Source: Natronomonas salsuginis
GTDB taxonomy: Archaea > Halobacteriota > Halobacteria > Halobacteriales > Haloarculaceae
Length of the DNA stretch: 64,000 nucleotides
Assembly: GCF_005239135.1 (NCBI RefSeq)
Contig: NZ_QKNX01000003.1
Span: 124,001 to 188,000 of the forward strand
Direction: 5' to 3'
In this document: positions 1-64,000 of the stretch, in pieces
Layout: every line of letters starts with the position of its first letter
Numbering within the stretch: the first letter of the stretch is position 1
Translations under genes and position numbers: made by a program
The notes under the pieces: model-generated
Told to the model about the DNA's origin: nothing
The model's database searches: none
Seen by the model: the letters and a program-made list of their open reading frames with translations, nothing else

Positions 1-24
1 CGGGGGCGGAAACGGAGCGACGGC

Positions 25-1560
25 TCAGTCGTCCGACAGCACGGGGGTGTCGACGTCCGCCAGCAGTCGGTCGAGCGCGTCGACCATCGCCCGCACGGAG
101 GCGGTCGTGATGTCCGAATCGGAGGCCGCGACGGTGACCGTCCGGTCGCCGCTGGACATCTCGACCTCGACGGTGACGACGGCGTCCGTACCGCCGGTGA
201 TCGCGTCGACGTGATACGATTCCAGCTGCGCGTTCGAGGCCGACCCGAGCGCGGACTTGACCGCCGCGATGGCGGCGTCGACCGGCCCGCTGCCGGTGCC
301 CGAGGCGACGCGCTCCTCGCCATCGACCTCGAGTCGAACCGATGCGGTCGGCGTCCCGCTCCCGGAGGCGGCGGTCAGGTCGACCAGTTCGACCCGGCGC
401 TCGTGTTCGCGGCCCTGCACCTCCTCGGCGATCGTGAGCAGATCGGCGTCGGTGACGCGCTTGCCCCGGTCGCCGAGCCGCTTGACCCGGCTGACGATCT
501 CGGCGAGTTCGTCCTCGGACGCTTCGAGGTCGTGCTCGGCGAGGGCGGCCTCGACGCCGGCGCGGCCGGCGTGTTTGCCGAGGACGAGGCGACGGGTGCG
601 GCCGACCTTCTCGGGCGGGTACGGCTCGTACATCGCGTCGTCTTTGAGCGTCCCGTCGGTGTGGATGCCCGACTCGTGGGTGAAGGCGTTCTCGCCGACG
701 ACGGCCTTGTTCGGCGCGAGCGGGACGCCGGTCTTCGCGGCGACGAGCTGGCCGAGGTCGTACAGCATCTCGGTGTCGACCGTCTCGACGCCGTAGCCGT
801 GATCGAGTGCGATCGCGACCTCCTCGATGGCGACATTGCCCGCGCGCTCGCCGATCCCGTTGATCGTCCCGTGGACGAGGTCCGCGCCCGCCGCGACGCC
901 GACGAGGGCGTTCGTGACCGCGAGCCCGAGATCGTCGTGGGTGTGCATCGAGGTCGGCCCGAGTTTCGAGAGCCGCGCGTAGATCTCGAGCATCCGGTCG
1001 GGCGTGGCGTGACCGACGGTGTCGGGCGCACAGACCCGATCCGCGCCGGCGTCGAAGGCCGCGCGCATGAGCTCTTCGAGGAAGTCGAGGTCGGCGCGGG
1101 AGCCGTCCTCGCCGAGGACCTCGACCCACAGGCCGTGATCCTTGGCGTACTCGACCAGCTCGACGGTCGTCTCGACGGTCTCGTCGTGGGTGGTGTTCAC
1201 TTTCCGCTCGACGTGGCGGTCGCTGGCGGGCACGACGAGATTGATCCCGTCGACGTCGCAGTCGAGCGCCAGGTCGATATCGTTTTTCACGCCGCGGGTG
1301 AAGCTCGTCACCCGCGCGTCGAGCCCGAGATCGGTGACGCGAGAGATCGTCTCGCGCTCGCCCGGGCCGGTGCAGGCGCTGCCGGCCTCGATGACGGCGA
1401 CGTTCGCCTCGTCGAGCGCCATGGCGATCTCGGCCTTCTCGGCGGGCGTCAGCGAGATGCCCGGGGCCTGTTCGCCGTCGCGCAGCGTGGTGTCCAAGAA
1501 CTGTACATCACGGTCTTCGAGGGGAGCAGTCGCTGGGTGATCCCCGAATAGCGTCGTCAC
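25..1560 (-). CDS. leuA: 2-isopropylmalate synthase / (R)-citramalate synthase family
   Basis: A 511-residue DRE-TIM metallolyase that condenses acetyl-CoA with a 2-oxoacid in leucine or isoleucine synthesis. The N-terminus carries the family signature (FLDTTLRDGEQAPG). The HxH metal ligands are in SMHTHDDLG and the GNVAIEE segment lies in the barrel. The last ~120 residues match the LeuA regulatory domain, so end-product feedback inhibition is likely. Haloarchaea usually have LeuA and CimA paralogues. Sequence by eye does not settle which substrate (2-oxoisovalerate or pyruvate) this one uses. The 162-nt gap upstream would hold its promoter. Confidence 0.9.
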   Translation of the reverse strand: MTTLFGDHPATAPLEDRDVQFLDTTLRDGEQAPGISLTPAEKAEIAMALDEANVAVIEAGSACTGPGERETISRVTDLGLDARVTSFTRGVKNDIDLALDCDVDGINLVVPASDRHVERKVNTTHDETVETTVELVEYAKDHGLWVEVLGEDGSRADLDFLEELMRAAFDAGADRVCAPDTVGHATPDRMLEIYARLSKLGPTSMHTHDDLGLAVTNALVGVAAGADLVHGTINGIGERAGNVAIEEVAIALDHGYGVETVDTEMLYDLGQLVAAKTGVPLAPNKAVVGENAFTHESGIHTDGTLKDDAMYEPYPPEKVGRTRRLVLGKHAGRAGVEAALAEHDLEASEDELAEIVSRVKRLGDRGKRVTDADLLTIAEEVQGREHERRVELVDLTAASGSGTPTASVRLEVDGEERVASGTGSGPVDAAIAAVKSALGSASNAQLESYHVDAITGGTDAVVTVEVEMSSGDRTVTVAASDSDITTASVRAMVDALDRLLADVDTPVLSDD

Positions 1561-1722
1561 AGTAGAAACCTCGTTAGTTGGCGAGCGGTCGAATTTCTCG
1601 ACCAGCCGCCTCTCGGCGACTTACTCTATCCTCTGCCGCATCGGAGTTCGGCATGGTTGTACGTCGTCAGTCGACACGGACGTTCATTAACCTGCTGATT
1701 GCGCGCTCGCCGCCGAGCGCGA

Positions 1723-2100
1723 TCACCGCCCCTCGATCCGGAGCGCGTCGCCGACGGAGACGTCGGCCGCCGCGCCCGCGGGCAGTTCGATCACGGTGTC
1801 GGCCGCGGCCCGACCGCGGCCGGTCCACGCCGACAGCCGCTTTTTCGCGCTGACCTCGCCGTCGACCAGCCAGACCGCGTCGATGTCGAACGGGACGCAC
1901 ACCATGTGCAGCCGGCGCTTCGAGACGCTCGAAAACGGGAACACCAACGCGTACTCGTCGGGGATCGACCGCCGGAACATCAGGCCGAGTCCCTGCGAGA
2001 CGATCCCCTCGGCGACCTCGACCTCGGTCGCGAGCGTCCGATCCCCGTCGGCGGTTTCGTGAGCGATCCGCACGGGCTGAGTGACCGCGGGCAACGGCAA
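1723..2100 (-). CDS. DUF192 family protein
   Basis: A 125-residue protein matching the small DUF192 fold. It has the typical run of ATEVEVAEGIVSQGLGLMFR, then an HMVCVPFDIDAVWLVDG segment and a C-terminal glycine-rich strand ending near the stop. Family members are often secreted or membrane-anchored, but no signal peptide is visible here. The biochemical role of the family is unknown. It is a single gene, divergent from the next gene on the plus strand. Confidence 0.8.
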   Translation of the reverse strand: MPLPAVTQPVRIAHETADGDRTLATEVEVAEGIVSQGLGLMFRRSIPDEYALVFPFSSVSKRRLHMVCVPFDIDAVWLVDGEVSAKKRLSAWTGRGRAAADTVIELPAGAAADVSVGDALRIEGR

Positions 2101-2177
2101 AAGTCATCGGGACGTATCGGGCGGTGAGGCCGCGGCTCGTCAGAAGGTTGAGGTGGCCGCCGGCCCGAACAAGTCCC

Positions 2178-2708
2178 ATGGAGAAGACGCCGCGGGGAAC
2201 GTCGGTCGGGGTCGACGACCCCTACGACCTCGTCGAGCGGTGCGACTTTCTCACCGACGACGGGCGGTGTCGGTACGCCGCGGAGTACGGCCATCACGAC
2301 CCCGAGTTCGCGCGGACGCGCCACGAGGACGACCTCCGGTGTCCCGCGGCCGATCCGCACGGGGCGTGGGATTGGGCCGACTGCCCGAAGTTCCGGGCGA
2401 CCGACACCGCCCGCGAGTGTCGGCGGTGCGGGCTCGAAGAACGGCGGCTCACGGGTGAGGAGAGCCGGCCACTCCTCGAGGAACACCACCTCGAATACCC
2501 CGACGACGGCCGCAAAGAACTCGCTCACGAGATCACGGTGTCGCTGTGTCGGTGGTGTCACGCGAAGATCCACGGGTCGTGGGCGCGGATCGACGATGAG
2601 GCGACGCCCGACCCCGAGGCGATCGCGGCGGCGGAGGGACGGCGGACGAAAGAGCATGCCGAACTGGCGTTCGAGTCCGCCGCCGAGCGATACGGCGACG
2701 ACGGGTGA
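2178..2708 (+). CDS. HNH-like zinc-binding protein, haloarchaeal
   Basis: The start is placed at the ATG at 2178; the frame is open further upstream but without good protein sequence. The 176-residue product has two N-terminal cysteines (CDFLTDDGRC), a central CRRCG knuckle and an HNH-type region (EEHHLEY, then SLCRWCHAKIH). This layout suggests an HNH-fold zinc protein related to restriction or homing nucleases. Whether it cleaves DNA is unknown. It is conserved-looking and acidic, and its codon use resembles its neighbours. A short GC-rich hairpin follows the gene. Confidence 0.7.
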   Translation: MEKTPRGTSVGVDDPYDLVERCDFLTDDGRCRYAAEYGHHDPEFARTRHEDDLRCPAADPHGAWDWADCPKFRATDTARECRRCGLEERRLTGEESRPLLEEHHLEYPDDGRKELAHEITVSLCRWCHAKIHGSWARIDDEATPDPEAIAAAEGRRTKEHAELAFESAAERYGDDG

Positions 2709-2760
2709 TGAGGTCACCGGAGCCGGCCGGGGATATCACCGCCCGCCGCTCGGTGTTTCC

Positions 2761-2777
2761 CCCGGTTCATCACCGGG
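2761..2777 (+). terminator. Stem-loop downstream of the HNH-like gene
   Basis: CCCGGT, a 5-nt TCATC loop, then ACCGGG: a perfect 6-bp stem 52 nt after the stop at 2708. A role as a transcript 3' end is inferred from position only; there is no clear T tract. Confidence 0.35.
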
Positions 2778-2939
2778 CACCGATGGCCCCTCGAGACGAT
2801 CGCGGGAGTACACGGCCGGTCGGGTTTCGAGTGAAATAGTACGGATATGGGCACATATATAGACCAACTGACCCGCATCTAATGTCATAAGCGAACAAAA
2901 TCCGCAAGAGTATTACTATTCCAGGATATTCATATAGGT

Positions 2940-3110
2940 ATGGTGAACGACACCGGAGGGGTGAGAAAGCGTGGGGGGACCGGACACGTTCAGGGCGCGT
3001 ACGACTACTGCGAGGGCTGCTCGGCGTTCATCATCGCGGACACCGCGGTCGACGGCGCGTGGATCGCGGTGCCGGAGGGACAGGAGGCCTCCGTCGAGGC
3101 CAGTCGGTAG
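2940..3110 (+). CDS. Small protein with one CxxC, 56 aa
   Basis: The ATG at 2940 opens a 56-residue frame ending at TAG 3108-3110. The product is basic at the N-terminus, then has a knuckle YDYCEGCSAF and an acidic end. Haloarchaea encode many such zinc-knuckle micro-proteins. A long AT-rich stretch (about 2840-2939, with several TATA-like runs such as CATATATAG) precedes it and stands out from the GC-rich background. Its stop directly abuts the stop of the convergent gene at 3111, forming the 12-bp palindrome CGGTAGCTACCG at 3105-3116. Function unknown. Confidence 0.6.
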   Translation: MVNDTGGVRKRGGTGHVQGAYDYCEGCSAFIIADTAVDGAWIAVPEGQEASVEASR

Positions 3111-3548
3111 CTACCGGACCTCGAAGGCGTCCGGCGGCCGGCCGGCCGCGTCGATGACCTCGTCGTCGACGAGGATCGGACACTCGACTCTGAGCGCCAG
3201 GGCAATGGCGTCACTGGGACGGGCGTCGAAGGTGAGCTCGCGCCGCCCCCCGTCGACGTACCGTTCGGCGTCGATTTTCGCGAGAAACGTCCGGTCAGCG
3301 AGGCCGTCGATTCTGATCCGGTCGATCGCCCCGCCGAACTCGGCCAGCATCTCGACGAACAGGTCGTGCGTGAGCGGCCGCTGGAAGGGGCGGCCGTCGA
3401 CGGCGTGCGAGATGGACTTCGCCTGATCGGCGCTGATGAATATCGGGAGGGCCCGTCCCCGCGCCCGCAGGACGACGACCGGCGCTCCCTCCGACCCCTC
3501 GTCGTCGACGCTGATCCCGAGGCCGTGAACCGTTGCCTCGTGTGTCAT
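3111..3548 (-). CDS. Bifunctional nuclease (BFN/DUF151) domain protein
   Basis: A 145-residue BFN-family protein. The hallmark FDARPSDAIALALR lies near residue 110-123, with the preceding ISADQAKSI segment typical of the family. Plant members show DNase and RNase activity, but archaeal members are untested. It is convergent with the small CxxC protein gene, stop to stop. Confidence 0.85.
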   Translation of the reverse strand: MTHEATVHGLGISVDDEGSEGAPVVVLRARGRALPIFISADQAKSISHAVDGRPFQRPLTHDLFVEMLAEFGGAIDRIRIDGLADRTFLAKIDAERYVDGGRRELTFDARPSDAIALALRVECPILVDDEVIDAAGRPPDAFEVR

Positions 3549-3607
3549 CGTGTAACGTTGTACCGAACGTCACCAAAGCTTTTCGCCTCCAACGACGACG
3601 GAGACGT

Positions 3608-3901
3608 ATGGGAGACGGCTACGTCGTCGCGGCGAAACCGTCCGCACGGCGAGTCAGCGCCGCGGTTGGCGCGTGGATCGTCGAGTCAGGCCAGCAGCGG
3701 CGGTTCGACTCGAAGGCGGTCGCCCGCGTGTGGGCCGAGGATGCGAGTCCCGACGGGCGGACGCTGTGGGTCCAAGACGCCCATCCGCGGGACGACAGCG
3801 GCGCGGACGGCTACCTGCTGGCTCGGCCGAGCAGCCTCCGGGGCAACGAGGAGGAGTTGCCGGGCGAGCAGATCGGCTTCGCGGAGTTACAGCGGCGCTG
3901 A
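3608..3901 (+). CDS. Conserved haloarchaeal protein, 97 aa
   Basis: The start is the ATG at 3608; upstream in-frame codons give unlikely sequence. The 97-residue soluble product begins MGDGYVVAAKPSARRVSAAVG and contains a central stretch on tolerance of D/E-rich loops (WAEDASPDG, DAHPRDDSGADGYLL). No known motif is recognised. It lies between a divergent BFN gene and a co-directional enoyl-CoA hydratase gene 42 nt downstream. Confidence 0.6.
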   Translation: MGDGYVVAAKPSARRVSAAVGAWIVESGQQRRFDSKAVARVWAEDASPDGRTLWVQDAHPRDDSGADGYLLARPSSLRGNEEELPGEQIGFAELQRR

Positions 3902-3943
3902 GGCGTCCCCGCCTTTGATCCCGTTTCGGGTCGTCGACAGCGT

Positions 3944-4735
3944 ATGGAGACGGTTGGAACCGGACTGGCGACGGTCGATAGAGACGGCCACAGGGCCGAC
4001 GTGTACCTCTCGCGGCCGGCGAAGCGAAACGCGATGACTGCGCCGTTGATCGAGGACGTGATCGCTGCCTTCGAGGCGGTCGATCGCGGCGACGTTCGGG
4101 CGATCACGCTTCTCGGTGAGGGACCGGTGTTCTGTGCCGGGATGGATCTAGAGCACATGCGGCGTCGCGTCGAGGCGGACGACGGCGCTCCCGATCCCCT
4201 CGAGGCGCTCTCAGAGCTCATCGACGCTATCGAAGCGACCCGACGGCCCGTCGTCGTCGGGATCAAACGCGCCGCGGTCGCCGGGGCGTTCGAGTTGACG
4301 CTCGGCTGTGACTTCCGCGTGCTCGGTTCGGAAGCAAGCTACGGCGTTCCCGAGGTCGAACTCGGCACCTTTCCGCACGTCGGCGCGACACAGCGGCTTC
4401 CGCGGCTCGTCGGGCTCTCGAAGGCCAAGGAGATCGTGCTGACCGGGGAGTACGTTCCGCCGTCGGAGGCGCTCGAGTGCGGACTGGTCCACGAGGTCTG
4501 TGCGCCCGACGCCGTCGACGACCGCGCGCGGGCGTTCGCCGATCGACTCTGTGAGAACGCGCCGCTTGGGGTTCAGCACGGAAAGCGCGCGCTCGACGAA
4601 GCGTTCGAGCGGTCGCTCGAGGACGGACTCGCGTTCGAACGGGAACTCGGACGGGAACTGGACGACACACGCGATTACCGCGAGGGATTCGACGCGCGGA
4701 TCGAGGGGCGGGAGCCGGCGTTCGAGGGCGAGTGA
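3944..4735 (+). CDS. Enoyl-CoA hydratase/isomerase family protein
   Basis: A 263-residue crotonase-fold enzyme. It has an N-terminal LSRPAKRNAMT strand, an oxyanion loop around GPVFCAGMDL, and AGAFELTLGCDF, where the FEL glutamate corresponds to the first catalytic Glu of hydratases. VPEVELGTFPHVGATQRLP carries the second Glu. Both acids being present favours hydratase activity on 2-enoyl-CoA in fatty or amino acid oxidation. No other beta-oxidation genes are adjacent, so the physiological substrate is unclear. Confidence 0.85.
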   Translation: METVGTGLATVDRDGHRADVYLSRPAKRNAMTAPLIEDVIAAFEAVDRGDVRAITLLGEGPVFCAGMDLEHMRRRVEADDGAPDPLEALSELIDAIEATRRPVVVGIKRAAVAGAFELTLGCDFRVLGSEASYGVPEVELGTFPHVGATQRLPRLVGLSKAKEIVLTGEYVPPSEALECGLVHEVCAPDAVDDRARAFADRLCENAPLGVQHGKRALDEAFERSLEDGLAFERELGRELDDTRDYREGFDARIEGREPAFEGE

Positions 4736-4863
4736 TCGGGAAGGCGGCGTCGCCATCGGACGGCCACCACAGACGCGAGCGAGAACACGGTCGGAGCCGT
4801 CGGGGACGACCGGATGCTCAGCGGACAGAGATCGCTTTTTTGGCGTGAGAAACGGGGAGAAAG

Positions 4864-4948
4864 CGCCGAGGGTGAGATTTGAACTCACGTGTCCTCTCGG
4901 ACAGTAGATTTCGAATCTACCGCCTTGGCCGGGCTAGGCTACCTCGGC
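4864..4948 (-). tRNA. tRNA-Ser (anticodon CGA)
   Basis: Reading the minus strand, a 7-bp acceptor GCCGAGG/CCTCGGC with discriminator G folds into a full cloverleaf. The anticodon stem GTAGA/TCTAC encloses loop TTCGAAA, so the anticodon is CGA, decoding UCG. The long variable arm and GTTCAAATC T-loop fit a class II serine tRNA. There is no intron, and CCA is not encoded. It is about 85 nt long. Confidence 0.95.
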
Positions 4949-5055
4949 TCGCTCGTACGTCGGTCGGTGTCGAGTTTATGCGTTTCGATCGACGCTCGGC
5001 GGGCCGCCATCGGGACGCCGCCGAACCGTGCGAGGAGACGCGAGCCGCCATCGGA

Positions 5056-5511
5056 TCACCCGCTCGTGTCGCCGGAGTGGGGGAGCGTCCCGCCGATGAC
5101 GATGACCGGGACCGACGCGGCGTCGAGGAGGTGCTCGGCCGTCCCGCCCAACACGAGCCGTTTGAACCCAGATCGACCGGTCGCCCCGACGATCACGGCG
5201 TCCGCCCCGACCTCGTCGATCGCCTCGAGGATGCGCTCTGGCGGCGGCCCCTCGGCGACGGTAGTGTGACACTCGACGCCCGCCTCGGTCGCCGCCGCCT
5301 GCGCGCGTTCGACGGCGTCTCCAGCGTCGGCTCGGAGGTTCTCGCGCACCTCCTCGGGGTCGATGATCGCGTTGTCGTAGGCGGTTCGCGTCTCGACGAC
5401 GGAGATCGCGTGCAGCGTCGCGCCGGTCGAGCGAGCGATCTCGATCGCGTGGTCGAGCGCGGCCGCGGCGTCGTCGCTCCCGTCGGTCGCCAACAGGATC
5501 GTCCCGTACAT
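5056..5511 (-). CDS. Universal stress protein, UspA family
   Basis: A 151-residue UspA domain. The start at 5511 gives MYGTILLATDGSDDA, the standard first strand; a GTG- or ATG-type start at 5532 would add seven atypical residues. The ATP-binding motif GATGRSGFKRLVLGGTAEHLL is intact (G-2x-G-9x-G-S/T type). It likely binds ATP. It is the second of two consecutive usp genes on this strand, 51 nt downstream of the other, so the pair may be co-transcribed. Confidence 0.9.
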   Translation of the reverse strand: MYGTILLATDGSDDAAAALDHAIEIARSTGATLHAISVVETRTAYDNAIIDPEEVRENLRADAGDAVERAQAAATEAGVECHTTVAEGPPPERILEAIDEVGADAVIVGATGRSGFKRLVLGGTAEHLLDAASVPVIVIGGTLPHSGDTSG

Positions 5512-5562
5512 GTGACGGCCTACACGGGCCATCGAAATAAACGCGACTCCCGACGCCGACGC

Positions 5563-5988
5563 TCACTCTGCGGTCGGGCGAGCCACGGTGACGGGGACGG
5601 GCGCGCGTCTGACGACCGTCTCGGCGACGCTCCCGAGGAGGACGCGGGAGATCCCGGCACGGCCGTGGCTCCCGATGACGATGTGATCGATATCGTGTTC
5701 GGCGGCGTACTCGACGATCGCCTTCGACGGGCGGCCGACGACCGAATCCGTCGCGAGTTCGACGCCCACATCGGCCGCGACCGCGGTCGCGTCCTCGAGG
5801 ACGGTCTCCGAGCGCTCCTCGGCGGCGGAGAGCCAGTTATCGACGCTTCCGGGGCCCCAGGCGGTCGTGCCGTCGACCGGATCCATCACGTAGAGCGCGA
5901 CGATGTCGTCCGTTGGGAACTGTTCGAGCGCGTACGCGAGCGAATCGTCGGACGGTTGGGAACCATCGACGGGGACGAGAACACGCAT
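5563..5988 (-). CDS. Universal stress protein, UspA family
   Basis: A 141-residue UspA domain starting at the ATG at 5988 (MRVLVPVDGSQPSDDSL); in-frame codons upstream code for unlikely sequence. The nucleotide-binding loop GSHGRAGISRVLLGSVAETVV is intact near the C-terminus. Haloarchaea have many Usp paralogues used in stress and growth-phase responses. This copy precedes and probably shares a transcript with the paralogue at 5056-5511. Confidence 0.9.
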   Translation of the reverse strand: MRVLVPVDGSQPSDDSLAYALEQFPTDDIVALYVMDPVDGTTAWGPGSVDNWLSAAEERSETVLEDATAVAADVGVELATDSVVGRPSKAIVEYAAEHDIDHIVIGSHGRAGISRVLLGSVAETVVRRAPVPVTVARPTAE

Positions 5989-6052
5989 ACTCGAACGTTG
6001 CGCGCCATGGTATATAAATCCGAGCGGCGGGCGACCGGCGATCGACGCCGCG

Positions 6053-6778
6053 TCAGCGCCCGCGACGGGCGACGGCTTCCAGAAGCTTCGAGAGTTCGGC
6101 CGCGGCCGAATCGAGAAGCTCCTCACCGAGCGCCGCGTCGCCGTCGCGGGGATCGCCGACGACGCCGCTGTCAGTGAACTCGTCGGAATCGTACGCGAGG
6201 TTCGTGCCGGCGACCCACTCGCCCCAGCCGTCGGCCGCTCCGTCGCCGGCCTCGTCGAGTCGATCGTCGCGTATCAGTTCCGGGTGGAGATGGCGGATTA
6301 CGGCGGTTTCGGCCGGGCCGGCGTGACCGAACGCGTCGAAGTCGACCGCGTCGAACCACGTGTAGCCGGCCGCGTAGGCGTCGCCGTCGCGGCTCACCCG
6401 CGCGCACAGCTCGCGGATCGCCTCCGTGTTGCCGCCGTGGCCGTTGACGACGACGATCCGATCGAAGCCGTGAGCGGCGAGACTCTCGACGGTTTCTCGA
6501 ACGTAGCTGCGAAACGTGTCCTCCGAAACCCAAAGCGTCCCGTCGAAGGCGCGGTGTTCCTCGGCGATCCCGACGGGGATCGTCGGGCCGACGACCGGCT
6601 CGTCGCCGGAGTCAGCCGCGTAGCGATCCGCGCCCGCCTCGGCGATCGCCTCGGCGGTCAGTGAATCGACCCCGAGGGGGGCGTGCGGCCCGTGCTGTTC
6701 GGTGCTGCCGACCGGCAACAGCGCGAGCTCTGTTTCGGCGTCTCGGGCGTCGGTCCACGTCGATTCGTCGAGCCGCAT
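6053..6778 (-). CDS. Creatininase family amidohydrolase
   Basis: A 241-residue creatininase-fold metal enzyme starting at 6778 (MRLDESTWTDARD). The metal motif GSTEQHGPHAPLGVDS and the later NGHGGNTEAI are complete. Archaeal family members include ArfB, the deformylase acting on the FAPy nucleotide in riboflavin and F420 synthesis, which is a reasonable candidate role. Plain amidase roles cannot be excluded. It lies 14 nt downstream of L10e on the same strand, suggesting co-transcription. Confidence 0.8.
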   Translation of the reverse strand: MRLDESTWTDARDAETELALLPVGSTEQHGPHAPLGVDSLTAEAIAEAGADRYAADSGDEPVVGPTIPVGIAEEHRAFDGTLWVSEDTFRSYVRETVESLAAHGFDRIVVVNGHGGNTEAIRELCARVSRDGDAYAAGYTWFDAVDFDAFGHAGPAETAVIRHLHPELIRDDRLDEAGDGAADGWGEWVAGTNLAYDSDEFTDSGVVGDPRDGDAALGEELLDSAAAELSKLLEAVARRGR

Positions 6779-6792
6779 AAAATATCGGGGCG

Positions 6793-7326
6793 TTACGCGA
6801 TGAGCAGGTCTTCGCCGCGCTCGACGCGAACGGTGCACGGCGGGGAGATCTTGTTGTACGCGCGGCGGAGCGAGTCCTTCGCGACCGCGGCGTCCTCGGG
6901 GTGACACCAGATGGTAAATAGGCGGTCGTCACGCGGGATTCGGGCGGCCGTGCCGACGATCTTGCCGAACGCCTGCCGCATCCCGTCCGAGACACGGTCC
7001 GCGCCCGCGCCGGTCGCCTGCTTGTTCTCCCGGATGACCTGGTGGGGGAACTTCCGGAGGATCATCTTGTAGTCGCCGTTCTCGCCGAGCTCTTTGAGCA
7101 TGCGGCGGTTCGCCGAGAGCCGTGCGGCTTCGAGCGATCCGTGGCGGATCTGGACCTCCTCGTCGACGATGAGGCTGATCTGAACCTCGTAATCGTCGGG
7201 CTCGGCGTCGAAGTTGCCCATCTTGTACTGGGCGACCTTCGAGCCGGGGATGCCCGTGATGTACTCCCGTCGGGTGTACGAGGGCTTGTCGATGTCCCTG
7301 TACATTGAGGCGGGCTTGTCACTCAT
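6793..7326 (-). CDS. rpl10e: Large ribosomal subunit protein L10e (uL16)
   Basis: A 177-residue protein starting [20 protein letters not shown], the classic archaeal L10e start. It includes the conserved [15 protein letters not shown] segment near residues 121-135. The start at 7326 is preferred over a 175-residue in-frame extension of poor composition. It binds 23S rRNA near the peptidyl transferase centre. It stands alone rather than in a ribosomal operon, with the creatininase gene following closely. Confidence 0.95.
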
Positions 7327-7503
7327 AGTACCTCGATTGAGGGTCAGTCCGCTGATAAAGGCTTCGAAGCGACGGCCTCGTGGGAGCCGTTCGCGGGGAG
7401 AGACGCCGCGTTCGGGCCGGATTCGACGGCTGACGGCGACCGATCGAGACCGGGGGCACGGCGCATCCCAACGACTTTGCCCGCGCGGCGGGTACGGGAA
7501 CCA

Positions 7504-8430
7504 ATGGCGACGTGTGACGTCTGTGGCAAGGACGAGAACATGCCGTACAACTGCCGCCACTGCGGCGGCACCTACTGCGGCGACCACCGGCTGCCGGAGA
7601 ACCACGGCTGCCCCGGTCTGGAAAACTGGAACGACCCGAGCGGCGTCTTCGACAGCGGTTTCGACGACTCGGTCGGCGGAGACGGTGGGCGAGGCGGCTT
7701 CGGGAACACCGGTCGGCGGGGCGTCCTCGACCGACTCGGCCTCAACACCGGTCCGGGCGGCGTACTCGGCTACTTCCGGAACAATCTCACCTACCTCTTT
7801 CTCGCGATTATGGTCGTCGTGTTTCTGCTTCAGAATATCCTTTTCGTTCAATTTGGTAGTAGCATCTGGGAAGCGATATTTACTTTAAGTTCAGCCCACC
7901 CCGAGTACGTCTGGACGTGGATCGTCTCGGTGTTCGCACACGGCAGCCCGGCGCATCTGCTGTTCAACGCGATCGCGCTGTACTTCTTTGGCCCGCTCGT
8001 CGAGCGACAGGTCGGCTCCCGGAAGTTCGCGGCGCTGTTCGTCGTCAGCGGGATCGTCGCGGGGCTCGGCCAGGTCGGCGTCGCCCTCGTGACCGGCGAA
8101 CAGGTCGCCGTCCTCGGCGCTTCGGGCGCGATCATGGCGATCATGGGCGTGCTGGCGATCACCTCGCCGGAGCTGAAGGTGCTGCTGTTTTTCGTCATCC
8201 CGATGTCGATCCGGACGCTGACGGTGCTGTTCGCGGCGTTCTCGATCTTCGCGTTCGTCTCGAACGGCGGGGTTCTCGACGGCGTCGCCCACTTCGCCCA
8301 CCTCACCGGCCTCGTGATCGGCCTGTGGTACGGCACCCGAATCAAAGACCGCATACGACGGGGGCCGCGGCAGTTGAACATCGGCCCCGGGGGACCGGGC
8401 GGCCCCGGCGGCCCCGGACGGTTCCCGTAG
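7504..8430 (+). CDS. AN1-type zinc finger rhomboid intramembrane serine protease
   Basis: A 308-residue protein. Residues ~4-40 form an AN1-like zinc finger ([14 protein letters not shown], then [17 protein letters not shown]). A glycine-rich linker follows, then about six membrane segments from residue ~95. The rhomboid catalytic Ser lies in GASGAI and the His in FAHLTGL. The C-terminal tail is Gly-Pro-rich ([10 protein letters not shown]). The AN1-rhomboid fusion is typical of haloarchaea; the finger may recruit tagged or unfolded clients. The stop at 8430 directly abuts the next start at 8431, so the two genes are probably co-translated. Confidence 0.9.
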
Positions 8431-9174
8431 ATGCGCGTTGGTGCCGACCGATTTCGGCCGACCGCCCCGGACGACCGCGAGGGGATGGAGGCGCTGCAAC
8501 GCGAGATCGCGGCGGCCGCGGTGTTCGAGGACGCGATCGACTTCACGCCCGATGCGATTCGAGACGGCGAAGCGCTCGTCGCGGGGATCGATCAGGCCTT
8601 TCTGGGCGAGCGGGCGGTGTCGGCCGTCGTCCTCGTCCGCGGCGGCGAGGTCGTCGCTCGCGCCCACGCCATCACGCCGCTTTCGATGCCGTACGTCCCC
8701 GGCCTCCTCGCCTTCCGGGAGGGTGAGCCGATCGTCGCGGCGCTGGAGACCCTCGACGTCGAGCCGGACCTGCTCGTCTTCGACGGCAGCGGCCGGATCC
8801 ACTACCGGGAGGCGGGGCTGGCGACCCACGTCGGCAGCTGTTTCGACGCGCCCGCGATTGGCGTGACGAAGAACCTCCTCTGTGGGCGTCCGCGCGACCC
8901 CACCGACGGCCTCGCGGAAGGCGATCGGGTAGCGATCGAGGCTGACGACTCGATGACCGCGCCCGACGGGACCGTCGTGGGCTACGCCTACCAGAGCCGG
9001 CAGTATTCGGAGTCGAAGCGTATCAACCCGGTCTACGTCTCCTCGGGCCACCGGCTGTCGGCGGCGACGGCGCTCGAGTGCGTGATCGCCTGCGGTGGTG
9101 AGTACAAACTGCCGCGGCCGACGCGGCTCGCCGACCGGTACGCCGACGAACTGAAACGTGAGCACGGTGGGTGA
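8431..9174 (+). CDS. nfi: Endonuclease V
   Basis: A 247-residue EndoV-family nuclease acting on deaminated purines (inosine or hypoxanthine) in DNA or RNA. Landmarks in order are AGIDQAF (first catalytic Asp), PYVPGLLAFREGEP, LLVFDGSGRIHYREAGLATHVG (second catalytic Asp) and GVTKNLLCG. The ATG follows the rhomboid stop with no gap. The functional link between the two is not obvious. Confidence 0.92.
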   Translation: MRVGADRFRPTAPDDREGMEALQREIAAAAVFEDAIDFTPDAIRDGEALVAGIDQAFLGERAVSAVVLVRGGEVVARAHAITPLSMPYVPGLLAFREGEPIVAALETLDVEPDLLVFDGSGRIHYREAGLATHVGSCFDAPAIGVTKNLLCGRPRDPTDGLAEGDRVAIEADDSMTAPDGTVVGYAYQSRQYSESKRINPVYVSSGHRLSAATALECVIACGGEYKLPRPTRLADRYADELKREHGG

Positions 9175-9406
9175 GTTCGAACGTCGAACGTGACACGCGC
9201 GACGACGCGAGGACGAAGCGCAAACACCGAGCCTTCAAGCCGCTCGGGGGCCAAGATCCGACCCGGTGGCGGTGACGACAGTTACCCCCTCTGAGCCCCT
9301 TGTGATGAGGGATGTTCCCCGAGCCACCGTTCCGAACGACGAGCTGCCGGTTCGCACGGTCGGATCGATCGATGGGTTTGAACCGATGGCCGCGCGTACC
9401 GCCGAC

Positions 9407-10027
9407 ATGACCGATTGGGACGAGCGATTCGGCAGCGGACAGTACCCCCAAGAGCCGGAACCCTCGGCGCTGTTGCGGCGCTACGTCGATTCGCTCCCGA
9501 CGGGCCGCGCGCTCGACGTGGCGGCGGGCACCGGGCGGAACGCCGTCTTCTTGGCCGAGCGCGGCCACCGGGTCGACGCGCTCGACGCGTCGCGGGTCGG
9601 CCTCGAAATCACGCGCGATCGGGCGGCCGAGCGGGGCGTCGAAGACCGGCTCGACCCTGTGCAGGCGGACGTTCCGACGTACGAGTTCCCGACCGACACC
9701 TACGACCTCGTGACGATCAGTTTCTACCGCGCAGTCGATCGGTTGTCGGACATCAAGGCGTCGCTGATCGAGGGCGGAATCCTCTTCGCCGAACACCACC
9801 TGCGCACGACCGATTCGGTGTCGAGCGGCCCCAGCGGTGACCGCTACCGATTCGCGGCGAACGAACTCCTCCGAGCGACGCTGGATCTCACCGTCCTCGC
9901 CTACGAGGAACGGACCGAGCGCCGCTCTGACGGGCGATCCGGAGCGATCGCCCGCGTAGTCGCCCGGAACACGTCGGGGCAGCGACAGTCGTACCCGCCG
10001 CTCGAAGCGGCGGACACCGAGACGTAG
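9407..10027 (+). CDS. Class I SAM-dependent methyltransferase (TehB-like)
   Basis: The start at 9407 gives MTDWDERFGSGQYPQEPEPS, a common opening of small TehB-type methyltransferases; earlier in-frame codons look non-coding. The 206-residue product has SAM motif I ALDVAAGTGRNAVFLAERGH and motif II VDALDAS. The substrate is unknown; relatives act on tellurite, thiols or small molecules. The 232-nt upstream gap shows nothing distinctive. Confidence 0.8.
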   Translation: MTDWDERFGSGQYPQEPEPSALLRRYVDSLPTGRALDVAAGTGRNAVFLAERGHRVDALDASRVGLEITRDRAAERGVEDRLDPVQADVPTYEFPTDTYDLVTISFYRAVDRLSDIKASLIEGGILFAEHHLRTTDSVSSGPSGDRYRFAANELLRATLDLTVLAYEERTERRSDGRSGAIARVVARNTSGQRQSYPPLEAADTET

Positions 10028-10034
10028 CCGACGA

Positions 10035-10316
10035 TCAGTCGTCCGAAACGGCGGGGTCAGCGGTGCCGTCGGTGGCCACCTCCCCGGTATCGGTGAGTTC
10101 GTAGAGGTTCTGTCGCGCGTCGGCGAAGTACACGTCCTCGGAGACGATCTCGATCGCTTCGAGCCGTTCGAGGGCGTAGCGGACGGTTCGAGCCGAAAGC
10201 ATCGACTCCTCGACGATGCGTTTTTGCGTCATCCCACCGTTATACTCAAGTACTTTATAAACGAGCTTCGCGCTGGGCGGAAGATCTGTGAGTGCTTCCC
10301 CGTCGGAATCGGCCAT
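10035..10316 (-). CDS. Small winged-helix (MarR-like) transcriptional regulator
   Basis: A 93-residue wHTH protein starting MADSDGEALTDLPPSAKLV. The helix-turn-helix runs MTQKRIVEESMLSARTVRYALERLE, followed by a wing and an acidic tail. There is no ligand-binding domain. A TATA-like run (minus strand TATTTATACG, near 10341-10352) sits about 25-35 nt upstream, fitting a leaderless transcript. It is divergent from the EMC6-like/RLI pair; whether it regulates them is unknown. Confidence 0.8.
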   Translation of the reverse strand: MADSDGEALTDLPPSAKLVYKVLEYNGGMTQKRIVEESMLSARTVRYALERLEAIEIVSEDVYFADARQNLYELTDTGEVATDGTADPAVSDD

Positions 10317-10459
10317 CTCTACTCCACAGAAGGGCCGCCAAGCGTATAAATATTGGAGTCGCACGAAGACGGACGTCGTCGATGGAACCGGACCAGCGTC
10401 CGAAACGCTGGCGTCGCGGGAACGAACCGCTTTTGACGACGGATGGCCCAACGGTACGT

Positions 10460-10777
10460 ATGGCAACCGATACGGTCGAGCGTCGGACCGCACACGTCCG
10501 TGGCGTCACCGTCACGACGATCGCGTGTCTTGCCGGCGTCATCGCCGCCGTCATCTCCACGACCGTCGCGGCGGGAGCCGAGGACACGCTCGCCGTCTAC
10601 ATCCTCGCGAGCGCGGTCATCGTGCAGTTCCCGCTCTTTCGCGTCCTCGAGATGGTCGGCCTCGAACTGAACGCCGACGACTTCGGGGCGAAAGACTACC
10701 TCTACGTCGCGTTCATGACGTTCGCCTTCTGGTTCGTGTGCTGGGCGATCCTCCTCGAGACCGGAGCGAGCTTCTGA
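10460..10777 (+). CDS. EMC6-like small membrane protein
   Basis: A 105-residue protein starting MATDTVERRTAHVRG, with three predicted membrane segments (TTIACLAGVIAAVIS, then YILASAVIVQFPLF, then VAFMTFAFWFVCWAILL). The size, topology and position directly before rli fit the archaeal EMC6-like proteins. EMC6 is a core membrane-insertase subunit in eukaryotes. Its TGA overlaps the next ATG (ATGA at 10777), so it is translationally coupled to rli. Confidence 0.75.
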   Translation: MATDTVERRTAHVRGVTVTTIACLAGVIAAVISTTVAAGAEDTLAVYILASAVIVQFPLFRVLEMVGLELNADDFGAKDYLYVAFMTFAFWFVCWAILLETGASF

Positions 10778-12615
10778 TGGCCGACGACAGCATCGCCGTG
10801 GTCGATCTGGACCGCTGCCAGCCCGACCGGTGTAACTACGAATGCGCGAACTTCTGTCCGCCGAACCGGACCGGCGAGGAGTGCATCGTCACCCGCGAGG
10901 AGCGCCACGGGGACGACGAGTACTACGCGGGCGGCCCCGACCAGATCTCGATCTCCGAGGAGCTGTGTCTCGGCGAGACCTGCGGGATATGCGTCGAGAA
11001 GTGTCCCTTCGACGCGATCGAGATCATCAACCTCCCGCAGGAACTCGACGAGGTCCCGACGCACCGGTACGGCGAGAACAGCTTCGCGCTGTACGGGCTG
11101 CCCGCCCCTCAGGAGGGGCGGGTGACCGGGATTTTGGGACCGAACGGGATCGGGAAGACGACCGCCGTCCACATCCTCGCCGACGAGATCACGCCGAACC
11201 TCGGTCGGTTCGAGGACGAGCCGAACTGGGAAGAAGTGCTGGCGGAGTATCGCGGGACCGCGCTGCAAGAGTACCTCGAAGACCTCCAAGACGGCGACGT
11301 GACGGTCGCCCGAAAACCGCAGTACGTCGACAAGATCCCCGACACCTTCGACGGGAAGACGAGCGAGCTGCTCGCGGGCGTCGACGAACGCGGCGTCGCC
11401 GACGAGCTCGTCGAGCGACTCGAGATCGAGGCGGTGATCGACCAGCCGATCGACACGCTCTCCGGCGGCGAACTCCAGCGCGTCGCCTTGGCCGCGACGC
11501 TCGTCCGGGACGCCGACTTCTACTTCCTCGACGAGATCACGCCGTATCTCGATATCGGCCAGCGCGTGACGGCGGCGCGGCTGATCCAGCAGCTCTCGGC
11601 GGACGATCGCTCGATGCTCGTCGTCGAACACGACCTCGCGGTGCTCGACCTGCTCGCCGACGCGCTCCACGTCGCCTACGGTGAGCCGGGCGTCTTCGGC
11701 GTCATCACGCCGCCGAAATCGACGAAGGGCGGGATCAACGAGTACCTCCACGGCTACCTCGAAAACGAGAACATGCGGATCCGGCCGGGAGCGATCGAGT
11801 TCGAGGAGCACGCCCCGCGAACGGAGGGCTACGGCGACACGCTCGTCGAGTACCCCGCGATGACCAAGTCCTACGGCGATGGCGAGTTCAGCCTCGAGAT
11901 CGACGCCGGCGAGATCCGTCAAAACGAGGTGCTGGGCATCGTCGGCCCGAACGGGATCGGCAAGTCGACGTTCGCGAAGCTGCTCGCCGGGCGCTTAGAG
12001 CCCGACGAGGGGAGCTTCGATGCGACCCTCGACATCTCGTACAAACCGCAGTACGTCGAGATCGATCAGCCGATGCGCGTCGACGCGTTCCTCTCGTCGA
12101 TCACCGACGACTTCGGCTCCTCCTATTGGACCACCGAGATCGCGAATCCGCTCCAGCTCGAACGCATCATGGAGCAGAACCTCTCGGATCTCTCCGGCGG
12201 CGAGCGCCAGCGGGTCGCCATCGCGGCGTGTCTCTCGAAGGAAGCCGACCTCTACCTCCTCGACGAGCCCTCCGCGCACCTCGACGTCGAACAGCGGGTG
12301 CTCGCGACGCGGGCCATTCGCCGCTACACCGAGAACCACGACAAGACCGCGATGGTGATCGACCACGACATCTACATGATCGACCTGCTCTCGGATCGCC
12401 TGCAGGTGTTCGAGGGGACGCCCGCCGAGCGCGGTCACGCCGGCCGCCCGATGGGGATGCGCGAGGGGATGAACACCTTCCTCGCGAACCTCGATGTGAC
12501 GTTTCGTCGCGACGAGCGCACGGGTCGCCCCCGAATCAACAAGCCCGGCTCCCAGAAAGATCGCCAACAGAAGAACGCGGGCGAGTACTACTACGCGCCG
12601 ACCGACTCGAACTGA
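10777..12615 (+). CDS. rli: Ribosome recycling ATPase RLI/ABCE1
   Basis: A 612-residue ABCE1 orthologue. The N-terminal iron-sulfur region has two cysteine clusters (residues ~10-30 and CLGETCGICVEKCP). Two ABC modules follow, with Walker A GPNGIGKTT and GPNGIGKST and signatures LSGGELQR and LSGGERQR. It splits ribosomes after termination. The start is fixed by the ATGA overlap with the EMC6-like gene. Confidence 0.97.
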   Translation: MADDSIAVVDLDRCQPDRCNYECANFCPPNRTGEECIVTREERHGDDEYYAGGPDQISISEELCLGETCGICVEKCPFDAIEIINLPQELDEVPTHRYGENSFALYGLPAPQEGRVTGILGPNGIGKTTAVHILADEITPNLGRFEDEPNWEEVLAEYRGTALQEYLEDLQDGDVTVARKPQYVDKIPDTFDGKTSELLAGVDERGVADELVERLEIEAVIDQPIDTLSGGELQRVALAATLVRDADFYFLDEITPYLDIGQRVTAARLIQQLSADDRSMLVVEHDLAVLDLLADALHVAYGEPGVFGVITPPKSTKGGINEYLHGYLENENMRIRPGAIEFEEHAPRTEGYGDTLVEYPAMTKSYGDGEFSLEIDAGEIRQNEVLGIVGPNGIGKSTFAKLLAGRLEPDEGSFDATLDISYKPQYVEIDQPMRVDAFLSSITDDFGSSYWTTEIANPLQLERIMEQNLSDLSGGERQRVAIAACLSKEADLYLLDEPSAHLDVEQRVLATRAIRRYTENHDKTAMVIDHDIYMIDLLSDRLQVFEGTPAERGHAGRPMGMREGMNTFLANLDVTFRRDERTGRPRINKPGSQKDRQQKNAGEYYYAPTDSN

Positions 12616-12677
12616 TCGGGGGCGTTCACCGACGAGCGCCGGGTCGGCCGGAAATCGCCGCCAACACCCATCGCCCC

Positions 12678-12684
12678 TTTTAAA
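12678..12684 (+). promoter_or_regulatory. TATA box of hjc
   Basis: CCTTTTAAATCG contains TTTTAAA centred about 28 nt before the hjc ATG at 12709. That is the spacing expected for a leaderless haloarchaeal transcript. Confidence 0.6.
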
Positions 12685-12708
12685 TCGCCGCGTCCCCCAG
12701 ACTCGCCA

Positions 12709-13233
12709 ATGGCGAATCCGAACGCGAAGGGCGATCGCCGCGAGCGCGAACTCGTCACGAAGCTCGACGAGGCCGGCTTCGCGGTCATGCGCGCGCCCGC
12801 CTCGGGCAGCGCGACCGAGCGCGAGCTCCCGGACGTGCTCGCGGGCGACGGCGAGACGTTCTACGCGATCGAGGCGAAGTCCTCGGCGGGCAACCCGATC
12901 TACCTCTCCGGCGAGGAGATCGAGGCGCTCGTGTACTTCGCGCGGAACTTCGGCGCGAAACCCCGCGTCGGCGTCCGGTTCGACCGGGAGGACTGGTACT
13001 TTTTCCACCCCGGCGATCTGTATCAGACCGACGGCGGCAACTACCGTGTGAAAAAAGAGACCGCGCTCGCCGACGGAACGGATTTCGCGGAGTTCACCGG
13101 CGGATCGAAGAAGGTGACGCTCGACGAGATCGCCGTCGAGGACGCGGACGACGGCGACGAGGACGTCCGCGAGATCGTCGGCGCGGTCGAGCGCGGCGAC
13201 CTCTCGGTGGACGACGCGGTCGAGATGCTGTAA
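12709..13233 (+). CDS. hjc: Holliday junction resolvase Hjc
   Basis: A 174-residue archaeal resolvase. The nuclease residues are visible: Glu in [12 protein letters not shown], Asp in LPDVLAG and the E-x-K in AIEAKSS. After the ~130-residue core is an acidic tail with a short helical segment ([23 protein letters not shown]) not needed for the core fold. It resolves four-way junctions in recombination. Confidence 0.95.
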
Positions 13234-13315
13234 GTGGGAAATGCCGCCGCGGGCCGTCGGGACGGTATTTAAACCCCGTCGGAAGGCGCGAGCGGCCCGT
13301 ATGAACAACTGCGCC

Positions 13316-13370
13316 GAGGCGGCGGATCGCTTATAAATGATCGTCACGAGGCGGGCGAGCCGCTTATAAA
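13316..13370 (+). repeat. Tandem promoter-like repeat upstream of the NOG1-type gene
   Basis: Two near-identical units, GAGGCGG...CGCTTATAAA at 13316-13337 and 13348-13370, lie 32-33 nt apart in the 208-nt gap between hjc and the next gene. Both end in TTATAAA. A further TTTAAA (13268-13273) and TTATA (13414-13418) make four TATA-like elements in this gap. Confidence 0.6.
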
Positions 13371-13413
13371 CTCGTTCGGGCCGTAGCCGCCGTCTCGGCG
13401 GGAGACACGGCGC

Positions 13414-13418
13414 TTATA
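13414..13418 (+). promoter_or_regulatory. TATA element of the NOG1-type GTPase gene
   Basis: GGCGCTTATACG places TTATA about 26 nt before the ATG at 13442, the spacing of a leaderless start. The two upstream TTATAAA copies are too far away for leaderless initiation at this gene. Confidence 0.5.
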
Positions 13419-13441
13419 CGTGGTGGCGCACAAACGTGGGT

Positions 13442-14419
13442 ATGCACTTCGAGGACCTTCCGACGACGCCCCGGTCGGAGGAGCTGGTCGACAAGGCGTT
13501 CTCTCGGGCGGCGCGCGCGGGGCGGGCGAAACAGGGCACGGAGGCCCAGGAGTCGATGCTGCAGACGGCCGCGAACATCCTCTCGGACAACCTCGGTAAC
13601 GTCGTCACCTCGTGGCCCGACTTCGAGCTGGTCGACCCCTTCTACTACGAACTCGCGGACGCGACGCTCGCGGACACGGACGTCGGCGGCGTCGACCGGC
13701 TCCGACAGCACCTCTCGGAGGTAATGTGGGCCTCCAGACAGACCGACTCGATCAAGGAGGAGTATCACGGCCGGATCAGGAACGCCGACAGCGACACCGC
13801 GCGGAAGCATCGAAAGCAAGCGTTCGCGCGGCTCGCGGACATCACCGAACAAGTCGAAGACGAACTCTTCGCGATCAGCGAGGCGCGGGACGCCCTCAAG
13901 ACGCTGCCGGACATCCGCGCCGACGAGCCCGCGATCGTCGTCGCCGGCTACCCCAACGTCGGCAAGTCCTCGTTCGTCAACGGCGTGACGAACGCCAGAA
14001 ACGAGACGGCCGCCTACCCCTACACGACCACCCGGATCAGCGTCGGCCACCTCGAACGCGACCACATCCGGTATCAGCTGGTCGACACGCCGGGCCTGCT
14101 CGACCGACCCGCCGAGGACCGCAACCCGATCGAGTCCCAGGCCGTCTCGGCGTTGACCCACCTCGCCGATGCCGTCCTCGTCATGCTCGACGCCAGCGGG
14201 GAGTGCGGCTACCCGATCGAGGACCAGCTCGAACTGCTCGCCGATATCGAGGCGACGTTCGACGCCCCGGTGCTCGTCGTCTGCAACAAATCCGACCGGT
14301 CGACCGACGTCGAGGCCGATCTGTACATGAGCGTCGAGACGGGCGAGGGCGTCGAGAACGTCCTCGACGCCGCGATCGACGCCGTCGGCTACGAGCCGGA
14401 GTTGCCATTCGAAGGCTAA
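13442..14419 (+). CDS. NOG1-family GTP-binding protein
   Basis: A 325-residue archaeal NOG1-type GTPase. A helical N-terminal domain (~1-155, with MHFEDLPTTPRSEELVDKAF) is followed by a G domain with P-loop GYPNVGKSS, PYTTTRISVGHL (switch), DTPGLLDRPAEDRN and NKSD. Eukaryotic Nog1 works in 60S assembly, so a role in large-subunit biogenesis is likely. The ATG at 13442 is chosen over a GTG two codons upstream. Confidence 0.93.
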   Translation: MHFEDLPTTPRSEELVDKAFSRAARAGRAKQGTEAQESMLQTAANILSDNLGNVVTSWPDFELVDPFYYELADATLADTDVGGVDRLRQHLSEVMWASRQTDSIKEEYHGRIRNADSDTARKHRKQAFARLADITEQVEDELFAISEARDALKTLPDIRADEPAIVVAGYPNVGKSSFVNGVTNARNETAAYPYTTTRISVGHLERDHIRYQLVDTPGLLDRPAEDRNPIESQAVSALTHLADAVLVMLDASGECGYPIEDQLELLADIEATFDAPVLVVCNKSDRSTDVEADLYMSVETGEGVENVLDAAIDAVGYEPELPFEG

Positions 14420-14472
14420 CGCAGGCGTCAGGAAAACGGTACGATCGGTTCCGACGTGGCCGTCGGAGACGA

Positions 14473-15213
14473 TCAGCCGGTGGTCGTGTTGTACGTCACT
14501 TTCACCGCGTACTCGACGGAAACGTCGCCGAGGTCGACGCTCGTCGACTGGCCGGCCGCGCCGTCGCCCGCCGCCATCCCGTAGCGGACGGGAGTGAAGT
14601 TCCGCTGGGTCGCGTCGACGGTCGCGATGCTCGTCACGTGCAGCTCGCCGTTCTTCGCGATAGCGTCGGCCTGCGTCCGCGCGTCGCCCATCGCGTTCGC
14701 GATCGCCTCCTCTCGGAGCTCCGTCCGAGTGGCCTCCGAGAGCGTGAACTCGACGTTCTGGACCTCGGCGTCTGCATCGGCGGCGGCGTCGATGACCGCA
14801 CTGACGCGAGCGGGGTCGTCGAGCGTCACCTCGAAGGCGTGCGCGCCGCGGTACTCGGGGACATCACGCCCGTCCTGTGGTCGGGGGCGGTAGCTGTCGA
14901 TCCGGTAGTCGGTCGTCTCGTAGGCGTCGTCGCTCACGCCGGCCTCGTCGAGGTTCGACCGGAGCGCGTCGGCCGTCGATTCGAGGTCGTCTCGGACCGC
15001 GCCGGGATCGTCACCCTCCGCGACGGCCGCGACCCGGACCACGGCGCGGTCCGGCGGCGCGTCGGCCCCGCCGACCGCGTCGACCGAGATCGTTCGATCC
15101 GCGGCGTCGTCCGGCGATTGTGCGCCGATCGGCGAGACCACCGCGACGCCGACGAGCGTCATCGCCAGGATTGAAACCAGGATTATCAGTACAGCGAGTC
15201 TGTCGCGTTGCAT
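14473..15213 (-). CDS. SIMPL (DUF541) domain exported protein
   Basis: A 246-residue protein. An N-terminal hydrophobic segment (residues ~8-30, ending SPIGAQS) acts as signal or anchor. The SIMPL domain follows (ISVDAVGGADAPPDRAVVRV, then ARTQADAIAKNGELHVTSI). Family members are periplasmic or cell-surface, with unclear function. It is followed on the same strand by no close gene, and the DUF389 gene lies 84 nt upstream. Confidence 0.85.
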   Translation of the reverse strand: MQRDRLAVLIILVSILAMTLVGVAVVSPIGAQSPDDAADRTISVDAVGGADAPPDRAVVRVAAVAEGDDPGAVRDDLESTADALRSNLDEAGVSDDAYETTDYRIDSYRPRPQDGRDVPEYRGAHAFEVTLDDPARVSAVIDAAADADAEVQNVEFTLSEATRTELREEAIANAMGDARTQADAIAKNGELHVTSIATVDATQRNFTPVRYGMAAGDGAAGQSTSVDLGDVSVEYAVKVTYNTTTG

Positions 15214-15297
15214 AGCCGGACCAACGACGGGATCGGCCGTATAGACGACGGAGAGTCAAACGGCCGTTTGAGTCATGCGGGACACCGATCACCGCGG

Positions 15298-16596
15298 TCA
15301 GCCCGCGCGCTCTATTTCGACGTACAACACCTGCACGTCCGCGTCGATCCCGTGGTCGGTCCCGAGTCGGCGTTCGATGTCCGTCGCCAAGCCGCGCCGT
15401 GGAGCGTCCGGCGGGACGCCGACCGTGACGATGACCTCGGTGGGGCGATGAAAGAGGAAGTCGTCGGTTTGCGTCTGAACGTCGAGTTCGATGAGTTCGG
15501 CGTTCGAGTAGGCCGGATCCTCGAGTTCCGTGGCGACGCCGTCGCGGATCTCCTGTTCGGTCTGAGCGATCTGGTAGGAGTCGTAGGTGACGCCGCCGAG
15601 GAACACCGACAACAGCGCGATGGCGAAGACGAGGACGGCGACGCGCTTCAGCGTCGCCATCCTGGCGCGGTCGTGTCTGAAGAACTGCTCGGGACGGTAC
15701 CCGGCGTACCACAGCACGACGAGCGCGGCGAGATTGATCGAGAGGACGTTGACCGCGACGAGGACGCCCGACCCGACCGCGAGCGCCGGGTTGCCGTAGG
15801 CGATCCCGATCCCGACCGTCGCGGCGGGCGGGATCAACGCGACGGCGATCATGACGCCGACGAGCGCCGACGAGACGCCGGTCATCAGGCTCACGGCACC
15901 GGCGATCCCCGCGCCGATCGCGACCGCGAGCGAGAGCACGCTCGGCGAGAGCCGCTCGGCGACTTCAGAGAGCGTGAGCGGGTCCAGCCCCGGCGGCACG
16001 AGGTTCGTCAGTTTGACGAACATCGCGAAGACCGTCGCGGACGCGACCGCGAGTACGACCCCGAAGAGTTGGAGGCCGACGCCTCGGCGGAACAGCTCTC
16101 CGTCGTCGATGACGCTCCCGACGGCAGCGGCCATCGCCGGTCCGATGAGCGGCGCGATCACCATCGAGCCGACCACGGTCGCGGGGGAGTCAAGCAGGAG
16201 TCCGGCCGTTGCGATCACCGCCGAAACAACGGTCATGATGATGTACGTCGGCAGCGCGGCAGCGAGTTCCTCCGCACGGGACTCCAGCTCTTGGCGCGCG
16301 ATTCGCTCCTCGTTTTCTTCTTTCCCGGCGTACTCCTCGGTGAGCGCCTCGAACCGCTCGGACTCGACCGTCTCGGCGCTGATGACGACGGTGTACGCCT
16401 CCCGTTCGAGGCCGACGTTCCGGAGCTGTTCGAGTACCGGCTCGACGGCGCTCGTCGGCAGCGGGAAGTACGCGACGGCGGTGTACCCTCGCCCGCTGGT
16501 CTCGTCGGTGACGACGTAGTCGATCCCCTCCTCGTCCAGGAGTCTCAGGACGGTTTGGCGTTTCCCGGTTGGGATCGTCACTTGAACGAGTCGCAC
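15298..16596 (-). CDS. TIGR00341/DUF389 family membrane protein
   Basis: The start is read as GTG at 16596 (first residues MRLVQVTIPTGKRQTVLRLL), which matches the usual start of this family; the frame is open to 16677 but with unlikely sequence. The 432-residue product has a cytoplasmic N-terminal ferredoxin-like region (~1-130) and then about seven membrane segments with conserved DSPATVVGSMVIAPLIGP. It is probably a transporter or channel; the substrate is unknown. Confidence 0.85.
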   Translation of the reverse strand: MRLVQVTIPTGKRQTVLRLLDEEGIDYVVTDETSGRGYTAVAYFPLPTSAVEPVLEQLRNVGLEREAYTVVISAETVESERFEALTEEYAGKEENEERIARQELESRAEELAAALPTYIIMTVVSAVIATAGLLLDSPATVVGSMVIAPLIGPAMAAAVGSVIDDGELFRRGVGLQLFGVVLAVASATVFAMFVKLTNLVPPGLDPLTLSEVAERLSPSVLSLAVAIGAGIAGAVSLMTGVSSALVGVMIAVALIPPAATVGIGIAYGNPALAVGSGVLVAVNVLSINLAALVVLWYAGYRPEQFFRHDRARMATLKRVAVLVFAIALLSVFLGGVTYDSYQIAQTEQEIRDGVATELEDPAYSNAELIELDVQTQTDDFLFHRPTEVIVTVGVPPDAPRRGLATDIERRLGTDHGIDADVQVLYVEIERAG

Positions 16597-16715
16597 GCCG
16601 TAGGCGTCGCTCCCCGAGCCGATAAACCCAACCGTTCGGTGGGCTTCACGAACCGGACGCGGACCGTGGCGGCACAACGGCTAGGTGGACGGCGGACACA
16701 TCGTCGCACACGTCC

Positions 16716-17110
16716 ATCGAGTTCGAGCGGTCGGCCGACGAAGCGCGTTTCAAGAGTCCCCTCGAGGAGTTCGAGACGGTGTCCGAGGAGATCGGGCACC
16801 GGAGCGATCCGCTGACGGGGCGCAGCGTCAGAGTCGTCCCACAGACGGCTCCGAACCCCGATCCGGACGGCGCGCCGGAGCCCGAAATCGGCGACGTGGC
16901 GTGGATCGCGCCGTTCGCCCCGCTGGGGCAGTGGCACGTCGCCGGCGTCGCCGACGCGACCGGGCTGTTGGACCCGGAGGAAAGAGCCGTCGAGGACGTC
17001 GCGACCAGGATCGCGAACGTGCTCGACTACTCTAAACGGTACACGATCAGCGGACGATCGACGCTGCGCCCGAAACGTGCACCCTCGAGGTCGCGGCGCA
17101 CTTCGAGTAG
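16716..17110 (+). pseudogene. Decayed galactose-1-phosphate uridylyltransferase-like gene
   Basis: The first frame from about 16716 reads IEFERSADEARFKSPL and [14 protein letters not shown], the opening of haloarchaeal GalT-like (HIT superfamily) proteins. It then jumps to [19 protein letters not shown], which belongs near the C-terminus of that family. About 150-200 middle residues, including the catalytic HxHxQ region, are missing. Near 17040-17060 the frame must shift to continue as [14 protein letters not shown] and the stop at 17108-17110. No good start codon precedes it. I read this as an internal deletion plus frameshift. The family assignment is by eye. Confidence 0.6.
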
Positions 17111-17180
17111 CCGCGCGGCGCATAGCCGGGGGCGATCGGCCCGGTCGATCGAACCGTCCGAATCCACCGGATCGGTCGGC

Positions 17181-17186
17181 TTATAC
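17181..17186 (+). promoter_or_regulatory. TATA element of engB
   Basis: GGCTTATACGCG sits with TTATAC 23-28 nt before the engB ATG at 17209, suggesting a leaderless transcript. Confidence 0.5.
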
Positions 17187-17208
17187 GCGTCACCGGCCAA
17201 CGGCGGGT

Positions 17209-17826
17209 ATGTTCGAGACGCGCCCCGACCGCGACGCCGAGGTGGTCCTCATCGGGCGGTCCAACGTGGGCAAGTCGACGCTGATGCGAGAGATCACGGG
17301 TCACACGTTCGACACGGGCGGCAAGCCGGGCGTCACAAAGAAGCCGAACCATTACGACTGGTCGTCGGAAGACTTCGTCATCACCGACCTCCCCGGCTTC
17401 GGGTTCATGTCCGGCGTCCCCGACGACGTCCGCGAACGGATCAAAACCGACGTGGTGCGATACATCGAGGCGAACGCCGAGAAGATCCTCGTCGGGATCT
17501 TGGTCGTGGACGGCAAGTCCGTGATCGACATCATCGACCGACACTCCGGGCCGGACGAGATCCCCCACGACGTCGAGATGTTCGGCTTCCTCCAGGAGCT
17601 CGAAATTCCCGCGGTCGTCGCGGTCAACAAGATGGACAAGGTCGACGACCGCGACGAGCGCCTCGACGCGCTGGCCGAACGGCTCGGCCTCTACACCCCG
17701 TGGCAGCAGTTCGCCGAGACCATCGCACCGGTCTCGGCGAAGCGCGGATCGGTCGACCCGCTCAACGAGGCCGTCCGAGAGCACCTCCACGAGGCGAAGC
17801 GAGACGACCTGTTCAAGTTCTTCTGA
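17209..17826 (+). CDS. engB: GTP-binding protein EngB
   Basis: A 205-residue TrmE-Era-EngA-EngB-type GTPase. G1 is [10 protein letters not shown]3 is [11 protein letters not shown]4 is NKMDKVDD and G5 is VSAKRG. Bacterial homologues act in 50S ribosome assembly. The start at 17209 is supported by the TATA spacing and by the conserved beginning [16 protein letters not shown]. Confidence 0.93.
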
Positions 17827-17844
17827 CGGTCGTCGCCACGCTGG

Positions 17845-18213
17845 CTAGTTTTCTGGCCGATCCTTCGAGAGGAACTGTCCCCACAGATCGCGGCGGTCCG
17901 CGATCTCCCGATAGGCCCGCTCGCGAAACCGCTCGTAATCCTCGAACTGGCCGAGAAATCGGGTCAGATCGCGCGTTCCCGGCGGCACGTCGGCCCGCGC
18001 GAACGTCTGTTCGGCCGCCGCGCCGCAGGAGTAGACCGCCTCGTCGGTCAACAGGTGCACACACGACTCGTAGTCGTCGGGGAGTCGCGCGCGCTGGTCG
18101 TCGGTGAGATCGGAAAAGCCGACCAACTCCAGGTCGGTTCGCCGTCCGAAGTAGTCGGCCCACCAGGTGCAGAATCCACAGTCGTCGTCGTAGACGAGCA
18201 CGTCGCCGCTCAT
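17845..18213 (-). CDS. DCC-type thiol-disulfide oxidoreductase-like (DUF393)
   Basis: A 122-residue protein with the DxxCxxC motif at the start (VYDDDCGFCTWWADYF), the defining feature of DUF393/DCC proteins of thioredoxin-like fold. A later cysteine occurs in AVYSCGAAAEQ. The ATG at 18213 is chosen; a GTG two codons earlier is possible. Probably a redox protein; the partner is unknown. It is convergent with engB. Confidence 0.85.
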   Translation of the reverse strand: MSGDVLVYDDDCGFCTWWADYFGRRTDLELVGFSDLTDDQRARLPDDYESCVHLLTDEAVYSCGAAAEQTFARADVPPGTRDLTRFLGQFEDYERFRERAYREIADRRDLWGQFLSKDRPEN

Positions 18214-18346
18214 GCGCACTCGTTACACCGCGAGACTCATATGTACCCCGGAACGATCGCGCACAATCGCGCCCGCGCCGCCGGGTCCGTCGGTTCCTCA
18301 CCGCGGTCGATCGGCGGGACCGGTCCGGAGTCCGACCGGAACGTTT

Positions 18347-18373
18347 GTGTATTGTGCAATATATACAATACAC
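18347..18373. promoter_or_regulatory. Dyad operator over a TATA-like core
   Basis: A perfect 9-bp inverted repeat, GTGTATTGT (18347-18355) and ACAATACAC (18365-18373), encloses GCAATATAT, which includes a TATA-like run. It is the only AT-rich island in this GC-rich gap. It lies 113 nt before the transporter start at 18486 and 134 nt before the divergent DCC gene start. Overlap of the dyad with a TATA element suggests a repressor site. Confidence 0.55.
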
Positions 18374-18485
18374 TAATGAGCCACGTAGCGCGAAGACGAA
18401 GGAACGGCCGTCGGAAGACGCTCCCGACTCGGGAGCATCTCCCGGCACGATCCATCGCCGAACCGTCCCGACGGGGGGATCTCGG

Positions 18486-19499
18486 ATGATCGGTGGCGCG
18501 CTCCGATATCTGAAGTCGAAACTCATCTACGTCGTCGTCGGATCGCTCGCCGCCGGCCTCCTCATCGGGCAGTTCATCGGGACGACGACGCAGTCCCTTC
18601 TGCAGGCCGCGATCATCCCGGTGCTGTTCGTGATGATCTATCCGATGATGATCACCATCGATCTCCGGGAAGTGCTCTCGATCAGAGAGCACTTTGGACC
18701 GGTCGGCGCGAGTTTGCTCGTCAACTTCGGGATCGCGCCGCTCGTCGCGATCGGTCTCGCGCGGCTCTTTTTCGCCGGGGACCCCGCCTACGCTATCGGC
18801 CTCTACCTGATCGCGCTCATCCCGACGTCCGGGATGACCGCCGCGTGGACCGGCTTAGCCGGCGGGGACCTGGAGGCGGCGCTGGTCGCGATCGCGGCCA
18901 ATCTGGTCGCCGCCGTGTTCGTCCTCCCGGTGTATCTCTCGGTGCTCGTCGGCGGCGACGTCGGGTTCGATCCGAACGCGCTCTATCGACAGCTGGCCAT
19001 CGTCGTCGCGATCCCGATGGTCGCCGGCAATCTGACGCGGCGGCTCCTCCTGCGACGATACGGCGACGAGGGGTTCAAACGACTCAAGCCGACGTTCGGT
19101 GGCGTCTCCTCGTTCGGCGTGATGTTGATCGTCTTCATCGCGATGGCGATTCGCTCCGAGAGCATCCTGGCCGATCCGATCGCGTCGGCGCTCACGATCG
19201 TTCCGCTGGTAGCATTCTACGCGATCGTGCTCGCGGTCGGAGCCGGAATCGGCCGAGCGCTCCTCGCCGAGCCGCAGTCGGTCGCGCTCGTGTACGCGAC
19301 GAGCATGCGGAACCTCTCGATCGCGCTGGCCATCGCGGCCGCTCCCGGGTTCCCGCCCGCGGAATCGGTCCTACCGATCGCGCTCGCGTATCTCGTCCAG
19401 CCGCCGCTGGGCGCGGTGTACATGCAGTACCGGCGCGATTTCGTCGACGAGGACCGAAGCCTCGTCGCCGCGTTCCAAGCGCGGATGCCCCGATTGTGA
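18486..19499 (+). CDS. ACR3/SBF-type transporter (arsenite or bile-acid:sodium symporter superfamily)
   Basis: A 337-residue membrane protein with about ten hydrophobic segments. It carries sequence typical of the BASS/ACR3 superfamily (LIALIPTSGMTAAWTGLAGGD in the middle and a Met-Arg-Asn-Leu-Ser motif, ATSMRNLSIALAI, near the C-terminus). ACR3 members export arsenite; others move organic anions. No arsR, arsC or arsM gene is adjacent, so the substrate is open. Expression may be controlled by the dyad at 18347-18373. Confidence 0.8.
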   Translation: MIGGALRYLKSKLIYVVVGSLAAGLLIGQFIGTTTQSLLQAAIIPVLFVMIYPMMITIDLREVLSIREHFGPVGASLLVNFGIAPLVAIGLARLFFAGDPAYAIGLYLIALIPTSGMTAAWTGLAGGDLEAALVAIAANLVAAVFVLPVYLSVLVGGDVGFDPNALYRQLAIVVAIPMVAGNLTRRLLLRRYGDEGFKRLKPTFGGVSSFGVMLIVFIAMAIRSESILADPIASALTIVPLVAFYAIVLAVGAGIGRALLAEPQSVALVYATSMRNLSIALAIAAAPGFPPAESVLPIALAYLVQPPLGAVYMQYRRDFVDEDRSLVAAFQARMPRL

Positions 19500-19539
19500 C
19501 CGGTTACGGATCGATCTCCGCGACGGGACGACCCGCCCC

Positions 19540-20814
19540 TCACGACAAAAGCGTCGGCGAAACCGCCCCGTCGAGCGTCTCCTCGACCTGCGTGGCGACG
19601 AGGACGAGCGCCGCGATGGCGAGGACGGCCCCGACGGCGAAGGGAACCACGAACCCGTAGGCGAACAGCGCCCCCGACGCCAGCGGCCCGACGGCCGTTC
19701 CGAGCCCGAACGCCATCGTCAACACCGATAGCGTCGTCCCCGACTCGCCCTCCGTGGCGAGGTCGCCGGCCACCGCGAGCGCGGGGGCGAACACCATCGC
19801 CACCGAGACGCCGTGAACCAATCGCGCGACGAGCATCGTCCACGGCGACGTGACGAGCCCCTGTGCCAACACCGCTGGCGCGAGGAGGACGAGTCCCCAA
19901 ACCAAGAAGGGCTTTCTGCCGAACCGGTCGGCGGCGCGTCCGATCGGCACCTGGAAGGCGACGTTCGCGATGACGACCGCAGAGAACTGGATCCCGAACC
20001 ACGTCGGCCCCTGGTCGAGTCTGGCGTTGATCGGCTCCTGCAGCGTCGCGAACAGCGCGATCGAGGTCGCCATGAACAGCGTGCCGACGCCGAGGACGAA
20101 GATCGGATCGAGCAGCCGGTCGTCGCCGGTCACCGCGATCGAGAGGTCGTCGCCCGCGTCGGCCGCGGACATTGGCGGTTCCGAGATGAGCACCGTCACG
20201 AGCAGAAAGCTCACGAGCGCGCCGAGGACGGCGACGCCGAAGGCGGCGTTGAACCCCGAGAGCGTCACGTCGAAGAGTAGCACGTAGGGCCCACGCTGTA
20301 TCACGAGCCCCGCGACGACCGGCCCGAATCCGAACCCGAGCAGCCGGAACGTGTTGAACACGCCGAAGTTGCCGCCGCGCTCGGCATCGCTTCGAGCGAG
20401 GTCGTTGACGAGCGCAATCGTCGTCGGGATGACGAACGCGCCGCCCAGCCCCTGCAACGCTCGCACGACGAGCAGCGCCTCGTAGCTCTCGACGAGCGCG
20501 TAGGCGACGCTCGTGACGGCGAGGACGACGAGTCCGAACAGGATGTACACCTTCCGGCGGCCCGTCCGGTCCGAGAGCCGGCCGGTGAAGGGCTGTGCGA
20601 AACTGTTCAGGAATCCGAACAGCGACAGCGCGAAGCCGATGAGGAGTTCGATGGTGACGGCGACGCCGAACACCGTGGCTCCCTCGAAGCCGGGGAGCGC
20701 GAGTTCGCCGCTCGCGATGTACAGCGGCAGGACGATGATGAGAAACGAGTTCGCGACCGCGTCGGCCATCCGAGCGAACGCCAACACGACGACTCTGCGA
20801 TCGGTCCCGAACAT
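19540..20814 (-). CDS. Major facilitator superfamily transporter
   Basis: A 424-residue MFS protein with about twelve membrane segments. It has an MFS motif A-like loop between helices 2 and 3 (GRLSDRTGRRKVYILFG), repeated in the second half (GRAADRFGRKPFLVWG). It resembles drug/H+ antiporters of haloarchaea. The substrate is unknown. It converges on the ACR3/SBF-type gene. Confidence 0.88.
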   Translation of the reverse strand: MFGTDRRVVVLAFARMADAVANSFLIIVLPLYIASGELALPGFEGATVFGVAVTIELLIGFALSLFGFLNSFAQPFTGRLSDRTGRRKVYILFGLVVLAVTSVAYALVESYEALLVVRALQGLGGAFVIPTTIALVNDLARSDAERGGNFGVFNTFRLLGFGFGPVVAGLVIQRGPYVLLFDVTLSGFNAAFGVAVLGALVSFLLVTVLISEPPMSAADAGDDLSIAVTGDDRLLDPIFVLGVGTLFMATSIALFATLQEPINARLDQGPTWFGIQFSAVVIANVAFQVPIGRAADRFGRKPFLVWGLVLLAPAVLAQGLVTSPWTMLVARLVHGVSVAMVFAPALAVAGDLATEGESGTTLSVLTMAFGLGTAVGPLASGALFAYGFVVPFAVGAVLAIAALVLVATQVEETLDGAVSPTLLS

Positions 20815-20934
20815 CCACCGGACGGAAGCGCGGGTGACGTATCACGTTTCCGAAGGGGGCCCGGGATCGGTGGAACGTCACTCGGCGAGCGTGAATCCCG
20901 GCCGTTAAATACGCAGCGCGACTGAACTCCCGGT

Positions 20935-21261
20935 ATGGAATTTTGCGACGAGTGCGGTTCGATGATGCACAGCCAGGACGGGTTCTGGGTGTGCGGATCC
21001 TGCGGATTCGAGAAGGAGCGCGACGCCGACAGCGAAGCCGGAATGGTCACGACGGAGGGCCAAGACACCGACAGCGGCCCCGTCGATATGTCCGACGTGG
21101 ACGACGCCGAGATCGGGCCGACGACGGCGGTCCACTGCCCGGAGTGCGGCCACGACAGAGCGCGCTACGAGATGAAGCAGATCCGCGCCGCCGACGAGTC
21201 CGAAACCCGGTTTTTCACCTGCGTGGAGTGCGGCAAGAAGTGGCGCGAGGACGACCACTAG
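20935..21261 (+). CDS. tfs: Transcription elongation factor TFS (TFIIS-like, RpoM)
   Basis: A 108-residue protein with two zinc ribbons. The N-terminal one has CDECG and CGSCG. The C-terminal TFIIS-type one has CPECGHDRARY, the acidic RAADESET tip (needed to stimulate RNA cleavage by RNA polymerase) and CVECGKKWRE. An acidic linker of ~35 residues joins them. It rescues backtracked polymerase. Confidence 0.95.
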   Translation: MEFCDECGSMMHSQDGFWVCGSCGFEKERDADSEAGMVTTEGQDTDSGPVDMSDVDDAEIGPTTAVHCPECGHDRARYEMKQIRAADESETRFFTCVECGKKWREDDH

Positions 21262-21376
21262 CGGCCCGGCGACGTTCGATCTGAGCGCCGGAATCGGACC
21301 GAACCGTTTCGCCCTCGTGTGACACCAACACACAATCGCTGAGGGCTTATCACCGGTTCTCGCCACTAGTCCGGCG

Positions 21377-22642
21377 ATGAGCTACACGCGACGGGGGGTC
21401 CTGGGATCGCTCGCTGGGGGAGCGTCGGGAGCCGTTGCCGGCTGTCTCGGCCGGTCGCGTGACCCGCCCGAGGACGGTTCCGCGGTGACCGGCACACCGG
21501 AACCGACACCTGGGTCCCAGACGAGCGACGAACCACTCGTCGATCTCGGCGTCCCGTGTACCGGCCCCGAGGGGGTCGTCGATCTCTCCGGCGGCCGTCC
21601 GGCAACCGAGTTCGAGCGCGCGGCGGCCACGCCGACGGCCGAGTACGCCGACGGGGAGATCCCGCTCCGGGAAACGGCGCTTCATCTCGGACACGAGCTG
21701 ACGAAGCTCGCCGATCACGACATGAGCGGCGGGGTCAATCACGATGGCATCCCCTCGATCGACGCCCCTCGCTTCGCCCGAGGCGACGAGATCGAGCTCC
21801 CGGGCTGTGCGCGCGTCTTCGGCGTCGACCTCGACGGCGACGTGCGGGCGTATCCGCAGCGGATCCTCGTCCGCCACGAGATCGTCAACGACGTGATCGG
21901 CGGCGAACCGGTCGCAGTGACGTACTGTCCGTTGACTGGGACGGCGCAGGGGTTCTATCGCGGGGGCGTCGAGTTCGGCGTCTCCGGGCAGCTCGTCAAC
22001 TCGAACCTCGTCATGTGGGACCGTCACCGCGACGTCCGTTGGTCGCAGGTCGCCGCGACCGCGTTCGAGGTCGGCGACCAGCGGGGCAGCGACGACGGCG
22101 GGCTGTTGGGGCGGTCGCTTCGGGAGTTCCGGCTGTTCTGGACGACGTGGAACCGCTGGCTGAGCCGTCACCCGGACACCCTCGTCATGACCGAAGAGAC
22201 CGGCCTCGCGCGGAACTACAACCGCGATCCGTACGGCTCCTACGGGCCGCCGGTCTCGGGACACTACGCGCCCGGGGAGCCGCGACGACCGAACTTTCCG
22301 CTGTTGACCTACGACGAGGCGGACGAGAAGCGAGTGGTCGTCGGCGCGAGAACCCCCGACGGGGCGGTCGCCTTCGACAAGCGGGCGCTGATGGAGTCGT
22401 CGGTCCTGACCGGTGCGATCGGTGACACGCCGGTCGTCGCGGTGGCCGATCGGGAGCTGGCGGTCGGCTACGTCTACGCGAACCCCGAAGGAGTCGAGGT
22501 CGAACCGGACGGCGACGAGTACGCGGTCGACGGTCGGACGGCACCGCCCGACGGGCTGCCGCTCGATCGACTCGACGCGTTCGACGCCATGTGGTTCGCG
22601 TGGTACGGGTTCTATCCGGACACCGACCGGGTGGGGATCTGA
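21377..22642 (+). CDS. DUF3179 domain lipoprotein
   Basis: A 421-residue protein with a twin-arginine type N-terminus (SYTRRGVLGSLAGG) and a lipobox-like AVAGC, so it is likely a Tat-exported lipoprotein. The DUF3179 core includes PQRILVRHEIVND, VTYCPLTGTAQGF and DTLVMTEETGL. The conserved Cys of YCPLTG suggests a thiol or metal role. It is followed 2 nt later by a small membrane protein gene, forming a two-gene unit. Confidence 0.85.
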   Translation: MSYTRRGVLGSLAGGASGAVAGCLGRSRDPPEDGSAVTGTPEPTPGSQTSDEPLVDLGVPCTGPEGVVDLSGGRPATEFERAAATPTAEYADGEIPLRETALHLGHELTKLADHDMSGGVNHDGIPSIDAPRFARGDEIELPGCARVFGVDLDGDVRAYPQRILVRHEIVNDVIGGEPVAVTYCPLTGTAQGFYRGGVEFGVSGQLVNSNLVMWDRHRDVRWSQVAATAFEVGDQRGSDDGGLLGRSLREFRLFWTTWNRWLSRHPDTLVMTEETGLARNYNRDPYGSYGPPVSGHYAPGEPRRPNFPLLTYDEADEKRVVVGARTPDGAVAFDKRALMESSVLTGAIGDTPVVAVADRELAVGYVYANPEGVEVEPDGDEYAVDGRTAPPDGLPLDRLDAFDAMWFAWYGFYPDTDRVGI

Positions 22643-22644
22643 CG

Positions 22645-23277
22645 ATGCCGGCGGGCGAGGACACCGGACGCCGGAAGCCGCCCCCGCCGCGAACGGCGCC
22701 GATCGGCTGGCTCGGCAGCCTGTTCGCGAGGACCGGCGTCGCCGTCCGGGGGGCGCTCGGTCGGCGCGACGGGCGCGCGGTGCTACTCGCCGCGACCGGC
22801 CTCTATCTCGGCACGTACCTGTGGGCGCTCAGACACCTGACGCTGTCGGGGACCGGCGGCGTCGACGTGTTCATCGTCGACGATCCGGTCAGGACGGCGC
22901 TGATTCGGCGGTCGCCGTTTCTCTTCGAACCGGTCGCCGTCGTCGAGGCCGGGGCGATCGTTTACCTCCTCAGCCCCGTCAACGTCGCGATCGGGCTCGC
23001 GCTCGGCCTCCTGGTCGGCGCGACGCTCGCCGTCTCCGTCGTCTCCTGGCGCGGGCCGGACGCCTGTCGGATCGGTGCCGGCGCGGGGACGACGGCGGGC
23101 CTCCCGGGACTCCTCTCGGGGGTCGCCTGCTGTGGGCCGCAGCTGCTCGTCGTGATCGGGGCGCAGGCCTCGGCCGGGCTCGTCGCCGCGCTGCAGTGGA
23201 TGGTGCCGCTCGCGGTCGCGTCGCTCGTGGGAACGTTGTTGTGGGTTGGGAGTCGGGTTCGGATCGACCCCGCGTGA
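22645..23277 (+). CDS. Membrane protein with CCGP motif, 210 aa
   Basis: The ATG at 22645 lies 2 nt after the DUF3179 stop. The 210-residue product has a basic cytoplasmic N-terminus, then about five membrane segments. A striking GVACCGPQLLVVIG helix lies near residue 155. Vicinal cysteines in a membrane helix recall heavy-metal transport proteins such as MerT, but overall similarity is not evident. Function unknown. Linkage to a surface DUF3179 lipoprotein suggests a shared envelope role. Confidence 0.65.
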   Translation: MPAGEDTGRRKPPPPRTAPIGWLGSLFARTGVAVRGALGRRDGRAVLLAATGLYLGTYLWALRHLTLSGTGGVDVFIVDDPVRTALIRRSPFLFEPVAVVEAGAIVYLLSPVNVAIGLALGLLVGATLAVSVVSWRGPDACRIGAGAGTTAGLPGLLSGVACCGPQLLVVIGAQASAGLVAALQWMVPLAVASLVGTLLWVGSRVRIDPA

Positions 23278-23281
23278 TCGC

Positions 23282-24055
23282 TCACTCGAACGAGGGCAGA
23301 AAACGCGCGAAGGTGAGGTAGCCGGTGTGGCCGACGCCAGCGGTCGAGGGCCGGGAACCACGGTCGTCGAAATCCATCCGGCGCTGAATCGTCTCCAGCG
23401 TCTCGATCTCGGCGAGGCCGGCCGAGCGCGCCGCCGCGACGCACTCGCGGGTCGACTCGACGAACGGCGAGTAGACGGCGAGGAAGCCGCCGGGGGCCAG
23501 CAGGTCGGGCGCGCGCTCGACGGCCGCGGGCGCGTCACCGGTGTCGAGCGTGAGCAGATCGAACCCGCCATCGAGCTCGTCGAGCGCCTCAGTCAGATCG
23601 CCCGTCCGGACGTCGACGAGGGTGGAGACGCCCGCCGTCTCCATGTTCTGTCGAGCGACGTCGGCGAACTCGGGGTCACGCTCGTAGGTCGTCACCTCGA
23701 CGCCGAGGCGGCCGAGATACGCCGACAACACGCCGGTTCCGGTGCCGGCGTCGAGGGCGCGATCTCCCGATGCGACGCCGGTGTGGCCGATGACGAGGCC
23801 GATGTCGCGAGGCATCATCGGCGCGCCGGTCCGTTCGAGGTGGTCGAACAGGTCGGGGCCGCGGAGCCGACGGACCTCGAACGGCTCGCCCAGATGCGTC
23901 TCGACGACCGTCCCAGGGGTCACGTCCGCCGGCAAGTCGAGGATGCCGAGATCAGTTTCCTGAGTGTCGCCCGGCGCGAGCAAGAACTCGCGGGATCCGC
24001 GCACGACGAGCACTCGGCGGTCGGTTTGCCCCGCGTCGCTATCGGCCCCCGTCAC
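23282..24055 (-). CDS. trmI: tRNA (adenine-N1)-methyltransferase TrmI
   Basis: A 257-residue methyltransferase of the archaeal TrmI type, modifying A57/A58 in the T-loop. The N-terminal RNA-contacting beta domain (~1-75) is followed by [11 protein letters not shown] and SAM motif [20 protein letters not shown]. The start codon is GTG at 24055, overlapping the NAC stop (GTGA). It is third in the PUA-NAC-TrmI operon. Confidence 0.93.
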
Positions 24056-24441
24056 TCCAGTTTCTGGACGGCCGCGGCGAGGTCGCCCGTCTCCTCAAGC
24101 GCCTCGCGGGCCTCGGCCTCGGACGCGCCGGTCCGCATGGCGACGATCTCGACGTCGTCGTCGGAGAATCCGCTCTCGGAGTCCGAATCCGAATCGGCGT
24201 CGATGGCGGCGGCCGCATCGCCGCCCTCGCCGCGCGGTCGGGACTCCGGTTCGCCGACGATCTGGTAGGTCTGTTGGCCTTGGGCGTCCATCCGCTGCAC
24301 GTCGGCGTCGTGGAAGACGAGGTCCTCATCCGCGGTTCGGATGATGACCTCCTCGGCGTCGATGTCCTCGAGGTCGATTCCCATCTGATTCATCATCTGC
24401 TTCATATTGCGCGGGTTCAACCCGCCGCCTCCTCCAAACAT
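24052..24441 (-). CDS. nac: Nascent polypeptide-associated complex protein (archaeal NAC)
   Basis: A 129-residue alpha-NAC homologue starting [23 protein letters not shown]. The NAC domain spans ~1-65, then an acidic Asp-Ser linker, then a C-terminal UBA domain ([21 protein letters not shown]). It binds nascent chains at the ribosome as a homodimer. The start at 24441 matches the archaeal family; nine upstream codons are not needed. It is coupled to trmI by overlap. Confidence 0.95.
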
Positions 24442-24479
24442 ACCTCTACGGACGGGCGGGCCGCGCAAAAAGCCTGATG

Positions 24480-24941
24480 TTACGGCTCTTCGATCCCGTC
24501 CCGAACTTTCACCGCCATGCCGGTGTCGAAATCGATCATCGCGTCAGCCGATAGTTCCGCACGACCGACAGCGATCAACCCGCCGTCTTCGTGTTCGACC
24601 AGCACCTCGTCGCCCGGACGGACCTGGGAGTCGACCTCGCGGACGAACTTCGCGAAGACGTTCTTGCCGTCGCGGACGAACGGCTCGCTATCGTCACCGA
24701 CGACGACCCGGTACGCCGGCGCGTCGAGGACGCGCTGGAGCCGCCGACCGCCGGCCGCGCCGAGGGTGAACCGGCCGTCGGTACTGTACGAGACGACGCG
24801 CTCGCCGTCGGCAAGGATCTGCTGTGGCCGGCCCGACCCGGTCCGCTGGACGACCACCTCGCCGTCGAAGAGCGCCCGGCCGGCACCAGCTCCGAACTGG
24901 TAGTCGGCGACCGTCGCGAGCGCGTCGATGTCGCTTGCCAT
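24480..24941 (-). CDS. PUA domain RNA-binding protein
   Basis: A 153-residue protein. An N-terminal region related to the tRNA-guanine transglycosylase C-terminal part (residues ~1-75) is followed by a PUA domain ([25 protein letters not shown], then [12 protein letters not shown]). It likely binds tRNA or rRNA. It is first in an operon with nac (38 nt gap) and trmI, which fits a translation or tRNA-modification context. The start at 24941 ([15 protein letters not shown]) is chosen over an in-frame codon at 24995. Confidence 0.85.
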
Positions 24942-25025
24942 GTCCGATCGTCGGCGGCGGATCCAATACGGCTTTCGAATCTCGCACTCCCACACTTAAC
25001 AGCGTCCGGACCGTCGGTACGCCCG

Positions 25026-26024
25026 ATGAACGGACTCAACACCGCAGGTCGGCTCGCGATCGCTCTCGTCGTGGGGCTCCTCGCGGCCGCCGTCGGCTGG
25101 ATGTTGTTCGTCGCGTTCCCGACGAGCACGGCCGAGTTGTTCGGCGTCCTCCTCGCCATCGGAGTCGCCGTCGGAGGACTCCGGTTCGGCGGGTCAATCG
25201 CGCAGAGCGTCTTTCCGGCGTACAACGCCGTCGAAGTCGCAGTTGAGGGGGCGATCACCCGCGACGGGGGCGGCGGGATCCCGATCCGGGCGCCCGGATC
25301 GGCGAGCGCCGACGACATCGTCGAGCTGATCGAGGAGGCCGACGCCGACGAGAACGCCGAGGCGCTCGTCCTCAAACTGAACACGCCGGGCGGGGCGGTC
25401 GTCCCGAGCGACGACATCCGACTCGCCGCGAGGGCGTTCGACGGCCCGACGGTCGCGTACACGACCGACGTCTGCGCTAGCGGCGGCTACTGGATCGCGA
25501 GCGGCTGTGACGAGCTGTGGGCCCGCGAGGGGAGCATCGTCGGCTCGATCGGCGTCCGCGGGTCGCGCATGACCGCTTCGGGACTGCTCGAGAAGGCTGG
25601 ACTGAAGTACGAACAGCTGACCGCGGGGGAGTACAAGGAGGCCGGCAGCCCGTTCAGCGAGCTCTCCGACGACGAGCGCGCGTACCTCCAGGGGATCATC
25701 GACGACTACTACGAGCAGTTCGTCGAGACGGTCGCCGAGGGGCGCGACGCCGACCCCGAAACGCTGCGCGACACCGAGGCGCGAGTATTTCTCGGCGAGG
25801 AAGCCGCGGAGATGGGGCTGGTCGATCAGCTCGGAACGCGCGAGGACGTCGAGACGCGGCTCGAAGAGCTGCTCGGATCGGCGGTCGAAACGACCGAACT
25901 AAAGCCGTCGGTCGGCCTCGGCGAACGTCTTCGGGGCGGGGCACAGGGCGTTGCCTACGCGTTCGGAGCCGGAATCGCCGCCCGCTTCGACGATCCGAGC
26001 GGAGAGTTCCGGTTCCGCCTCTAA
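25026..26024 (+). CDS. sppA: Signal peptide peptidase SppA (S49 family)
   Basis: A 332-residue single-domain SppA. Two N-terminal membrane segments (~8-55) are followed by a protease domain with the nucleophile Ser in VCASGGYWIAS and the general-base Lys in GEYKEAGSP. It cleaves signal-peptide remnants or membrane proteins. The stop codon overlaps the convergent dnaJ stop. Confidence 0.93.
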   Translation: MNGLNTAGRLAIALVVGLLAAAVGWMLFVAFPTSTAELFGVLLAIGVAVGGLRFGGSIAQSVFPAYNAVEVAVEGAITRDGGGGIPIRAPGSASADDIVELIEEADADENAEALVLKLNTPGGAVVPSDDIRLAARAFDGPTVAYTTDVCASGGYWIASGCDELWAREGSIVGSIGVRGSRMTASGLLEKAGLKYEQLTAGEYKEAGSPFSELSDDERAYLQGIIDDYYEQFVETVAEGRDADPETLRDTEARVFLGEEAAEMGLVDQLGTREDVETRLEELLGSAVETTELKPSVGLGERLRGGAQGVAYAFGAGIAARFDDPSGEFRFRL

Positions 26025-27166
26025 AAGCTCCGTTTCAGCTTCTCGAAGAACCCTTTTTCGACGTCGATCTCCTCGCCACCGGCCTCGGCGAACGCCTCTA
26101 ACGCCTCGCGCTGTTCGTCGTTGAGGCTGTCCGGTGTCACGATCCGCACCTGCACATAGAGGTCGCCGTGTCCGCGCCGTCGCAGTCGGGGCATGCCCTT
26201 CCCGCGGAGCCGGAACGTCTCGCCGCTTTGGGTGCCGGCCGGCACGTCCATCTCGACGGAGCCGTCGAGCGTCTCGATCTCGACGGTGTCGCCGAACACC
26301 GCCTGCGGGAACGAGATCGGGTGTCTGAGCCGGAGGTCGTCGCCGTCGCGCTCGAAGACCTCGTGCTCTTCGATCTGGATTTCGACCAGCAGATCGCCGT
26401 TGGGCCCGCCGTTCTCGCCGGGCGCGCCCTCGCCGTCCATCCTGAGGGTCTGCCCGCTCCGGATGCCGCCGGGCACCTCGACCTGTAGGGTCGCCTCGTT
26501 TCGGACCTGTCCATCGCCGCGGCAGGTCGAACACGTTTCGGAGTAGATCGTCCCCTCGCCGCCGCACTGCGAGCAGGTCTGGGTCTGTTGGACGCGCCCG
26601 AGCGGCGTCTGCTGGACCGTCGTCTGCTGGCCCTGACCGTTACACGCCGAACAGGTCCGCGAGTCGGCGTCGGGCGGATGGCCCGCGCCGTCGCAGTCGG
26701 GACAGCGCTCGGGACGGGTGATCGTCAGCTGCTTCGTGACGCCCTCGTAGGCGTCCTCGAGGTCGATCCGAAGGCGGGTCTTGAGGTCGGACCCCTCCCG
26801 TGGACCGTTGCGGGAGCGCGACCCGCCGCCGCCGAAGAACTGCTCGAAGATGTCGTTCATCCCGCCCATGCCGCCGCCACCCATACCGCCCATGCCACCC
26901 ATACCGCCACCGCGCCCGGCGTCGGTCGCGCCGCGCTTGTCGGCCTCCTCGAAGCGGTCGTGACCCATCTGGTCGTACATCTGCCGCTTCTCGTCGTCGA
27001 GGAGCACCTCCTTGGCCTTCTGGACCGTCTTGAACTTCTCCTCGGCGTCCGGGTCGTCGGACACGTCGGGATGGTATTCGGCTGCCTTCTTCCGATACGC
27101 CCGTCTGATCTCGTCTTCGTCCGCGTCTCGAGAGACGCCGAGGGCCGAGTAGAAGTCCTCGCTCAT
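26021..27166 (-). CDS. dnaJ: Chaperone protein DnaJ
   Basis: A 381-residue type I DnaJ. The J domain has the HPD motif (YHPDVSDD). A Gly/Met-rich region follows ([10 protein letters not shown], residues ~75-105). Four CxxCxGxG zinc repeats come next (CPDCDGAG, CSACNGQG, CSQCGGEG, CSTCRGDG), then the C-terminal substrate domain. It is the co-chaperone of the DnaK encoded 600 nt further along the same strand. Confidence 0.97.
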   Translation of the reverse strand: MSEDFYSALGVSRDADEDEIRRAYRKKAAEYHPDVSDDPDAEEKFKTVQKAKEVLLDDEKRQMYDQMGHDRFEEADKRGATDAGRGGGMGGMGGMGGGGMGGMNDIFEQFFGGGGSRSRNGPREGSDLKTRLRIDLEDAYEGVTKQLTITRPERCPDCDGAGHPPDADSRTCSACNGQGQQTTVQQTPLGRVQQTQTCSQCGGEGTIYSETCSTCRGDGQVRNEATLQVEVPGGIRSGQTLRMDGEGAPGENGGPNGDLLVEIQIEEHEVFERDGDDLRLRHPISFPQAVFGDTVEIETLDGSVEMDVPAGTQSGETFRLRGKGMPRLRRRGHGDLYVQVRIVTPDSLNDEQREALEAFAEAGGEEIDVEKGFFEKLKRSF

Positions 27167-27302
27167 TCGTTGTCGGGCATAGAGGGTTGAGATACTTGAA
27201 AAGAACGGGTCGCGGGCGCCGATACGCCGTCACGACCGAACTGTCGGCGAGACGAGCGCGAGACGCAGTACGATTATGCGCGGCGACGGCGTAGTCTAGG
27301 GC

Positions 27303-27500
27303 ATGTCCGATACTGACAACGAGTCACTGATACGGACCGTCACCCCGATAACGCCCAAAGAGACGTCGATCGGCAACAAGATCCTCGACGCCGCCATCGG
27401 CATCGGCGCGCTGATCCTCCTGCTGCCGCTGGCCCCGTTCTTGCTGGCGCTGTGGCTGTGGGATCGATTGCAGCACAATAAAGCCGAACGCGGCGAGTAG
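27303..27500 (+). CDS. Small membrane protein between dnaJ and dnaK, 65 aa
   Basis: A 65-residue protein with a polar start (MSDTDNESLIRTVTPITPKE), one or two tightly spaced hydrophobic helices (AAIGIGALILLLPLAPFLLALWLW split by a proline) and a charged C-terminus. It lies between dnaJ and dnaK but on the opposite strand. No family function is known to me. Confidence 0.65.
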   Translation: MSDTDNESLIRTVTPITPKETSIGNKILDAAIGIGALILLLPLAPFLLALWLWDRLQHNKAERGE

Positions 27501-27567
27501 CCCGTCGAACCGCGGTCGGTGTGGTTCTGTGCCGTCTACCGCGAATGCGGCTTATTGTTCGTCACCA

Positions 27568-27608
27568 CCGACGACAGCGACTTATTCTTCATCATCGTCG
27601 TCAACGTC
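27568..27608 (-). pseudogene. Displaced second copy of the dnaK 3' end
   Basis: On the minus strand, 27608-27582 reads D-V-D-D-D-D-E-E-stop (TAA). The next 14 nt (27568-27581) are identical to those following the real dnaK stop (27750-27763). The real gene ends D-V-D-D-S-D-D-E-stop (TGA). So a diverged dnaK tail with its own stop and 3' flank lies about 180 nt beyond the functional one. It reads as a leftover of an older allele. Confidence 0.5.
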
Positions 27609-27747
27609 AGCACGCTCGCATCCGCTCGCGTGCTGAGACACCGAAAGACTCGCTACGCTCGGCTTTTGACCCCCGATATTCGGTCGCTCGCTCTCGCTTC
27701 ACGACCGAATATCGAAACACCGAAAGACTCGCTACGCTCGGCTTTCG
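27607..27747 (-). repeat. Hairpin and direct-repeat cluster downstream of dnaK
   Basis: There are four elements. A 9-bp hairpin has arms 27607-27615 and 27628-27636. A 29-bp exact direct repeat (ACACCGAAAGACTCGC...) occupies 27638-27666 and 27717-27745. A 13-bp perfect inverted repeat, CGATATTCGGTCG, has arms 27674-27686 and 27702-27714. A hairpin with CGAAAG/CTTTCG arms spans 27721-27747. In dnaK sense the repeats contain CGAGCGTAGCGAGT. They may form the dnaK 3' end. Confidence 0.75.
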
Positions 27748-27763
27748 AGCCGACGACAGCGAC

Positions 27764-29659
27764 TCATTCGTCGTCGCTGTCGTCGACGTCCTCAAACTCG
27801 GCGTCGACGAACTCCTCGTCCGAGTCGTTGCTTTCAGCGCCGCCCATACCGCCAGCGCCGCCCATGCCGCCCATACCGCCGGCACCGGCGCCAGCGCCCT
27901 CGGCACCCGCGGCCTGCTGTTGGTACATCTGCTTGCCGATCTCCTGGAGCTCCTCGGCGAGCGCCTCGGTCGCGTCGGTGAGATCCTCTGTCGTCGCCTC
28001 CTCGTCCTCGACGACTTCGCGGAGGTCGTCCATCGCGGCCTCGATGTCCGATCGGATCGCGTCGTCGACGGCCTCCTCGTTCTCCTCCAGCAGCGTCTCG
28101 GCGCGCTGGAGCGTCGATTCGGCGTCGTTGCGCGCCTCGATGCGCTCGCGGCGCTTTTCGTCCTCCTCGGCGTGCTCCTCGGCCTCGGCCTGCATCCGTT
28201 CGACCTCCTCGTCGGAGAGGCCGGCACCGCCCTCGATCGTGATGTCCTCCTTGTTGCCGGAGCCTTGATCCTCCGCGGAGACGTTCACGATGCCGTTCTC
28301 GTCGATGTCGAAGGTGACCTCGATCTGCGGCGTCCCGGCGGGGGCCGGCGGGATGCCGGTGAGCTGGAACGCGCCGAGCAGTTCGTTCTCCTCGGCGATC
28401 TCGCGTTCGCCCTGGAAGACGCGGATGTTGACCGAGGTCTGGTTCGGCGCGGCAGTCGTGAACACCTTCGAGGCGTCCGTCGGGATGGTCGTGTTCTTGT
28501 CGATGAGCCGCTCAAAGAGCCCGCCCTTTACCTCGATCCCGAGGCTGAGCGGGGTCACGTCGAGCAGGACGATGTCGTCGACATCGCCCGCGAGAACGCC
28601 GCCCTGGATCGCCGCGCCGAGCGCGACGGCCTCGTCGGGGTTGACGTTCTTCTTCGGGGTCTGCCCCGTGAGTCCCTCGACTTTCTCTTGGACCTGCGGC
28701 ATCCGCGTCGAGCCGCCGACGAGGATCACCTCGTCGATGTCGCCCTTCGAGTAGCCGGCGTCCGCGAGGGCCTGTTCGGTCGGGCCGACCGTCCGGTCGA
28801 CGAGGTCGCTCGTGAGCGACTCGAACTTCGCGCGGGAGAGCTTCTCCTCGAGGTTGAGCGGCCCCTCGTCGGTGGCGGCGATGAACGGGAGGTTGATCGT
28901 CGTCTCTTTTCGCGAGGAGAGTTCGATCTTCGCCTCCTCGGCGGCCTCGGTCAGCCGCTGGAGCGCCTGTCGATCCTCACGGAGGTCGATCCCGTGTTCC
29001 TCTTCGAACGACTCGGCGAGGTAGTCGATGATCGCCTCGTCCCAGTCGTCGCCGCCGAGATCGTTGTCCCCGTTCGTCGCGACGACCTCGTAGACCCCGC
29101 CGCCCAAATCGAGCACCGAGACGTCAAAAGTACCGCCGCCGAGGTCGTAGACGAGGACGGTCTGCTCGGAGTCGTCGTCGAGGCCGTACGCCATCGCCGC
29201 CGCCGTCGGCTCGTTGACGATCCGCTCGACCTCGAAACCGGCGATCTCGCCGGCGTTCTTCGTTGCCTGGCGCTGGCGGTCGTTGAAGTACGCCGGCACC
29301 GTGATGACCGCCTTCTCGATCTCGTCGCCGAGGTACTCCTCGGCGTCGCGTTTGATCTTCTGGAGGATCATCGCCGAGATCTGCTCGGGCGTGTACTCGT
29401 CGCCACCCACCTCGACGGCGTAGTCGTCCTCGCCCATGTGGCGCTTGATCGACGCGATCGTATCGTCGGGGTTTTGGACGGCCTGGTTCTTGGCCGGCTT
29501 GCCGACCAGTCGCTCGCCGTCGTCGCTGAAGGCGACGATCGACGGCGTGGTTCGCTCCCCTTCGCTGTTGACGATGATCTCGGGGTCGCCACCCTCCATC
29601 ACCGCGAACGCCGAGTTGGTGGTACCGAGGTCGATACCGAGAATCTTGTTAGTCGCCAT
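27764..29659 (-). CDS. dnaK: Molecular chaperone DnaK (Hsp70)
   Basis: A 631-residue Hsp70. The ATPase domain has [16 protein letters not shown], the phosphate-2 motif [17 protein letters not shown] and [11 protein letters not shown]. The substrate domain follows from ~365, then a helical lid and a Gly/Met/Ala-rich disordered tail ending in Asp/Glu. It is transcribed after grpE on the same strand but has its own likely promoter. The stop codon sits in the loop of a perfect 13-bp hairpin (arms 27751-27763 and 27773-27785). Confidence 0.98.
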
Positions 29660-29686
29660 GTTGCTCGTACCTACCGGACTGAATCG

Positions 29687-29694
29687 GTTAAAAG
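29687..29694 (-). promoter_or_regulatory. TATA box of dnaK
   Basis: On the minus strand CTTTTAACC places TTTTAA about 29 nt before the dnaK ATG at 29659, fitting a leaderless, separately controlled transcript. A second AT-rich palindrome, ATTTTTAAAAAT, lies at 29746-29757 and might be a regulator or second promoter element. Confidence 0.5.
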
Positions 29695-29793
29695 TTGCTA
29701 GATGCGCCGAGTCGGGGCGAGATACGACGGCACCGCAGTCGGGTGATTTTTAAAAATTGCCGCTTCTCGAACCGAGAGATATAAACAGAACCG

Positions 29794-30450
29794 CTACTCG
29801 TCCGATTCGTCCTGAGGATTGTCCCCGGCGGAGCCGTCGGAGACAGTCACCTGCGCCGTCCGGAGCACCTTACCGGCCATCTCGTAGCCGGGGCGGTGGA
29901 GATCCGCGACGGTCCCCTCCGGCTCGCGGCTCTCGACGCGCAACAGGACCTCGTGGCGGTTGGGATCGGTCTCGGTTCCGGGCTCCGGTTCGATCGGTTC
30001 GACGCCCTCGCCGTCGAGCACCTCGTCGAGCCCACGGAACGTGGCCTCGACGCCGTCGCGGATGTCGGCGCTCTCGTCCTGTTCGAGTGCTCGTGAGAGG
30101 TTGTCACGGACTTCGAGGAGGTCCTCGACGAGCGCCTCGGTCGCGCGGGCCTTCTCGCGCTCGCGGCGCTTCTCTTGGCGCTTCTTGTAGTTTTGGAACT
30201 CTGCCTGCTTGCGCTTGAGCCGCGCTTCGAGGTCGTCGCGGTCCGTTCGGAGAGTCGCGACCTCCTCGCGAAGCGTCGCGATCTCCTCGGCGACCGACGC
30301 CGATGGTTCGCCTTCGATCCGCGCGGCGATCTCCTCGATCGGCGGGTCGCCACCCGACGGCTCGTTCGGTTCCTCCACATCCCTGGACACCGCCGAGGAA
30401 TCGTCGGCGGCGGCCGTCGTTTCGACGGCGTCTCCGTCCTCGTCGCTCAT
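29794..30450 (-). CDS. grpE: Nucleotide exchange factor GrpE
   Basis: A 218-residue GrpE. An acidic disordered N-terminus (~1-55) is followed by a long coiled coil (KRKQAEFQNYKKRQEKRRER), a four-helix dimer region with LLEVRDNLSRALE, and the beta-wing (HRPGYEMAGKVLRTAQVTVSD). It releases ADP from DnaK. It lies 134 nt upstream of dnaK on the same strand. Confidence 0.95.
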   Translation of the reverse strand: MSDEDGDAVETTAAADDSSAVSRDVEEPNEPSGGDPPIEEIAARIEGEPSASVAEEIATLREEVATLRTDRDDLEARLKRKQAEFQNYKKRQEKRREREKARATEALVEDLLEVRDNLSRALEQDESADIRDGVEATFRGLDEVLDGEGVEPIEPEPGTETDPNRHEVLLRVESREPEGTVADLHRPGYEMAGKVLRTAQVTVSDGSAGDNPQDESDE

Positions 30451-30538
30451 GTTCGACGGTACCCGTCGGTGACAATAAGGATTGAGAAACGCGCCCGCCT
30501 CCCACCGGAGTTAAGCCGGCCGGCCGCCGACCCTCACC

Positions 30539-31888
30539 GTGGTCACGCTCCGATACGACGAGGGGACGATTCGGATCGAGGACGCCCCCACGGATGTCGC
30601 TCGGCTGTCGTTCGTCGAATCCGATCCGCGCTCGAAGACCCATCGAGCGGCCGCCTACCGGTACCCGTTCGTGCGGCGCATCTGCGTCGACCGCGGACTC
30701 CCGCTGGACGATCGCGTGCTCCGAACGGCCGACATCGGCGATCTCAGGACCGAGTACGACCTCCGCGGCTACCAGACAGAGGCGCTCGACGCGTGGCGCG
30801 ACGCGAACGACCGCGGCGTGATCGAACTCCCGACCGGCAGCGGGAAGACCGTCGTCGCCATCGGCGCGATCGCCGCGCTCGACGTCCCGACGCTCGTCGT
30901 CGTTCCGACGATCGACCTCCTCGAACAGTGGCACACCGAACTCGACGCGGAGTTCGGCGAAGCGACCGCGATCGGCCGCCTCGGCGGCGGCACCCAGCGC
31001 GTCGAGGCGATCACGGTCTCGACGTACGACTCAGCGTACCTCCGCGCTGACGAGTTGGGCGACCGGTTCGGCCTCGTGATCTTCGACGAGGTCCACCATC
31101 TCGGCGGCGAGGGGTACAGAGATATCGCCCGGCTCATGGCCGCGCCCGCTCGCCTCGGCCTCACGGCGACGTTCGAGCGCCCCGACGGCGCACACGGGGC
31201 GATCGAGGAACTGGTCGGCGAGGTCGTCTACCGGCTGTCGGCCGACGACCTCGCCGGGGAGCACCTCGCCGACTACGACATCAAGCGGATCGAGGTGGAT
31301 CTCACGGCCGACGAGCGCGAGACGTACGAGGCCCACCAAGAGACGTTCACCGACTACCTCGCGCAGTCGGGGATCCAGCTCCGCTCCGGCAGCGACTATC
31401 AGGAGCTCGTCAAGCGCTCGGGGACGGACCCGAAGGCCCGGGAAGCGCTGCTCGCCAAACAGCGCGCCCGCGAGGTGATGATGAACGCCGAGCGGAAGAT
31501 CGGCGCGCTCGCCGACGTGTTGGATCGCCACCGCGGGGACCGGATCATCGTCTTCACCGCTTACACCGACCTCGTCTACGAGCTCGCCTCGAAGTTCCTC
31601 ATCCCGCCGATCACGAACGAGACGGGGGCCGAGGAGCGCCGCGAGATCCTCGATCGGTTCCGCCGCGGCGACTACTCGCGGGTCGTCGCCGCGAACGTAC
31701 TCGACGAGGGCGTGGACGTCCCCGACGCGAGCGTCGCCGTCGTCCTCTCGGGGTCGGGCAGCGAGCGGGAGTTCACCCAGCGGCTCGGCCGGGTGTTGCG
31801 GCCGAAGGCGGATAACGGGAGAGCGATCCTCTACGAGGTCGTCACGAACGAGACGGCCGAAGAACGGGTGTCGCGGCGGCGGCGGTGA
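30539..31888 (+). CDS. XPB/Rad25-like DEAD-box DNA repair helicase
   Basis: A 449-residue SF2 helicase. A short N-terminal damage-recognition-like region precedes YDLRGYQTEALDAW. Motif I is LPTGSGKTVVAIG, motif II DEVHH, motif III LTATFERPDG, and motif VI QRLGRVLRPK. This matches archaeal XPB. Many archaea pair XPB with the nuclease Bax1, but no such gene is next to it. The start is GTG at 30539. Confidence 0.9.
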   Translation: MVTLRYDEGTIRIEDAPTDVARLSFVESDPRSKTHRAAAYRYPFVRRICVDRGLPLDDRVLRTADIGDLRTEYDLRGYQTEALDAWRDANDRGVIELPTGSGKTVVAIGAIAALDVPTLVVVPTIDLLEQWHTELDAEFGEATAIGRLGGGTQRVEAITVSTYDSAYLRADELGDRFGLVIFDEVHHLGGEGYRDIARLMAAPARLGLTATFERPDGAHGAIEELVGEVVYRLSADDLAGEHLADYDIKRIEVDLTADERETYEAHQETFTDYLAQSGIQLRSGSDYQELVKRSGTDPKAREALLAKQRAREVMMNAERKIGALADVLDRHRGDRIIVFTAYTDLVYELASKFLIPPITNETGAEERREILDRFRRGDYSRVVAANVLDEGVDVPDASVAVVLSGSGSEREFTQRLGRVLRPKADNGRAILYEVVTNETAEERVSRRRR

Positions 31889-31902
31889 GGCGCGCGGCGC
31901 CT
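31888..31902. terminator. Bidirectional stem-loop between convergent stops
   Basis: AGGCGC (31888-31893), loop GCG, GCGCCT (31897-31902) is a perfect 6-bp stem filling the 12-nt gap between the helicase TGA and the FttA TAG. It could act for both converging transcripts. Confidence 0.4.
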
Positions 31903-33820
31903 ATTTAAACCGGAACGTTTCGAGGTTCTTCGGCGCGAACGTCCGCATGTTGAACTCGTGGTACAGCGCCGAGGAGAGGTCCTGCACCGACGACTCGTCG
32001 CCGTGGACGCAGAGCACTTTCTCGGGACGTGGGTTCATCGTGCGGACGAAGTTCATCAGCCCCTGTCGGTCGGCGTGTCCGGAGAAGCCGTCGACCGTCT
32101 CGACGTCCATGTTCAACTGTAGCGTCCCGCGGCCGTTCGCGCGGTCGTTCATCGGGATCTCGTCCCAGCCGTTCTGGATCCGACGGCCGAGCGTCCCCTG
32201 CGCCTGGTAGCCGACGAAGACGAGCCGCGAGTCGGCCTCGCCACCGACGTGGTTGAGCCACGACATGATCGGGCCGCCCTCGACCATCCCCGAGGTGGAG
32301 ATGATGATGCAGGGGCCGCCGTCGGCGACGTCCTGTCGCTCGTCCTCGCCGCCGTCGATGTGGTTGAACTGGTCGGCGAGGAAGGGGTTCTCGTCGTCGT
32401 GGAAGATCCGATCGCGGAGGTCGTCGCGGAGGTACTCGGGGTAGGTGGTGTGGATCGCGGTCGCCTCCCAGATCATCCCGTCGAGGTGGACGGGGACCGT
32501 CGGGATCTCGCCCTCGCGCATCGCCTCCTCTAAGACGAGCATGATCTCCTGGGAGCGGCCGACCGCGAAGGCGGGGATGAGCACCTTGCCGCCCTCTGTC
32601 GTCGTCTCCCGGATGATCTCCTTGAGTTTCCGCTCGGAATCGGCCTGGTCGGTCTGGTAGTCGTTTCGGCCGCCGTAGGTCGACTCCATGACGAGCGTCT
32701 CGACGCGCGGGAAGTCGTTGACCGCGCCGTTGAACAGCCGGGTGTCGTCGTAGTGGATGTCGCCCGAGAACGCGACGTTGTAAAGACCGTCCCCGACGTG
32801 GAAGTGCGTGACCGCCGAGCCGAGGATGTGCCCGGCGTTGTGGAAGGTGAGCTTCAGATCCGGCGCGATGTCGGTCACGTCGCCGTACTCGATCGGGATG
32901 CTGTGTTTGATTGCCTCGCGGACCTGCGCGGACTCGTACGGCGGCGCGCGACCCTCCTTGGCGGCGACGTCGAGGTAATCGAGCGTGAGTAGCCCCATCA
33001 GATCGCGGGTCGGCTCGGTGCAGTAGATCGGTCCGTCGTAGCCGTATTTGAACAGCAGGGGAACGAGTGCCGAGTGGTCGAGGTGAGCGTGGGTGAGGAC
33101 GACGGCGTCGATGTTCGATGCGCCCGCGCCGAGCGCCTCGGGGACCTGCAGATACGGCACTTCGCCCTCCGCGCCGGGTTTGTCGCCGCAGTCGATGAGA
33201 ACGCGCGTTTCGGGCGTGTTGAGGATGAACGCGGCGCGGCCGACCTCGCGACAGCAGCCGAGCGTCGTGATCCGGACCCACTCGTCGTCGGACAGCTCCT
33301 CGCGGTGGATCTGCCGGCCGATGCGTTCGAGGATGTCGCGGCGCTCGTCGCGCTCCTGTTTCAGGAAGTTGCGGACGTTCGAGACGGTCGACGACTCGAT
33401 CGGCGGCGTTCGAACGACCTCCGGCGTCCACCCGACCTTCTGGGTGATCTCCCGGAGCGTCGAGCCGTGTCGGCCGATAACCATTCCGGGCTTTTGTGCC
33501 TCGATGACGACCTCGCCGGTGTCGGCGTGGAAGTCGAGATCGCTGACGCCCGCTTCCTCGGGAATCACGTTCATGATTCGCTCGCGCGCCTCGCTCGGCG
33601 GAGCCAACACCTCGGGGTCGGGTCGGACGGTGATCCGCTTTCGGAGCTTCGAGGCGAGCCGACGAATCAGATCGCCGTCGCTCGCGAACTTCTTGGGGTC
33701 GCGCGTGTAGACGACCAGCTCCGGGCCCTCGTAGGTCACCTCCGACACGGAAATGTTGTTCGGCACTTCGCTGACGATCGTCGCCTTGATATTGTCGAGT
33801 TTCCGCTCTACTGCACTCAT
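31901..33820 (-). CDS. fttA: Transcription-terminating ribonuclease FttA (aCPSF1)
   Basis: A 639-residue beta-CASP protein. Two N-terminal KH-type domains (~1-150, including KPGMVIGRHGSTLREIT) are followed by a metallo-beta-lactamase core with HAHLDHSA, AGHILGSA and FSGDIHYDD, and then the beta-CASP insert. In archaea this enzyme cleaves nascent RNA and terminates transcription. Essential and single copy in most archaea. Confidence 0.96.
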   Translation of the reverse strand: MSAVERKLDNIKATIVSEVPNNISVSEVTYEGPELVVYTRDPKKFASDGDLIRRLASKLRKRITVRPDPEVLAPPSEARERIMNVIPEEAGVSDLDFHADTGEVVIEAQKPGMVIGRHGSTLREITQKVGWTPEVVRTPPIESSTVSNVRNFLKQERDERRDILERIGRQIHREELSDDEWVRITTLGCCREVGRAAFILNTPETRVLIDCGDKPGAEGEVPYLQVPEALGAGASNIDAVVLTHAHLDHSALVPLLFKYGYDGPIYCTEPTRDLMGLLTLDYLDVAAKEGRAPPYESAQVREAIKHSIPIEYGDVTDIAPDLKLTFHNAGHILGSAVTHFHVGDGLYNVAFSGDIHYDDTRLFNGAVNDFPRVETLVMESTYGGRNDYQTDQADSERKLKEIIRETTTEGGKVLIPAFAVGRSQEIMLVLEEAMREGEIPTVPVHLDGMIWEATAIHTTYPEYLRDDLRDRIFHDDENPFLADQFNHIDGGEDERQDVADGGPCIIISTSGMVEGGPIMSWLNHVGGEADSRLVFVGYQAQGTLGRRIQNGWDEIPMNDRANGRGTLQLNMDVETVDGFSGHADRQGLMNFVRTMNPRPEKVLCVHGDESSVQDLSSALYHEFNMRTFAPKNLETFRFK

Positions 33821-34029
33821 ACGTTAGAAATCCTTGAATCGGGCTCCGGTCGCTCCGTGTACCGCTCTCGGCGGTGATGGATAGGTTCGCCGACTGCGTA
33901 GTGACAACAGGTCATGGATTCGGATCTGCGGTGGCTGTCGTCGAGTGACGGCCGCGGGAGGTAACCGGAAAACCCGCTCGTAATCGACTCTAACCCACTA
34001 CTCATATAAAACCCTTCGCAAAGAGAGGT

Positions 34030-34512
34030 ATGGAGATCACGGCCGAAACCGTCGCCGAGGAACACGAACGGCTCAGAGCGGACGAAACGATTCCCGAGTT
34101 GATAAACGAGACGCGGGACCGACTCGGTCCACTCTTCGGCGTTGAGGTCGAGCACGTCCCCGTCGAGGCGTACCGACGGGAGGTTGACGCGGTCTTCGCC
34201 GAGGGCGATCTGGCGGTCAACGTCGCGGCGCTCTGCGCGTTGCTTCGCGATCTCGACTGTGCGGGGGACTACCCCGGCTTCGTCGTCGACGAGTTCCTCG
34301 GCCGAAAGCTCGCGGCGACGATCGCGGGCGGCGAGCCGTTCGCGCTCCTCGCGGAGGCGACCTTCCACTTCGCCGATATGCACACTCACGATTCTCCCGA
34401 TGATACGGCCGGCGCGGACGACCTCGATGCGGCGCTCGCGGCCGGGTTTCAGACGCGGCTGCCGGGGTGGGACTGGACCGACGGGGCGAGTCCGTTCGAT
34501 TCGATACGGTAG
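34030..34512 (+). CDS. Conserved haloarchaeal protein, 160 aa
   Basis: A soluble, acidic, largely helical 160-residue protein (starts MEITAETVAEEHERLRADET). No recognised motif. A central helical pair (DLAVNVAALCALLRDLDCAGDYPGF in separate segments) and a Trp-rich end (PGWDWTDGASPF) are visible. It is divergent from fttA across a 209-nt gap that holds an AT-rich run (TCATATAAAACCC near 34003) about 25 nt before the ATG, a plausible leaderless promoter. Confidence 0.7.
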   Translation: MEITAETVAEEHERLRADETIPELINETRDRLGPLFGVEVEHVPVEAYRREVDAVFAEGDLAVNVAALCALLRDLDCAGDYPGFVVDEFLGRKLAATIAGGEPFALLAEATFHFADMHTHDSPDDTAGADDLDAALAAGFQTRLPGWDWTDGASPFDSIR

Positions 34513-34563
34513 GCGGGTCAGCCGAAGTAGCCGAAGCGAGAGAGATGAGACGACGCGCGACGA

Positions 34564-36000
34564 TTAGTCGAGCTGCTCGCCGACGAGCCGATCGGCGCGT
34601 TCGACGAACTCCGGCTCGGTCCCGGCCGGGATCGTCGCCCCCGCGGCGATGTCGTGACCGCCGCCGTCGCCGCCGACCGCGCGCGCGGCCTCGCCCATCG
34701 CCGCCGAGAGATCGAGCCCCCGACCGACGAGCGGGCCGGTCCCCCGCGAGGAGACTTTCGTCTCCTCGTCTCCCTTCCGCGCGAACGCGACGATCGGAAC
34801 GTCTCGCGCGACGCCGTCCGCCCCCATCGACATGCCTGCGATGATGCCGACGATCGTCTCCCGGATCTCGCCGCCGGCGTCGAACCACTGGATGTGCTCC
34901 TCGCGGGTGACGCCGTGTTCTTCGACCCACTCGATCCCCTCCGAGAGGTTCCGCCGGTGGTTCGCGAGCAGCTCTTTGGCCCGGTCGAACGCTTCCTCGC
35001 GGTCGCCGAGACAGACCGCGAGGCCGACGTCGGCCCGCTCGTAGCGCGCGGTCGCGTTCAGAAGCGTCGAGAACTCGCTGGCGTCGCGGAGTTCCGTGCC
35101 GACCGTCTCGCCCGCGAGCACGTAGCTCGTGCCGACGAGCCGGTCGATCTTGAACGCCGGGACGCCGCGCGAGACGGCGTGTTGCACGAGCGCGCTCGCG
35201 AGTCGCTGTTTCTCGTCGTCGGTCAGGTCCACCCACTGCTTCCACGCGCCGTCGGCGCGACATTCGACGTCGAGCCCGTCGAGAAAGGAGACGACGCCGC
35301 GCTCGTCGTTCGTGATTCCCGGAATGCGAACGTCGGAGGCGTACTCGAGCAGTTTCGGCAGCGGCCGGGTCTGCTTGCCGTATATCGCGAGGTCCGTCGT
35401 CTCCTCGAGCGCGCCGGCGGCGACGCCCTCGGCGACGATTCCGGCGTTCGCCCCGTGGAGTTCGCCGTCTGAAGCCTGCATGTCGCCGACCGCGCCGACG
35501 ACCGCCAGCGCCGCGAGATCCCGGTTGTCGTGGCGCTCGTCGGCGTCCGAGCACGCCGCGAGCGCCCGCGCGAGGACGTAAGTGGTCCCCGCGCCTGACA
35601 GCTCCGACGCGCCGTCGATGCCCTCCAACAGTGGATTGAGGTGGAGATCCGTATCCGCCTCGGCGGGGCGGTGGTGGTCGGCGATGACGGGGACGAACGC
35701 GCCGTCGCGCTCGTGTTCGGCGATGACGTCGAGCTGTCCGCTGCCGAAGTCGGTGAACAGCACCGTCTCGTACTCGCGGGCGGCGATCGACGCGATGGAT
35801 TCGGCGTCGAGTTGCTTTTCGAACACCGCCTCGAAGGGGATCGACGCCCGTTCGAGCGCGGTCGCCGCGACCGCCGCGCTCGTCAGGCCGTCGGCGTCGA
35901 TGTGCGAGGCGAGCAACACGCGATCGGCCGAACACAGCCGCTCGGCGCACGCGTCGGCGCGACTCTGTAACTCCGGGACGGGACCGTCGGCGGCAGCCAT
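34564..36000 (-). CDS. RecJ-like DHH family phosphoesterase
   Basis: A 478-residue DHH protein starting at 36000 (MAAADGPVPELQSRADA); the open frame to 36213 is not needed. Motif I is SHIDADGLTSA, motif III ADHHRP, with a C-terminal DHHA1 region including GGHDIAAGA. Archaeal RecJ/GAN-type proteins act as 5'-3' exonucleases or associate with the replicative CMG helicase. Which paralogue this is cannot be judged here. Confidence 0.88.
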   Translation of the reverse strand: MAAADGPVPELQSRADACAERLCSADRVLLASHIDADGLTSAAVAATALERASIPFEAVFEKQLDAESIASIAAREYETVLFTDFGSGQLDVIAEHERDGAFVPVIADHHRPAEADTDLHLNPLLEGIDGASELSGAGTTYVLARALAACSDADERHDNRDLAALAVVGAVGDMQASDGELHGANAGIVAEGVAAGALEETTDLAIYGKQTRPLPKLLEYASDVRIPGITNDERGVVSFLDGLDVECRADGAWKQWVDLTDDEKQRLASALVQHAVSRGVPAFKIDRLVGTSYVLAGETVGTELRDASEFSTLLNATARYERADVGLAVCLGDREEAFDRAKELLANHRRNLSEGIEWVEEHGVTREEHIQWFDAGGEIRETIVGIIAGMSMGADGVARDVPIVAFARKGDEETKVSSRGTGPLVGRGLDLSAAMGEAARAVGGDGGGHDIAAGATIPAGTEPEFVERADRLVGEQLD

Positions 36001-36082
36001 ACGCCGCAGTAGCGCGCTCTTAGATTTAAACCCCCGCAGCCGTTGCCACGGTCTTTTTAATCGATCCCGTCGATTCGACGGC

Positions 36083-37453
36083 ATGGACATCGAATTCGGC
36101 ACCGACGGCTGGCGGACGACGGTCGACGAGTTCACCGCGCCGCGGATCCGCGCCGTCGGGCAGGCGGTCGCCGACCACCTGCGCGAAACCGGCGAGGACG
36201 CGCCCGTCGCCATCGGCTACGATCCCCGCGAGGGATCGCGACCGGCCGCCGAAGAGCTTGCTCGCGTCCTCTGTGCCAACGGCTTCGACGCGCTCGTCCC
36301 CGAGCGTGACACGCCGACGCCGGTGGTCGCGTGGACGGTGACCGACCGCGACCTGTCGGGCGCGCTGCAGGTGACGGCGAGCCACAACCCGGCGACGTAC
36401 AACGGGATCAAGTTCGTCCCGAGCGACGGCGCACCGGCACTGCCCGACGTGACCGACCGGCTGGTCGCCGAACTGAAGCCGCCGGAGCCGATCGACGAGG
36501 AGCGGTGGGGATCGGTCCGGGAGATCGATATGATCGGACCGTACCTCGACCACGCCGTCTCGTTCGTCGGGACCGACCTCGACGGGATGGCCGTCGCTCA
36601 CGACGCGATGCACGGCAGCGGCCGCGGCGTCACCGACGAACTGCTCTCGCGTGCGGGGGCGACGGTCACCCGTCGCCGGAACGAAGCCGATCCCGAGTTC
36701 GGCGGCTCACCGCCCGAGCCGTCCGCCGAGCGGCTCGCGGAACTCGAGGCCGAGGTCCGATCCGGCGACGCCGAGTTGGGGATCGCCAACGACGGCGACT
36801 CCGACCGGATCGCGGTCGTCACCCCCGAGCGCGGCGTCGTCGATCCGAACTGGGTGTTCGCGGCGCTGTACGACCACCTGCTGGAATCGGCGGGCGGCGA
36901 CGCCGTCCGAACCGTCTCGACGACCGCGATCCTCGATCGGATCGCGGAGGCGCACGGGCGCGCGGTCCACGAGACGGCCGTAGGGTTCAAGTGGGTCGCG
37001 GAGGCGATGGCCGATCACGGCGCGCTCGTCGGTGGCGAGGAGTCGGGCGGGTTCGGGATCACGGCGCACCTGCGCAACAAGGACGGCGTGTTGATCGCGC
37101 TCGTCGTCGCGGCGGCCCACGGCGAGGAGCCGCTCGACGACCGACTCGACCGCCTCCGAGCCGAGTACGGCGACATCGTCCAGGACCGACGGAGCATCGA
37201 CTGCCCCGACGACCGGAAGGCGGCCGTACTGGATCGCCTCGGCGAGGAGTTGCCCGAGACCGTGGCCGGCTCCGCGATCGACCGCGTCGGCCGCACCGAC
37301 GGCTTCAAGCTCTTCTTGTCGGACGGCTCGTGGGTCCTCGTCCGGCCGAGTGGCACGGAGCCGAAGCTGCGAGTCTACGCCGAAGCCGGGAGCGACGAAC
37401 GCGTCGACGAACTGCTCTCGGCCGGGATGGCGCTGCTGGAACCGCTCGTGTGA
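36083..37453 (+). CDS. Phosphohexomutase (phosphoglucomutase/phosphomannomutase/GlmM family)
   Basis: A 456-residue alpha-D-phosphohexomutase. The phosphoserine loop is TASHNPATYNGIKF, the metal loop NDGDSDRIAVV, the sugar loop GGEESGGFG and the phosphate loop PSGTEPKLRVYAE. The family interconverts hexose 1- and 6-phosphates for sugar-nucleotide synthesis. The exact hexose is not predictable by eye. A TTTTTAA element about 25-30 nt upstream (36053-36060) fits a leaderless promoter. Confidence 0.9.
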   Translation: MDIEFGTDGWRTTVDEFTAPRIRAVGQAVADHLRETGEDAPVAIGYDPREGSRPAAEELARVLCANGFDALVPERDTPTPVVAWTVTDRDLSGALQVTASHNPATYNGIKFVPSDGAPALPDVTDRLVAELKPPEPIDEERWGSVREIDMIGPYLDHAVSFVGTDLDGMAVAHDAMHGSGRGVTDELLSRAGATVTRRRNEADPEFGGSPPEPSAERLAELEAEVRSGDAELGIANDGDSDRIAVVTPERGVVDPNWVFAALYDHLLESAGGDAVRTVSTTAILDRIAEAHGRAVHETAVGFKWVAEAMADHGALVGGEESGGFGITAHLRNKDGVLIALVVAAAHGEEPLDDRLDRLRAEYGDIVQDRRSIDCPDDRKAAVLDRLGEELPETVAGSAIDRVGRTDGFKLFLSDGSWVLVRPSGTEPKLRVYAEAGSDERVDELLSAGMALLEPLV

Positions 37454-37485
37454 ACGTTGAATGCGGTTCGGCCTGTATCGTTGAT

Positions 37486-37701
37486 ATGCGACCGATACAC
37501 CGCATCCTACTGACCGTCGCCATCGGCGGCTGGCTCGGGGCCGCCACCGCGCACGTCCTCGCACGGTTCGGGGACGCGCGCGAACGGTGGGAAACGCGAC
37601 GGGACCTGTGCCTCCTGCTGTCGAGTGTCTGCATGAACACGCTCGTGGCCAGCGTCGCGGTTCGGTACATCGCCCGCCGTGGATCCGGCCGATCGACCTG
37701 A
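37486..37701 (+). CDS. Small membrane protein, 71 aa
   Basis: The ATG at 37486 opens a 71-residue frame: one hydrophobic segment near the start (ILLTVAIGGWLGAATAHVLA), a charged middle (RFGDARERWETRRD) and a second hydrophobic segment with two cysteines (LCLLLSSVCMNTLVASVAV). It is too short for assignment. It sits 32 nt after the mutase and may be co-transcribed. Confidence 0.5.
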   Translation: MRPIHRILLTVAIGGWLGAATAHVLARFGDARERWETRRDLCLLLSSVCMNTLVASVAVRYIARRGSGRST

Positions 37702-37781
37702 CCGACGGTCGGAGGATCGACCGACACGCCGCCCCACGTCGCGTCGCCGGGCTTTTTTACGCGCACCCCGAGGAGTGGGAT

Positions 37782-38660
37782 ATGGATATCGAGGCCACAC
37801 GCGACGACGCGATCGAGGACCTCCGTCGGTTCGACGGGGTGCTCGTCGCCTTCTCCGGCGGCGTCGACTCGGCGGTCGTCGCCGCACTCGCCGAGGCGGC
37901 GCTGGGCGATCGCGCCGTCGCCTGCACCGCGAAAAGCGAGACGCTGCCGGCCGCCGAACTGGAGGACGCCGCGCGGGTCGCCGAGGAGATCGGCATCCGC
38001 CACGAGGTCGTCTCCTTCTCGGAGCTCGACAGCGAGGCGTTCGTCGCCAACGACGACGAGCGCTGTTATCACTGCCGGTCGATGCGGCTCGGGAAGATGT
38101 TCGAGACGGCGCGCGAACTCGGTATCGAGACGGTCTGCGACGGGACGAACGCCTCCGACCCCGGGGAGGGGCATCGCCCCGGCCTGCGTGCCGTCGAGGA
38201 GCTGGACGCCTACTCGCCGTTGCTCGAACACGGCATCGAGAAGGAGGGCGTGCGCGCCATCGCGCGCGAGTACGGTCTCTCCGTCGCTGACAAACCCTCA
38301 ATGGCGTGTCTCTCCTCGCGCATCCCAACCGGTCTCGAAGTCACCGAATCGCGGTTAAGCCGCATCGAGAAGGCCGAGACGTTGCTCCGAACGTGGGGGT
38401 TCGAGCAGTTCCGCGTGCGCGATCACGACGGGCTCGCGAGGATCGAGGTCGGAGCGGACGAACTCGAACAGGCGCTCGATCCGGAGTTCGCGGCAGCAGT
38501 CTGTCGACACCTCTCGGACGTCGGCTTCGATCACGTCACGCTGGATCTGGAGGGATACCGGACGGGGAGCGTCTCGCCGGCGAGCGACGGTGGAAGCGAC
38601 GAGTCGGCGGTCGACGTCGAGACCGTACTGGGGACGGAGTACCCGACCGTCGACGACTGA
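37782..38660 (+). CDS. larE: ATP-dependent sacrificial sulfur transferase LarE family
   Basis: A 292-residue PP-loop ATPase. The PP-loop is FSGGVDSAVVA. ERCYHCRSMRLGKM and SMACLSSRIPTG follow; the Cys of the latter corresponds to the sacrificial sulfur donor of LarE. In bacteria LarE builds the nickel-pincer cofactor of lactate racemase with LarB and LarC. Neither larB nor larC is in this window, so another thiolation role is possible. The start at 37782 follows a TTTTTTAC element. Confidence 0.9.
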   Translation: MDIEATRDDAIEDLRRFDGVLVAFSGGVDSAVVAALAEAALGDRAVACTAKSETLPAAELEDAARVAEEIGIRHEVVSFSELDSEAFVANDDERCYHCRSMRLGKMFETARELGIETVCDGTNASDPGEGHRPGLRAVEELDAYSPLLEHGIEKEGVRAIAREYGLSVADKPSMACLSSRIPTGLEVTESRLSRIEKAETLLRTWGFEQFRVRDHDGLARIEVGADELEQALDPEFAAAVCRHLSDVGFDHVTLDLEGYRTGSVSPASDGGSDESAVDVETVLGTEYPTVDD

Positions 38661-38690
38661 GCGCGGAGCCCGATCGGGGCGGGGGCGAAC

Positions 38691-39386
38691 TCACTCGGCG
38701 GTCGGGAGCGTGACCACGAACACCGATCCCTCCGGATCATTGTTCTCGACGAAAACGTCGCCGCCGTACGTTTCGACGAGCGACTGCACGAGGTAGAGCC
38801 CGATCCCGGCTCCCGAGCTATCGAGGCCTTTCTCGCCCTTCCCGAAGATGTCTTCCTTCTGCGTATCGGGGATTCCGGGACCGTTGTCCGCGACGCGGAT
38901 CTCGGCGTGGTCGCCCGCTTCGGTCGCCGAGAGTTCGACTTCTGGCGGCGTCTTGTCGTTGTGTTGTACCGCGTTCGAGAGCAGGTTCCGGAAGACCGAC
39001 CCGAGCATGTCGTTGCCGACCACGTCGACGTTCGGGATGGGCTCCTCGACGGTGATCACCGCGCCGGGATAGCTCGACCGAACCTCGTCGACCTGTCGGG
39101 CGAGGACGCCATCGAGCGATACTGACCGGTTCCCACCGTCCGTATCGAGCATCACACGAGCCAGATCTCGCGCCGTCGTCGTCAGCTTGGTCGCGCTCTC
39201 GGTACTCTCTTTGATGATGTCGAGATACTGCTCGCCCTCCTCGTCGACGTGATCTTCGAGGAGTTCGGCGTACGCGCCGATCAGCTGGAGATCGTTTCGG
39301 ATATCGTGTCGCATGACCTGATTGAGCAGCCGGAGGTCGTCGCGCTGGGATTCAAGACGTGCCTGCTCGGGAGAGTCGTCGGCCAT
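38691..39386 (-). CDS. Soluble sensor histidine kinase core
   Basis: A 231-residue protein with only the kinase core. The H-box is VMRHDIRNDLQLIGAYAELL, the N-box NLLSNAVQHND, G1 VADNGPGIP and G2 GAGIGLYLV. There are about 25 residues before the H-box, so it has no sensor or membrane domain; input must come from a partner. No receiver protein lies nearby. Confidence 0.9.
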   Translation of the reverse strand: MADDSPEQARLESQRDDLRLLNQVMRHDIRNDLQLIGAYAELLEDHVDEEGEQYLDIIKESTESATKLTTTARDLARVMLDTDGGNRSVSLDGVLARQVDEVRSSYPGAVITVEEPIPNVDVVGNDMLGSVFRNLLSNAVQHNDKTPPEVELSATEAGDHAEIRVADNGPGIPDTQKEDIFGKGEKGLDSSGAGIGLYLVQSLVETYGGDVFVENNDPEGSVFVVTLPTAE

Positions 39387-39469
39387 ATTCGGACTACGTC
39401 CGGCTGAAATAAATCAGTGTTCGAGAATCCTCCGTCGTGGGACCGGCTCCCACACTCATCGGCGACGTT

Positions 39470-40084
39470 CTACTCCCGGTCCGGGACGGCGCTCTCGCGA
39501 ACGATCGTCGTCTCGCCGCCGTTCACCAGAAGCTCCGTGACCGCGCAGTTCTCCGGGTGATGGTTCACCAGCGACTCCGTCAGACCGAGCCCCTTGACGT
39601 GGCCGAGCAGGATGCACAGCGGGCCGCCGTGGGTGACGAGGAGGAGCGTCTCGTCGTCGCCACCGCCGAGACCATCGAACCGACCGACGACGCGCTCTTT
39701 CACGTCGCGGAATGACTCCCCGCCCTCCGGGGTTGCCTCGACCGCCCGGTAGGCCGTCTCGCTGAGACCGTAGATCGGGAACCGTTCCTCGACGTCCTCG
39801 TAGCTGAGCCCCTGGTACACCCCGAGGCCGCGCTCTCGCCAGGCCGACTCGAACGAAACGGATCGATCGCCGACCGAATCGAGAAGCAGATCGGTCGTTT
39901 CACGCGTTCGAAGGAGATCTGAGGCGAGGACGCGGTCGACATCGTAGGACTCGGCCAGCCACTGGCCGACGTTTCGCGCCTGCTCACGCCCGGTCTCGTT
40001 CAGCGGAACGGGGGCCCACCCCTGCATCCGGCCGTTTCGGTTCCAGTCGGTTTCGCCGTGACGGACGGCGACCACGCGCGTCAT
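39470..40084 (-). CDS. Histidine phosphatase family protein (phosphoglycerate mutase-like)
   Basis: A 204-residue protein with the RHG motif (VRHGETDWNRNGRMQGW) and the second catalytic His in LVTHGGPLCILLGH. It could be a cofactor-dependent phosphoglycerate mutase or a small-molecule phosphatase such as CobC. It is the last core-type gene before the accessory island. Confidence 0.88.
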   Translation of the reverse strand: MTRVVAVRHGETDWNRNGRMQGWAPVPLNETGREQARNVGQWLAESYDVDRVLASDLLRTRETTDLLLDSVGDRSVSFESAWRERGLGVYQGLSYEDVEERFPIYGLSETAYRAVEATPEGGESFRDVKERVVGRFDGLGGGDDETLLLVTHGGPLCILLGHVKGLGLTESLVNHHPENCAVTELLVNGGETTIVRESAVPDRE

Positions 40085-40197
40085 GGGACGTTGTAGTCCC
40101 GAAAGCAGTATCAGACTACCGGAAGAGTGTGCAATCCGCTGTCCGTGTGCCGGTAGTAGCGCGCGCCGGAGTCGTCGGGGAGAGACGAACTGGATGG

Positions 40198-40427
40198 ACC
40201 TACAGCGTCGGGACCGGCGGGCGCCACTGTTTTAACGTGGCCATCGACGTGATCAACGAGACGCTAGGGGCAAACCCTGAACCCGGATGCGTCGAGAACC
40301 CGATCCCCGAATCGGTTAGGTCCACGACATCTGTGCCGACGTTTCGAAGCCGCGTGAGGCGACCAGCTGGGGGCCCGAAATCGAGGCCTGACAGGGCATT
40401 CGGCGGGTCCGTTCAGCCTATCGGTGA
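40198..40427 (+). pseudogene. Decayed NAD-dependent sugar-nucleotide epimerase/dehydratase C-terminus
   Basis: In frame 1, 40198-40317 reads YSVGTGGRHCFN, then VINETLGANPEP and VENPIPESV, the C-terminal part of haloarchaeal UDP-glucose 4-epimerase-type SDRs. The match continues only in another frame from 40320 (VHDICADVSKPREATSWGPEIEA). There it meets an in-frame TGA at 40389-40391 and goes on as QGIRRVRSAYR to TGA 40425-40427. So it is 5'-truncated, frameshifted and stop-interrupted. This explains most of the 367-nt gap 40085-40451; the rest shows nothing. Confidence 0.7.
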
Positions 40428-40451
40428 GGGCGGCAACCGGTTCGAAGCCGC

Positions 40452-41012
40452 CTACTGTGGCAGTTTTCTGAACACTGCGTCGAGGTCCGTGCAAGCAAGA
40501 ACTCGCTCGGCGATCATCACCGAAGCGATGCCGATCGCGATACCCGCCACAGTATCGGACAGAAAGTGGGTACCGAGATAGATCCGCGATACGGCGACGA
40601 CGGCGGCGAGCGTGGCGACCGATCTGAACGGCAACTCGTCGGAGTTCCGAGCCACCATCGCGTACGCCGTGACGGCGGCCGCGTGGCCGGACGGGAACGA
40701 CGTCGTCGGCGTCCCGGCACCGTCAGTCAGACAGACCGGCTGGGTCGGAAACGGGCGCTGGACGACCGTCATCAGGACCGCGACGACCACCGCTGTGATC
40801 GAAAGCGCGATGAGCGTAACCAGGAACTCCTCGCGCCACTCCGCCAGGTAGAACAGTCCGACGACAGCGAGTCCAGCCGCTACGGAGCCCAGTCCGGTCA
40901 CGGACGTCATCAGATTTGTCAGGATTGGGTGGCGTAGCTCGAGGATCAGCTCCACAGTGAGCGCATCGATCGCCAGGACGTATTCGAAGAGTTCGCCGAG
41001 TAACTGCACCAT
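40452..41012 (-). CDS. PAP2-family membrane phosphatase
   Basis: A 186-residue protein with five to six membrane segments. It carries the three PAP2 motifs: VVQRPFP, FPSGHAA and SRIYLGTHFLSD. It dephosphorylates lipid phosphates or polyprenyl pyrophosphates at the membrane. It is first of several membrane enzymes in the island, on the same strand as the CDP-alcohol transferase. Confidence 0.88.
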   Translation of the reverse strand: MVQLLGELFEYVLAIDALTVELILELRHPILTNLMTSVTGLGSVAAGLAVVGLFYLAEWREEFLVTLIALSITAVVVAVLMTVVQRPFPTQPVCLTDGAGTPTTSFPSGHAAAVTAYAMVARNSDELPFRSVATLAAVVAVSRIYLGTHFLSDTVAGIAIGIASVMIAERVLACTDLDAVFRKLPQ

Positions 41013-41069
41013 GGGTCGTCCGAACGGTTCCAGTCGGAGAGTGATATACCCACCCGCCGTCGCCCCGGC

Positions 41070-41537
41070 TCATTCGGCCCGAACGCGGGACGGCAGGAAC
41101 CGATCGGCGGCGAGAGCAGCGAACAACGCAATCCACACGATGACCTCGAGGTAGAACGACGGCGTGCCGAGGTAGTACCAAAAGAACGCTCCTGGAGGGA
41201 TCGCGAGCGGGTCGGCAGATTCGACGAACGGCCACAGCAGGAACAGCGCGTGGCCGGGCCGCCCGTTGATCACGACGTGTATGGCGTCGAGACACAGATG
41301 TGAGCCCCACCCGATCGCGGCGGCCATCCCGGCCCGACCGTACAGTGCGATCGGGACAAGAAGCAAGGCGAGAAAGACACTGTGGCCGATTGAGTGGTAC
41401 AGCTCGACTACGCCGAGCGCCCCGAGTGGCTTATCGATGAGGTCCGGGAGCGCCGCGCCGACGAGCAGCCACGGCGTCGATAACCGGGACACTCTCCCGG
41501 CGACGGCGGCAGCAGCGAGATGCGTCAGAAAGAGCAT
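41070..41537 (-). CDS. DUF457/YdjM-type membrane metal-dependent hydrolase
   Basis: A 155-residue membrane protein. The N-terminus MLFLTHLAAAAVAG, the ALPDLIDKP motif and two later histidine motifs (YHSIGHSVFL and GWGSHLCLDAIHV) match the YdjM/DUF457 family of putative membrane-bound metal hydrolases. It is upstream of the PAP2 gene by 57 nt on the same strand. Confidence 0.8.
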   Translation of the reverse strand: MLFLTHLAAAAVAGRVSRLSTPWLLVGAALPDLIDKPLGALGVVELYHSIGHSVFLALLLVPIALYGRAGMAAAIGWGSHLCLDAIHVVINGRPGHALFLLWPFVESADPLAIPPGAFFWYYLGTPSFYLEVIVWIALFAALAADRFLPSRVRAE

Positions 41538-41564
41538 GTGTGTACTGTCGTCGCGAACGTACTC

Positions 41565-41846
41565 ATACTGTCGGTCACAACTCCGTGAACGATCGGTAGC
41601 GATCGCCGACGTAAACTACCCCATCCTACTCGCTCACGGCTTCTGCGCGCGGGCCGCAGGCCCGCTCGCACGGCCCGAGGCGCGCAGCGCCTCGCTGTCC
41701 TCTCCGGCCGACTCGCGTCGTCCTTCCGATCGGGGTCAGAAGTCCTCGCTCCTTGAGGCCGGAGGCTCCGCCTCGAAACTGCTGAACGACGGGCCCAAGT
41801 CGATCAAATCGCGCAACGGCCCTCAACGTACCATAACCGACAGTAT
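41565..41846. mobile_element. Hairpin-rich element bounded by 11-bp inverted repeats; possible IS605/TnpB right-end remnant
   Basis: ATACTGTCGGT (41565-41575) and ACCGACAGTAT (41836-41846) are perfect inverted copies framing this 282-nt stretch without a gene. Inside, the minus strand can be read up to TAG 41626-41628 as a tail containing GGASGLKERGLLTPI and ending AEAVSE, which recalls haloarchaeal TnpB C-termini. The plus strand has GC hairpins GGGCC-GCA-GGCCC and GGCGC-GCA-GCGCC-like (41650-41695), plus a GAGGC...GCCTC pair near 41757. Similar hairpins occur in TnpB guide-RNA ends. No TnpB catalytic part remains. Confidence 0.4.
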
Positions 41847-42691
41847 CAGGTATTGGTGCGGGGAAGCCGGCCGCTGACGGTGAGGGAGTCCCGGGCGAAC
41901 ACGGCCAGCGACGGCGCGAGCACGATCGGCGCGACGGTCCAGACGAGATCAGTCGGCGTCGACGGGACGAGCGCGATCGTAATGAAGGCCATCTGAACAC
42001 CTGCGAGATACCTCCCGAGGTCGCTGTCGGGGCGATCGAACACGGGACGGTCACGGAGGCGCCGCCAACGAATGCCCGCGAGAAAGACGTATCGAGCGGC
42101 CGAAATCGAGAGATACCAGATCGGTAACAGACCCCACAACACCGCTAACAGCGGGGCGGCAACGAAACCGAAGGTGTCGAAGGCCGTATCGAGGCGAGCT
42201 CCAAGAGCCGTCTGTTGGCCGACGCTCCGGGCGACGGTGCCGTCGAGTTTGTCGAGGACGGCGCCAACGCCGTAACACAGTGCCGGGACCCAGGCGAGAT
42301 CCGTCGTAGCCGGGACGACGACGAACCCAGCCACGACCGCATAGAGCGCCCCCCGGAGCAGTGTAAGCGTGTTCGCCAGCCCGAACAGGCGACGCCGGAC
42401 GCCACCGGTCAAGCCCACGGTGTCGACGCTGTACCCCACGTACCAGAGCTGTCCCGCCCAGCAGATCCCAGCGACTACGGCCGGAGAGACCAGCAGCTGT
42501 TCCGTCTCGTCGAGTGGGAGAACCCCCCAAAGGACGGCAGCCAGACAGAGCGCGGCGAACGCCGGCAGACCGACCCCGAGACCGACCGAGACTGACCGCT
42601 TACGCCGCAGTTCAGCCATCACCGCCTCCCGGTCCGCGCTGTCTGGGCCGCAGCCGTCGTCGTGTCGAGGGGAACGAAACCCCGACACCAT
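41846..42691 (-). CDS. CDP-alcohol phosphatidyltransferase family protein
   Basis: A 281-residue membrane protein (about seven segments). It has the CDP-OH-P motif D-G-x2-A-R-x8-G-x3-D-x3-D in LDGTVARSVGQQTALG followed by ARLDTAFD. It joins a CDP-activated lipid (here CDP-archaeol or similar) to an alcohol head group. The acceptor is unknown. The start may be 42691 or the ATG at 42619 (MAELRRKRSVSVG), which looks equally good. Its stop lies inside the right inverted repeat of the preceding element. Confidence 0.85.
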   Translation of the reverse strand: MVSGFRSPRHDDGCGPDSADREAVMAELRRKRSVSVGLGVGLPAFAALCLAAVLWGVLPLDETEQLLVSPAVVAGICWAGQLWYVGYSVDTVGLTGGVRRRLFGLANTLTLLRGALYAVVAGFVVVPATTDLAWVPALCYGVGAVLDKLDGTVARSVGQQTALGARLDTAFDTFGFVAAPLLAVLWGLLPIWYLSISAARYVFLAGIRWRRLRDRPVFDRPDSDLGRYLAGVQMAFITIALVPSTPTDLVWTVAPIVLAPSLAVFARDSLTVSGRLPRTNT

Positions 42692-42779
42692 CGAAATCGT
42701 TCATTCGGAATACCCGTAAGGCGATTAGAGGAGACATCGGTTAAAACGCGAGTGAGGCGGCAAAATCCATGACTACGGG

Positions 42780-43169
42780 CTACCGCAGCAAGACGACGAG
42801 GACGGCGACGAGAACGACCTGTGCGACCTTGTCGACGGCGCCGAGCGTGCCAATATCCGCCGGGAACGATTTCGGACCGGCGGCGAAGTTGAGATAGTAC
42901 CACAGGACGATCTGGAGCAGCGTGAACGGGATCCCGGCGGCGTAGACCGCCCGCCGACGGCGATCGAGGACGACGAGTACGATCCCGCCAAGAAAGCCCA
43001 ACCCGGCGAGGATGAAACTGATGCTCATCGCCGAGGGGGACATACTGATGCTCATTCTAACCCCGAGCAGAACGTGTATAACGGCGGAGACCAGCGCCGC
43101 GAGGATACCCACCCAGTGGGGGCCGCGCAACGATTCTGTGCTGAATCCCTGGGTTTCGCTCGTTGCCAT
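42780..43169 (-). CDS. Small four-helix membrane protein, 129 aa
   Basis: Starting at 43169 (MATSETQGFSTESLRGPHWVG), the 129-residue protein has four membrane segments separated by short loops, with RRRRA after the second. It resembles a recurrent haloarchaeal membrane family of unknown role. The upstream frame to 43499 overlaps the next gene and is discarded. Confidence 0.7.
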   Translation of the reverse strand: MATSETQGFSTESLRGPHWVGILAALVSAVIHVLLGVRMSISMSPSAMSISFILAGLGFLGGIVLVVLDRRRRAVYAAGIPFTLLQIVLWYYLNFAAGPKSFPADIGTLGAVDKVAQVVLVAVLVVLLR

Positions 43170-43218
43170 ACCGCATATATGATACGAGATGACATAGTTG
43201 TACTGCAAAACAGGCGGG

Positions 43219-45216
43219 CTATCGATCGAAGTCAGGATCCCGGAGGGTCTCGAGGCGGGCACACGCCTCCGGGGGCAGCCGTTCGGCAGCCGCGGCCAGA
43301 TTCGCAACGACGTGTGACGGCGTGGTACTGGCAGGGATCGGAACGATACCCTGTGTGACGTTCCACGCGAGGACGACGCCGGCCGGTGAGAGCCCGCAAT
43401 CGGCGGCGATCTCCGCCAAGACCGGCTCCTCGAGGAGACCGGGGGCCGACAGCGGCGAGTGAGCGACGACCCGGATACCGCGCTCGTGACAGAACGCAAC
43501 GAGTTCGTGCTGTGGTCGATACGGATGGCGTTCGATCTGAACGAGGGCCGGCCGGACCGTACCGGTCTCGAGAATCGTTTCCAGTTGCGTCCGCGAGACG
43601 TTACAGACGCCCAGAGTGCGTGCCCAGCCGCGGTTGTGGGTCTCTTCCAGGTTCCGCCAGGCGGTCGAGAGCGGGACGTTCGCCGCTTCTAGATCACCGT
43701 CGTCGTCATTGGGGAAAGTCAACGCTTCCTGTTGCTCGATCGGTTTCTCGGCGAGACGGGAGAGTTCACCGCGGTAAGCCAGCGCCGACGGCCAGTGCAG
43801 CGTGTAGCAGTCGAACGCGTCGATACCGAGTTCCGAGCGGCTGCCCGCACACGCTTCGAGCAGGTGCTCGCGGCGGTGATTGGTGCGCCACGCTTTCCCG
43901 ATGATAAAGAGGCGCTCGCGATCTGGCGTGCCAGGGGCGGCCAGTACGTCCCCGATCCGGTGTTCGTTGCCGTACAGTTCCGCGCTGTCGAGGAGCCGAT
44001 AGCCGGCGTCCAGGGCGGTGACGATCGAATCGATCCGATCGATGTACTCCCCGTTGCGGTAGCGCGAACAACCGAACCCGATCGATGGGAGGCGGAGTGA
44101 TCTGGGGCTGTCGGAAGGCAGATGTCGTCCCGGCGGAGTGACGACCGGCTCTGGAAGGGAGTCACTCGTCACACCGTGTGCGGGAACCGGGATCGGACCG
44201 CCGTCCGCTGCAGCCGTCTCGATGGCGTTGCAGACGGCAACAACGTGTGCACCCCGTTGACCGCCGGATCTCGAGGGCGTTCCGTCGGCGACGCTTGTCG
44301 CGAGTCGCTCGACGGCGTCGAGATACGAGAGTGATTCGGCGGGAGACTGCGGCGGCACGGTCGTGTATTCACGGCCGAGACGGCCGAACTGAACGTCGTC
44401 GGTAGATGATTCCATCGCACCGGTTCCCCGAAGATACAGCGATCCGTCGTCGCCGTGGAGTTCGAGGCCGTAGAACTCCCGGCTCCGGTGAGGCGCATAG
44501 AGGCTCGCCGTCAACCGGACGGTCGGTCCCGAGGCGAACGCGAGGGTGGCCTCGACGTGGCTCGGCGCGGTCGGCCGCCTCGCTTCACGGTCGGGCCAGA
44601 GGTGAAGCGCGTCGGCGACACGGACGCGCTCGACGGGGCCGAACCACGAGACGAGGAGCGAAAGTGGATACACGCCGCCGTCGTACAGCGGGCCGATCTC
44701 CAGGAACGATTCGGGACGGTCGTGCCAGTCGGTGACCCGACCGACGTGAGCATGGGCGTAGCCCAGTTGGATGGGGCCGAGCCGCCCGTCCGCGAGGAGT
44801 CGTGCTGCCCGGCGCTGGGGAGGGCCCCGCGACGTCGTCGGCGCGCATCCGAGTGCCAGTCCCCGGCGGCGGGCCATCGCCAGCAACTCGCCGGCCGTGT
44901 CGCCGTCGAGCGCCAGCGGCTTCTGCGAGAAGACGTGTCGATCCGCCGAGAGCGCCGCCCGCGTCACCGACGCGTGGGCGGCGTGACTCGTCAGGTTGAC
45001 CACCAGCGGCGCGTCGACCGTCTCGAGAGCCACTTGCAAGTCGGTGAACGAAGGACAGACGTGGTCCTCGGCCAGCACTGCCGCCCGCTCGCCGTCAAGG
45101 TCACAGACGCCGGCCAGCGACAGCGGACTGTCGGACAGTCCGGCCGCGTACTCGGTCGCTATCGCCCCGGCGCCCACGAACAGACAGTTCACGACGGTAC
45201 CAGGACGGCCGGACAT
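43219..45216 (-). CDS. Gfo/Idh/MocA oxidoreductase fused to aldo/keto reductase
   Basis: A 665-residue two-domain protein. Residues ~8-345 are a Gfo/Idh/MocA dehydrogenase: Rossmann VGAGAIATEYAAGL, SQKPLAL in place of the usual EKP, then the beta-sheet substrate domain. Residues ~375-665 are an AKR barrel with the catalytic tetrad visible (Asp and Tyr in RLLDSAELYGNE, Lys in IIGKAWR, His in YTLHWPS). Two NAD(P) redox sites on one chain suggest successive oxidation and reduction of a sugar or polyol. It is divergent from the sulfatase-like gene across 52 nt. Confidence 0.9.
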   Translation of the reverse strand: MSGRPGTVVNCLFVGAGAIATEYAAGLSDSPLSLAGVCDLDGERAAVLAEDHVCPSFTDLQVALETVDAPLVVNLTSHAAHASVTRAALSADRHVFSQKPLALDGDTAGELLAMARRRGLALGCAPTTSRGPPQRRAARLLADGRLGPIQLGYAHAHVGRVTDWHDRPESFLEIGPLYDGGVYPLSLLVSWFGPVERVRVADALHLWPDREARRPTAPSHVEATLAFASGPTVRLTASLYAPHRSREFYGLELHGDDGSLYLRGTGAMESSTDDVQFGRLGREYTTVPPQSPAESLSYLDAVERLATSVADGTPSRSGGQRGAHVVAVCNAIETAAADGGPIPVPAHGVTSDSLPEPVVTPPGRHLPSDSPRSLRLPSIGFGCSRYRNGEYIDRIDSIVTALDAGYRLLDSAELYGNEHRIGDVLAAPGTPDRERLFIIGKAWRTNHRREHLLEACAGSRSELGIDAFDCYTLHWPSALAYRGELSRLAEKPIEQQEALTFPNDDDGDLEAANVPLSTAWRNLEETHNRGWARTLGVCNVSRTQLETILETGTVRPALVQIERHPYRPQHELVAFCHERGIRVVAHSPLSAPGLLEEPVLAEIAADCGLSPAGVVLAWNVTQGIVPIPASTTPSHVVANLAAAAERLPPEACARLETLRDPDFDR

Positions 45217-45268
45217 ATATTCCCTCGGCGGAGGCGTTTAGTCGACACGGCGCGGACCGACCAACGTG

Positions 45269-46159
45269 ATGGAACCGGGAATGAGCCGGCTCGGCACGGG
45301 TTATCTGCGATGTCTGCAGGCGATCGGCCGGCGGATGGACTACGGCGAGAACGTTTACGACCGCGAGTGGGACGTGCTCGTCGTGCTGGACGCCTGCCGG
45401 GCGGATCTGCTGCGGTCGGTCGCGACCGATGTCGATTTTCTCGACGCCGTCGAAACCGTTCGGTCGGTCGGGAGTTCCTCCTCGGAGTGGCTCGAGAACA
45501 CCTTCGGCGGCCGCGCCGAGACCGGCCGGACGGTCATGGTCACCGGAAACACCTGGACTGATCGGTACCTCGAGGCAGACGCGTTCGCTGCCCTCGACGA
45601 AGTCTGGAAGTATGCCTGGGACGACGATCTCGGTACCGTGCGGCCGGCGACGATCACCGACCGAGCGATCGCGCTCGATCGTGAGCATGATCCCGATCGG
45701 CTGGTCGTCCACTACATGCAACCCCATCACCCGTTCGTTCCGGATCCGATCGCGGGCGACGACGGCATGGCTCGGACCGGCAGCCACAGCAACGACGCGA
45801 ACCCGTGGGTGTTACTCCGCCGTGGCGAAATCACGACCGAACGGGTTCGATCGGCCTACAGAGCGAACCTCGAGTACGTGCTCGCCGAGGTACGGACGCT
45901 CGTCGAGAACGTTACCGGTCGTGTCGCGATCACCGCCGATCACGGCAATCTCTTCGGGGAGTGGGGTCTCTACGGTCATCCGATGCACACGCCGGTGCCG
46001 GCTCTGCTCGCAGTTCCGTGGGCGGAGACGGACGGCCAGGGTCGACGGAGCTCCGTCCCGACCCTCGAACCTCCGGAACCGCTCCCAGTGGGCCGTATCT
46101 ACGGTGCCGAGACCGACAGCGAGCGGCTGGCGGCGCTGGGGTATTTATCAACCCAATAA
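45269..46159 (+). CDS. Sulfatase/alkaline phosphatase superfamily protein
   Basis: A 296-residue protein with the fold signature VLVVLDACRADLL at residues ~35-47, the metal/His motif VHYMQPHHPFVP, and ITADHGNLFGEWGLYGHP near residue 220. Such proteins are common in haloarchaeal surface-glycan loci and may transfer or remove phosphate, sulfate or phospho-head groups. No signal peptide. The start is ATG at 45269, with a GTG one codon earlier. A 174-nt gap separates it from the MDR gene. Confidence 0.8.
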   Translation: MEPGMSRLGTGYLRCLQAIGRRMDYGENVYDREWDVLVVLDACRADLLRSVATDVDFLDAVETVRSVGSSSSEWLENTFGGRAETGRTVMVTGNTWTDRYLEADAFAALDEVWKYAWDDDLGTVRPATITDRAIALDREHDPDRLVVHYMQPHHPFVPDPIAGDDGMARTGSHSNDANPWVLLRRGEITTERVRSAYRANLEYVLAEVRTLVENVTGRVAITADHGNLFGEWGLYGHPMHTPVPALLAVPWAETDGQGRRSSVPTLEPPEPLPVGRIYGAETDSERLAALGYLSTQ

Positions 46160-46210
46160 CGGGGTGAGATCCGTCGTTGTGATTGAGGACCACAGGGCCG
46201 GGAGCCGTAA

Positions 46211-46224
46211 TCTTTAGTTAAAGA
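46211..46224. promoter_or_regulatory. AT-rich palindrome upstream of the MDR operon
   Basis: TCTTTA-GT-TAAAGA, a 6-bp perfect dyad, is the only AT-rich run in the 174-nt gap 46160-46333. It lies 110 nt before the MDR start, so any transcript from it would carry a leader of roughly 80 nt. Promoter or operator role inferred. Confidence 0.35.
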
Positions 46225-46333
46225 CCCACATAGATTCGACTGTGAATCACCAGGGGAAACGCCGACGCGATCGATCGCCACATCCAACCCCTCGGATCGA
46301 GCATCCCAGGAGACCGGAGCGGCGTGAGCGGGG

Positions 46334-47323
46334 ATGACTCGGCGGGCACTGTACTTCACCGGGCCTCGATCGGTGGAAGTCCGAACCTCGTCAATCCCTG
46401 ATCCGGACGCTGGTGAGGTCCGGGTTCAGACGAGACGGTCGACTGTCAGTCCGGGCACGGAGATGCTGGTCTACCGTGACGAGGTCCCTCCGGAACTGGT
46501 GGTCGACGAGACGATCGACGCATTCGATAACACGTTTTCGTACCCGCTGCAGTACGGCTACGCCTCTGTGGGGCGCGTGACGGCCGTCGGCGAGGGCGTC
46601 GACGACGAGTGGCTCGAACAGCGGGTGTTTGCGTTCAACCCCCACGAGAGTCACTTCCTCGCTGACCCCGAGACGCTCGTCCCGACGGCGCTGTCCGACG
46701 AGCGAGCCCTCCTGATCCCGAACACCGAGACGGCAGTCAACTTCGTCATGGACGCGCGGCCCCGGATCGGCGCGCGGGTCGTGGTGTTCGGCCAGGGACC
46801 GATCGGGCTGTTGACGACGGCGCTGCTATCTGAGTTCCCGCTTTCGGAACTCGTCACCGTTGATCGCTACGAGCCCCGGCGGCGGCTCTCGGAATCGCTG
46901 GGTGCCGACCGCGCCGTCTCGCCCGACGCCCTCGGGAGCGCGATCGAGGCGGACGCCGACATCGCGTTCGAACTCTCCGGAAACCCGACGGCACTCGACG
47001 ACGCTATCGACGTCGCGGGCTATGCGGGGACGGTCATCGTCGGGTCCTGGTACGGCACGAAGGACGTGGCGCTGGATCTCGGCGGAACGTACCATCGGAG
47101 CCACATCCGCCTCCGGAGCAGCCAAGTAAGCCGGATCGATCCCGACCACGCCGACCGGTGGGACAAGGACCGCCGGCTGGACGTCGTCCGGTCGTGGCTG
47201 GCCGAGCACGATCTCTCGGCGCTTTTCACCCACGAGTTCGACATCGAGCACGCGGCCGATGCCTACCGACTGCTTGAGGAACGACAGGACGAGGCCGTCC
47301 AGATCGTGTTCACCTACGAGTGA
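46334..47323 (+). CDS. MDR (medium-chain) dehydrogenase, atypical zinc site
   Basis: A 329-residue GroES/Rossmann MDR protein. At the usual catalytic-zinc Cys position it has VSPGTEML, so the Cys is absent, and no structural four-Cys lobe is seen. The cofactor loop FGQGPIGLLTTALL is intact. This layout recalls BchC-like and other zinc-independent MDRs. It is the first gene of the tight MDR-PTPS-GT-MTase operon; its TGA overlaps a possible PTPS ATG (TGATG at 47321-47325). Confidence 0.85.
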   Translation: MTRRALYFTGPRSVEVRTSSIPDPDAGEVRVQTRRSTVSPGTEMLVYRDEVPPELVVDETIDAFDNTFSYPLQYGYASVGRVTAVGEGVDDEWLEQRVFAFNPHESHFLADPETLVPTALSDERALLIPNTETAVNFVMDARPRIGARVVVFGQGPIGLLTTALLSEFPLSELVTVDRYEPRRRLSESLGADRAVSPDALGSAIEADADIAFELSGNPTALDDAIDVAGYAGTVIVGSWYGTKDVALDLGGTYHRSHIRLRSSQVSRIDPDHADRWDKDRRLDVVRSWLAEHDLSALFTHEFDIEHAADAYRLLEERQDEAVQIVFTYE

Positions 47324-47367
47324 TGCGAGAACGATCCTCCGGATTTAGGTGCCCGCCACCCGTTGTC

Positions 47368-47751
47368 GTGTCCGTGTACTCCACGACGGTGCTGACCGAT
47401 TTTGTGGCACAGCACTACCTCACAGTTCCGGATCCGGGCCCCGAGGGAGTCCCGCATTCCCATCACTTCGAGGTGGAACTGACCTTCTGCGGTCCCGAAC
47501 TGAACGAGTACGACTACCTCGTCGACATCGACGACGCCGAGGCTGCACTCGCGTCACTGGCCGATCGGTACCGCGATACGCTGCTCAACGATCTTCCGGA
47601 GTTCGAGGGCTACAACCCGAGCGTCGAACGCTTTGCCCGCGTCATTTTCGAGCGCGTGACCGCGGCCGTGACCGACGAGACCGTCACCGAGCTGGCTGTG
47701 ACGGTCTGGGAAGACGACGCGGCGGCTGCCACATACGATGTTTCGGTATGA
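47368..47751 (+). CDS. 6-pyruvoyltetrahydropterin synthase (PTPS/QueD) superfamily, atypical active site
   Basis: T-fold protein of 127 residues if it starts at GTG 47368; the ATG at 47323 adds 15 unusual residues but is coupled to the previous stop. Zinc histidines are kept (VAQHYL and PHSHHF). The C-terminal catalytic Glu is in VWEDDAAAATY. The nucleophilic Cys four residues before HxH is Glu (EGVPHSHH), as in PTPS-III enzymes. The Asp-His of the LDHxxLN motif reads YRDTLLND. So classical PTPS or QueD chemistry is unlikely, while binding of a pterin-like substrate is plausible. ATGA overlap with the glycosyltransferase. Confidence 0.85.
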   Translation: MSVYSTTVLTDFVAQHYLTVPDPGPEGVPHSHHFEVELTFCGPELNEYDYLVDIDDAEAALASLADRYRDTLLNDLPEFEGYNPSVERFARVIFERVTAAVTDETVTELAVTVWEDDAAAATYDVSV

Positions 47752-48812
47752 GAGTCGGACTGACGCTGTACGGTGACATCGACGAGCGCTCCGGGGGGTT
47801 TCGTTACGATCGAAAACTACTCCAGGGGCTTCGAGCGGCCGGCGATACCGTTGAACTCGTTGAGTTGCCCTGGCGGCGATACCCTCGGGGACTCCTCGAC
47901 AACGCGTCGCCACGGCTCCGGGATCGATTGGATGTCGATGTCGATGTCATGCTGCAGGACGAACTCGCCCATCCGTCCCTGCTCCGGGCAAACCGTCAGT
48001 TGCCGTATCCGATCGTCAGCATCGTCCATCACCTGCGAGCGAGCGAATCGAGACGTCTGTCCCCGTTGTACCGCGCCATCGAGCGCCGGTATCTCGGAAC
48101 GGTCGACGGCGCAGTCTGCAACAGCACGACGACCAGAGACATCGTTACCGGCCTCGGCGTCGATCCTGGATTGACTGCCGTCGCACCGCCCGCCGGCGAC
48201 CAGTTCGATCCCGACCTCGACGACGGGACGATCGAGCATCGCGCACGGGAGCGACCGCTTCGGGTAGTCTTCGTCGGCAACGTTACCCCCCGAAAGGGGC
48301 TGAAAACGCTCATCGAGGGGCTGTCGGCCGCCGAAACCGACGTGAAACTGACCGTCGTAGGACGATCGGCCGACGAGCGATACGCCGCCGCGGTGCGACG
48401 CAGCGTCCGCCGAGAGGGTCTCGCCGACCGCGTTGATCTGGCGGGCGAACTCTCCGAGGAGGAACTCGAAACGGTGCTCCGGTCGAGTCACGTCCTCGCA
48501 GTGCCGTCCCGATACGAGGGGTTCGGCATCGTCTATCTGGAGGGGATGAGTTTCGGGCTCCCGGCGATCGCCTCACGAGCGGGGGGAGCAACAGATGTCG
48601 TCACCGACGGCGAGACGGGCGTACTCGTCGATCCGGGGAACTCAGCGGCGATCGCGGGGGCGCTGACGCGGTTCGACGCTGACCGCGATCGGCTGGCCTC
48701 GATGGGTAAAGCCGCCAGACGACGATACGAATCGCATCCAGACTGGCGCGAGACGACCGCCCGCGTCCGCGGGCTGCTCGAAGCCGTCGCCGCTCTCGAG
48801 GTGATACCATGA
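47748..48812 (+). CDS. Glycosyltransferase family 4
   Basis: A 354-residue GT-B glycosyltransferase. The N-terminal domain opens MRVGLTLYGDIDERSGGFRY. The C-terminal domain has VVFVGNVTPRKGLKTLIEGL and the EX7E motif in YEGFGIVYLEGMSFG, followed by VTDGETGVLVDPGN. Retaining transfer from a nucleotide sugar is expected; the acceptor is unknown. No signal or anchor, so the acceptor may be soluble. It overlaps the genes before and after by 4 nt (ATGA). Confidence 0.92.
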   Translation: MRVGLTLYGDIDERSGGFRYDRKLLQGLRAAGDTVELVELPWRRYPRGLLDNASPRLRDRLDVDVDVMLQDELAHPSLLRANRQLPYPIVSIVHHLRASESRRLSPLYRAIERRYLGTVDGAVCNSTTTRDIVTGLGVDPGLTAVAPPAGDQFDPDLDDGTIEHRARERPLRVVFVGNVTPRKGLKTLIEGLSAAETDVKLTVVGRSADERYAAAVRRSVRREGLADRVDLAGELSEEELETVLRSSHVLAVPSRYEGFGIVYLEGMSFGLPAIASRAGGATDVVTDGETGVLVDPGNSAAIAGALTRFDADRDRLASMGKAARRRYESHPDWRETTARVRGLLEAVAALEVIP

Positions 48813-49705
48813 CGGGTGACTTTCGGCGCTATCTTCGGGCGAAACGGACCGTCGACGACCGTGCGATCGATCAACGGCTCGTCGGAACGCTTCGCGAACG
48901 CCTCCGGAACCGAACGGAAGCCGGTGACGGCCCGCTTCGAGTCCTCGAAGTCGGGGCTGGCATCGGGACGATGCTCGCCCGCCTCGTCGAGTGGGACGTA
49001 CTCCCGCCGGGAGAGATCCGATACACAGCGGTCGATATCGAATCGGACACCATCGAAGCCGTCGTGCCGTACGTCCGAGAGTGGGCCGCCGAACGATCGG
49101 TTTCGGTCTCCGAGACGGACCGGATCGTTCTCGAGGGATCGAACCGTCGTATCGAACTCGAACCGGTAGTCTCGGAGGCCGTCGCGCACGCCGAGCGAAC
49201 GACTGGCGAGTGGGATCTGGTCGTCGGCAGCGCGCTGCTGGATCTCCTCGAACTCGAGGCGCTGGATCGGTTGCTCGATGCGCTTTCGCCCGGCGGACTC
49301 TGTTATTTCCCCATCACGTTTGACGGTGGGACTCGGTTCCGGCCGGAACTCCCGGGCGACCGGACGATCGAGCGTCACTACCACGCTCACATGGACGCGA
49401 AACCGGGGGGAAGCAGTCGGGCGGGTGGAGATGTCGTCGCTCGGCTACAGGGAGCCGTCGGGGTGACGCTTCTCGGCGTTGCCGGCTCGGACTGGGTCGT
49501 CCGCCCTATCGAGGGAACGTATCCTGCCGACGAGGCGTACTTTCTCCGGCACATTCTCGATACGATCGAGGAAGCCGTCGGTGAGGTGACCGACGATACC
49601 GAGACGCTCGAAGCGTGGCTGGCCGAGCGTCGGAGACAGATCGATTCCGCCGAGTTGTGCTACTTTACGCATCAACTCGACGTCCTGGGGTGCGTCAAGA
49701 AATGA
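48809..49705 (+). CDS. Class I SAM-dependent methyltransferase
   Basis: A 298-residue methyltransferase with SAM motif I RVLEVGAGIGTMLARLVEW and motif II TAVDIES. Its C-terminal part (about 90 residues beyond the core) ends SAELCYFTHQLDVLGCVKK. The substrate is likely the product of the preceding glycosyltransferase or its precursor. It is last in the four-gene operon, with a 56-nt gap to the convergent tatC. Confidence 0.85.
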   Translation: MTGDFRRYLRAKRTVDDRAIDQRLVGTLRERLRNRTEAGDGPLRVLEVGAGIGTMLARLVEWDVLPPGEIRYTAVDIESDTIEAVVPYVREWAAERSVSVSETDRIVLEGSNRRIELEPVVSEAVAHAERTTGEWDLVVGSALLDLLELEALDRLLDALSPGGLCYFPITFDGGTRFRPELPGDRTIERHYHAHMDAKPGGSSRAGGDVVARLQGAVGVTLLGVAGSDWVVRPIEGTYPADEAYFLRHILDTIEEAVGEVTDDTETLEAWLAERRRQIDSAELCYFTHQLDVLGCVKK

Positions 49706-49761
49706 TTTGAAAGGGAAAGCCCGCCGATGGACAGATCGGAGGAAACGACGGTGAGATTGCG

Positions 49762-50535
49762 TTAGCGGCGGACCCACCGCAACACCAAAAGCGTCGCCTC
49801 GAAGAGCCCGATCATCGTCGCGGACACGATGATCGGTGCCATTCCCGTCGGATCCGGGCTGAAGAGGAAGGCGATGCCGAGGAACGCGCCCCAGAAGTAC
49901 AGCCGCTTCGCGGCCAGCCACGCGCGGGTCGTCAACCCCATCATGATCGCCAGCATCATGAACAGCGGGATCTGGAACACCGCGGCGAACAGCCCCATCA
50001 TCAACACGATGAGATCGAACGTGTCGGTGAGGCCGAACGCGATCGTGGCCGCGTCCTGCGAGTAGGTCAGAAAGTACGTGAAGATCGCCGGCAGGACGAG
50101 AAAGTACGCGAAGAGGACGCCGAACACGCCCAACACGAGACTCGTCGGGACGGAGGCGAGATAGTATCGCCGCTCTTGGGTGTACAGCCCCGGGCGCATG
50201 AACAGATACGTCTGATAGACGAAGACGGGGAGGCCGACGACGAAGCCGGCGAGCGTCGCGACTTTCAGCCGCGCGAGGATGAGCCCCAGGGGGTGATACA
50301 CCCGCGGGCGGGCGATGTCCCCGCCCGGAAGCACGGAGTACCACAGGAAGTTGATGATCCGATCGCCAAACGGGAAGACGATCCCGGAGATGATCGCCAT
50401 GACGACGAGGACGATGCCCAGCCGGTAGACCATCTCCTCGATGTGGTCCGCCAGCGGCATCTCCTCGTCGCTCTCGGGGCCCTCGCCGACGAACCCCTCG
50501 TCGACGTCGTACCCCCCGTCGGCCGTCTCTGCCAT
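49762..50535 (-). CDS. tatC: Twin-arginine translocase subunit TatC (single-domain form)
   Basis: A 257-residue TatC with six membrane segments. The N-terminal cytoplasmic end has ADHIEEMVYRLG, matching the TatC signal-peptide site (HxxELR-like) with Glu kept. A proline-rich first periplasmic loop and LPVFVYQTYLFMRPGLYTQERRY follow. Tat is the main export route in haloarchaea. Confidence 0.93.
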   Translation of the reverse strand: MAETADGGYDVDEGFVGEGPESDEEMPLADHIEEMVYRLGIVLVVMAIISGIVFPFGDRIINFLWYSVLPGGDIARPRVYHPLGLILARLKVATLAGFVVGLPVFVYQTYLFMRPGLYTQERRYYLASVPTSLVLGVFGVLFAYFLVLPAIFTYFLTYSQDAATIAFGLTDTFDLIVLMMGLFAAVFQIPLFMMLAIMMGLTTRAWLAAKRLYFWGAFLGIAFLFSPDPTGMAPIIVSATMIGLFEATLLVLRWVRR

Positions 50536-50598
50536 TGGCGTGCATCCGTCCCCGGCGTTTGTAAGCCTTCTCTCTCGGGTGAGTGTCGGGGGCGTCGG

Positions 50599-50955
50599 CT
50601 ACACGACGACGACGCGGAGCAACCACAGCGTCCCTATCCCGCTCGCGATCGTCGCGAACACGTTCTCGGTCCGCCACGCGACGACGACGGCGACGGTCCC
50701 GGCGGCGATCCGTTCGTCGAGCACGGTCGCCGAAAGCGACGGCTCGATCGTGACGATCGCCGGAATAGCCAGCGCTGCGAGAACGGCCGCCGGGACCAAT
50801 CGGAGCACGCGTTCGACGACCTCGGGGACCGATTCGAGCCGACCGAACAGGTAGATGAACGAGAGCCGGATCGCGTAGGTCGCGAGGGCGAGAACGACGA
50901 TGACGAACCAGATGGCCGCCGAACCGTAGCCGCCCGCGCCGGCGCTCAGGCTCAT
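50599..50955 (-). CDS. azlD: AzlD family branched-chain amino acid export subunit
   Basis: A 118-residue membrane protein with four segments (ALATYAIRLSFIYLFGR near the start), typical of AzlD. The start at 50955 overlaps the azlC stop (ATGA). Works with AzlC in efflux of branched-chain amino acids. Confidence 0.85.
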   Translation of the reverse strand: MSLSAGAGGYGSAAIWFVIVVLALATYAIRLSFIYLFGRLESVPEVVERVLRLVPAAVLAALAIPAIVTIEPSLSATVLDERIAAGTVAVVVAWRTENVFATIASGIGTLWLLRVVVV

Positions 50956-51638
50956 CGGTTCCCCCACGCCTCGACGGCGAGGCCGATGGCGATCCCGGAG
51001 ACAGTGCCGACGAAGAGCCCGAGGTTGAACGGGACGCCGGCCGCGAGCAGCGCGCCCGCGCCGGAGACGATGGCCGCGACGATCGTCGGAGGATCCTTCA
51101 GCGACGGGACGAGCAACGCGATAAATACGAGCGGGATGGCGAACGAGAGTTCGAGTTCCGGTGGCACGCCCGTCCCGACGAGGACACCGGCGGCGGTCCC
51201 CACCGACCAGACGACCCAGGAGGCGAGCCCGAGTCCGGCGTAGTACCGGAGTCGGTCGCGCGAGTCGTCGCGCGAGAACTCTGCGATCGACATCGCGTAC
51301 ACCTGATCGACGAGCAGGTGCGCCAGCGCCGCTCGGACGCGCCGGCTGTACCGGGTGAAATGCGGCGCAATCGAGGCGGAGTACATGAGCATCCGGAGGT
51401 TGACCACGACGGCGGTGCCGATCACGACGAGCAGCGGGGCCGAATTACTGAGCAGTTCGAACGCGGCGATCTGGGACGCGCCCGCGAAGACGATGACAGA
51501 CATCACGACCGCCTGCACGGGGGAGAGGCCGGCCTCGATGGCGGCGATTCCGGTGATCATCGCGAACGGGACAATCCCGAGGTAAAACGGGACCGAATCG
51601 CGAATACCGGCGCGGAGATCCGGATGGATGTCGATCAT
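50952..51638 (-). CDS. azlC: AzlC family branched-chain amino acid export permease
   Basis: A 228-residue membrane protein. RDSVPFYLGIVPFAMITGIAA, FAGASQIAAFELL and NLRMLMYSASIAPHF are classic AzlC sequences. Forms the larger subunit with AzlD. The pair lies between the two tatC genes. Confidence 0.9.
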   Translation of the reverse strand: MIDIHPDLRAGIRDSVPFYLGIVPFAMITGIAAIEAGLSPVQAVVMSVIVFAGASQIAAFELLSNSAPLLVVIGTAVVVNLRMLMYSASIAPHFTRYSRRVRAALAHLLVDQVYAMSIAEFSRDDSRDRLRYYAGLGLASWVVWSVGTAAGVLVGTGVPPELELSFAIPLVFIALLVPSLKDPPTIVAAIVSGAGALLAAGVPFNLGLFVGTVSGIAIGLAVEAWGNR

Positions 51639-51817
51639 CGCGTACGGTCCCGAGGGAGGCGAGTTCGTCCCGAGACGACAGGATTCGGACGTATCGGCAT
51701 TTCACGGGAGCCGGTACCAGTAGACATCAGCCGACGACGCGCACGGCGGGGTGAAAAGTCTTGTATCCCGAGGACTAACGGAAAAGGTTGATAACCGCGA
51801 GCGAATAACCGTTCACC

Positions 51818-54031
51818 GTGTCTAGCGCCGTAGACGACGATGTCGTCCGGACGGTCTCGGAGGGTCGCGCACACCTCGGCGCGCTGCTTCGAACCGCACA
51901 GAAGCATCTCCAGAAGGTGTTCATCGTCTTCGTGATCGGCTTCCTCGGGACGTTCACCGTATTGCGGCTCTACATCTGGGATATCCTCAAGCGGGATCTC
52001 AACGCCCACCCGGACATCGTCGTCGTCGCCATCACGCCCTTCGAGGTCATCCTCCTGCAGGCGAAGATCGGACTGGTCGCCGGGCTCATCATCATGTTCC
52101 CAGCGCTCGCGTACTTCGGCCGCGATTCGCTGAAACAGCGCGGGCGCTGGCCGGAGAACCTCCCGCGATGGAAGGGGGCCGCGTTCGCGCTGATCAGCGC
52201 GACGCTCTTTCTCGGCGGCGTCGCCTACGCCTACAACCTGTTCTTCCCAATCATGTTCGCGTTTCTCGCGGACAACGCCGTCGGAGCGGGCTTTCAGCCG
52301 ACCTACTCGATCTCGATGTGGGCGCAGTTCATCTTCCTTCTCTCTCTGTCCTTTGGACTCGCTGCGCAGCTGCCGCTGTTCATGAGCACGCTCTCGTACA
52401 CGGAGATCGTTCCCTACGAGACGTTCCGCGACAAGTGGAAGTACGCGGTCGTCGCAATCTTCGTCTTCGGCGCGCTGTTTTCGCCGCCAGATCCCTTCAC
52501 GCAGATCATGTGGGCGGTGCCGCTGGTCGTGCTGTACGGGGCCTCTCTCTACGTGAGCAAGATCGTCGTGACGACGAAACGATCGAGCGACTCGATCGAT
52601 CTGCGGGGGACGGCGCGCGACCGGTGGAACGTCCTCCTCGGGCTGTTCGTGGTGGGACTCGCCCTCGTGTACGCCTTCTATACCTACGGCGGCTACCTCG
52701 CTGTCAACGACGTCCTCGCGTCCGCCGGGTCCAGTTATCGGTTCCTCGCGCCGGGCGCGGGGATCGGACTGGCCGAAACGACGTACATCGCCGTCGTCGG
52801 ATCGCTCTACGGACTCGGCTTCGGGCTCGTCGGATTCGCTTACTTCGTCTACGACGGGCTCGAAGCGCCCGCGGCAAGCGTCGTGGGCGTCGATCCCGAA
52901 GATATCGACGTGGCGGAGCTCGACCTCGACGGCATCCGGTCGGCCCCGGACGCGGTGTTCGATGCGATGGAGGAGTCCGAGGCAGTCGCCCTCGCCGGAC
53001 GGGCGATGGACGATGAGGATGTCGACCGTGCGCAGGCGATCCTCGATCGGTTCGACGCGGTCGACACCGACGCGGAGGGCGACGAGGCCGAAGCGACCAA
53101 AACAGCCGAATCTGACGACGCCGAATCGACCGCCCCCACGGCCGAAACCGGCGGAACGGCCGAAACTGAGGAGATCGACGACAGCCGGATCATGGCGGCC
53201 CGCGGGGCAGGCATCCTGGGCGCGTTCAGCGAGGACGAGATCGACGAGGACGACATCGGCGGCTACGCCTACGATCTCAAGTTCGTCTTCGATAGCATCA
53301 CCTCGAAATCGTTCCGACTGGTCGGACTGTTCATGGCCATCATGGCCGGGACGTTCTTCGTGCTGTATCAGGGCGGGATCGGCCGTCTCCACGAGCAGTT
53401 CGTGCGCGGCATGCCCTCCGAGTTCGCCGCCGAACAGGTGTCGATCGTCACGCTCCATCCGGTCGAGGCGCTCATCTTCATGATCAAGGTCGCCGTGATC
53501 TTCGGCCTCGCCGCCGTCGTGCCGCTGCTCATGTACTACGCGTGGCCGGCCCTGAAAGAGCGCGGCGTGGCCCGCGGCGATCGGCGCGTCCTCTTGCTGT
53601 GGGGCGGCAGCCTCCTGACCTCGATGGCGCTCGGGAGCCTGTTGGGCTTCCTCTACGTCGCCCCCTCGGTCATCTCGTGGCTCGCGACGGACGTGTTGCG
53701 CGCCGAGATGGTGATCGCCTACCGGATCAGCAACTACGGCTGGCTGGTGTTTTTCCTGACCGTCGGGATCGGGATCCTCGTCATGGTGCCCGTCACGATG
53801 CTTCTCTTTCACCGCGGCGGGATCGTCCCCTACGCGGCGATGCGCGGCCGGTGGCGGGAGGTCTCGATCGCCGTGCTCGCGGCGGGGGCCTTCCTGTCGC
53901 CGCGGGGAGTCTTCACCATGTTCCTGCTCGGCCTGCCGGTGATCGCCACCTACGGCCTCGGCCTCGGATTGCTGTGGCTCTACACGCTCGGCGGTCGGCG
54001 GGTGCCGGAAGCGACCGAGCCGGCCGACTGA
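51818..54031 (+). CDS. tatC2: Double TatC (TatCt), haloarchaeal fusion
   Basis: A 737-residue protein with two TatC-like halves (~15-310 and ~470-730) joined by an acidic cytoplasmic linker (~370-455) and extra membrane segments. This is the haloarchaeal TatCt. The first half starts RAHLGALLRTAQKHLQ without the Glu of the HxxEL motif. The start is GTG at 51818. It is divergent from azlCD across 179 nt with no obvious element beyond AT-rich runs near 51780-51815. Confidence 0.93.
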   Translation: MSSAVDDDVVRTVSEGRAHLGALLRTAQKHLQKVFIVFVIGFLGTFTVLRLYIWDILKRDLNAHPDIVVVAITPFEVILLQAKIGLVAGLIIMFPALAYFGRDSLKQRGRWPENLPRWKGAAFALISATLFLGGVAYAYNLFFPIMFAFLADNAVGAGFQPTYSISMWAQFIFLLSLSFGLAAQLPLFMSTLSYTEIVPYETFRDKWKYAVVAIFVFGALFSPPDPFTQIMWAVPLVVLYGASLYVSKIVVTTKRSSDSIDLRGTARDRWNVLLGLFVVGLALVYAFYTYGGYLAVNDVLASAGSSYRFLAPGAGIGLAETTYIAVVGSLYGLGFGLVGFAYFVYDGLEAPAASVVGVDPEDIDVAELDLDGIRSAPDAVFDAMEESEAVALAGRAMDDEDVDRAQAILDRFDAVDTDAEGDEAEATKTAESDDAESTAPTAETGGTAETEEIDDSRIMAARGAGILGAFSEDEIDEDDIGGYAYDLKFVFDSITSKSFRLVGLFMAIMAGTFFVLYQGGIGRLHEQFVRGMPSEFAAEQVSIVTLHPVEALIFMIKVAVIFGLAAVVPLLMYYAWPALKERGVARGDRRVLLLWGGSLLTSMALGSLLGFLYVAPSVISWLATDVLRAEMVIAYRISNYGWLVFFLTVGIGILVMVPVTMLLFHRGGIVPYAAMRGRWREVSIAVLAAGAFLSPRGVFTMFLLGLPVIATYGLGLGLLWLYTLGGRRVPEATEPAD

Positions 54032-54047
54032 AGCGGCGCGAGCCGCT
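54032..54047 (+). terminator. Hairpin directly after tatC2
   Basis: AGCGGC-GCGA-GCCGCT, a 6-bp stem with a GNRA-type tetraloop, begins one nucleotide after the tatC2 stop. Likely an RNA 3'-end or stability element. Confidence 0.4.
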
Positions 54048-54162
54048 CACTCGGCGTCGTCTTCGAGCGCCAGGGAGTTACAATTACGAACGGCGGGCTC
54101 GGCGAGGGCGAATTTGACGCCATCCACGAATATTTGTCCGTGGAAGGCAAACCAGATCGCGT

Positions 54163-54753
54163 ATGGCTGAAACCAACGCCGACGTGCTCGTCGTCGGGGG
54201 CGGCCCCGCCGGACTGAGTGCGGCTCTCTTCGCGCGGAAGAACGGACTGGAGACGATCTGCTTCGACACCGACGGGACGTGGATGCACAAAGCGCACCTG
54301 TTCAACTACCTCGGCGTTGACTCGATCGACGGCTCAGCGTTCATGACGGCCGCTCGATCGCAGGTCGACAGTTTCGGCGTCGAGCGCGTCGAGGCCGAGG
54401 TGACCGACGTATCAGAGGCCGACGACGGCTTCGCGGTCGAGGCCGACGGCGAGGAGTACACCGCGTCCTACGTCGTGTTGGCGACCGGCGCGAACCGCGA
54501 CCTCGCCGACTCGCTCGGCTGTGCGTTCGACGACGAGATCGTCGACGTGGACGTGACGATGGAGACGAGCGTCGAGAACGCCTACGCGACGGGTGCGATG
54601 GTCCGAGCCGAGGAGTGGCAGGCGATCATCTCCGCCGGCGACGGTGCCGCGGCGGCGCTGAACATCCTCTCGAAGGAGAAGGGCGAACACTATCACGACT
54701 TCGACGTGCCCGCCGACGCCGACGCGGTCTTCGGCGGGATGGCCGAGGAGTAG
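54163..54753 (+). CDS. Half-size thioredoxin reductase-like flavoprotein
   Basis: A 196-residue protein. FAD motif GGGPAGLSAALFARKNG at the start, ATGANRD in the middle, and AYATGAMVRAEEWQ near the end match a TrxR-type fold. The NADPH domain and the CxxC redox pair are absent, and standard TrxR is about 310-340 residues. It is complete with a start and stop, so this is a compact form, not a truncation by frameshift. Role unknown, perhaps FAD-dependent redox or sensing. Confidence 0.8.
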   Translation: MAETNADVLVVGGGPAGLSAALFARKNGLETICFDTDGTWMHKAHLFNYLGVDSIDGSAFMTAARSQVDSFGVERVEAEVTDVSEADDGFAVEADGEEYTASYVVLATGANRDLADSLGCAFDDEIVDVDVTMETSVENAYATGAMVRAEEWQAIISAGDGAAAALNILSKEKGEHYHDFDVPADADAVFGGMAEE

Positions 54754-54816
54754 CGCCGCGAGAACAGCCGTCCATCGCCGCGAAAACGGTTTGTCGCTTC
54801 CGACGGAAGTGCGCGT

Positions 54817-55389
54817 ATGAAGCTCGATCCCGAGGAGACCGCGGTCGTGGTCGTCGACATGCAGAACGGCTTCTGTCATCCCGACGGCTCGCTGTACGCG
54901 CCGGGGAGCGAGGCGGCGATCGACCCCTGCGCCGAGTTGGTCTCGGCGGCCCGCGAGGCCGGCGCGTCCGTCGTCTTCACCCGCGATGTGCACCCGCCCG
55001 AGCAGTTCGAGGCAAACCACTACTACGACGAGTTCGACCGCTGGGGTGAGCACGTCGTCGAGGGCTCGTGGGAGGCCGAGATCGTCGAGGATCTCGACCC
55101 CGATGCGGCCGACCTCGTCGTCGAGAAACACACCTACGACGCCTTTTATCAGACGGGGCTGGAGGGGTGGCTCGAACGCCACGGCGTCGACGACCTCGTG
55201 ATCTGCGGGACGCTCGCGAACGTCTGCGTCCTCCACACCGCCGCGTCCGCCGGGTTGCGGGATTACCGGCCGATTCTGCTCGAAGACGCCGTCGGCGCGA
55301 TCGAGGAGGATCACCGCGAGTACGCGCTCGAACACGCCAAGTGGCTCTTCGGCGAAGTGCACTCGCGGTCGGAGATCGAGTTCCGGTAA
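54817..55389 (+). CDS. Isochorismatase-fold cysteine hydrolase (nicotinamidase-like)
   Basis: A 190-residue hydrolase with the triad visible: Asp in VVVDMQNGFCHP, Lys in VEKHTYDAFYQT and Cys in GTLANVCVLHTA. The DVHPPEQF metal-binding segment is also present. Nicotinamidase (PncA) is the best guess; other amidases share this fold. 63 nt after the flavoprotein, same strand. Confidence 0.85.
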   Translation: MKLDPEETAVVVVDMQNGFCHPDGSLYAPGSEAAIDPCAELVSAAREAGASVVFTRDVHPPEQFEANHYYDEFDRWGEHVVEGSWEAEIVEDLDPDAADLVVEKHTYDAFYQTGLEGWLERHGVDDLVICGTLANVCVLHTAASAGLRDYRPILLEDAVGAIEEDHREYALEHAKWLFGEVHSRSEIEFR

Positions 55390-55390
55390 C

Positions 55391-56305
55391 TCACTCGACG
55401 AACGACTCGCCGGGTCTGCGATCCGACCGCGACCCGGGCGTCGCCCTGCGCTCGGTACGGCCGCCGAGCGTCTGGAAGTCGAAGTTCTCGAACTGCGACG
55501 GTGTGGTCCCCTCGGCAGCGTACACGTACAGCGCGGTCTTTGCGATTCCCCAGACAGTCTGGCTGATCAGATACGTGAACACCAACGCGAGCGCGACGAG
55601 GACGATCGCGAGGGCGACCCCCGCGCCCTGAAACGCCGCGACCAGCGGAGCGGAGACGACGAGCGCGGCGAGGACGAGGACGACGCCGAGCACCGCCACG
55701 ATCGCCGTGATGCCGAAGCCGGCCCCCAGCGTCTCGCCCCACGTGTCCCTGAACGTCTCACCGCTTCGCTCGAACATCTCCGTCGCCGAGACGTCCTCGA
55801 AGACGAGGACCGGAACGATAAAGAACGTCATGATCGACCAACCGAGCGCGAACAGCGACCGCAGGATCGAGGCGACGGGATTGTCGGCGTCTTCGAGCGT
55901 CCGAAGGAGGACGCTGACCGTCGCGGAGATCACGGCCCAGACCGCGATCGGTCCGAGTCGGCCGTTGATCGCGCGCATGCTCGATCGGATTTCGGGCTCT
56001 CGACCGTGGAACGTCTCGTTGGCCGCGTACACGAGCGCGGCGGCGAAGTAGGTGCTGACAAACGTCGTCAGGAAGTACAGCACGAACAGGACGACGTACT
56101 CGAGCCCGCCGCCGATGACGTCGGCGAGCACCAGCGGGAGGAACAGGAACACGAGAAAGAAGACGCTCGCGACGGCCGCCAACAGGGGAAAGACGAGCAG
56201 TTTCGGGTACTCACGAATCACGCCGACGCTGTCTTTCGTCAGCGTCCACCCCGTCTTGAGCCGATCGACGAATCCCACCCCGTTCGATCGCGCACGTAGT
56301 GCCAT
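55391..56305 (-). CDS. DUF6159-type membrane protein
   Basis: A 304-residue protein with about six membrane segments. It starts with a cytoplasmic region (FVDRLKTGWTLTKDSVGVIREYPKLL) typical of this haloarchaeal family, and has ETFHGREPEIRSSM and FRDTWGETLGAGFGI loops. Its stop is one nucleotide from the convergent hydrolase stop. Function unknown. Confidence 0.75.
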   Translation of the reverse strand: MALRARSNGVGFVDRLKTGWTLTKDSVGVIREYPKLLVFPLLAAVASVFFLVFLFLPLVLADVIGGGLEYVVLFVLYFLTTFVSTYFAAALVYAANETFHGREPEIRSSMRAINGRLGPIAVWAVISATVSVLLRTLEDADNPVASILRSLFALGWSIMTFFIVPVLVFEDVSATEMFERSGETFRDTWGETLGAGFGITAIVAVLGVVLVLAALVVSAPLVAAFQGAGVALAIVLVALALVFTYLISQTVWGIAKTALYVYAAEGTTPSQFENFDFQTLGGRTERRATPGSRSDRRPGESFVE

Positions 56306-56445
56306 ACCCCAGACGGGACGCGTCGAGAGGACTTATCGGTACTGGCGTAGTGCCGACCGGTCGGCGCGGGAGCGTGGTTCGTCGGTGACGGATCGTCTCC
56401 GCCGCGTTTCCCCGCGCTTAAGTCCGACCGTGGAGAATCTAGTGT

Positions 56446-57747
56446 ATGGACGATCGAACGTACACGGCGGAGGCGACGCCCGGCGAGACGGTAACCGTTG
56501 CCGGTTGGGTCCACGAGATCCGCGATCTGGGCGGCATCGCCTTCCTCATCCTGCGCGACACGACCGGACGCATTCAGGTCAAATTCGAGAAGGACGAGAT
56601 GGACGACGAACTGGTCGAGATGGGGCTCGGCGTCTCCCGGGAGTCAGTCGTCGCGGTGACCGGCGACGTGAAAGAGGAGCCGCGCGCGCCGACCGACGTC
56701 GAGGTCGTCCCCGAGTCCGTCGAGGTGCTGTCGCGGGCCGATACCGAACTCCCCCTCGATCCGACCGGGAAGGTCGACGCCGAGCTCTCGACGCGGCTCG
56801 ACAACCGGACGCTCGACCTCCGCCGGGAGGCAGGACAGGCGATCTTCTCGATTCGAAGCGAGGTCCAAGCCGCGGTCCGAGAGGCGTTCCGCGAGGCCGA
56901 CGCGACCGAGATCAACACGCCGAAGATCGTCGCCACCGGGACTGAAGGGGGCACGGAGCTGTTCCCGATCACCTACTTCGGCCGCGAGGCGTTCATGAAC
57001 CAGAGCCCCCAGCTGTTCAAACAGCTCATCGCGGGCTCGAACCTCGAGCGCGTCTTCGAGATCGGTCCGATCTTCCGCGCCGAAGAACACAACACGCCCC
57101 GGCACCTCAACGAGGCGACCTCGATCGACTTCGAGGGGGCCTTCTGCGACCACAACGACGCGATGGACGTCTGCGAGTCGGTCGTCGTCGCCGCCTACGA
57201 GGCCGTCGCGGAGAACTGCGCCGAGGAACTCGATGCGCTCGGACTCGACGAGTTCGAGGTGCCCGACACGCCTTTCCCGCGCATCAGCTACGAGGAGGCC
57301 ATCGAGCGCATCAACGCGACCGGCGAGCTCGACGAGCAGCTCGTGTGGGGCGACGACCTGCCGACCGAGGGCGAGAAGGCGCTCGGAAACGACGTCGGCG
57401 GTCACTACTTCATCACCGACTGGCCGGCCGAGATCAAGCCGTTCTACATCATGGACCACGACGACGACGAGACGCTGTCGACGGGGTTCGACATGATGCA
57501 CCCGCGAATGGAGCTCGTCTCGGGCGGCCAGCGCGAACACCGCCGCGAGGAGCTCATCGCGGGCTTCGAGGCGCAGGGACTGGACCCCGAGGCGTTCGAG
57601 TACTACACGAAGATGTTTAAATACGGGATGCCGCCGCACGCCGGCTGGGGACTCGGTGCCGAGCGGCTCATCATGACGATGCTCGATCTGGACAACATCC
57701 GCGAGGCTGTATTGTTCCCGCGTGACCGGCAACGGCTCTCGCCGTAA
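56446..57747 (+). CDS. aspS: Aspartyl-tRNA synthetase (probably aspartate-tRNA(Asn/Asp) ligase)
   Basis: A 433-residue class IIb synthetase of archaeal size. The OB-fold anticodon domain (~1-105) is followed by motif 2 ([26 protein letters not shown] in separate strands) and motif 3 [14 protein letters not shown]. Haloarchaea generally charge tRNA-Asn by the Asp-tRNA transamidation route, so a non-discriminating role is expected from family knowledge. A second copy of its last codons lies downstream. Confidence 0.96.
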
Positions 57748-57763
57748 CGGTCGCGTGGGTGCT

Positions 57764-57790
57764 CGTTGGGCAAGCGAAGCGAGTCCAACG
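57764..57790 (+). repeat. Stem-loop with AAGCGAAGCGAG core after aspS
   Basis: CGTTGG (57764-57769) and CCAACG (57785-57790) enclose a loop holding AAGCGAAGCGAGT. It lies between the aspS stop and the displaced second aspS tail. Its loop core matches that of the elements at 57851-57872 and downstream of dnaK. Confidence 0.6.
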
Positions 57791-57826
57791 GTGTTCCCGC
57801 GTGACCGGCAACGGCTGAGCCCATAG
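57788..57826 (+). pseudogene. Displaced second copy of the aspS 3' end
   Basis: 57788-57826 reads [12 protein letters not shown]-stop, against [12 protein letters not shown]-stop at the true end. A 24-nt block (57793-57816 and 57714-57737) is identical. Then the last three codons differ synonymously and the stop differs (CTGAGCCCATAG against CTCTCGCCGTAA). The copy therefore descends from a functional aspS end, not a recent simple duplication. The rest of the 355-nt gap to 58102 shows only hairpins and an AT-rich promoter. Confidence 0.75.
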
Positions 57827-57850
57827 GGGGAAGGCGTTGAGAGGTAGTGA

Positions 57851-57872
57851 GGTGAGCGAAGCGAATCTCACC
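57851..57872 (+). repeat. Stem-loop with AGCGAAGCGA core
   Basis: GGTGAG (57851-57856) and CTCACC (57867-57872) enclose CGAAGCGAAT. The unpaired core is almost the same as in the hairpin at 57764-57790, while the stem sequence is different and self-complementary. Confidence 0.55.
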
Positions 57873-58069
57873 AAGACAGACAGCGATTGAGTCCGTAGAC
57901 GACCCCGAAACCGACCGATCTTTGCGACGAAAACGAGTGCACCGAACAGCGACGGCAATCGTGGATGAAACCGGCCGTGCGTACACGAAACGCCCATTTC
58001 GTGCCGAACACACGGGTAACTGAGGTTTCAGATGTACTCAGATGGTAAGAGATGGTTTTTGCCGTCATG

Positions 58070-58076
58070 TTTATTA
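58070..58076 (+). promoter_or_regulatory. TATA element of the phasin-like gene
   Basis: TTTATTA lies 27-33 nt before the ATG at 58103 in an AT-rich window, the expected spacing for a leaderless transcript. Confidence 0.5.
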
Positions 58077-58102
58077 TGTTGGAAGCCATCTGTCAAGCCA
58101 CA

Positions 58103-58708
58103 ATGAGCGAATACAGCACCCCGGTTTCGGTCGCGTTCGAGTTCCAGCGCAGTACGATCCAGAGCGCCCACGAGGTCGTCGAGAACGGCATCGAGGCGCA
58201 AAAGCAGTTCAGCGCGGCGATGGTCGACGGATTCGCCCCGGCCCGCGACGCCTCCGAGCGTAGCACGGATATCGTCCGAACGGGCGTCGACACGTATTTC
58301 GACGCCATCGAGGCCGTCGTCCCCGCCGGTAGCGGCGTCGAGGAAGTTCGCGAGATCACCCACGAGCAGCTCGACCTGTTCGAGGAGAGTCAGCTCGACG
58401 CCATCGATCAGCTCGAGAGCGGCTTCGACGAGAGCGCGGAGGCGACCGGCGAGATGCTCGACGAGTTCCTCTCGGCGCTCGACGAGCAGGTCACGACCCT
58501 GCTCAACGCCCACGAGGACCTCGAAGGCCAGACGATCGAGATGCTCGAGCGACTCGAGGACAGTCTCGAGGACCTGCAGGCCGAGTTCGAGGCCCGCGGC
58601 GAGGAGATGCAAGAGCAGCTCGAAGCCCAGGCCGAGGCGATCCAGGAGCAACTCGAGGACGTGACGGAGAACGTCCAAGAGGCCGCCAGCGAGACGACCG
58701 CGGCGTAA
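58103..58708 (+). CDS. Phasin-like acidic coiled-coil protein
   Basis: The start at 58103 gives MSEYSTPVSVAFEFQRSTIQ; 17 upstream codons overlap the TATA region and are excluded. The 201-residue protein is nearly all helix. The first half (FEFQRSTIQSAHEVVENGIE, then QKQFSAAMVDGF) resembles PHA-granule phasins. The second half (from ~125) is a long Glu-rich coiled coil. It may coat granules or act as a scaffold. No PHA synthase genes are in the window, so this is tentative. Confidence 0.6.
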   Translation: MSEYSTPVSVAFEFQRSTIQSAHEVVENGIEAQKQFSAAMVDGFAPARDASERSTDIVRTGVDTYFDAIEAVVPAGSGVEEVREITHEQLDLFEESQLDAIDQLESGFDESAEATGEMLDEFLSALDEQVTTLLNAHEDLEGQTIEMLERLEDSLEDLQAEFEARGEEMQEQLEAQAEAIQEQLEDVTENVQEAASETTAA

Positions 58709-58801
58709 GCGCCGAGCTCGTCCGTTCGTTCACCACCGATTTTCTTTCGACGCCGCGTCCAGTACCGACGGGTACACAAACGGTGATCACCCACGACAAG
58801 T

Positions 58802-59869
58802 ATGACCGAACTCACCGTCGAGGCGGTCGACTCCCTCGACGCGGCGGGCCTCCCAGCCGGCGTCGACGCCCCGGAGTACGTCCTCTACGGCGGGAAAGGC
58901 GGCGTCGGGAAGACGACCTGTGCGGCCGCGACGGGGCTGGCGAGCGCGCGCGGTGGCACGTCAACGCTCGTCGTCTCGACTGATCCCGCACACTCGCTGT
59001 CGGACACCCTCGAAACGGAGATCCCGTCGGAGCCGGGGCGGATCGACGACGAAATTCCGCTGTTCGCGGTCGAGATCGATCCCGAGTCGGCGGGCGGGCC
59101 GTTCGCCCCCGATGACGGGGCGTTCGACGAAGATGCGTGGGACGACGACGCCGCGAGCGACGTGGGACTCGGCGGGCTCGAATCGCTGTTGGGCGAGGGC
59201 AGCCACCCCCTCGCGGGCGGCGCGATGCCCGGCGCGGACGAAGCCGCCGCGATGTCGCTTCTGATCGAGTACCTCGACGACCCGCGGTTCGAGCGGGTGG
59301 TCGTCGACACCGCGCCGACGGGCCACACGCTCAGACTGCTGGAGCTGCCCGACGTGATGGACTCGATGCTGGGCCGTCTGCTGTCGCTTCGGGAGTCTCT
59401 GTCGGGGGTGATGGGGAGCGTGAGCGGGCTGTTCGGCGGGGGGGACGACGATGCCGCCGCGAGCGCGAACCTCGACGAGCTATCCGCGAAGATCGAGCGC
59501 TTGCGGACGGCGCTCGAAGACCCGTCACGGACCGACTTCCGCGTCGTCATGGTCCCCGAGAAGATGAGCGTCGTCGAGAGCGAGCGGCTCGTCGGTCGAT
59601 TGGAGGAGTTCGGCATCCCCGTCCGGACGGTCGTCGTCAACCGCGTCAGCGAGGATCTCACGTCCGTGACCGGCCTCGACGCGGACTGGTTCGTCGCCCC
59701 CGAGACCGAACACTGCGAGTTCTGCCGGCGACGATGGGAGGTCCAGCGCGACGCGCTCGCCCGGGCCCACGAACTGTTCCGCGGTCGAGAGGTGAAGCGG
59801 GTGCCGCTGTTCGCCGAGGCGGTACACGGCAAGGCGATGCTCGGGATCGTCGGCCGCTGTCTCGAGTGA
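58802..59869 (+). CDS. ArsA/Get3-family ATPase
   Basis: A 355-residue single-domain P-loop ATPase. Walker A is GGKGGVGKTTCAAATG, switch I STDPAHSLSDTL, switch II VDTAPTGHTLRLLELP. The CEFCRRRW near residue 308 is the zinc CxxC of Get3 dimers. Get3 carries tail-anchored proteins; ArsA drives arsenite export. With one domain and CxxC, Get3-like is more likely. 93 nt after the phasin-like gene. Confidence 0.88.
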   Translation: MTELTVEAVDSLDAAGLPAGVDAPEYVLYGGKGGVGKTTCAAATGLASARGGTSTLVVSTDPAHSLSDTLETEIPSEPGRIDDEIPLFAVEIDPESAGGPFAPDDGAFDEDAWDDDAASDVGLGGLESLLGEGSHPLAGGAMPGADEAAAMSLLIEYLDDPRFERVVVDTAPTGHTLRLLELPDVMDSMLGRLLSLRESLSGVMGSVSGLFGGGDDDAAASANLDELSAKIERLRTALEDPSRTDFRVVMVPEKMSVVESERLVGRLEEFGIPVRTVVVNRVSEDLTSVTGLDADWFVAPETEHCEFCRRRWEVQRDALARAHELFRGREVKRVPLFAEAVHGKAMLGIVGRCLE

Positions 59870-59887
59870 TGGCCGCGCCTGGCCCTA

Positions 59888-61180
59888 TCAGGGGACGACG
59901 AGCACGCGGAGATCGTTGACGTTCGTCCCCGTCGCGCCCGTCCGCAAGAGCGCGCCCTTCGAGTCCAAGAACGTGTAGCTGTCGTTGTCCGCGAGCGCCG
60001 CGCGGGCGGCCTCGGGATCGTCGACCGTCCGGCCGTCGACCAACCCACCGGCGGCGTCGGTGCTGCCGTCGCCGCCGTCGGTGTCGACCGCACTGAGGAC
60101 CGCGTCCGGGGGGAGCCCCGTAGCGGCGGCGAGGACGAACTCACCGTTTGGGCCGCCGATCCCGTCGCCGGTCACGCGAACCGTCGTCTCGCCGCCCGAG
60201 AGGACGACCGCCGGTGGCTCGACGGGATCACCGCTGTCGGCGGCTTCGGCCCCGATCGCGGCGTGGAGCCGGCCGGCCGCCGCCGCCTCGCCCTCGATCC
60301 GCGTCGAGAGGACGCACGTTTCGTACCCTCGATCCGCGGCGACCTCGCGGGCGGCGTCGATCGCGTCGCGACCGGATGCAATGACGTAGTTCTCGACGTC
60401 GACGTCCGGCGGAGCGCTCGACTCCGGTTCGGCGAGGCGTGCGCGGACGGCCGGCACGTCGAGATCGTATCGATCGAGCACGGCGGTCGCGGCCTCGAGA
60501 TCGACGCCCGTCGGGACCGTCGGGCCGCTCGCGATGACCGACGGATCGTCGCCGACGACGTCGCTGACGAGGACGCCGACGACGGTCGCCGGAGCCGCGG
60601 CCGCCGCGAGCCCGCCGCCCTTGATCGACGAGCAGGCGCGCCGAACCGCGTTGATCTCGTCGATCGACGCCCCGGCGTCGAGGAGCGCGTCGGTGACCGC
60701 ACGCAGATCGCCCACCGAGAGCCCCGACGCGGGGGCGCAAAGCAGCGCGCTGCCGCCGCCGGCGATCGCAGCGATGACGAGCGTCCGGTCGTCGGCCGCG
60801 CAGGCCCGGTCGAGGACGATTCGCGCACCCGAAACGCTCCCCTCGCCCGGCGACGGGTGCTCACCCTCGAGCACGTCGACGCGCGTCGGGTCGGCGGTCC
60901 GTTCGTTCGTGACGACTACACCGCCGTCGAGCCGATCGCCGAGCAGCGTCTCGAACGCCGCCGCGAGCTCGTCGGCCGCCTTCCCGCCGCCGAGCACGAG
61001 GATCGAATCGTGCGCCGAGAGGTCGTACTCGACGTTCCGGATCCGAAGCGTCTCGCCCGCGAGCGCGCAGTGACGTTCGACCGCCCGCCGTGGATGGACG
61101 GCGTCGATGCCGCCCGCGAGACAGTCCAACGCGAGTTCGTGGGCCGGCGACTCGGCGAGCGTCTCGAACCGATCGAACAT
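59888..61180 (-). CDS. Glycerate 2-kinase (MOFRL family)
   Basis: A 430-residue kinase starting at 61180 (MFDRFETLAESPAHELALD). The N-terminal Rossmann-like part has VLGGGKAADELAAA and AIAGGGSALLCAP. The C-terminal MOFRL part has LSGGETTVRVTGDGIGGPNGE and DTDGGDGSTDAAGG. It makes 2-phosphoglycerate from glycerate. The upstream SDR stop is one nucleotide from its start, so the two are coupled. Confidence 0.93.
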   Translation of the reverse strand: MFDRFETLAESPAHELALDCLAGGIDAVHPRRAVERHCALAGETLRIRNVEYDLSAHDSILVLGGGKAADELAAAFETLLGDRLDGGVVVTNERTADPTRVDVLEGEHPSPGEGSVSGARIVLDRACAADDRTLVIAAIAGGGSALLCAPASGLSVGDLRAVTDALLDAGASIDEINAVRRACSSIKGGGLAAAAAPATVVGVLVSDVVGDDPSVIASGPTVPTGVDLEAATAVLDRYDLDVPAVRARLAEPESSAPPDVDVENYVIASGRDAIDAAREVAADRGYETCVLSTRIEGEAAAAGRLHAAIGAEAADSGDPVEPPAVVLSGGETTVRVTGDGIGGPNGEFVLAAATGLPPDAVLSAVDTDGGDGSTDAAGGLVDGRTVDDPEAARAALADNDSYTFLDSKGALLRTGATGTNVNDLRVLVVP

Positions 61181-61181
61181 C

Positions 61182-62009
61182 TCAGGAGGTGAACCGCCGA
61201 ACCGCGCCGAAGAGCTGATCGGCGATCCGATCGGGCAGGTAGCTGGCGTAGACCAGCAGTTGCGCGGCCCGGCCGACGACGTACCGCGGCTCGGGGTCGG
61301 GCGACACCGATGCCTCGACGATCGCCTCCGCGACCTCGGCGGGGTGGACGGCGAACGGGCTGTCGCCGCCGATGAGCGTCGCGTCCTCCTGGAACTCGTA
61401 GAGGTCCTCGTAGGCGTCCGTCCGATCGAGCCGCCGAAGCTCGTCGTCGACCCGATCGCGGAAGCTCGTCTGCACCGGCCCGGGCTGGACGACGCTGACA
61501 TCGATCCCGAACGGGTCGAGTTCGCGTCTGAGCGAGTCGCTGTACCCCTCGATCGCGTGTTTCGACGCCGCGTACGCGCCCATCCCCGGCGCGGCGACCC
61601 GCCCCGCGAGCGAGGAGACGTTGACGATCGTCCCGTCCTCGCGCTCGCGCATGTGCGGCAGCGCGGCGCGGACGAGTCGGTGAGGGCCGAAGACGTTTAC
61701 GTCGAACTGCTTTGCGAACAGTTCGTCGTCGATGTCCTCGAGGGGGCCGTGCTGGCCGTAGCCCGCGTTGTTCACGAGCGCATCGAGGCGGCCCTCCTCG
61801 TCGATGATCCGATCGATCACCCGGTTGACGTCCTCATCGTTTCGAACGTCTATCGTTCCGATGTCACAGCCGGCCTCGCCGAGCGTCTCGATGTCGGCGG
61901 GATTCCGTGCGGTCGCGTACACCTGCCACTCCTCGTCCAAGAACGCGTAGGCGGCCGCCCGGCCGATGCCGGACGAACAGCCGGTGATCAGTACCGTCCG
62001 ATTGCTCAT
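61182..62009 (-). CDS. Short-chain dehydrogenase/reductase
   Basis: A 275-residue classical SDR. The cofactor motif TGCSSGIGRAAAYAF, the NNAGYGQHG strand, the catalytic YxxxK (YAASKHAIEGY) and the upstream Ser (NVSSLAG) are all present. The substrate is not predictable. It is directly followed by the glycerate kinase on the same strand, which might suggest a linked metabolite such as hydroxypyruvate or glyceraldehyde. Confidence 0.88.
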   Translation of the reverse strand: MSNRTVLITGCSSGIGRAAAYAFLDEEWQVYATARNPADIETLGEAGCDIGTIDVRNDEDVNRVIDRIIDEEGRLDALVNNAGYGQHGPLEDIDDELFAKQFDVNVFGPHRLVRAALPHMREREDGTIVNVSSLAGRVAAPGMGAYAASKHAIEGYSDSLRRELDPFGIDVSVVQPGPVQTSFRDRVDDELRRLDRTDAYEDLYEFQEDATLIGGDSPFAVHPAEVAEAIVEASVSPDPEPRYVVGRAAQLLVYASYLPDRIADQLFGAVRRFTS

Positions 62010-62101
62010 ATCGACCGATCGAGGGGACGGTAGTTATACCATTCGAGGGAAGCGAGGATCGCGAAAGGGGTATGAGAATGAACGGACCGAGTGCGAGGTC
62101 G

Positions 62102-62533
62102 CTACTCGGGCGGTTCGGCGTCCGGCGAGACCCAGATCACGAACCCCTCGCCCTCGCCGCGATCGATGACTCCCTCGATCCCGGTCTGCCCGTCGATCGG
62201 CGACGACTCGATCTCGTCGGGGGCGACGTCGACGACGCGGTGGACCATGTCGATCTGCCAGCCCATCGCGGAGCCTTCGCCCAGTTGGTCCGAATCGAAG
62301 ACGACGATGTGATCCTCGTCTCCGGTCGCCTCGATGTCGAACAGCACCTTTGGGTCGACGATCGTCGTCGTCTCGCCGCGGAGGTCGGTCACCCCCTCGA
62401 CGTGGGTCGGCGCGTTCGGGAGCGGGGTGATGTGCTGTCGGTCGACGATCTGGCTGACGAATTCGATATCGATGCAGTACCGTTCGGTACCGAGATCGAA
62501 CTCGAGGACCTGAGTGTTCGAAGCGGCGGCCAT
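62102..62533 (-). CDS. cheW: Chemotaxis adaptor CheW
   Basis: A 143-residue CheW domain starting at 62533 (MAAASNTQVLEFDLGTERYCID). VSQIVDRQHITPLPNAPTHVEGVTDLRG is split over the typical two strands. It bridges chemoreceptors and CheA. Its start is one nucleotide after the MCP stop, so the pair is coupled. Confidence 0.92.
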   Translation of the reverse strand: MAAASNTQVLEFDLGTERYCIDIEFVSQIVDRQHITPLPNAPTHVEGVTDLRGETTTIVDPKVLFDIEATGDEDHIVVFDSDQLGEGSAMGWQIDMVHRVVDVAPDEIESSPIDGQTGIEGVIDRGEGEGFVIWVSPDAEPPE

Positions 62534-62534
62534 G

Positions 62535-63470
62535 CTATCGGTCCCGCTCAAATTCGCCGACACCGCCGAGGTGCGTCGAGAGTTCCTCTAGTTTCGCCGT
62601 CTGTTCTTCGTTCGCCGCGGCGACGTTCTCGACTTCGAGGGCGACGTCCTCGGCCTGTTGGGCGGCGTCGTCGACGAAGCTTGCGACCTCCTCGGTGCTC
62701 GCGGCCTGGTCGTCGGTCGCCTCGGCGACCTCAGAGATCCCGTCGGCGGACTCCTCGACCGCGTTGGAGATCTCCTCGAAGCTTTCCAGCGCCGTCGTGA
62801 CCTCGTCGATACTCGTGTCGACTTCCTCGTTGGCCATCGTGACGCTTTCGGCCGTCTGGTTCGTGGTCGATTTGATCTCGGCGACCATCTGCTCGATCTC
62901 CGAGGACTTCTTTTGGGATTCCTCGGCGAGCGATTTGACCTCGTCGGCGACGACGCCGAACCCGTCACCCGCCTCGCCCGCTCGGGCGGCCTCGATCGAG
63001 GCGTTCAGCGCCAGCAGGTTCGTCTGGTCGGCGATGTCGTTAATGACCGAGACGATCTCGTCGATCGCCTCGACCTTCTCGAACAGTTCCTCCATGTTGG
63101 TGTCGACCTGATCGGTCGCCTCGTTGACGTTCTCGAGCGCGTCCATCGCGTCATCGGAGGATCGCTTGCCGTCCTCGGCGAGCCGATTGGCGTTCTCGCT
63201 GGTCGATTTGACTTCCTCGGCGCCGGAGGCGATCTCCTCGACAGTCGCGCTGAGGCTCGACACCTCCTGTGAAACCTCCTGAAGGTTTTTCGCCTGCTCG
63301 GTGGCCATCTGATTGATCTCCTCGCTGCTCTCGGCGACCTCCGTCGACGCCTCGAGCAGTTCCTCCATCGAGGAGGTCAGGTCGGTCCCCCGTTCGGTTC
63401 GCTCCGCCGAATCGGCCCCGTCGCCCTCGTGAGTGCGTGTGTCGTCCCCGCTACCGGATATGGATGACAT
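62535..63470 (-). CDS. Soluble methyl-accepting chemotaxis protein, signalling domain only
   Basis: A 311-residue protein lacking membrane segments, HAMP and any ligand domain. After a ~30-residue polar head it is one long coiled coil with the hairpin tip VSVINDIADQTNLLALNASI and AARAGEAGDGFGVVADEVKSLA, the contact for CheA and CheW. It is much shorter than ordinary MCPs. Input must come through another protein or through the polar head. Confidence 0.93.
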   Translation of the reverse strand: MSSISGSGDDTRTHEGDGADSAERTERGTDLTSSMEELLEASTEVAESSEEINQMATEQAKNLQEVSQEVSSLSATVEEIASGAEEVKSTSENANRLAEDGKRSSDDAMDALENVNEATDQVDTNMEELFEKVEAIDEIVSVINDIADQTNLLALNASIEAARAGEAGDGFGVVADEVKSLAEESQKKSSEIEQMVAEIKSTTNQTAESVTMANEEVDTSIDEVTTALESFEEISNAVEESADGISEVAEATDDQAASTEEVASFVDDAAQQAEDVALEVENVAAANEEQTAKLEELSTHLGGVGEFERDR

Positions 63471-63547
63471 TCGTGCGTTTTTCTCACGAACGGACGATAT
63501 GAAGTGGTGGTGTCTCAGCGGCCGGATCGGCGAGGCACACGGTCACA

Positions 63548-63561
63548 GCGTATATATACGC
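63548..63561. promoter_or_regulatory. TATA-containing palindrome upstream of the MCP-CheW operon
   Basis: GCGTATATATACGC is a perfect 14-bp palindrome 78 nt before the MCP start (63470). It could be the promoter with overlapping operator. There is no other strong AT-rich run in the 136-nt gap. Confidence 0.4.
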
Positions 63562-63606
63562 GAACGCGCAGCAACGGCGCAACGAGGGCGGACTGACGTT
63601 CCGCGC

Positions 63607-63723
63607 TCACTCCGTCGCAGCGGGCTCGATCCGGCTGTCGTCGCCCCGCATCAGTTCGGCGACGAGCTTCGATTCGACCGCCGTGAGCCGCTGGGAGACG
63701 GCCGAGCGCGAGACGCTGAGTTG
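63607..63723 (-). pseudogene. Remnant of an HTH regulator C-terminus
   Basis: The minus frame ending at TGA 63607-63609 reads QLSVSRSAVSQRLTAVESK then LVAELMR and an acidic tail, a plausible HTH recognition helix. Upstream the same frame turns into proline- and arginine-rich nonsense over the ZIP transporter 3' end. So only about 38 residues look genuine. Either a 5'-deleted gene or a chance match. Confidence 0.35.
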
Positions 63724-63776
63724 TCCGCTCGACCCCCGCCTGTTCGGGAAGGCAAGGGCATGCGCTCGTATCTCTA

Positions 63777-64000
63777 TCAGATGAATAACAGCGGAAGCAT
63801 CACCGCGACGCCCGCAGCGACCCCCGCGACGAGTTCGAGGCGACCGCCACGTGGCAACTCCGCGCCGGTTTCGAGCGCCTCCGGGATGAACTCCGTCACG
63901 ACCAGATACACCATCGCGCCCGCGGCGAACCCGAAGCCGAACGGCAGGAACGCCTGAGCCCACGTGACGAACGCGAACGCGATGACCGCGCCGATCGGCT
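63777..64000 (-). CDS. ZIP family metal transporter (C-terminal part, runs off the window)
   Basis: The minus frame ending at TGA 63777-63779 encodes the last ~74 residues of a ZIP-type zinc/iron transporter. QAFLPFGFGFAAGAMVYLVV and TEFIPEALETG carry the helix with the metal-site Glu. The final helix is ELVAGVAAGVAVMLPLLFI. The start lies beyond the window. Confidence 0.8.
   Translation of the reverse strand, partial: PIGAVIAFAFVTWAQAFLPFGFGFAAGAMVYLVVTEFIPEALETGAELPRGGRLELVAGVAAGVAVMLPLLFI

Follow-up and report, generated by a model that had tools for sequence, protein, structure and literature searches.

What does a haloarchaeon make with an oxidoreductase, an unusual PTPS homologue, a glycosyltransferase and a methyltransferase encoded side by side? 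In Natronomonas salsuginis these four genes lie on the plus strand at 46334-49705 of the 64-kb stretch of DNA that we analysed (the window), and a sequence-only reading had proposed that they form an operon for a pterin-like, glycosylated and methylated product derived from GTP.

Layout and conservation of the gene cluster

The genes named in that reading are real open frames, are conserved and contain the claimed domains. They encode an MDR oxidoreductase of 329 aa (46334..47323; ADH_zinc_N), an atypical PTPS/COG0720 protein of 125 aa (47374..47751), a GT4-family glycosyltransferase of 354 aa (47748..48812; Glycos_transf_1, 5.6e-36) and a class I SAM-dependent methyltransferase of the small-molecule type (298 aa, 48809..49705), assigned from a weak Pfam match together with AlphaFold2 and Foldseek. 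The predicted structure of the methyltransferase (pLDDT 94.5) matched class I methyltransferase folds, and these matches carry no information on its substrate. The glycosyltransferase displays the EX7E motif of retaining GT4 enzymes (EGFGIVYLE). In alignments of the cluster MDRs, SPGTE and GYA occupy the usual catalytic Cys and His positions of zinc-type MDRs, and the Rossmann motif reads GQGPIG. By name, the MDR is labelled 'zinc-binding'.

The ATGA overlaps at 47748 (PTPS/GT4) and 48809 (GT4/methyltransferase) are exact, but a further 4-nt overlap claimed between MDR and PTPS rests on GTG 47320, a start that is unused in relatives. Translation of PTPS probably begins at GTG 47374 instead: relatives begin at [M/V]Y-x-TTV, which corresponds to this codon in the window, and the frame upstream is open as far as 47320. 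Aligned upstream DNA from haloarchaeal loci additionally revealed a TATA/BRE-like box, CCTCCGGATTTAGGTG, at 47336..47351 on the plus strand, with its TTTA about 28 nt ahead of the PTPS start. This box, which most of the 37 inspected loci retain, among them Halorubrum, where MDR is not upstream of PTPS, looks like a separate leaderless promoter. Such a promoter would leave PTPS, GT4 and the methyltransferase as a tight unit and allow the MDR gene to be transcribed apart, making a single four-gene transcript doubtful.

Next to these genes, Pfam confirmed a divergent Gfo/Idh/MocA-aldo/keto reductase fusion of 665 aa (43219..45216, minus strand), with Gfo/Idh at residues 9-343 and AKR at residues 379-658. 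The neighbour described as sulfatase-like (45266..46159, plus strand) is indeed an alkaline-phosphatase-superfamily gene, encoding a sulfatase-fold hydrolase or transferase, but its PF00884 score of 23.5 bits lies just under the Pfam cut-off of 25. The conserved block reaches further left than was first described, through minus-strand genes for a DUF7475 small protein of 132 aa (42780..43178; PF24287, 1e-14), a CDP-alcohol phosphotransferase (41846..42691; PF01066, 9.3e-17) with a complete DxxDGxxAR...GxxxDxxxD motif, a YdjM-like membrane protein (41070..41537; weak Pfam match) and a PAP2-family phosphatase (40452..41012; PF01569).

We found the PTPS subfamily in 114 of 194 Halobacteria genomes, with strong and weak matches clearly separated. 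Within 3 kb of PTPS, MDR is present in 93 of 113 haloarchaeal loci, the methyltransferase in 85, GT4 in 83 and the CDP-alcohol phosphotransferase in 38. Extending the distance to 8.5 kb, DUF7475 occurs in 68 of the 113 loci, the CDP-alcohol phosphotransferase in 65, the Gfo/Idh-AKR fusion in 31 and the sulfatase-fold gene in 24; the YdjM-like gene is a frequent neighbour (19/113) and PAP2 an occasional one (7/113 within 8.5 kb). GT4 or the methyltransferase was not found near PTPS in about a quarter of haloarchaeal loci, some of them cut by contig ends, suggesting that tailoring varies.

Conservation of the four-gene order, on which the sequence-only reading depended, was borne out across Halobacteria and in bacteria. 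The order recurs in Streptomyces, Micrococcales, rhizobia, Methylosinus, Thiodictyon and at least one non-haloarchaeal archaeon. Since the bacterial relatives were sampled from plasmid records alone, this breadth is a lower bound; in these 72,556 records, the top bacterial MDR matches mostly adjoin SCO6650-type PTPS genes.

An atypical PTPS of the SCO6650 type

The PTPS protein is a member of the PTPS/COG0720 superfamily (PF01242, 90.2 bits against a cut-off of 22.4) with a T-fold according to the fold search. Its closest solved relative is S. coelicolor SCO6650 (PDB 3d7j), both by sequence (1.1e-05 for the single sequence, 3.8e-16 for the profile) and by fold, being the top match (TM 0.88) of the predicted structure (AlphaFold2, pLDDT 93.5). 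Profile, fold and tree agree on an SCO6650-type assignment, and the SCO6650-type neighbourhood of MDR-PTPS-GT4-methyltransferase plus a GTP cyclohydrolase recurs as a set, the window itself having no adjacent cyclohydrolase. SCO6650 reportedly lacks PTPS activity. Whereas SCO6650-type proteins lack one Zn-ligand His (HGA), the haloarchaeal proteins read HSH and keep H14, H28 and H30, and therefore form a distinct subgroup within this type.

In NCBI-style annotation the gene is called '6-carboxytetrahydropterin synthase'. Its product does resemble QueD in its PF01242 domain, weak similarity to the QueD model, a tunnel fold that is close in the predicted structure, the Zn-ligand pattern of the haloarchaeal proteins and the anchor Glu, and QueC lies near PTPS in 2 of 113 loci, both from one genus. 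However, the QueD (PTPS-I) signature CxxxHGH (PMC5041015) is replaced by ExxxHSH, with Glu for the catalytic Cys, and the catalytic Asp-His of the QueD motif LDHHYLND is absent from the window protein, which reads YRDTLLND. The genome of the window encodes neither QueC nor a second PTPS, and PTPS presence is independent of QueC across the 194 genomes (86/28/62/18, Fisher p=0.86). Haloarchaea also have canonical QueD proteins, distinguished by CSRPHGH, and these fall into a different group; in the tree, the bacterial and haloarchaeal cluster proteins separate from QueD at 96/89. A QueD making carboxytetrahydropterin for archaeosine is thus exceedingly improbable, and we rejected this role as largely refuted by the missing motifs and the absent link to QueC.

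The protein also differs from PTPS-II (CxxxxxHGH), the motif region containing no Cys, and from PTPS-III (ExxHGH), its Glu lying one residue further off at the position of the QueD Cys. The pterin-anchor Glu113 is invariant in aligned family members, but with the catalytic residues lost the reaction cannot be read from the sequence.

GTP cyclohydrolases beside the cluster

Strong support for the proposed origin of the substrate from GTP comes from cyclohydrolase genes in the clusters, whose products open the imidazole ring of GTP and are of type III in haloarchaea and type II in bacteria and one other archaeon. GTP cyclohydrolase III (GCH III), whose identity in the clusters was confirmed by PF05165, lies within 3 kb of PTPS in 38 of 113 haloarchaeal loci, against a chance expectation of about 0.2%, and within 8.5 kb in 41 loci from 21 genera. 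About seven changes between cluster and non-cluster copies, at least three of them forced, are required by the GCH III tree, indicating repeated recruitment. Another GCH III is encoded outside the cluster in 18 of the 41 linked genomes; in the other 23 the cluster copy is the only one and must also serve riboflavin/F420. In genus g5, which uses GCH II, PTPS occurs in only one of five members; GCH III is confined to that same member, where its gene is located inside the cluster. On a Haloarcula halophila plasmid the annotated order is Gfo/Idh, CDP-alcohol phosphotransferase, 'GTP cyclohydrolase IIa', MDR, PTPS and methyltransferase. No cyclohydrolase is adjacent in 72 of 113 loci, including the window, whose organism has just one housekeeping GCH III, encoded at another genomic site (G000:C1:584174-584902).

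Other candidate partners were discarded for haloarchaea: GCH II occurs in only 5 of 194 genomes, all of one genus; most of the 194 have one RibD_C match, arguing against a second RibD; and creatininase is near the cluster in only 4 of 113 loci. The creatininase encoded in the window (6086-6826) is MftE-like rather than ArfB. RibD_C was not found near PTPS in the haloarchaeal loci.

Bacterial clusters contain RibA in eight cases and RibD in most, the latter being reductase-only and lacking the deaminase domain, and the CDP-alcohol phosphotransferase was found there too. The Streptomyces neighbourhood beside a GCH II paralogue, to which the sequence-only reading had pointed, is real: the same four-gene order is seen on a Streptomyces plasmid whose cluster PTPS shares 95% identity with SCO6650. 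Both Streptomyces clusters encode a GCH II in which Met stands in place of Tyr105 of E. coli RibA (FAPy-type) and a creatininase-family protein, and all six proteobacterial cluster RibA proteins have Tyr at this position, with creatininase absent. The non-haloarchaeal archaeon has the order methyltransferase, GCH II, MDR, PTPS and GT4, with a creatininase nearby. Flippase-like protein and sulfatase genes accompany the rhizobial clusters, and cytochrome b561 was seen in several proteobacterial ones. The GCH II paralogue of S. coelicolor, SCO6655, reportedly makes FAPy via a Met switch; haloarchaea use GCH III, not GCH II. Creatininase-family enzymes can act as FAPy formamidases (PMC9478397). 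The Streptomyces version of the cluster (SCO6650) had partly been noticed earlier; among openly accessible papers, we found nothing usable on the cluster, SCO6650 or halopterins.

A candidate pathway from GTP

On this sequence evidence we consider it rather probable that the cluster enzymes together synthesise a small molecule from GTP by ring opening, and our best reading is a branch off the riboflavin/F420 trunk with a sugar-bearing, methylated product. GTP would be converted to FAPy and, by a deformylase, to APy, from which a RibD/ArfC reductase would generate 2,5-diamino-6-ribitylamino-4(3H)-pyrimidinone 5'-phosphate as the branch point. In archaea, reduction precedes deamination (PMC3403918). 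Haloarchaea already make the branch-point compound for riboflavin/F420, so their clusters would need no RibD; bacteria deaminate prior to reduction, and their clusters would accordingly bring a reductase without the deaminase domain. The MDR could then oxidise a side-chain hydroxyl, and the PTPS-fold protein, holding the 2-amino-4-oxo-pyrimidine edge through Glu113, may catalyse ring closure or rearrangement, possibly to a pteridine. GT4 would add the sugar and the methyltransferase the methyl group, and the CDP-alcohol phosphotransferase may attach the resulting compound to a lipid or polyol through a phosphodiester. The window organism, having no cluster cyclohydrolase, would draw on its housekeeping GCH III.

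The clusters share GTP ring opening with the archaeal riboflavin/F420 trunk (GCH III = ArfA, ArfB, ArfC) and, in bacteria, a reductase-type RibD. An accessory role in riboflavin/F420 synthesis would account for both these common first enzymes and the presence of GCH III, and the COG0720 subfamily PTPS-IV has been remarked upon, as unpublished, as an F420 enzyme (PMC5041015). We regard this role as improbable: RibD_C is present in 194/194 and GCH III in 189/194 genomes but PTPS in only 114; 18 of 41 linked genomes keep their second GCH III outside the cluster; and neither FO nor riboflavin synthesis involves GT4, methyltransferase or CDP-alcohol phosphotransferase, which the clusters add together with MDR. 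Unlike the trunk, the clusters showed no deaminase, lumazine synthase or FO synthase. A surface-glycan or glycolipid pathway with the PTPS-fold protein acting on a sugar would suit the GT4, Gfo/Idh, sulfatase-fold and CDP-alcohol phosphotransferase neighbours and the rhizobial flippase-like protein and sulfatase, yet it is very unlikely given the invariant Glu113 and the GTP cyclohydrolases and RibD reductase, which have no sugar-pathway role.

Haloarchaea contain charged pterins, the phospho- and sulfohalopterins, and Haloarcula marismortui, the source of sulfohalopterin, carries the cluster. A true pterin made from the dihydroneopterin (cyclic) phosphate of MptA/FolE2, perhaps a halopterin of this kind, would also fit the PTPS fold with its anchor Glu, the Zn-ligand His kept in haloarchaea, the MptA encoded in the window's genome and the proximity of MptA/FolE2 to the cluster in some archaea outside the haloarchaea. 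It is nevertheless unlikely, as the linked cyclohydrolases are of types II and III, MptA/FolE2 is near none of 113 haloarchaeal loci, H. marismortui ATCC 43049 has a disrupted PTPS reading frame, and a Zn ligand is lost in bacterial relatives. The description of the product as pterin-like is unproven: the linked cyclohydrolases lead to riboflavin-type pyrimidines, not dihydroneopterin. Cyanobacterial pterin glycosides are glycosyltransferase-modified biopterin; the proposed likeness is a glycosyltransferase acting on a GTP-derived heterocycle, and, compared by description only, the cluster differs in its cyclohydrolase type and in having MDR, methyltransferase and CDP-alcohol phosphotransferase.

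A bolder version of the ring-opening pathway, which we hold to be improbable, would yield a membrane-anchored, glycosylated, methylated phospholipid with a pteridine or diaminopyrimidine head, anchored via the CDP-alcohol phosphotransferase and, in bacteria, the flippase-like protein, and perhaps acting as a redox carrier that is served by cytochrome b561. If true, this would be a new class of lipid cofactor common to archaea and bacteria.

Taken together, our results indicate that these PTPS genes are misnamed when automatically annotated as '6-carboxytetrahydropterin synthase'. They point to a GTP-derived pathway that archaea and bacteria have in common and that over half of the sampled haloarchaeal species possess, in which different cyclohydrolases have been recruited beside one conserved gene set. 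In addition, this reading yields a short list of candidate substrates and may explain why secondary clusters contain SCO6650, a PTPS homologue that lacks the catalytic residues, as well as cyclohydrolases that form FAPy.

Gene block of the window and its conservation

The haloarchaeal gene block spans positions 40452-49705 of the window. Its plus strand carries genes for an alkaline-phosphatase-superfamily protein (45266-46159), an MDR oxidoreductase (46334-47323), a pyruvoyltetrahydropterin-synthase-fold protein (PTPS; 47374-47751), a GT4 glycosyltransferase (47748-48812) and a class I methyltransferase (48809-49705), while PAP2, YdjM-like, CDP-alcohol phosphotransferase, DUF7475 and Gfo/Idh-AKR fusion genes lie on the minus strand. 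The ATGA overlaps that the sequence-only reading had placed at the PTPS/GT4 and GT4/methyltransferase junctions are both exact; the MDR/PTPS overlap it also claimed is probably not real, as PTPS in relatives starts 54 nt further in. A conserved CCTCCGGATTTAGGTG box about 28 nt upstream of that start position is also kept in Halorubrum, whose MDR gene is elsewhere. Given the inward start and a box retained even without an adjoining MDR gene, PTPS appears, as far as the sequence can tell, to have a promoter of its own. At 49762-54031, an AzlC/AzlD-like pair lies between two TatC-type genes (257 and 737 aa), and several Natronomonas-like loci keep the TatC pair beside the cluster (gene labels read off the sequence).

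PTPS of the window type (E <= 1e-36) was present in 114 genomes of an even sample of 194 Halobacteria, far apart from ordinary QueD-like matches at 1e-7 and weaker. We compared the neighbourhoods of 113 of these carriers, including the window, some loci being cut by contig ends. Within 3 kb of PTPS we found MDR in 93/113, methyltransferase in 85/113, GT4 in 83/113 and CDP-alcohol phosphotransferase in 38/113; within 8.5 kb, the latter reached 65/113 and DUF7475 68/113. Block order was retained in most of 37 close haloarchaeal loci, and the four-gene order proposed from the sequence also recurred in bacteria. The block was found in Streptomyces, Microbacterium, Arthrobacter, rhizobia, Methylosinus, Palleronia and Thiodictyon, and in one non-haloarchaeal member of the same phylum; the window MDR, GT4 and methyltransferase are homologous to their bacterial counterparts. 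When the window MDR was searched against 72,556 plasmid records, nearly all MDRs below the haloarchaeal matches adjoined PTPS genes resembling SCO6650 of S. coelicolor, the exceptions being Nonomuraea and Rhodococcus.

Several loci depart from this arrangement. Halorubrum loci L009, L011, L013, L014 and L027-L031 have no MDR ahead of PTPS and carry a distant MDR (~50% identity) beyond the CDP-alcohol phosphotransferase, within the block. Two Streptomyces plasmids (L045, L195) hold a solitary SCO6650-type PTPS without any cluster partner; sigma-factor, cupin and MBL-fold genes lie nearby. In Haloarcula marismortui ATCC 43049 (pNG700, L039, G153:C7:104289-104662) a frameshift breaks the PTPS frame, and both plasmid deposits match from residue 37 onward only.

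Parts of the cluster have been noticed before in S. coelicolor, where the SCO6650 structure and the GTP cyclohydrolase II (GCH II) paralogue SCO6655 were reportedly described. In the open-access literature searched, neither the cross-domain cluster nor its product was described, which does not prove that no such account exists.

A PTPS-fold protein distinct from QueD

COG0720 contains subfamilies without assigned function (PMC5041015). The haloarchaeal PTPS has Glu at the position of the QueD catalytic Cys and lacks the Asp-His dyad; at the pterin-anchor site, its Glu113 is invariant. It retains all three Zn-ligand His residues (H14, the nearly invariant H28, and H30), whereas its bacterial relatives have lost one (HGA). 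PTPS and bacterial SCO6650-type proteins split from QueD in the tree (96/89), and SCO6650 was the best structural match to the AlphaFold2 model (pLDDT 93.5). PTPS presence was independent of QueC across the 194 genomes (86, 28, 62 and 18; p = 0.86). We therefore rejected identity with QueD on the altered residue, the lost dyad, the missing QueC link and the separate tree position.

PTPS is the only PF01242 protein encoded in the window's genome (99.94% complete), which lacks QueC. QueC is also absent from three sampled congeners; canonical QueD is likewise missing from the window's genome despite the presence of MptA/FolE2, which implies that preQ0 for archaeosine is salvaged or archaeosine is made another way.

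GTP cyclohydrolases at the clusters

GTP cyclohydrolase III (GCH III; PF05165), which opens the GTP ring, surfaced de novo as a conserved neighbour, within 3 kb of PTPS in 38/113 loci and within 8.5 kb in 41/113, across 21 genera, against about 0.2% expected at random for the 3-kb span; the commonest order was GCH III-MDR-PTPS-GT4. A further copy lay elsewhere in 18 of the 41 genomes with cluster-linked GCH III, and two-copy genomes were enriched among PTPS carriers (20/114 vs 4/80, p = 0.013). The GCH III tree, with about seven changes, at least three forced by well supported branches, shows repeated recruitment to the cluster. In genus g5, all five members sampled rely on GCH II, and the sole PTPS-cluster carrier among them is also the sole GCH III carrier, with the copy inside the cluster. 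These genomes (G049, G078, G088, G139 and G144), four of which lack GCH III, were the only sampled Halobacteria with GCH II. The PLSDB annotation of Haloarcula halophila shows this order too, listing in sequence Gfo/Idh, CDP-alcohol phosphotransferase, 'GTP cyclohydrolase IIa', MDR, PTPS and methyltransferase. On a Natrarchaeobaculum sulfurireducens plasmid (L233), GCH III and MDR overlap by 4 nt beside an IS5 transposase with no PTPS annotated, a remnant that looks like a decaying cluster.

Bacterial clusters show the link to GTP ring opening with different enzymes: GCH II occurs in eight of them, and most have a member of the RibD family; the five RibD proteins scanned had the reductase domain only. 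Both RibA (GCH II)-bearing Streptomyces clusters have Met at the E. coli Tyr105 position and an adjacent creatininase-family protein, and six proteobacterial clusters have Tyr there and no creatininase. The Met form is said, by Spoonamore and Bandarian, to make the ring-opened pyrimidine FAPy, which then requires a deformylase. Creatininase-family enzymes include FAPy formamidases (PMC9478397); the Streptomyces protein, though it scores MftE-like, is a candidate deformylase. In a non-haloarchaeal archaeon, a Tyr-type GCH II lies 2 nt upstream of MDR with a creatininase nearby; GCH II in such an operon (L238:7016-8206) extends ~200 residues further at its C-terminus, a stretch without a Pfam match. 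A cytochrome b561 gene adjoins RibD in rhizobial and Thiodictyon clusters (L049, L050, L197-L199, L042), the rhizobial ones also having a flippase-like protein and a sulfatase.

A proposed branch from early riboflavin-type intermediates

PTPS proteins use their anchor Glu to recognise a 2-amino-4-oxo-pyrimidine edge, which exists only before deamination. Archaea reduce the ring-opened pyrimidine APy before deaminating it (PMC3403918), making 2,5-diamino-6-ribitylamino-pyrimidinone phosphate a normal archaeal intermediate. It is not normal in bacteria, which would explain the deaminase-free RibD of their clusters. Anchor specificity and intermediate order together would place the branch at this compound. 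A true pterin made from the MptA product is a possible alternative, given that MptA is encoded in the window's genome and lies near the cluster in some non-haloarchaeal archaea, but MptA was near the cluster in 0/113 haloarchaeal loci. From the ribitylamino-pyrimidinone branch point, MDR would oxidise the side chain, the PTPS-fold protein would close or rearrange the ring, and GT4 and the methyltransferase would decorate a product possibly anchored via the CDP-alcohol phosphotransferase.
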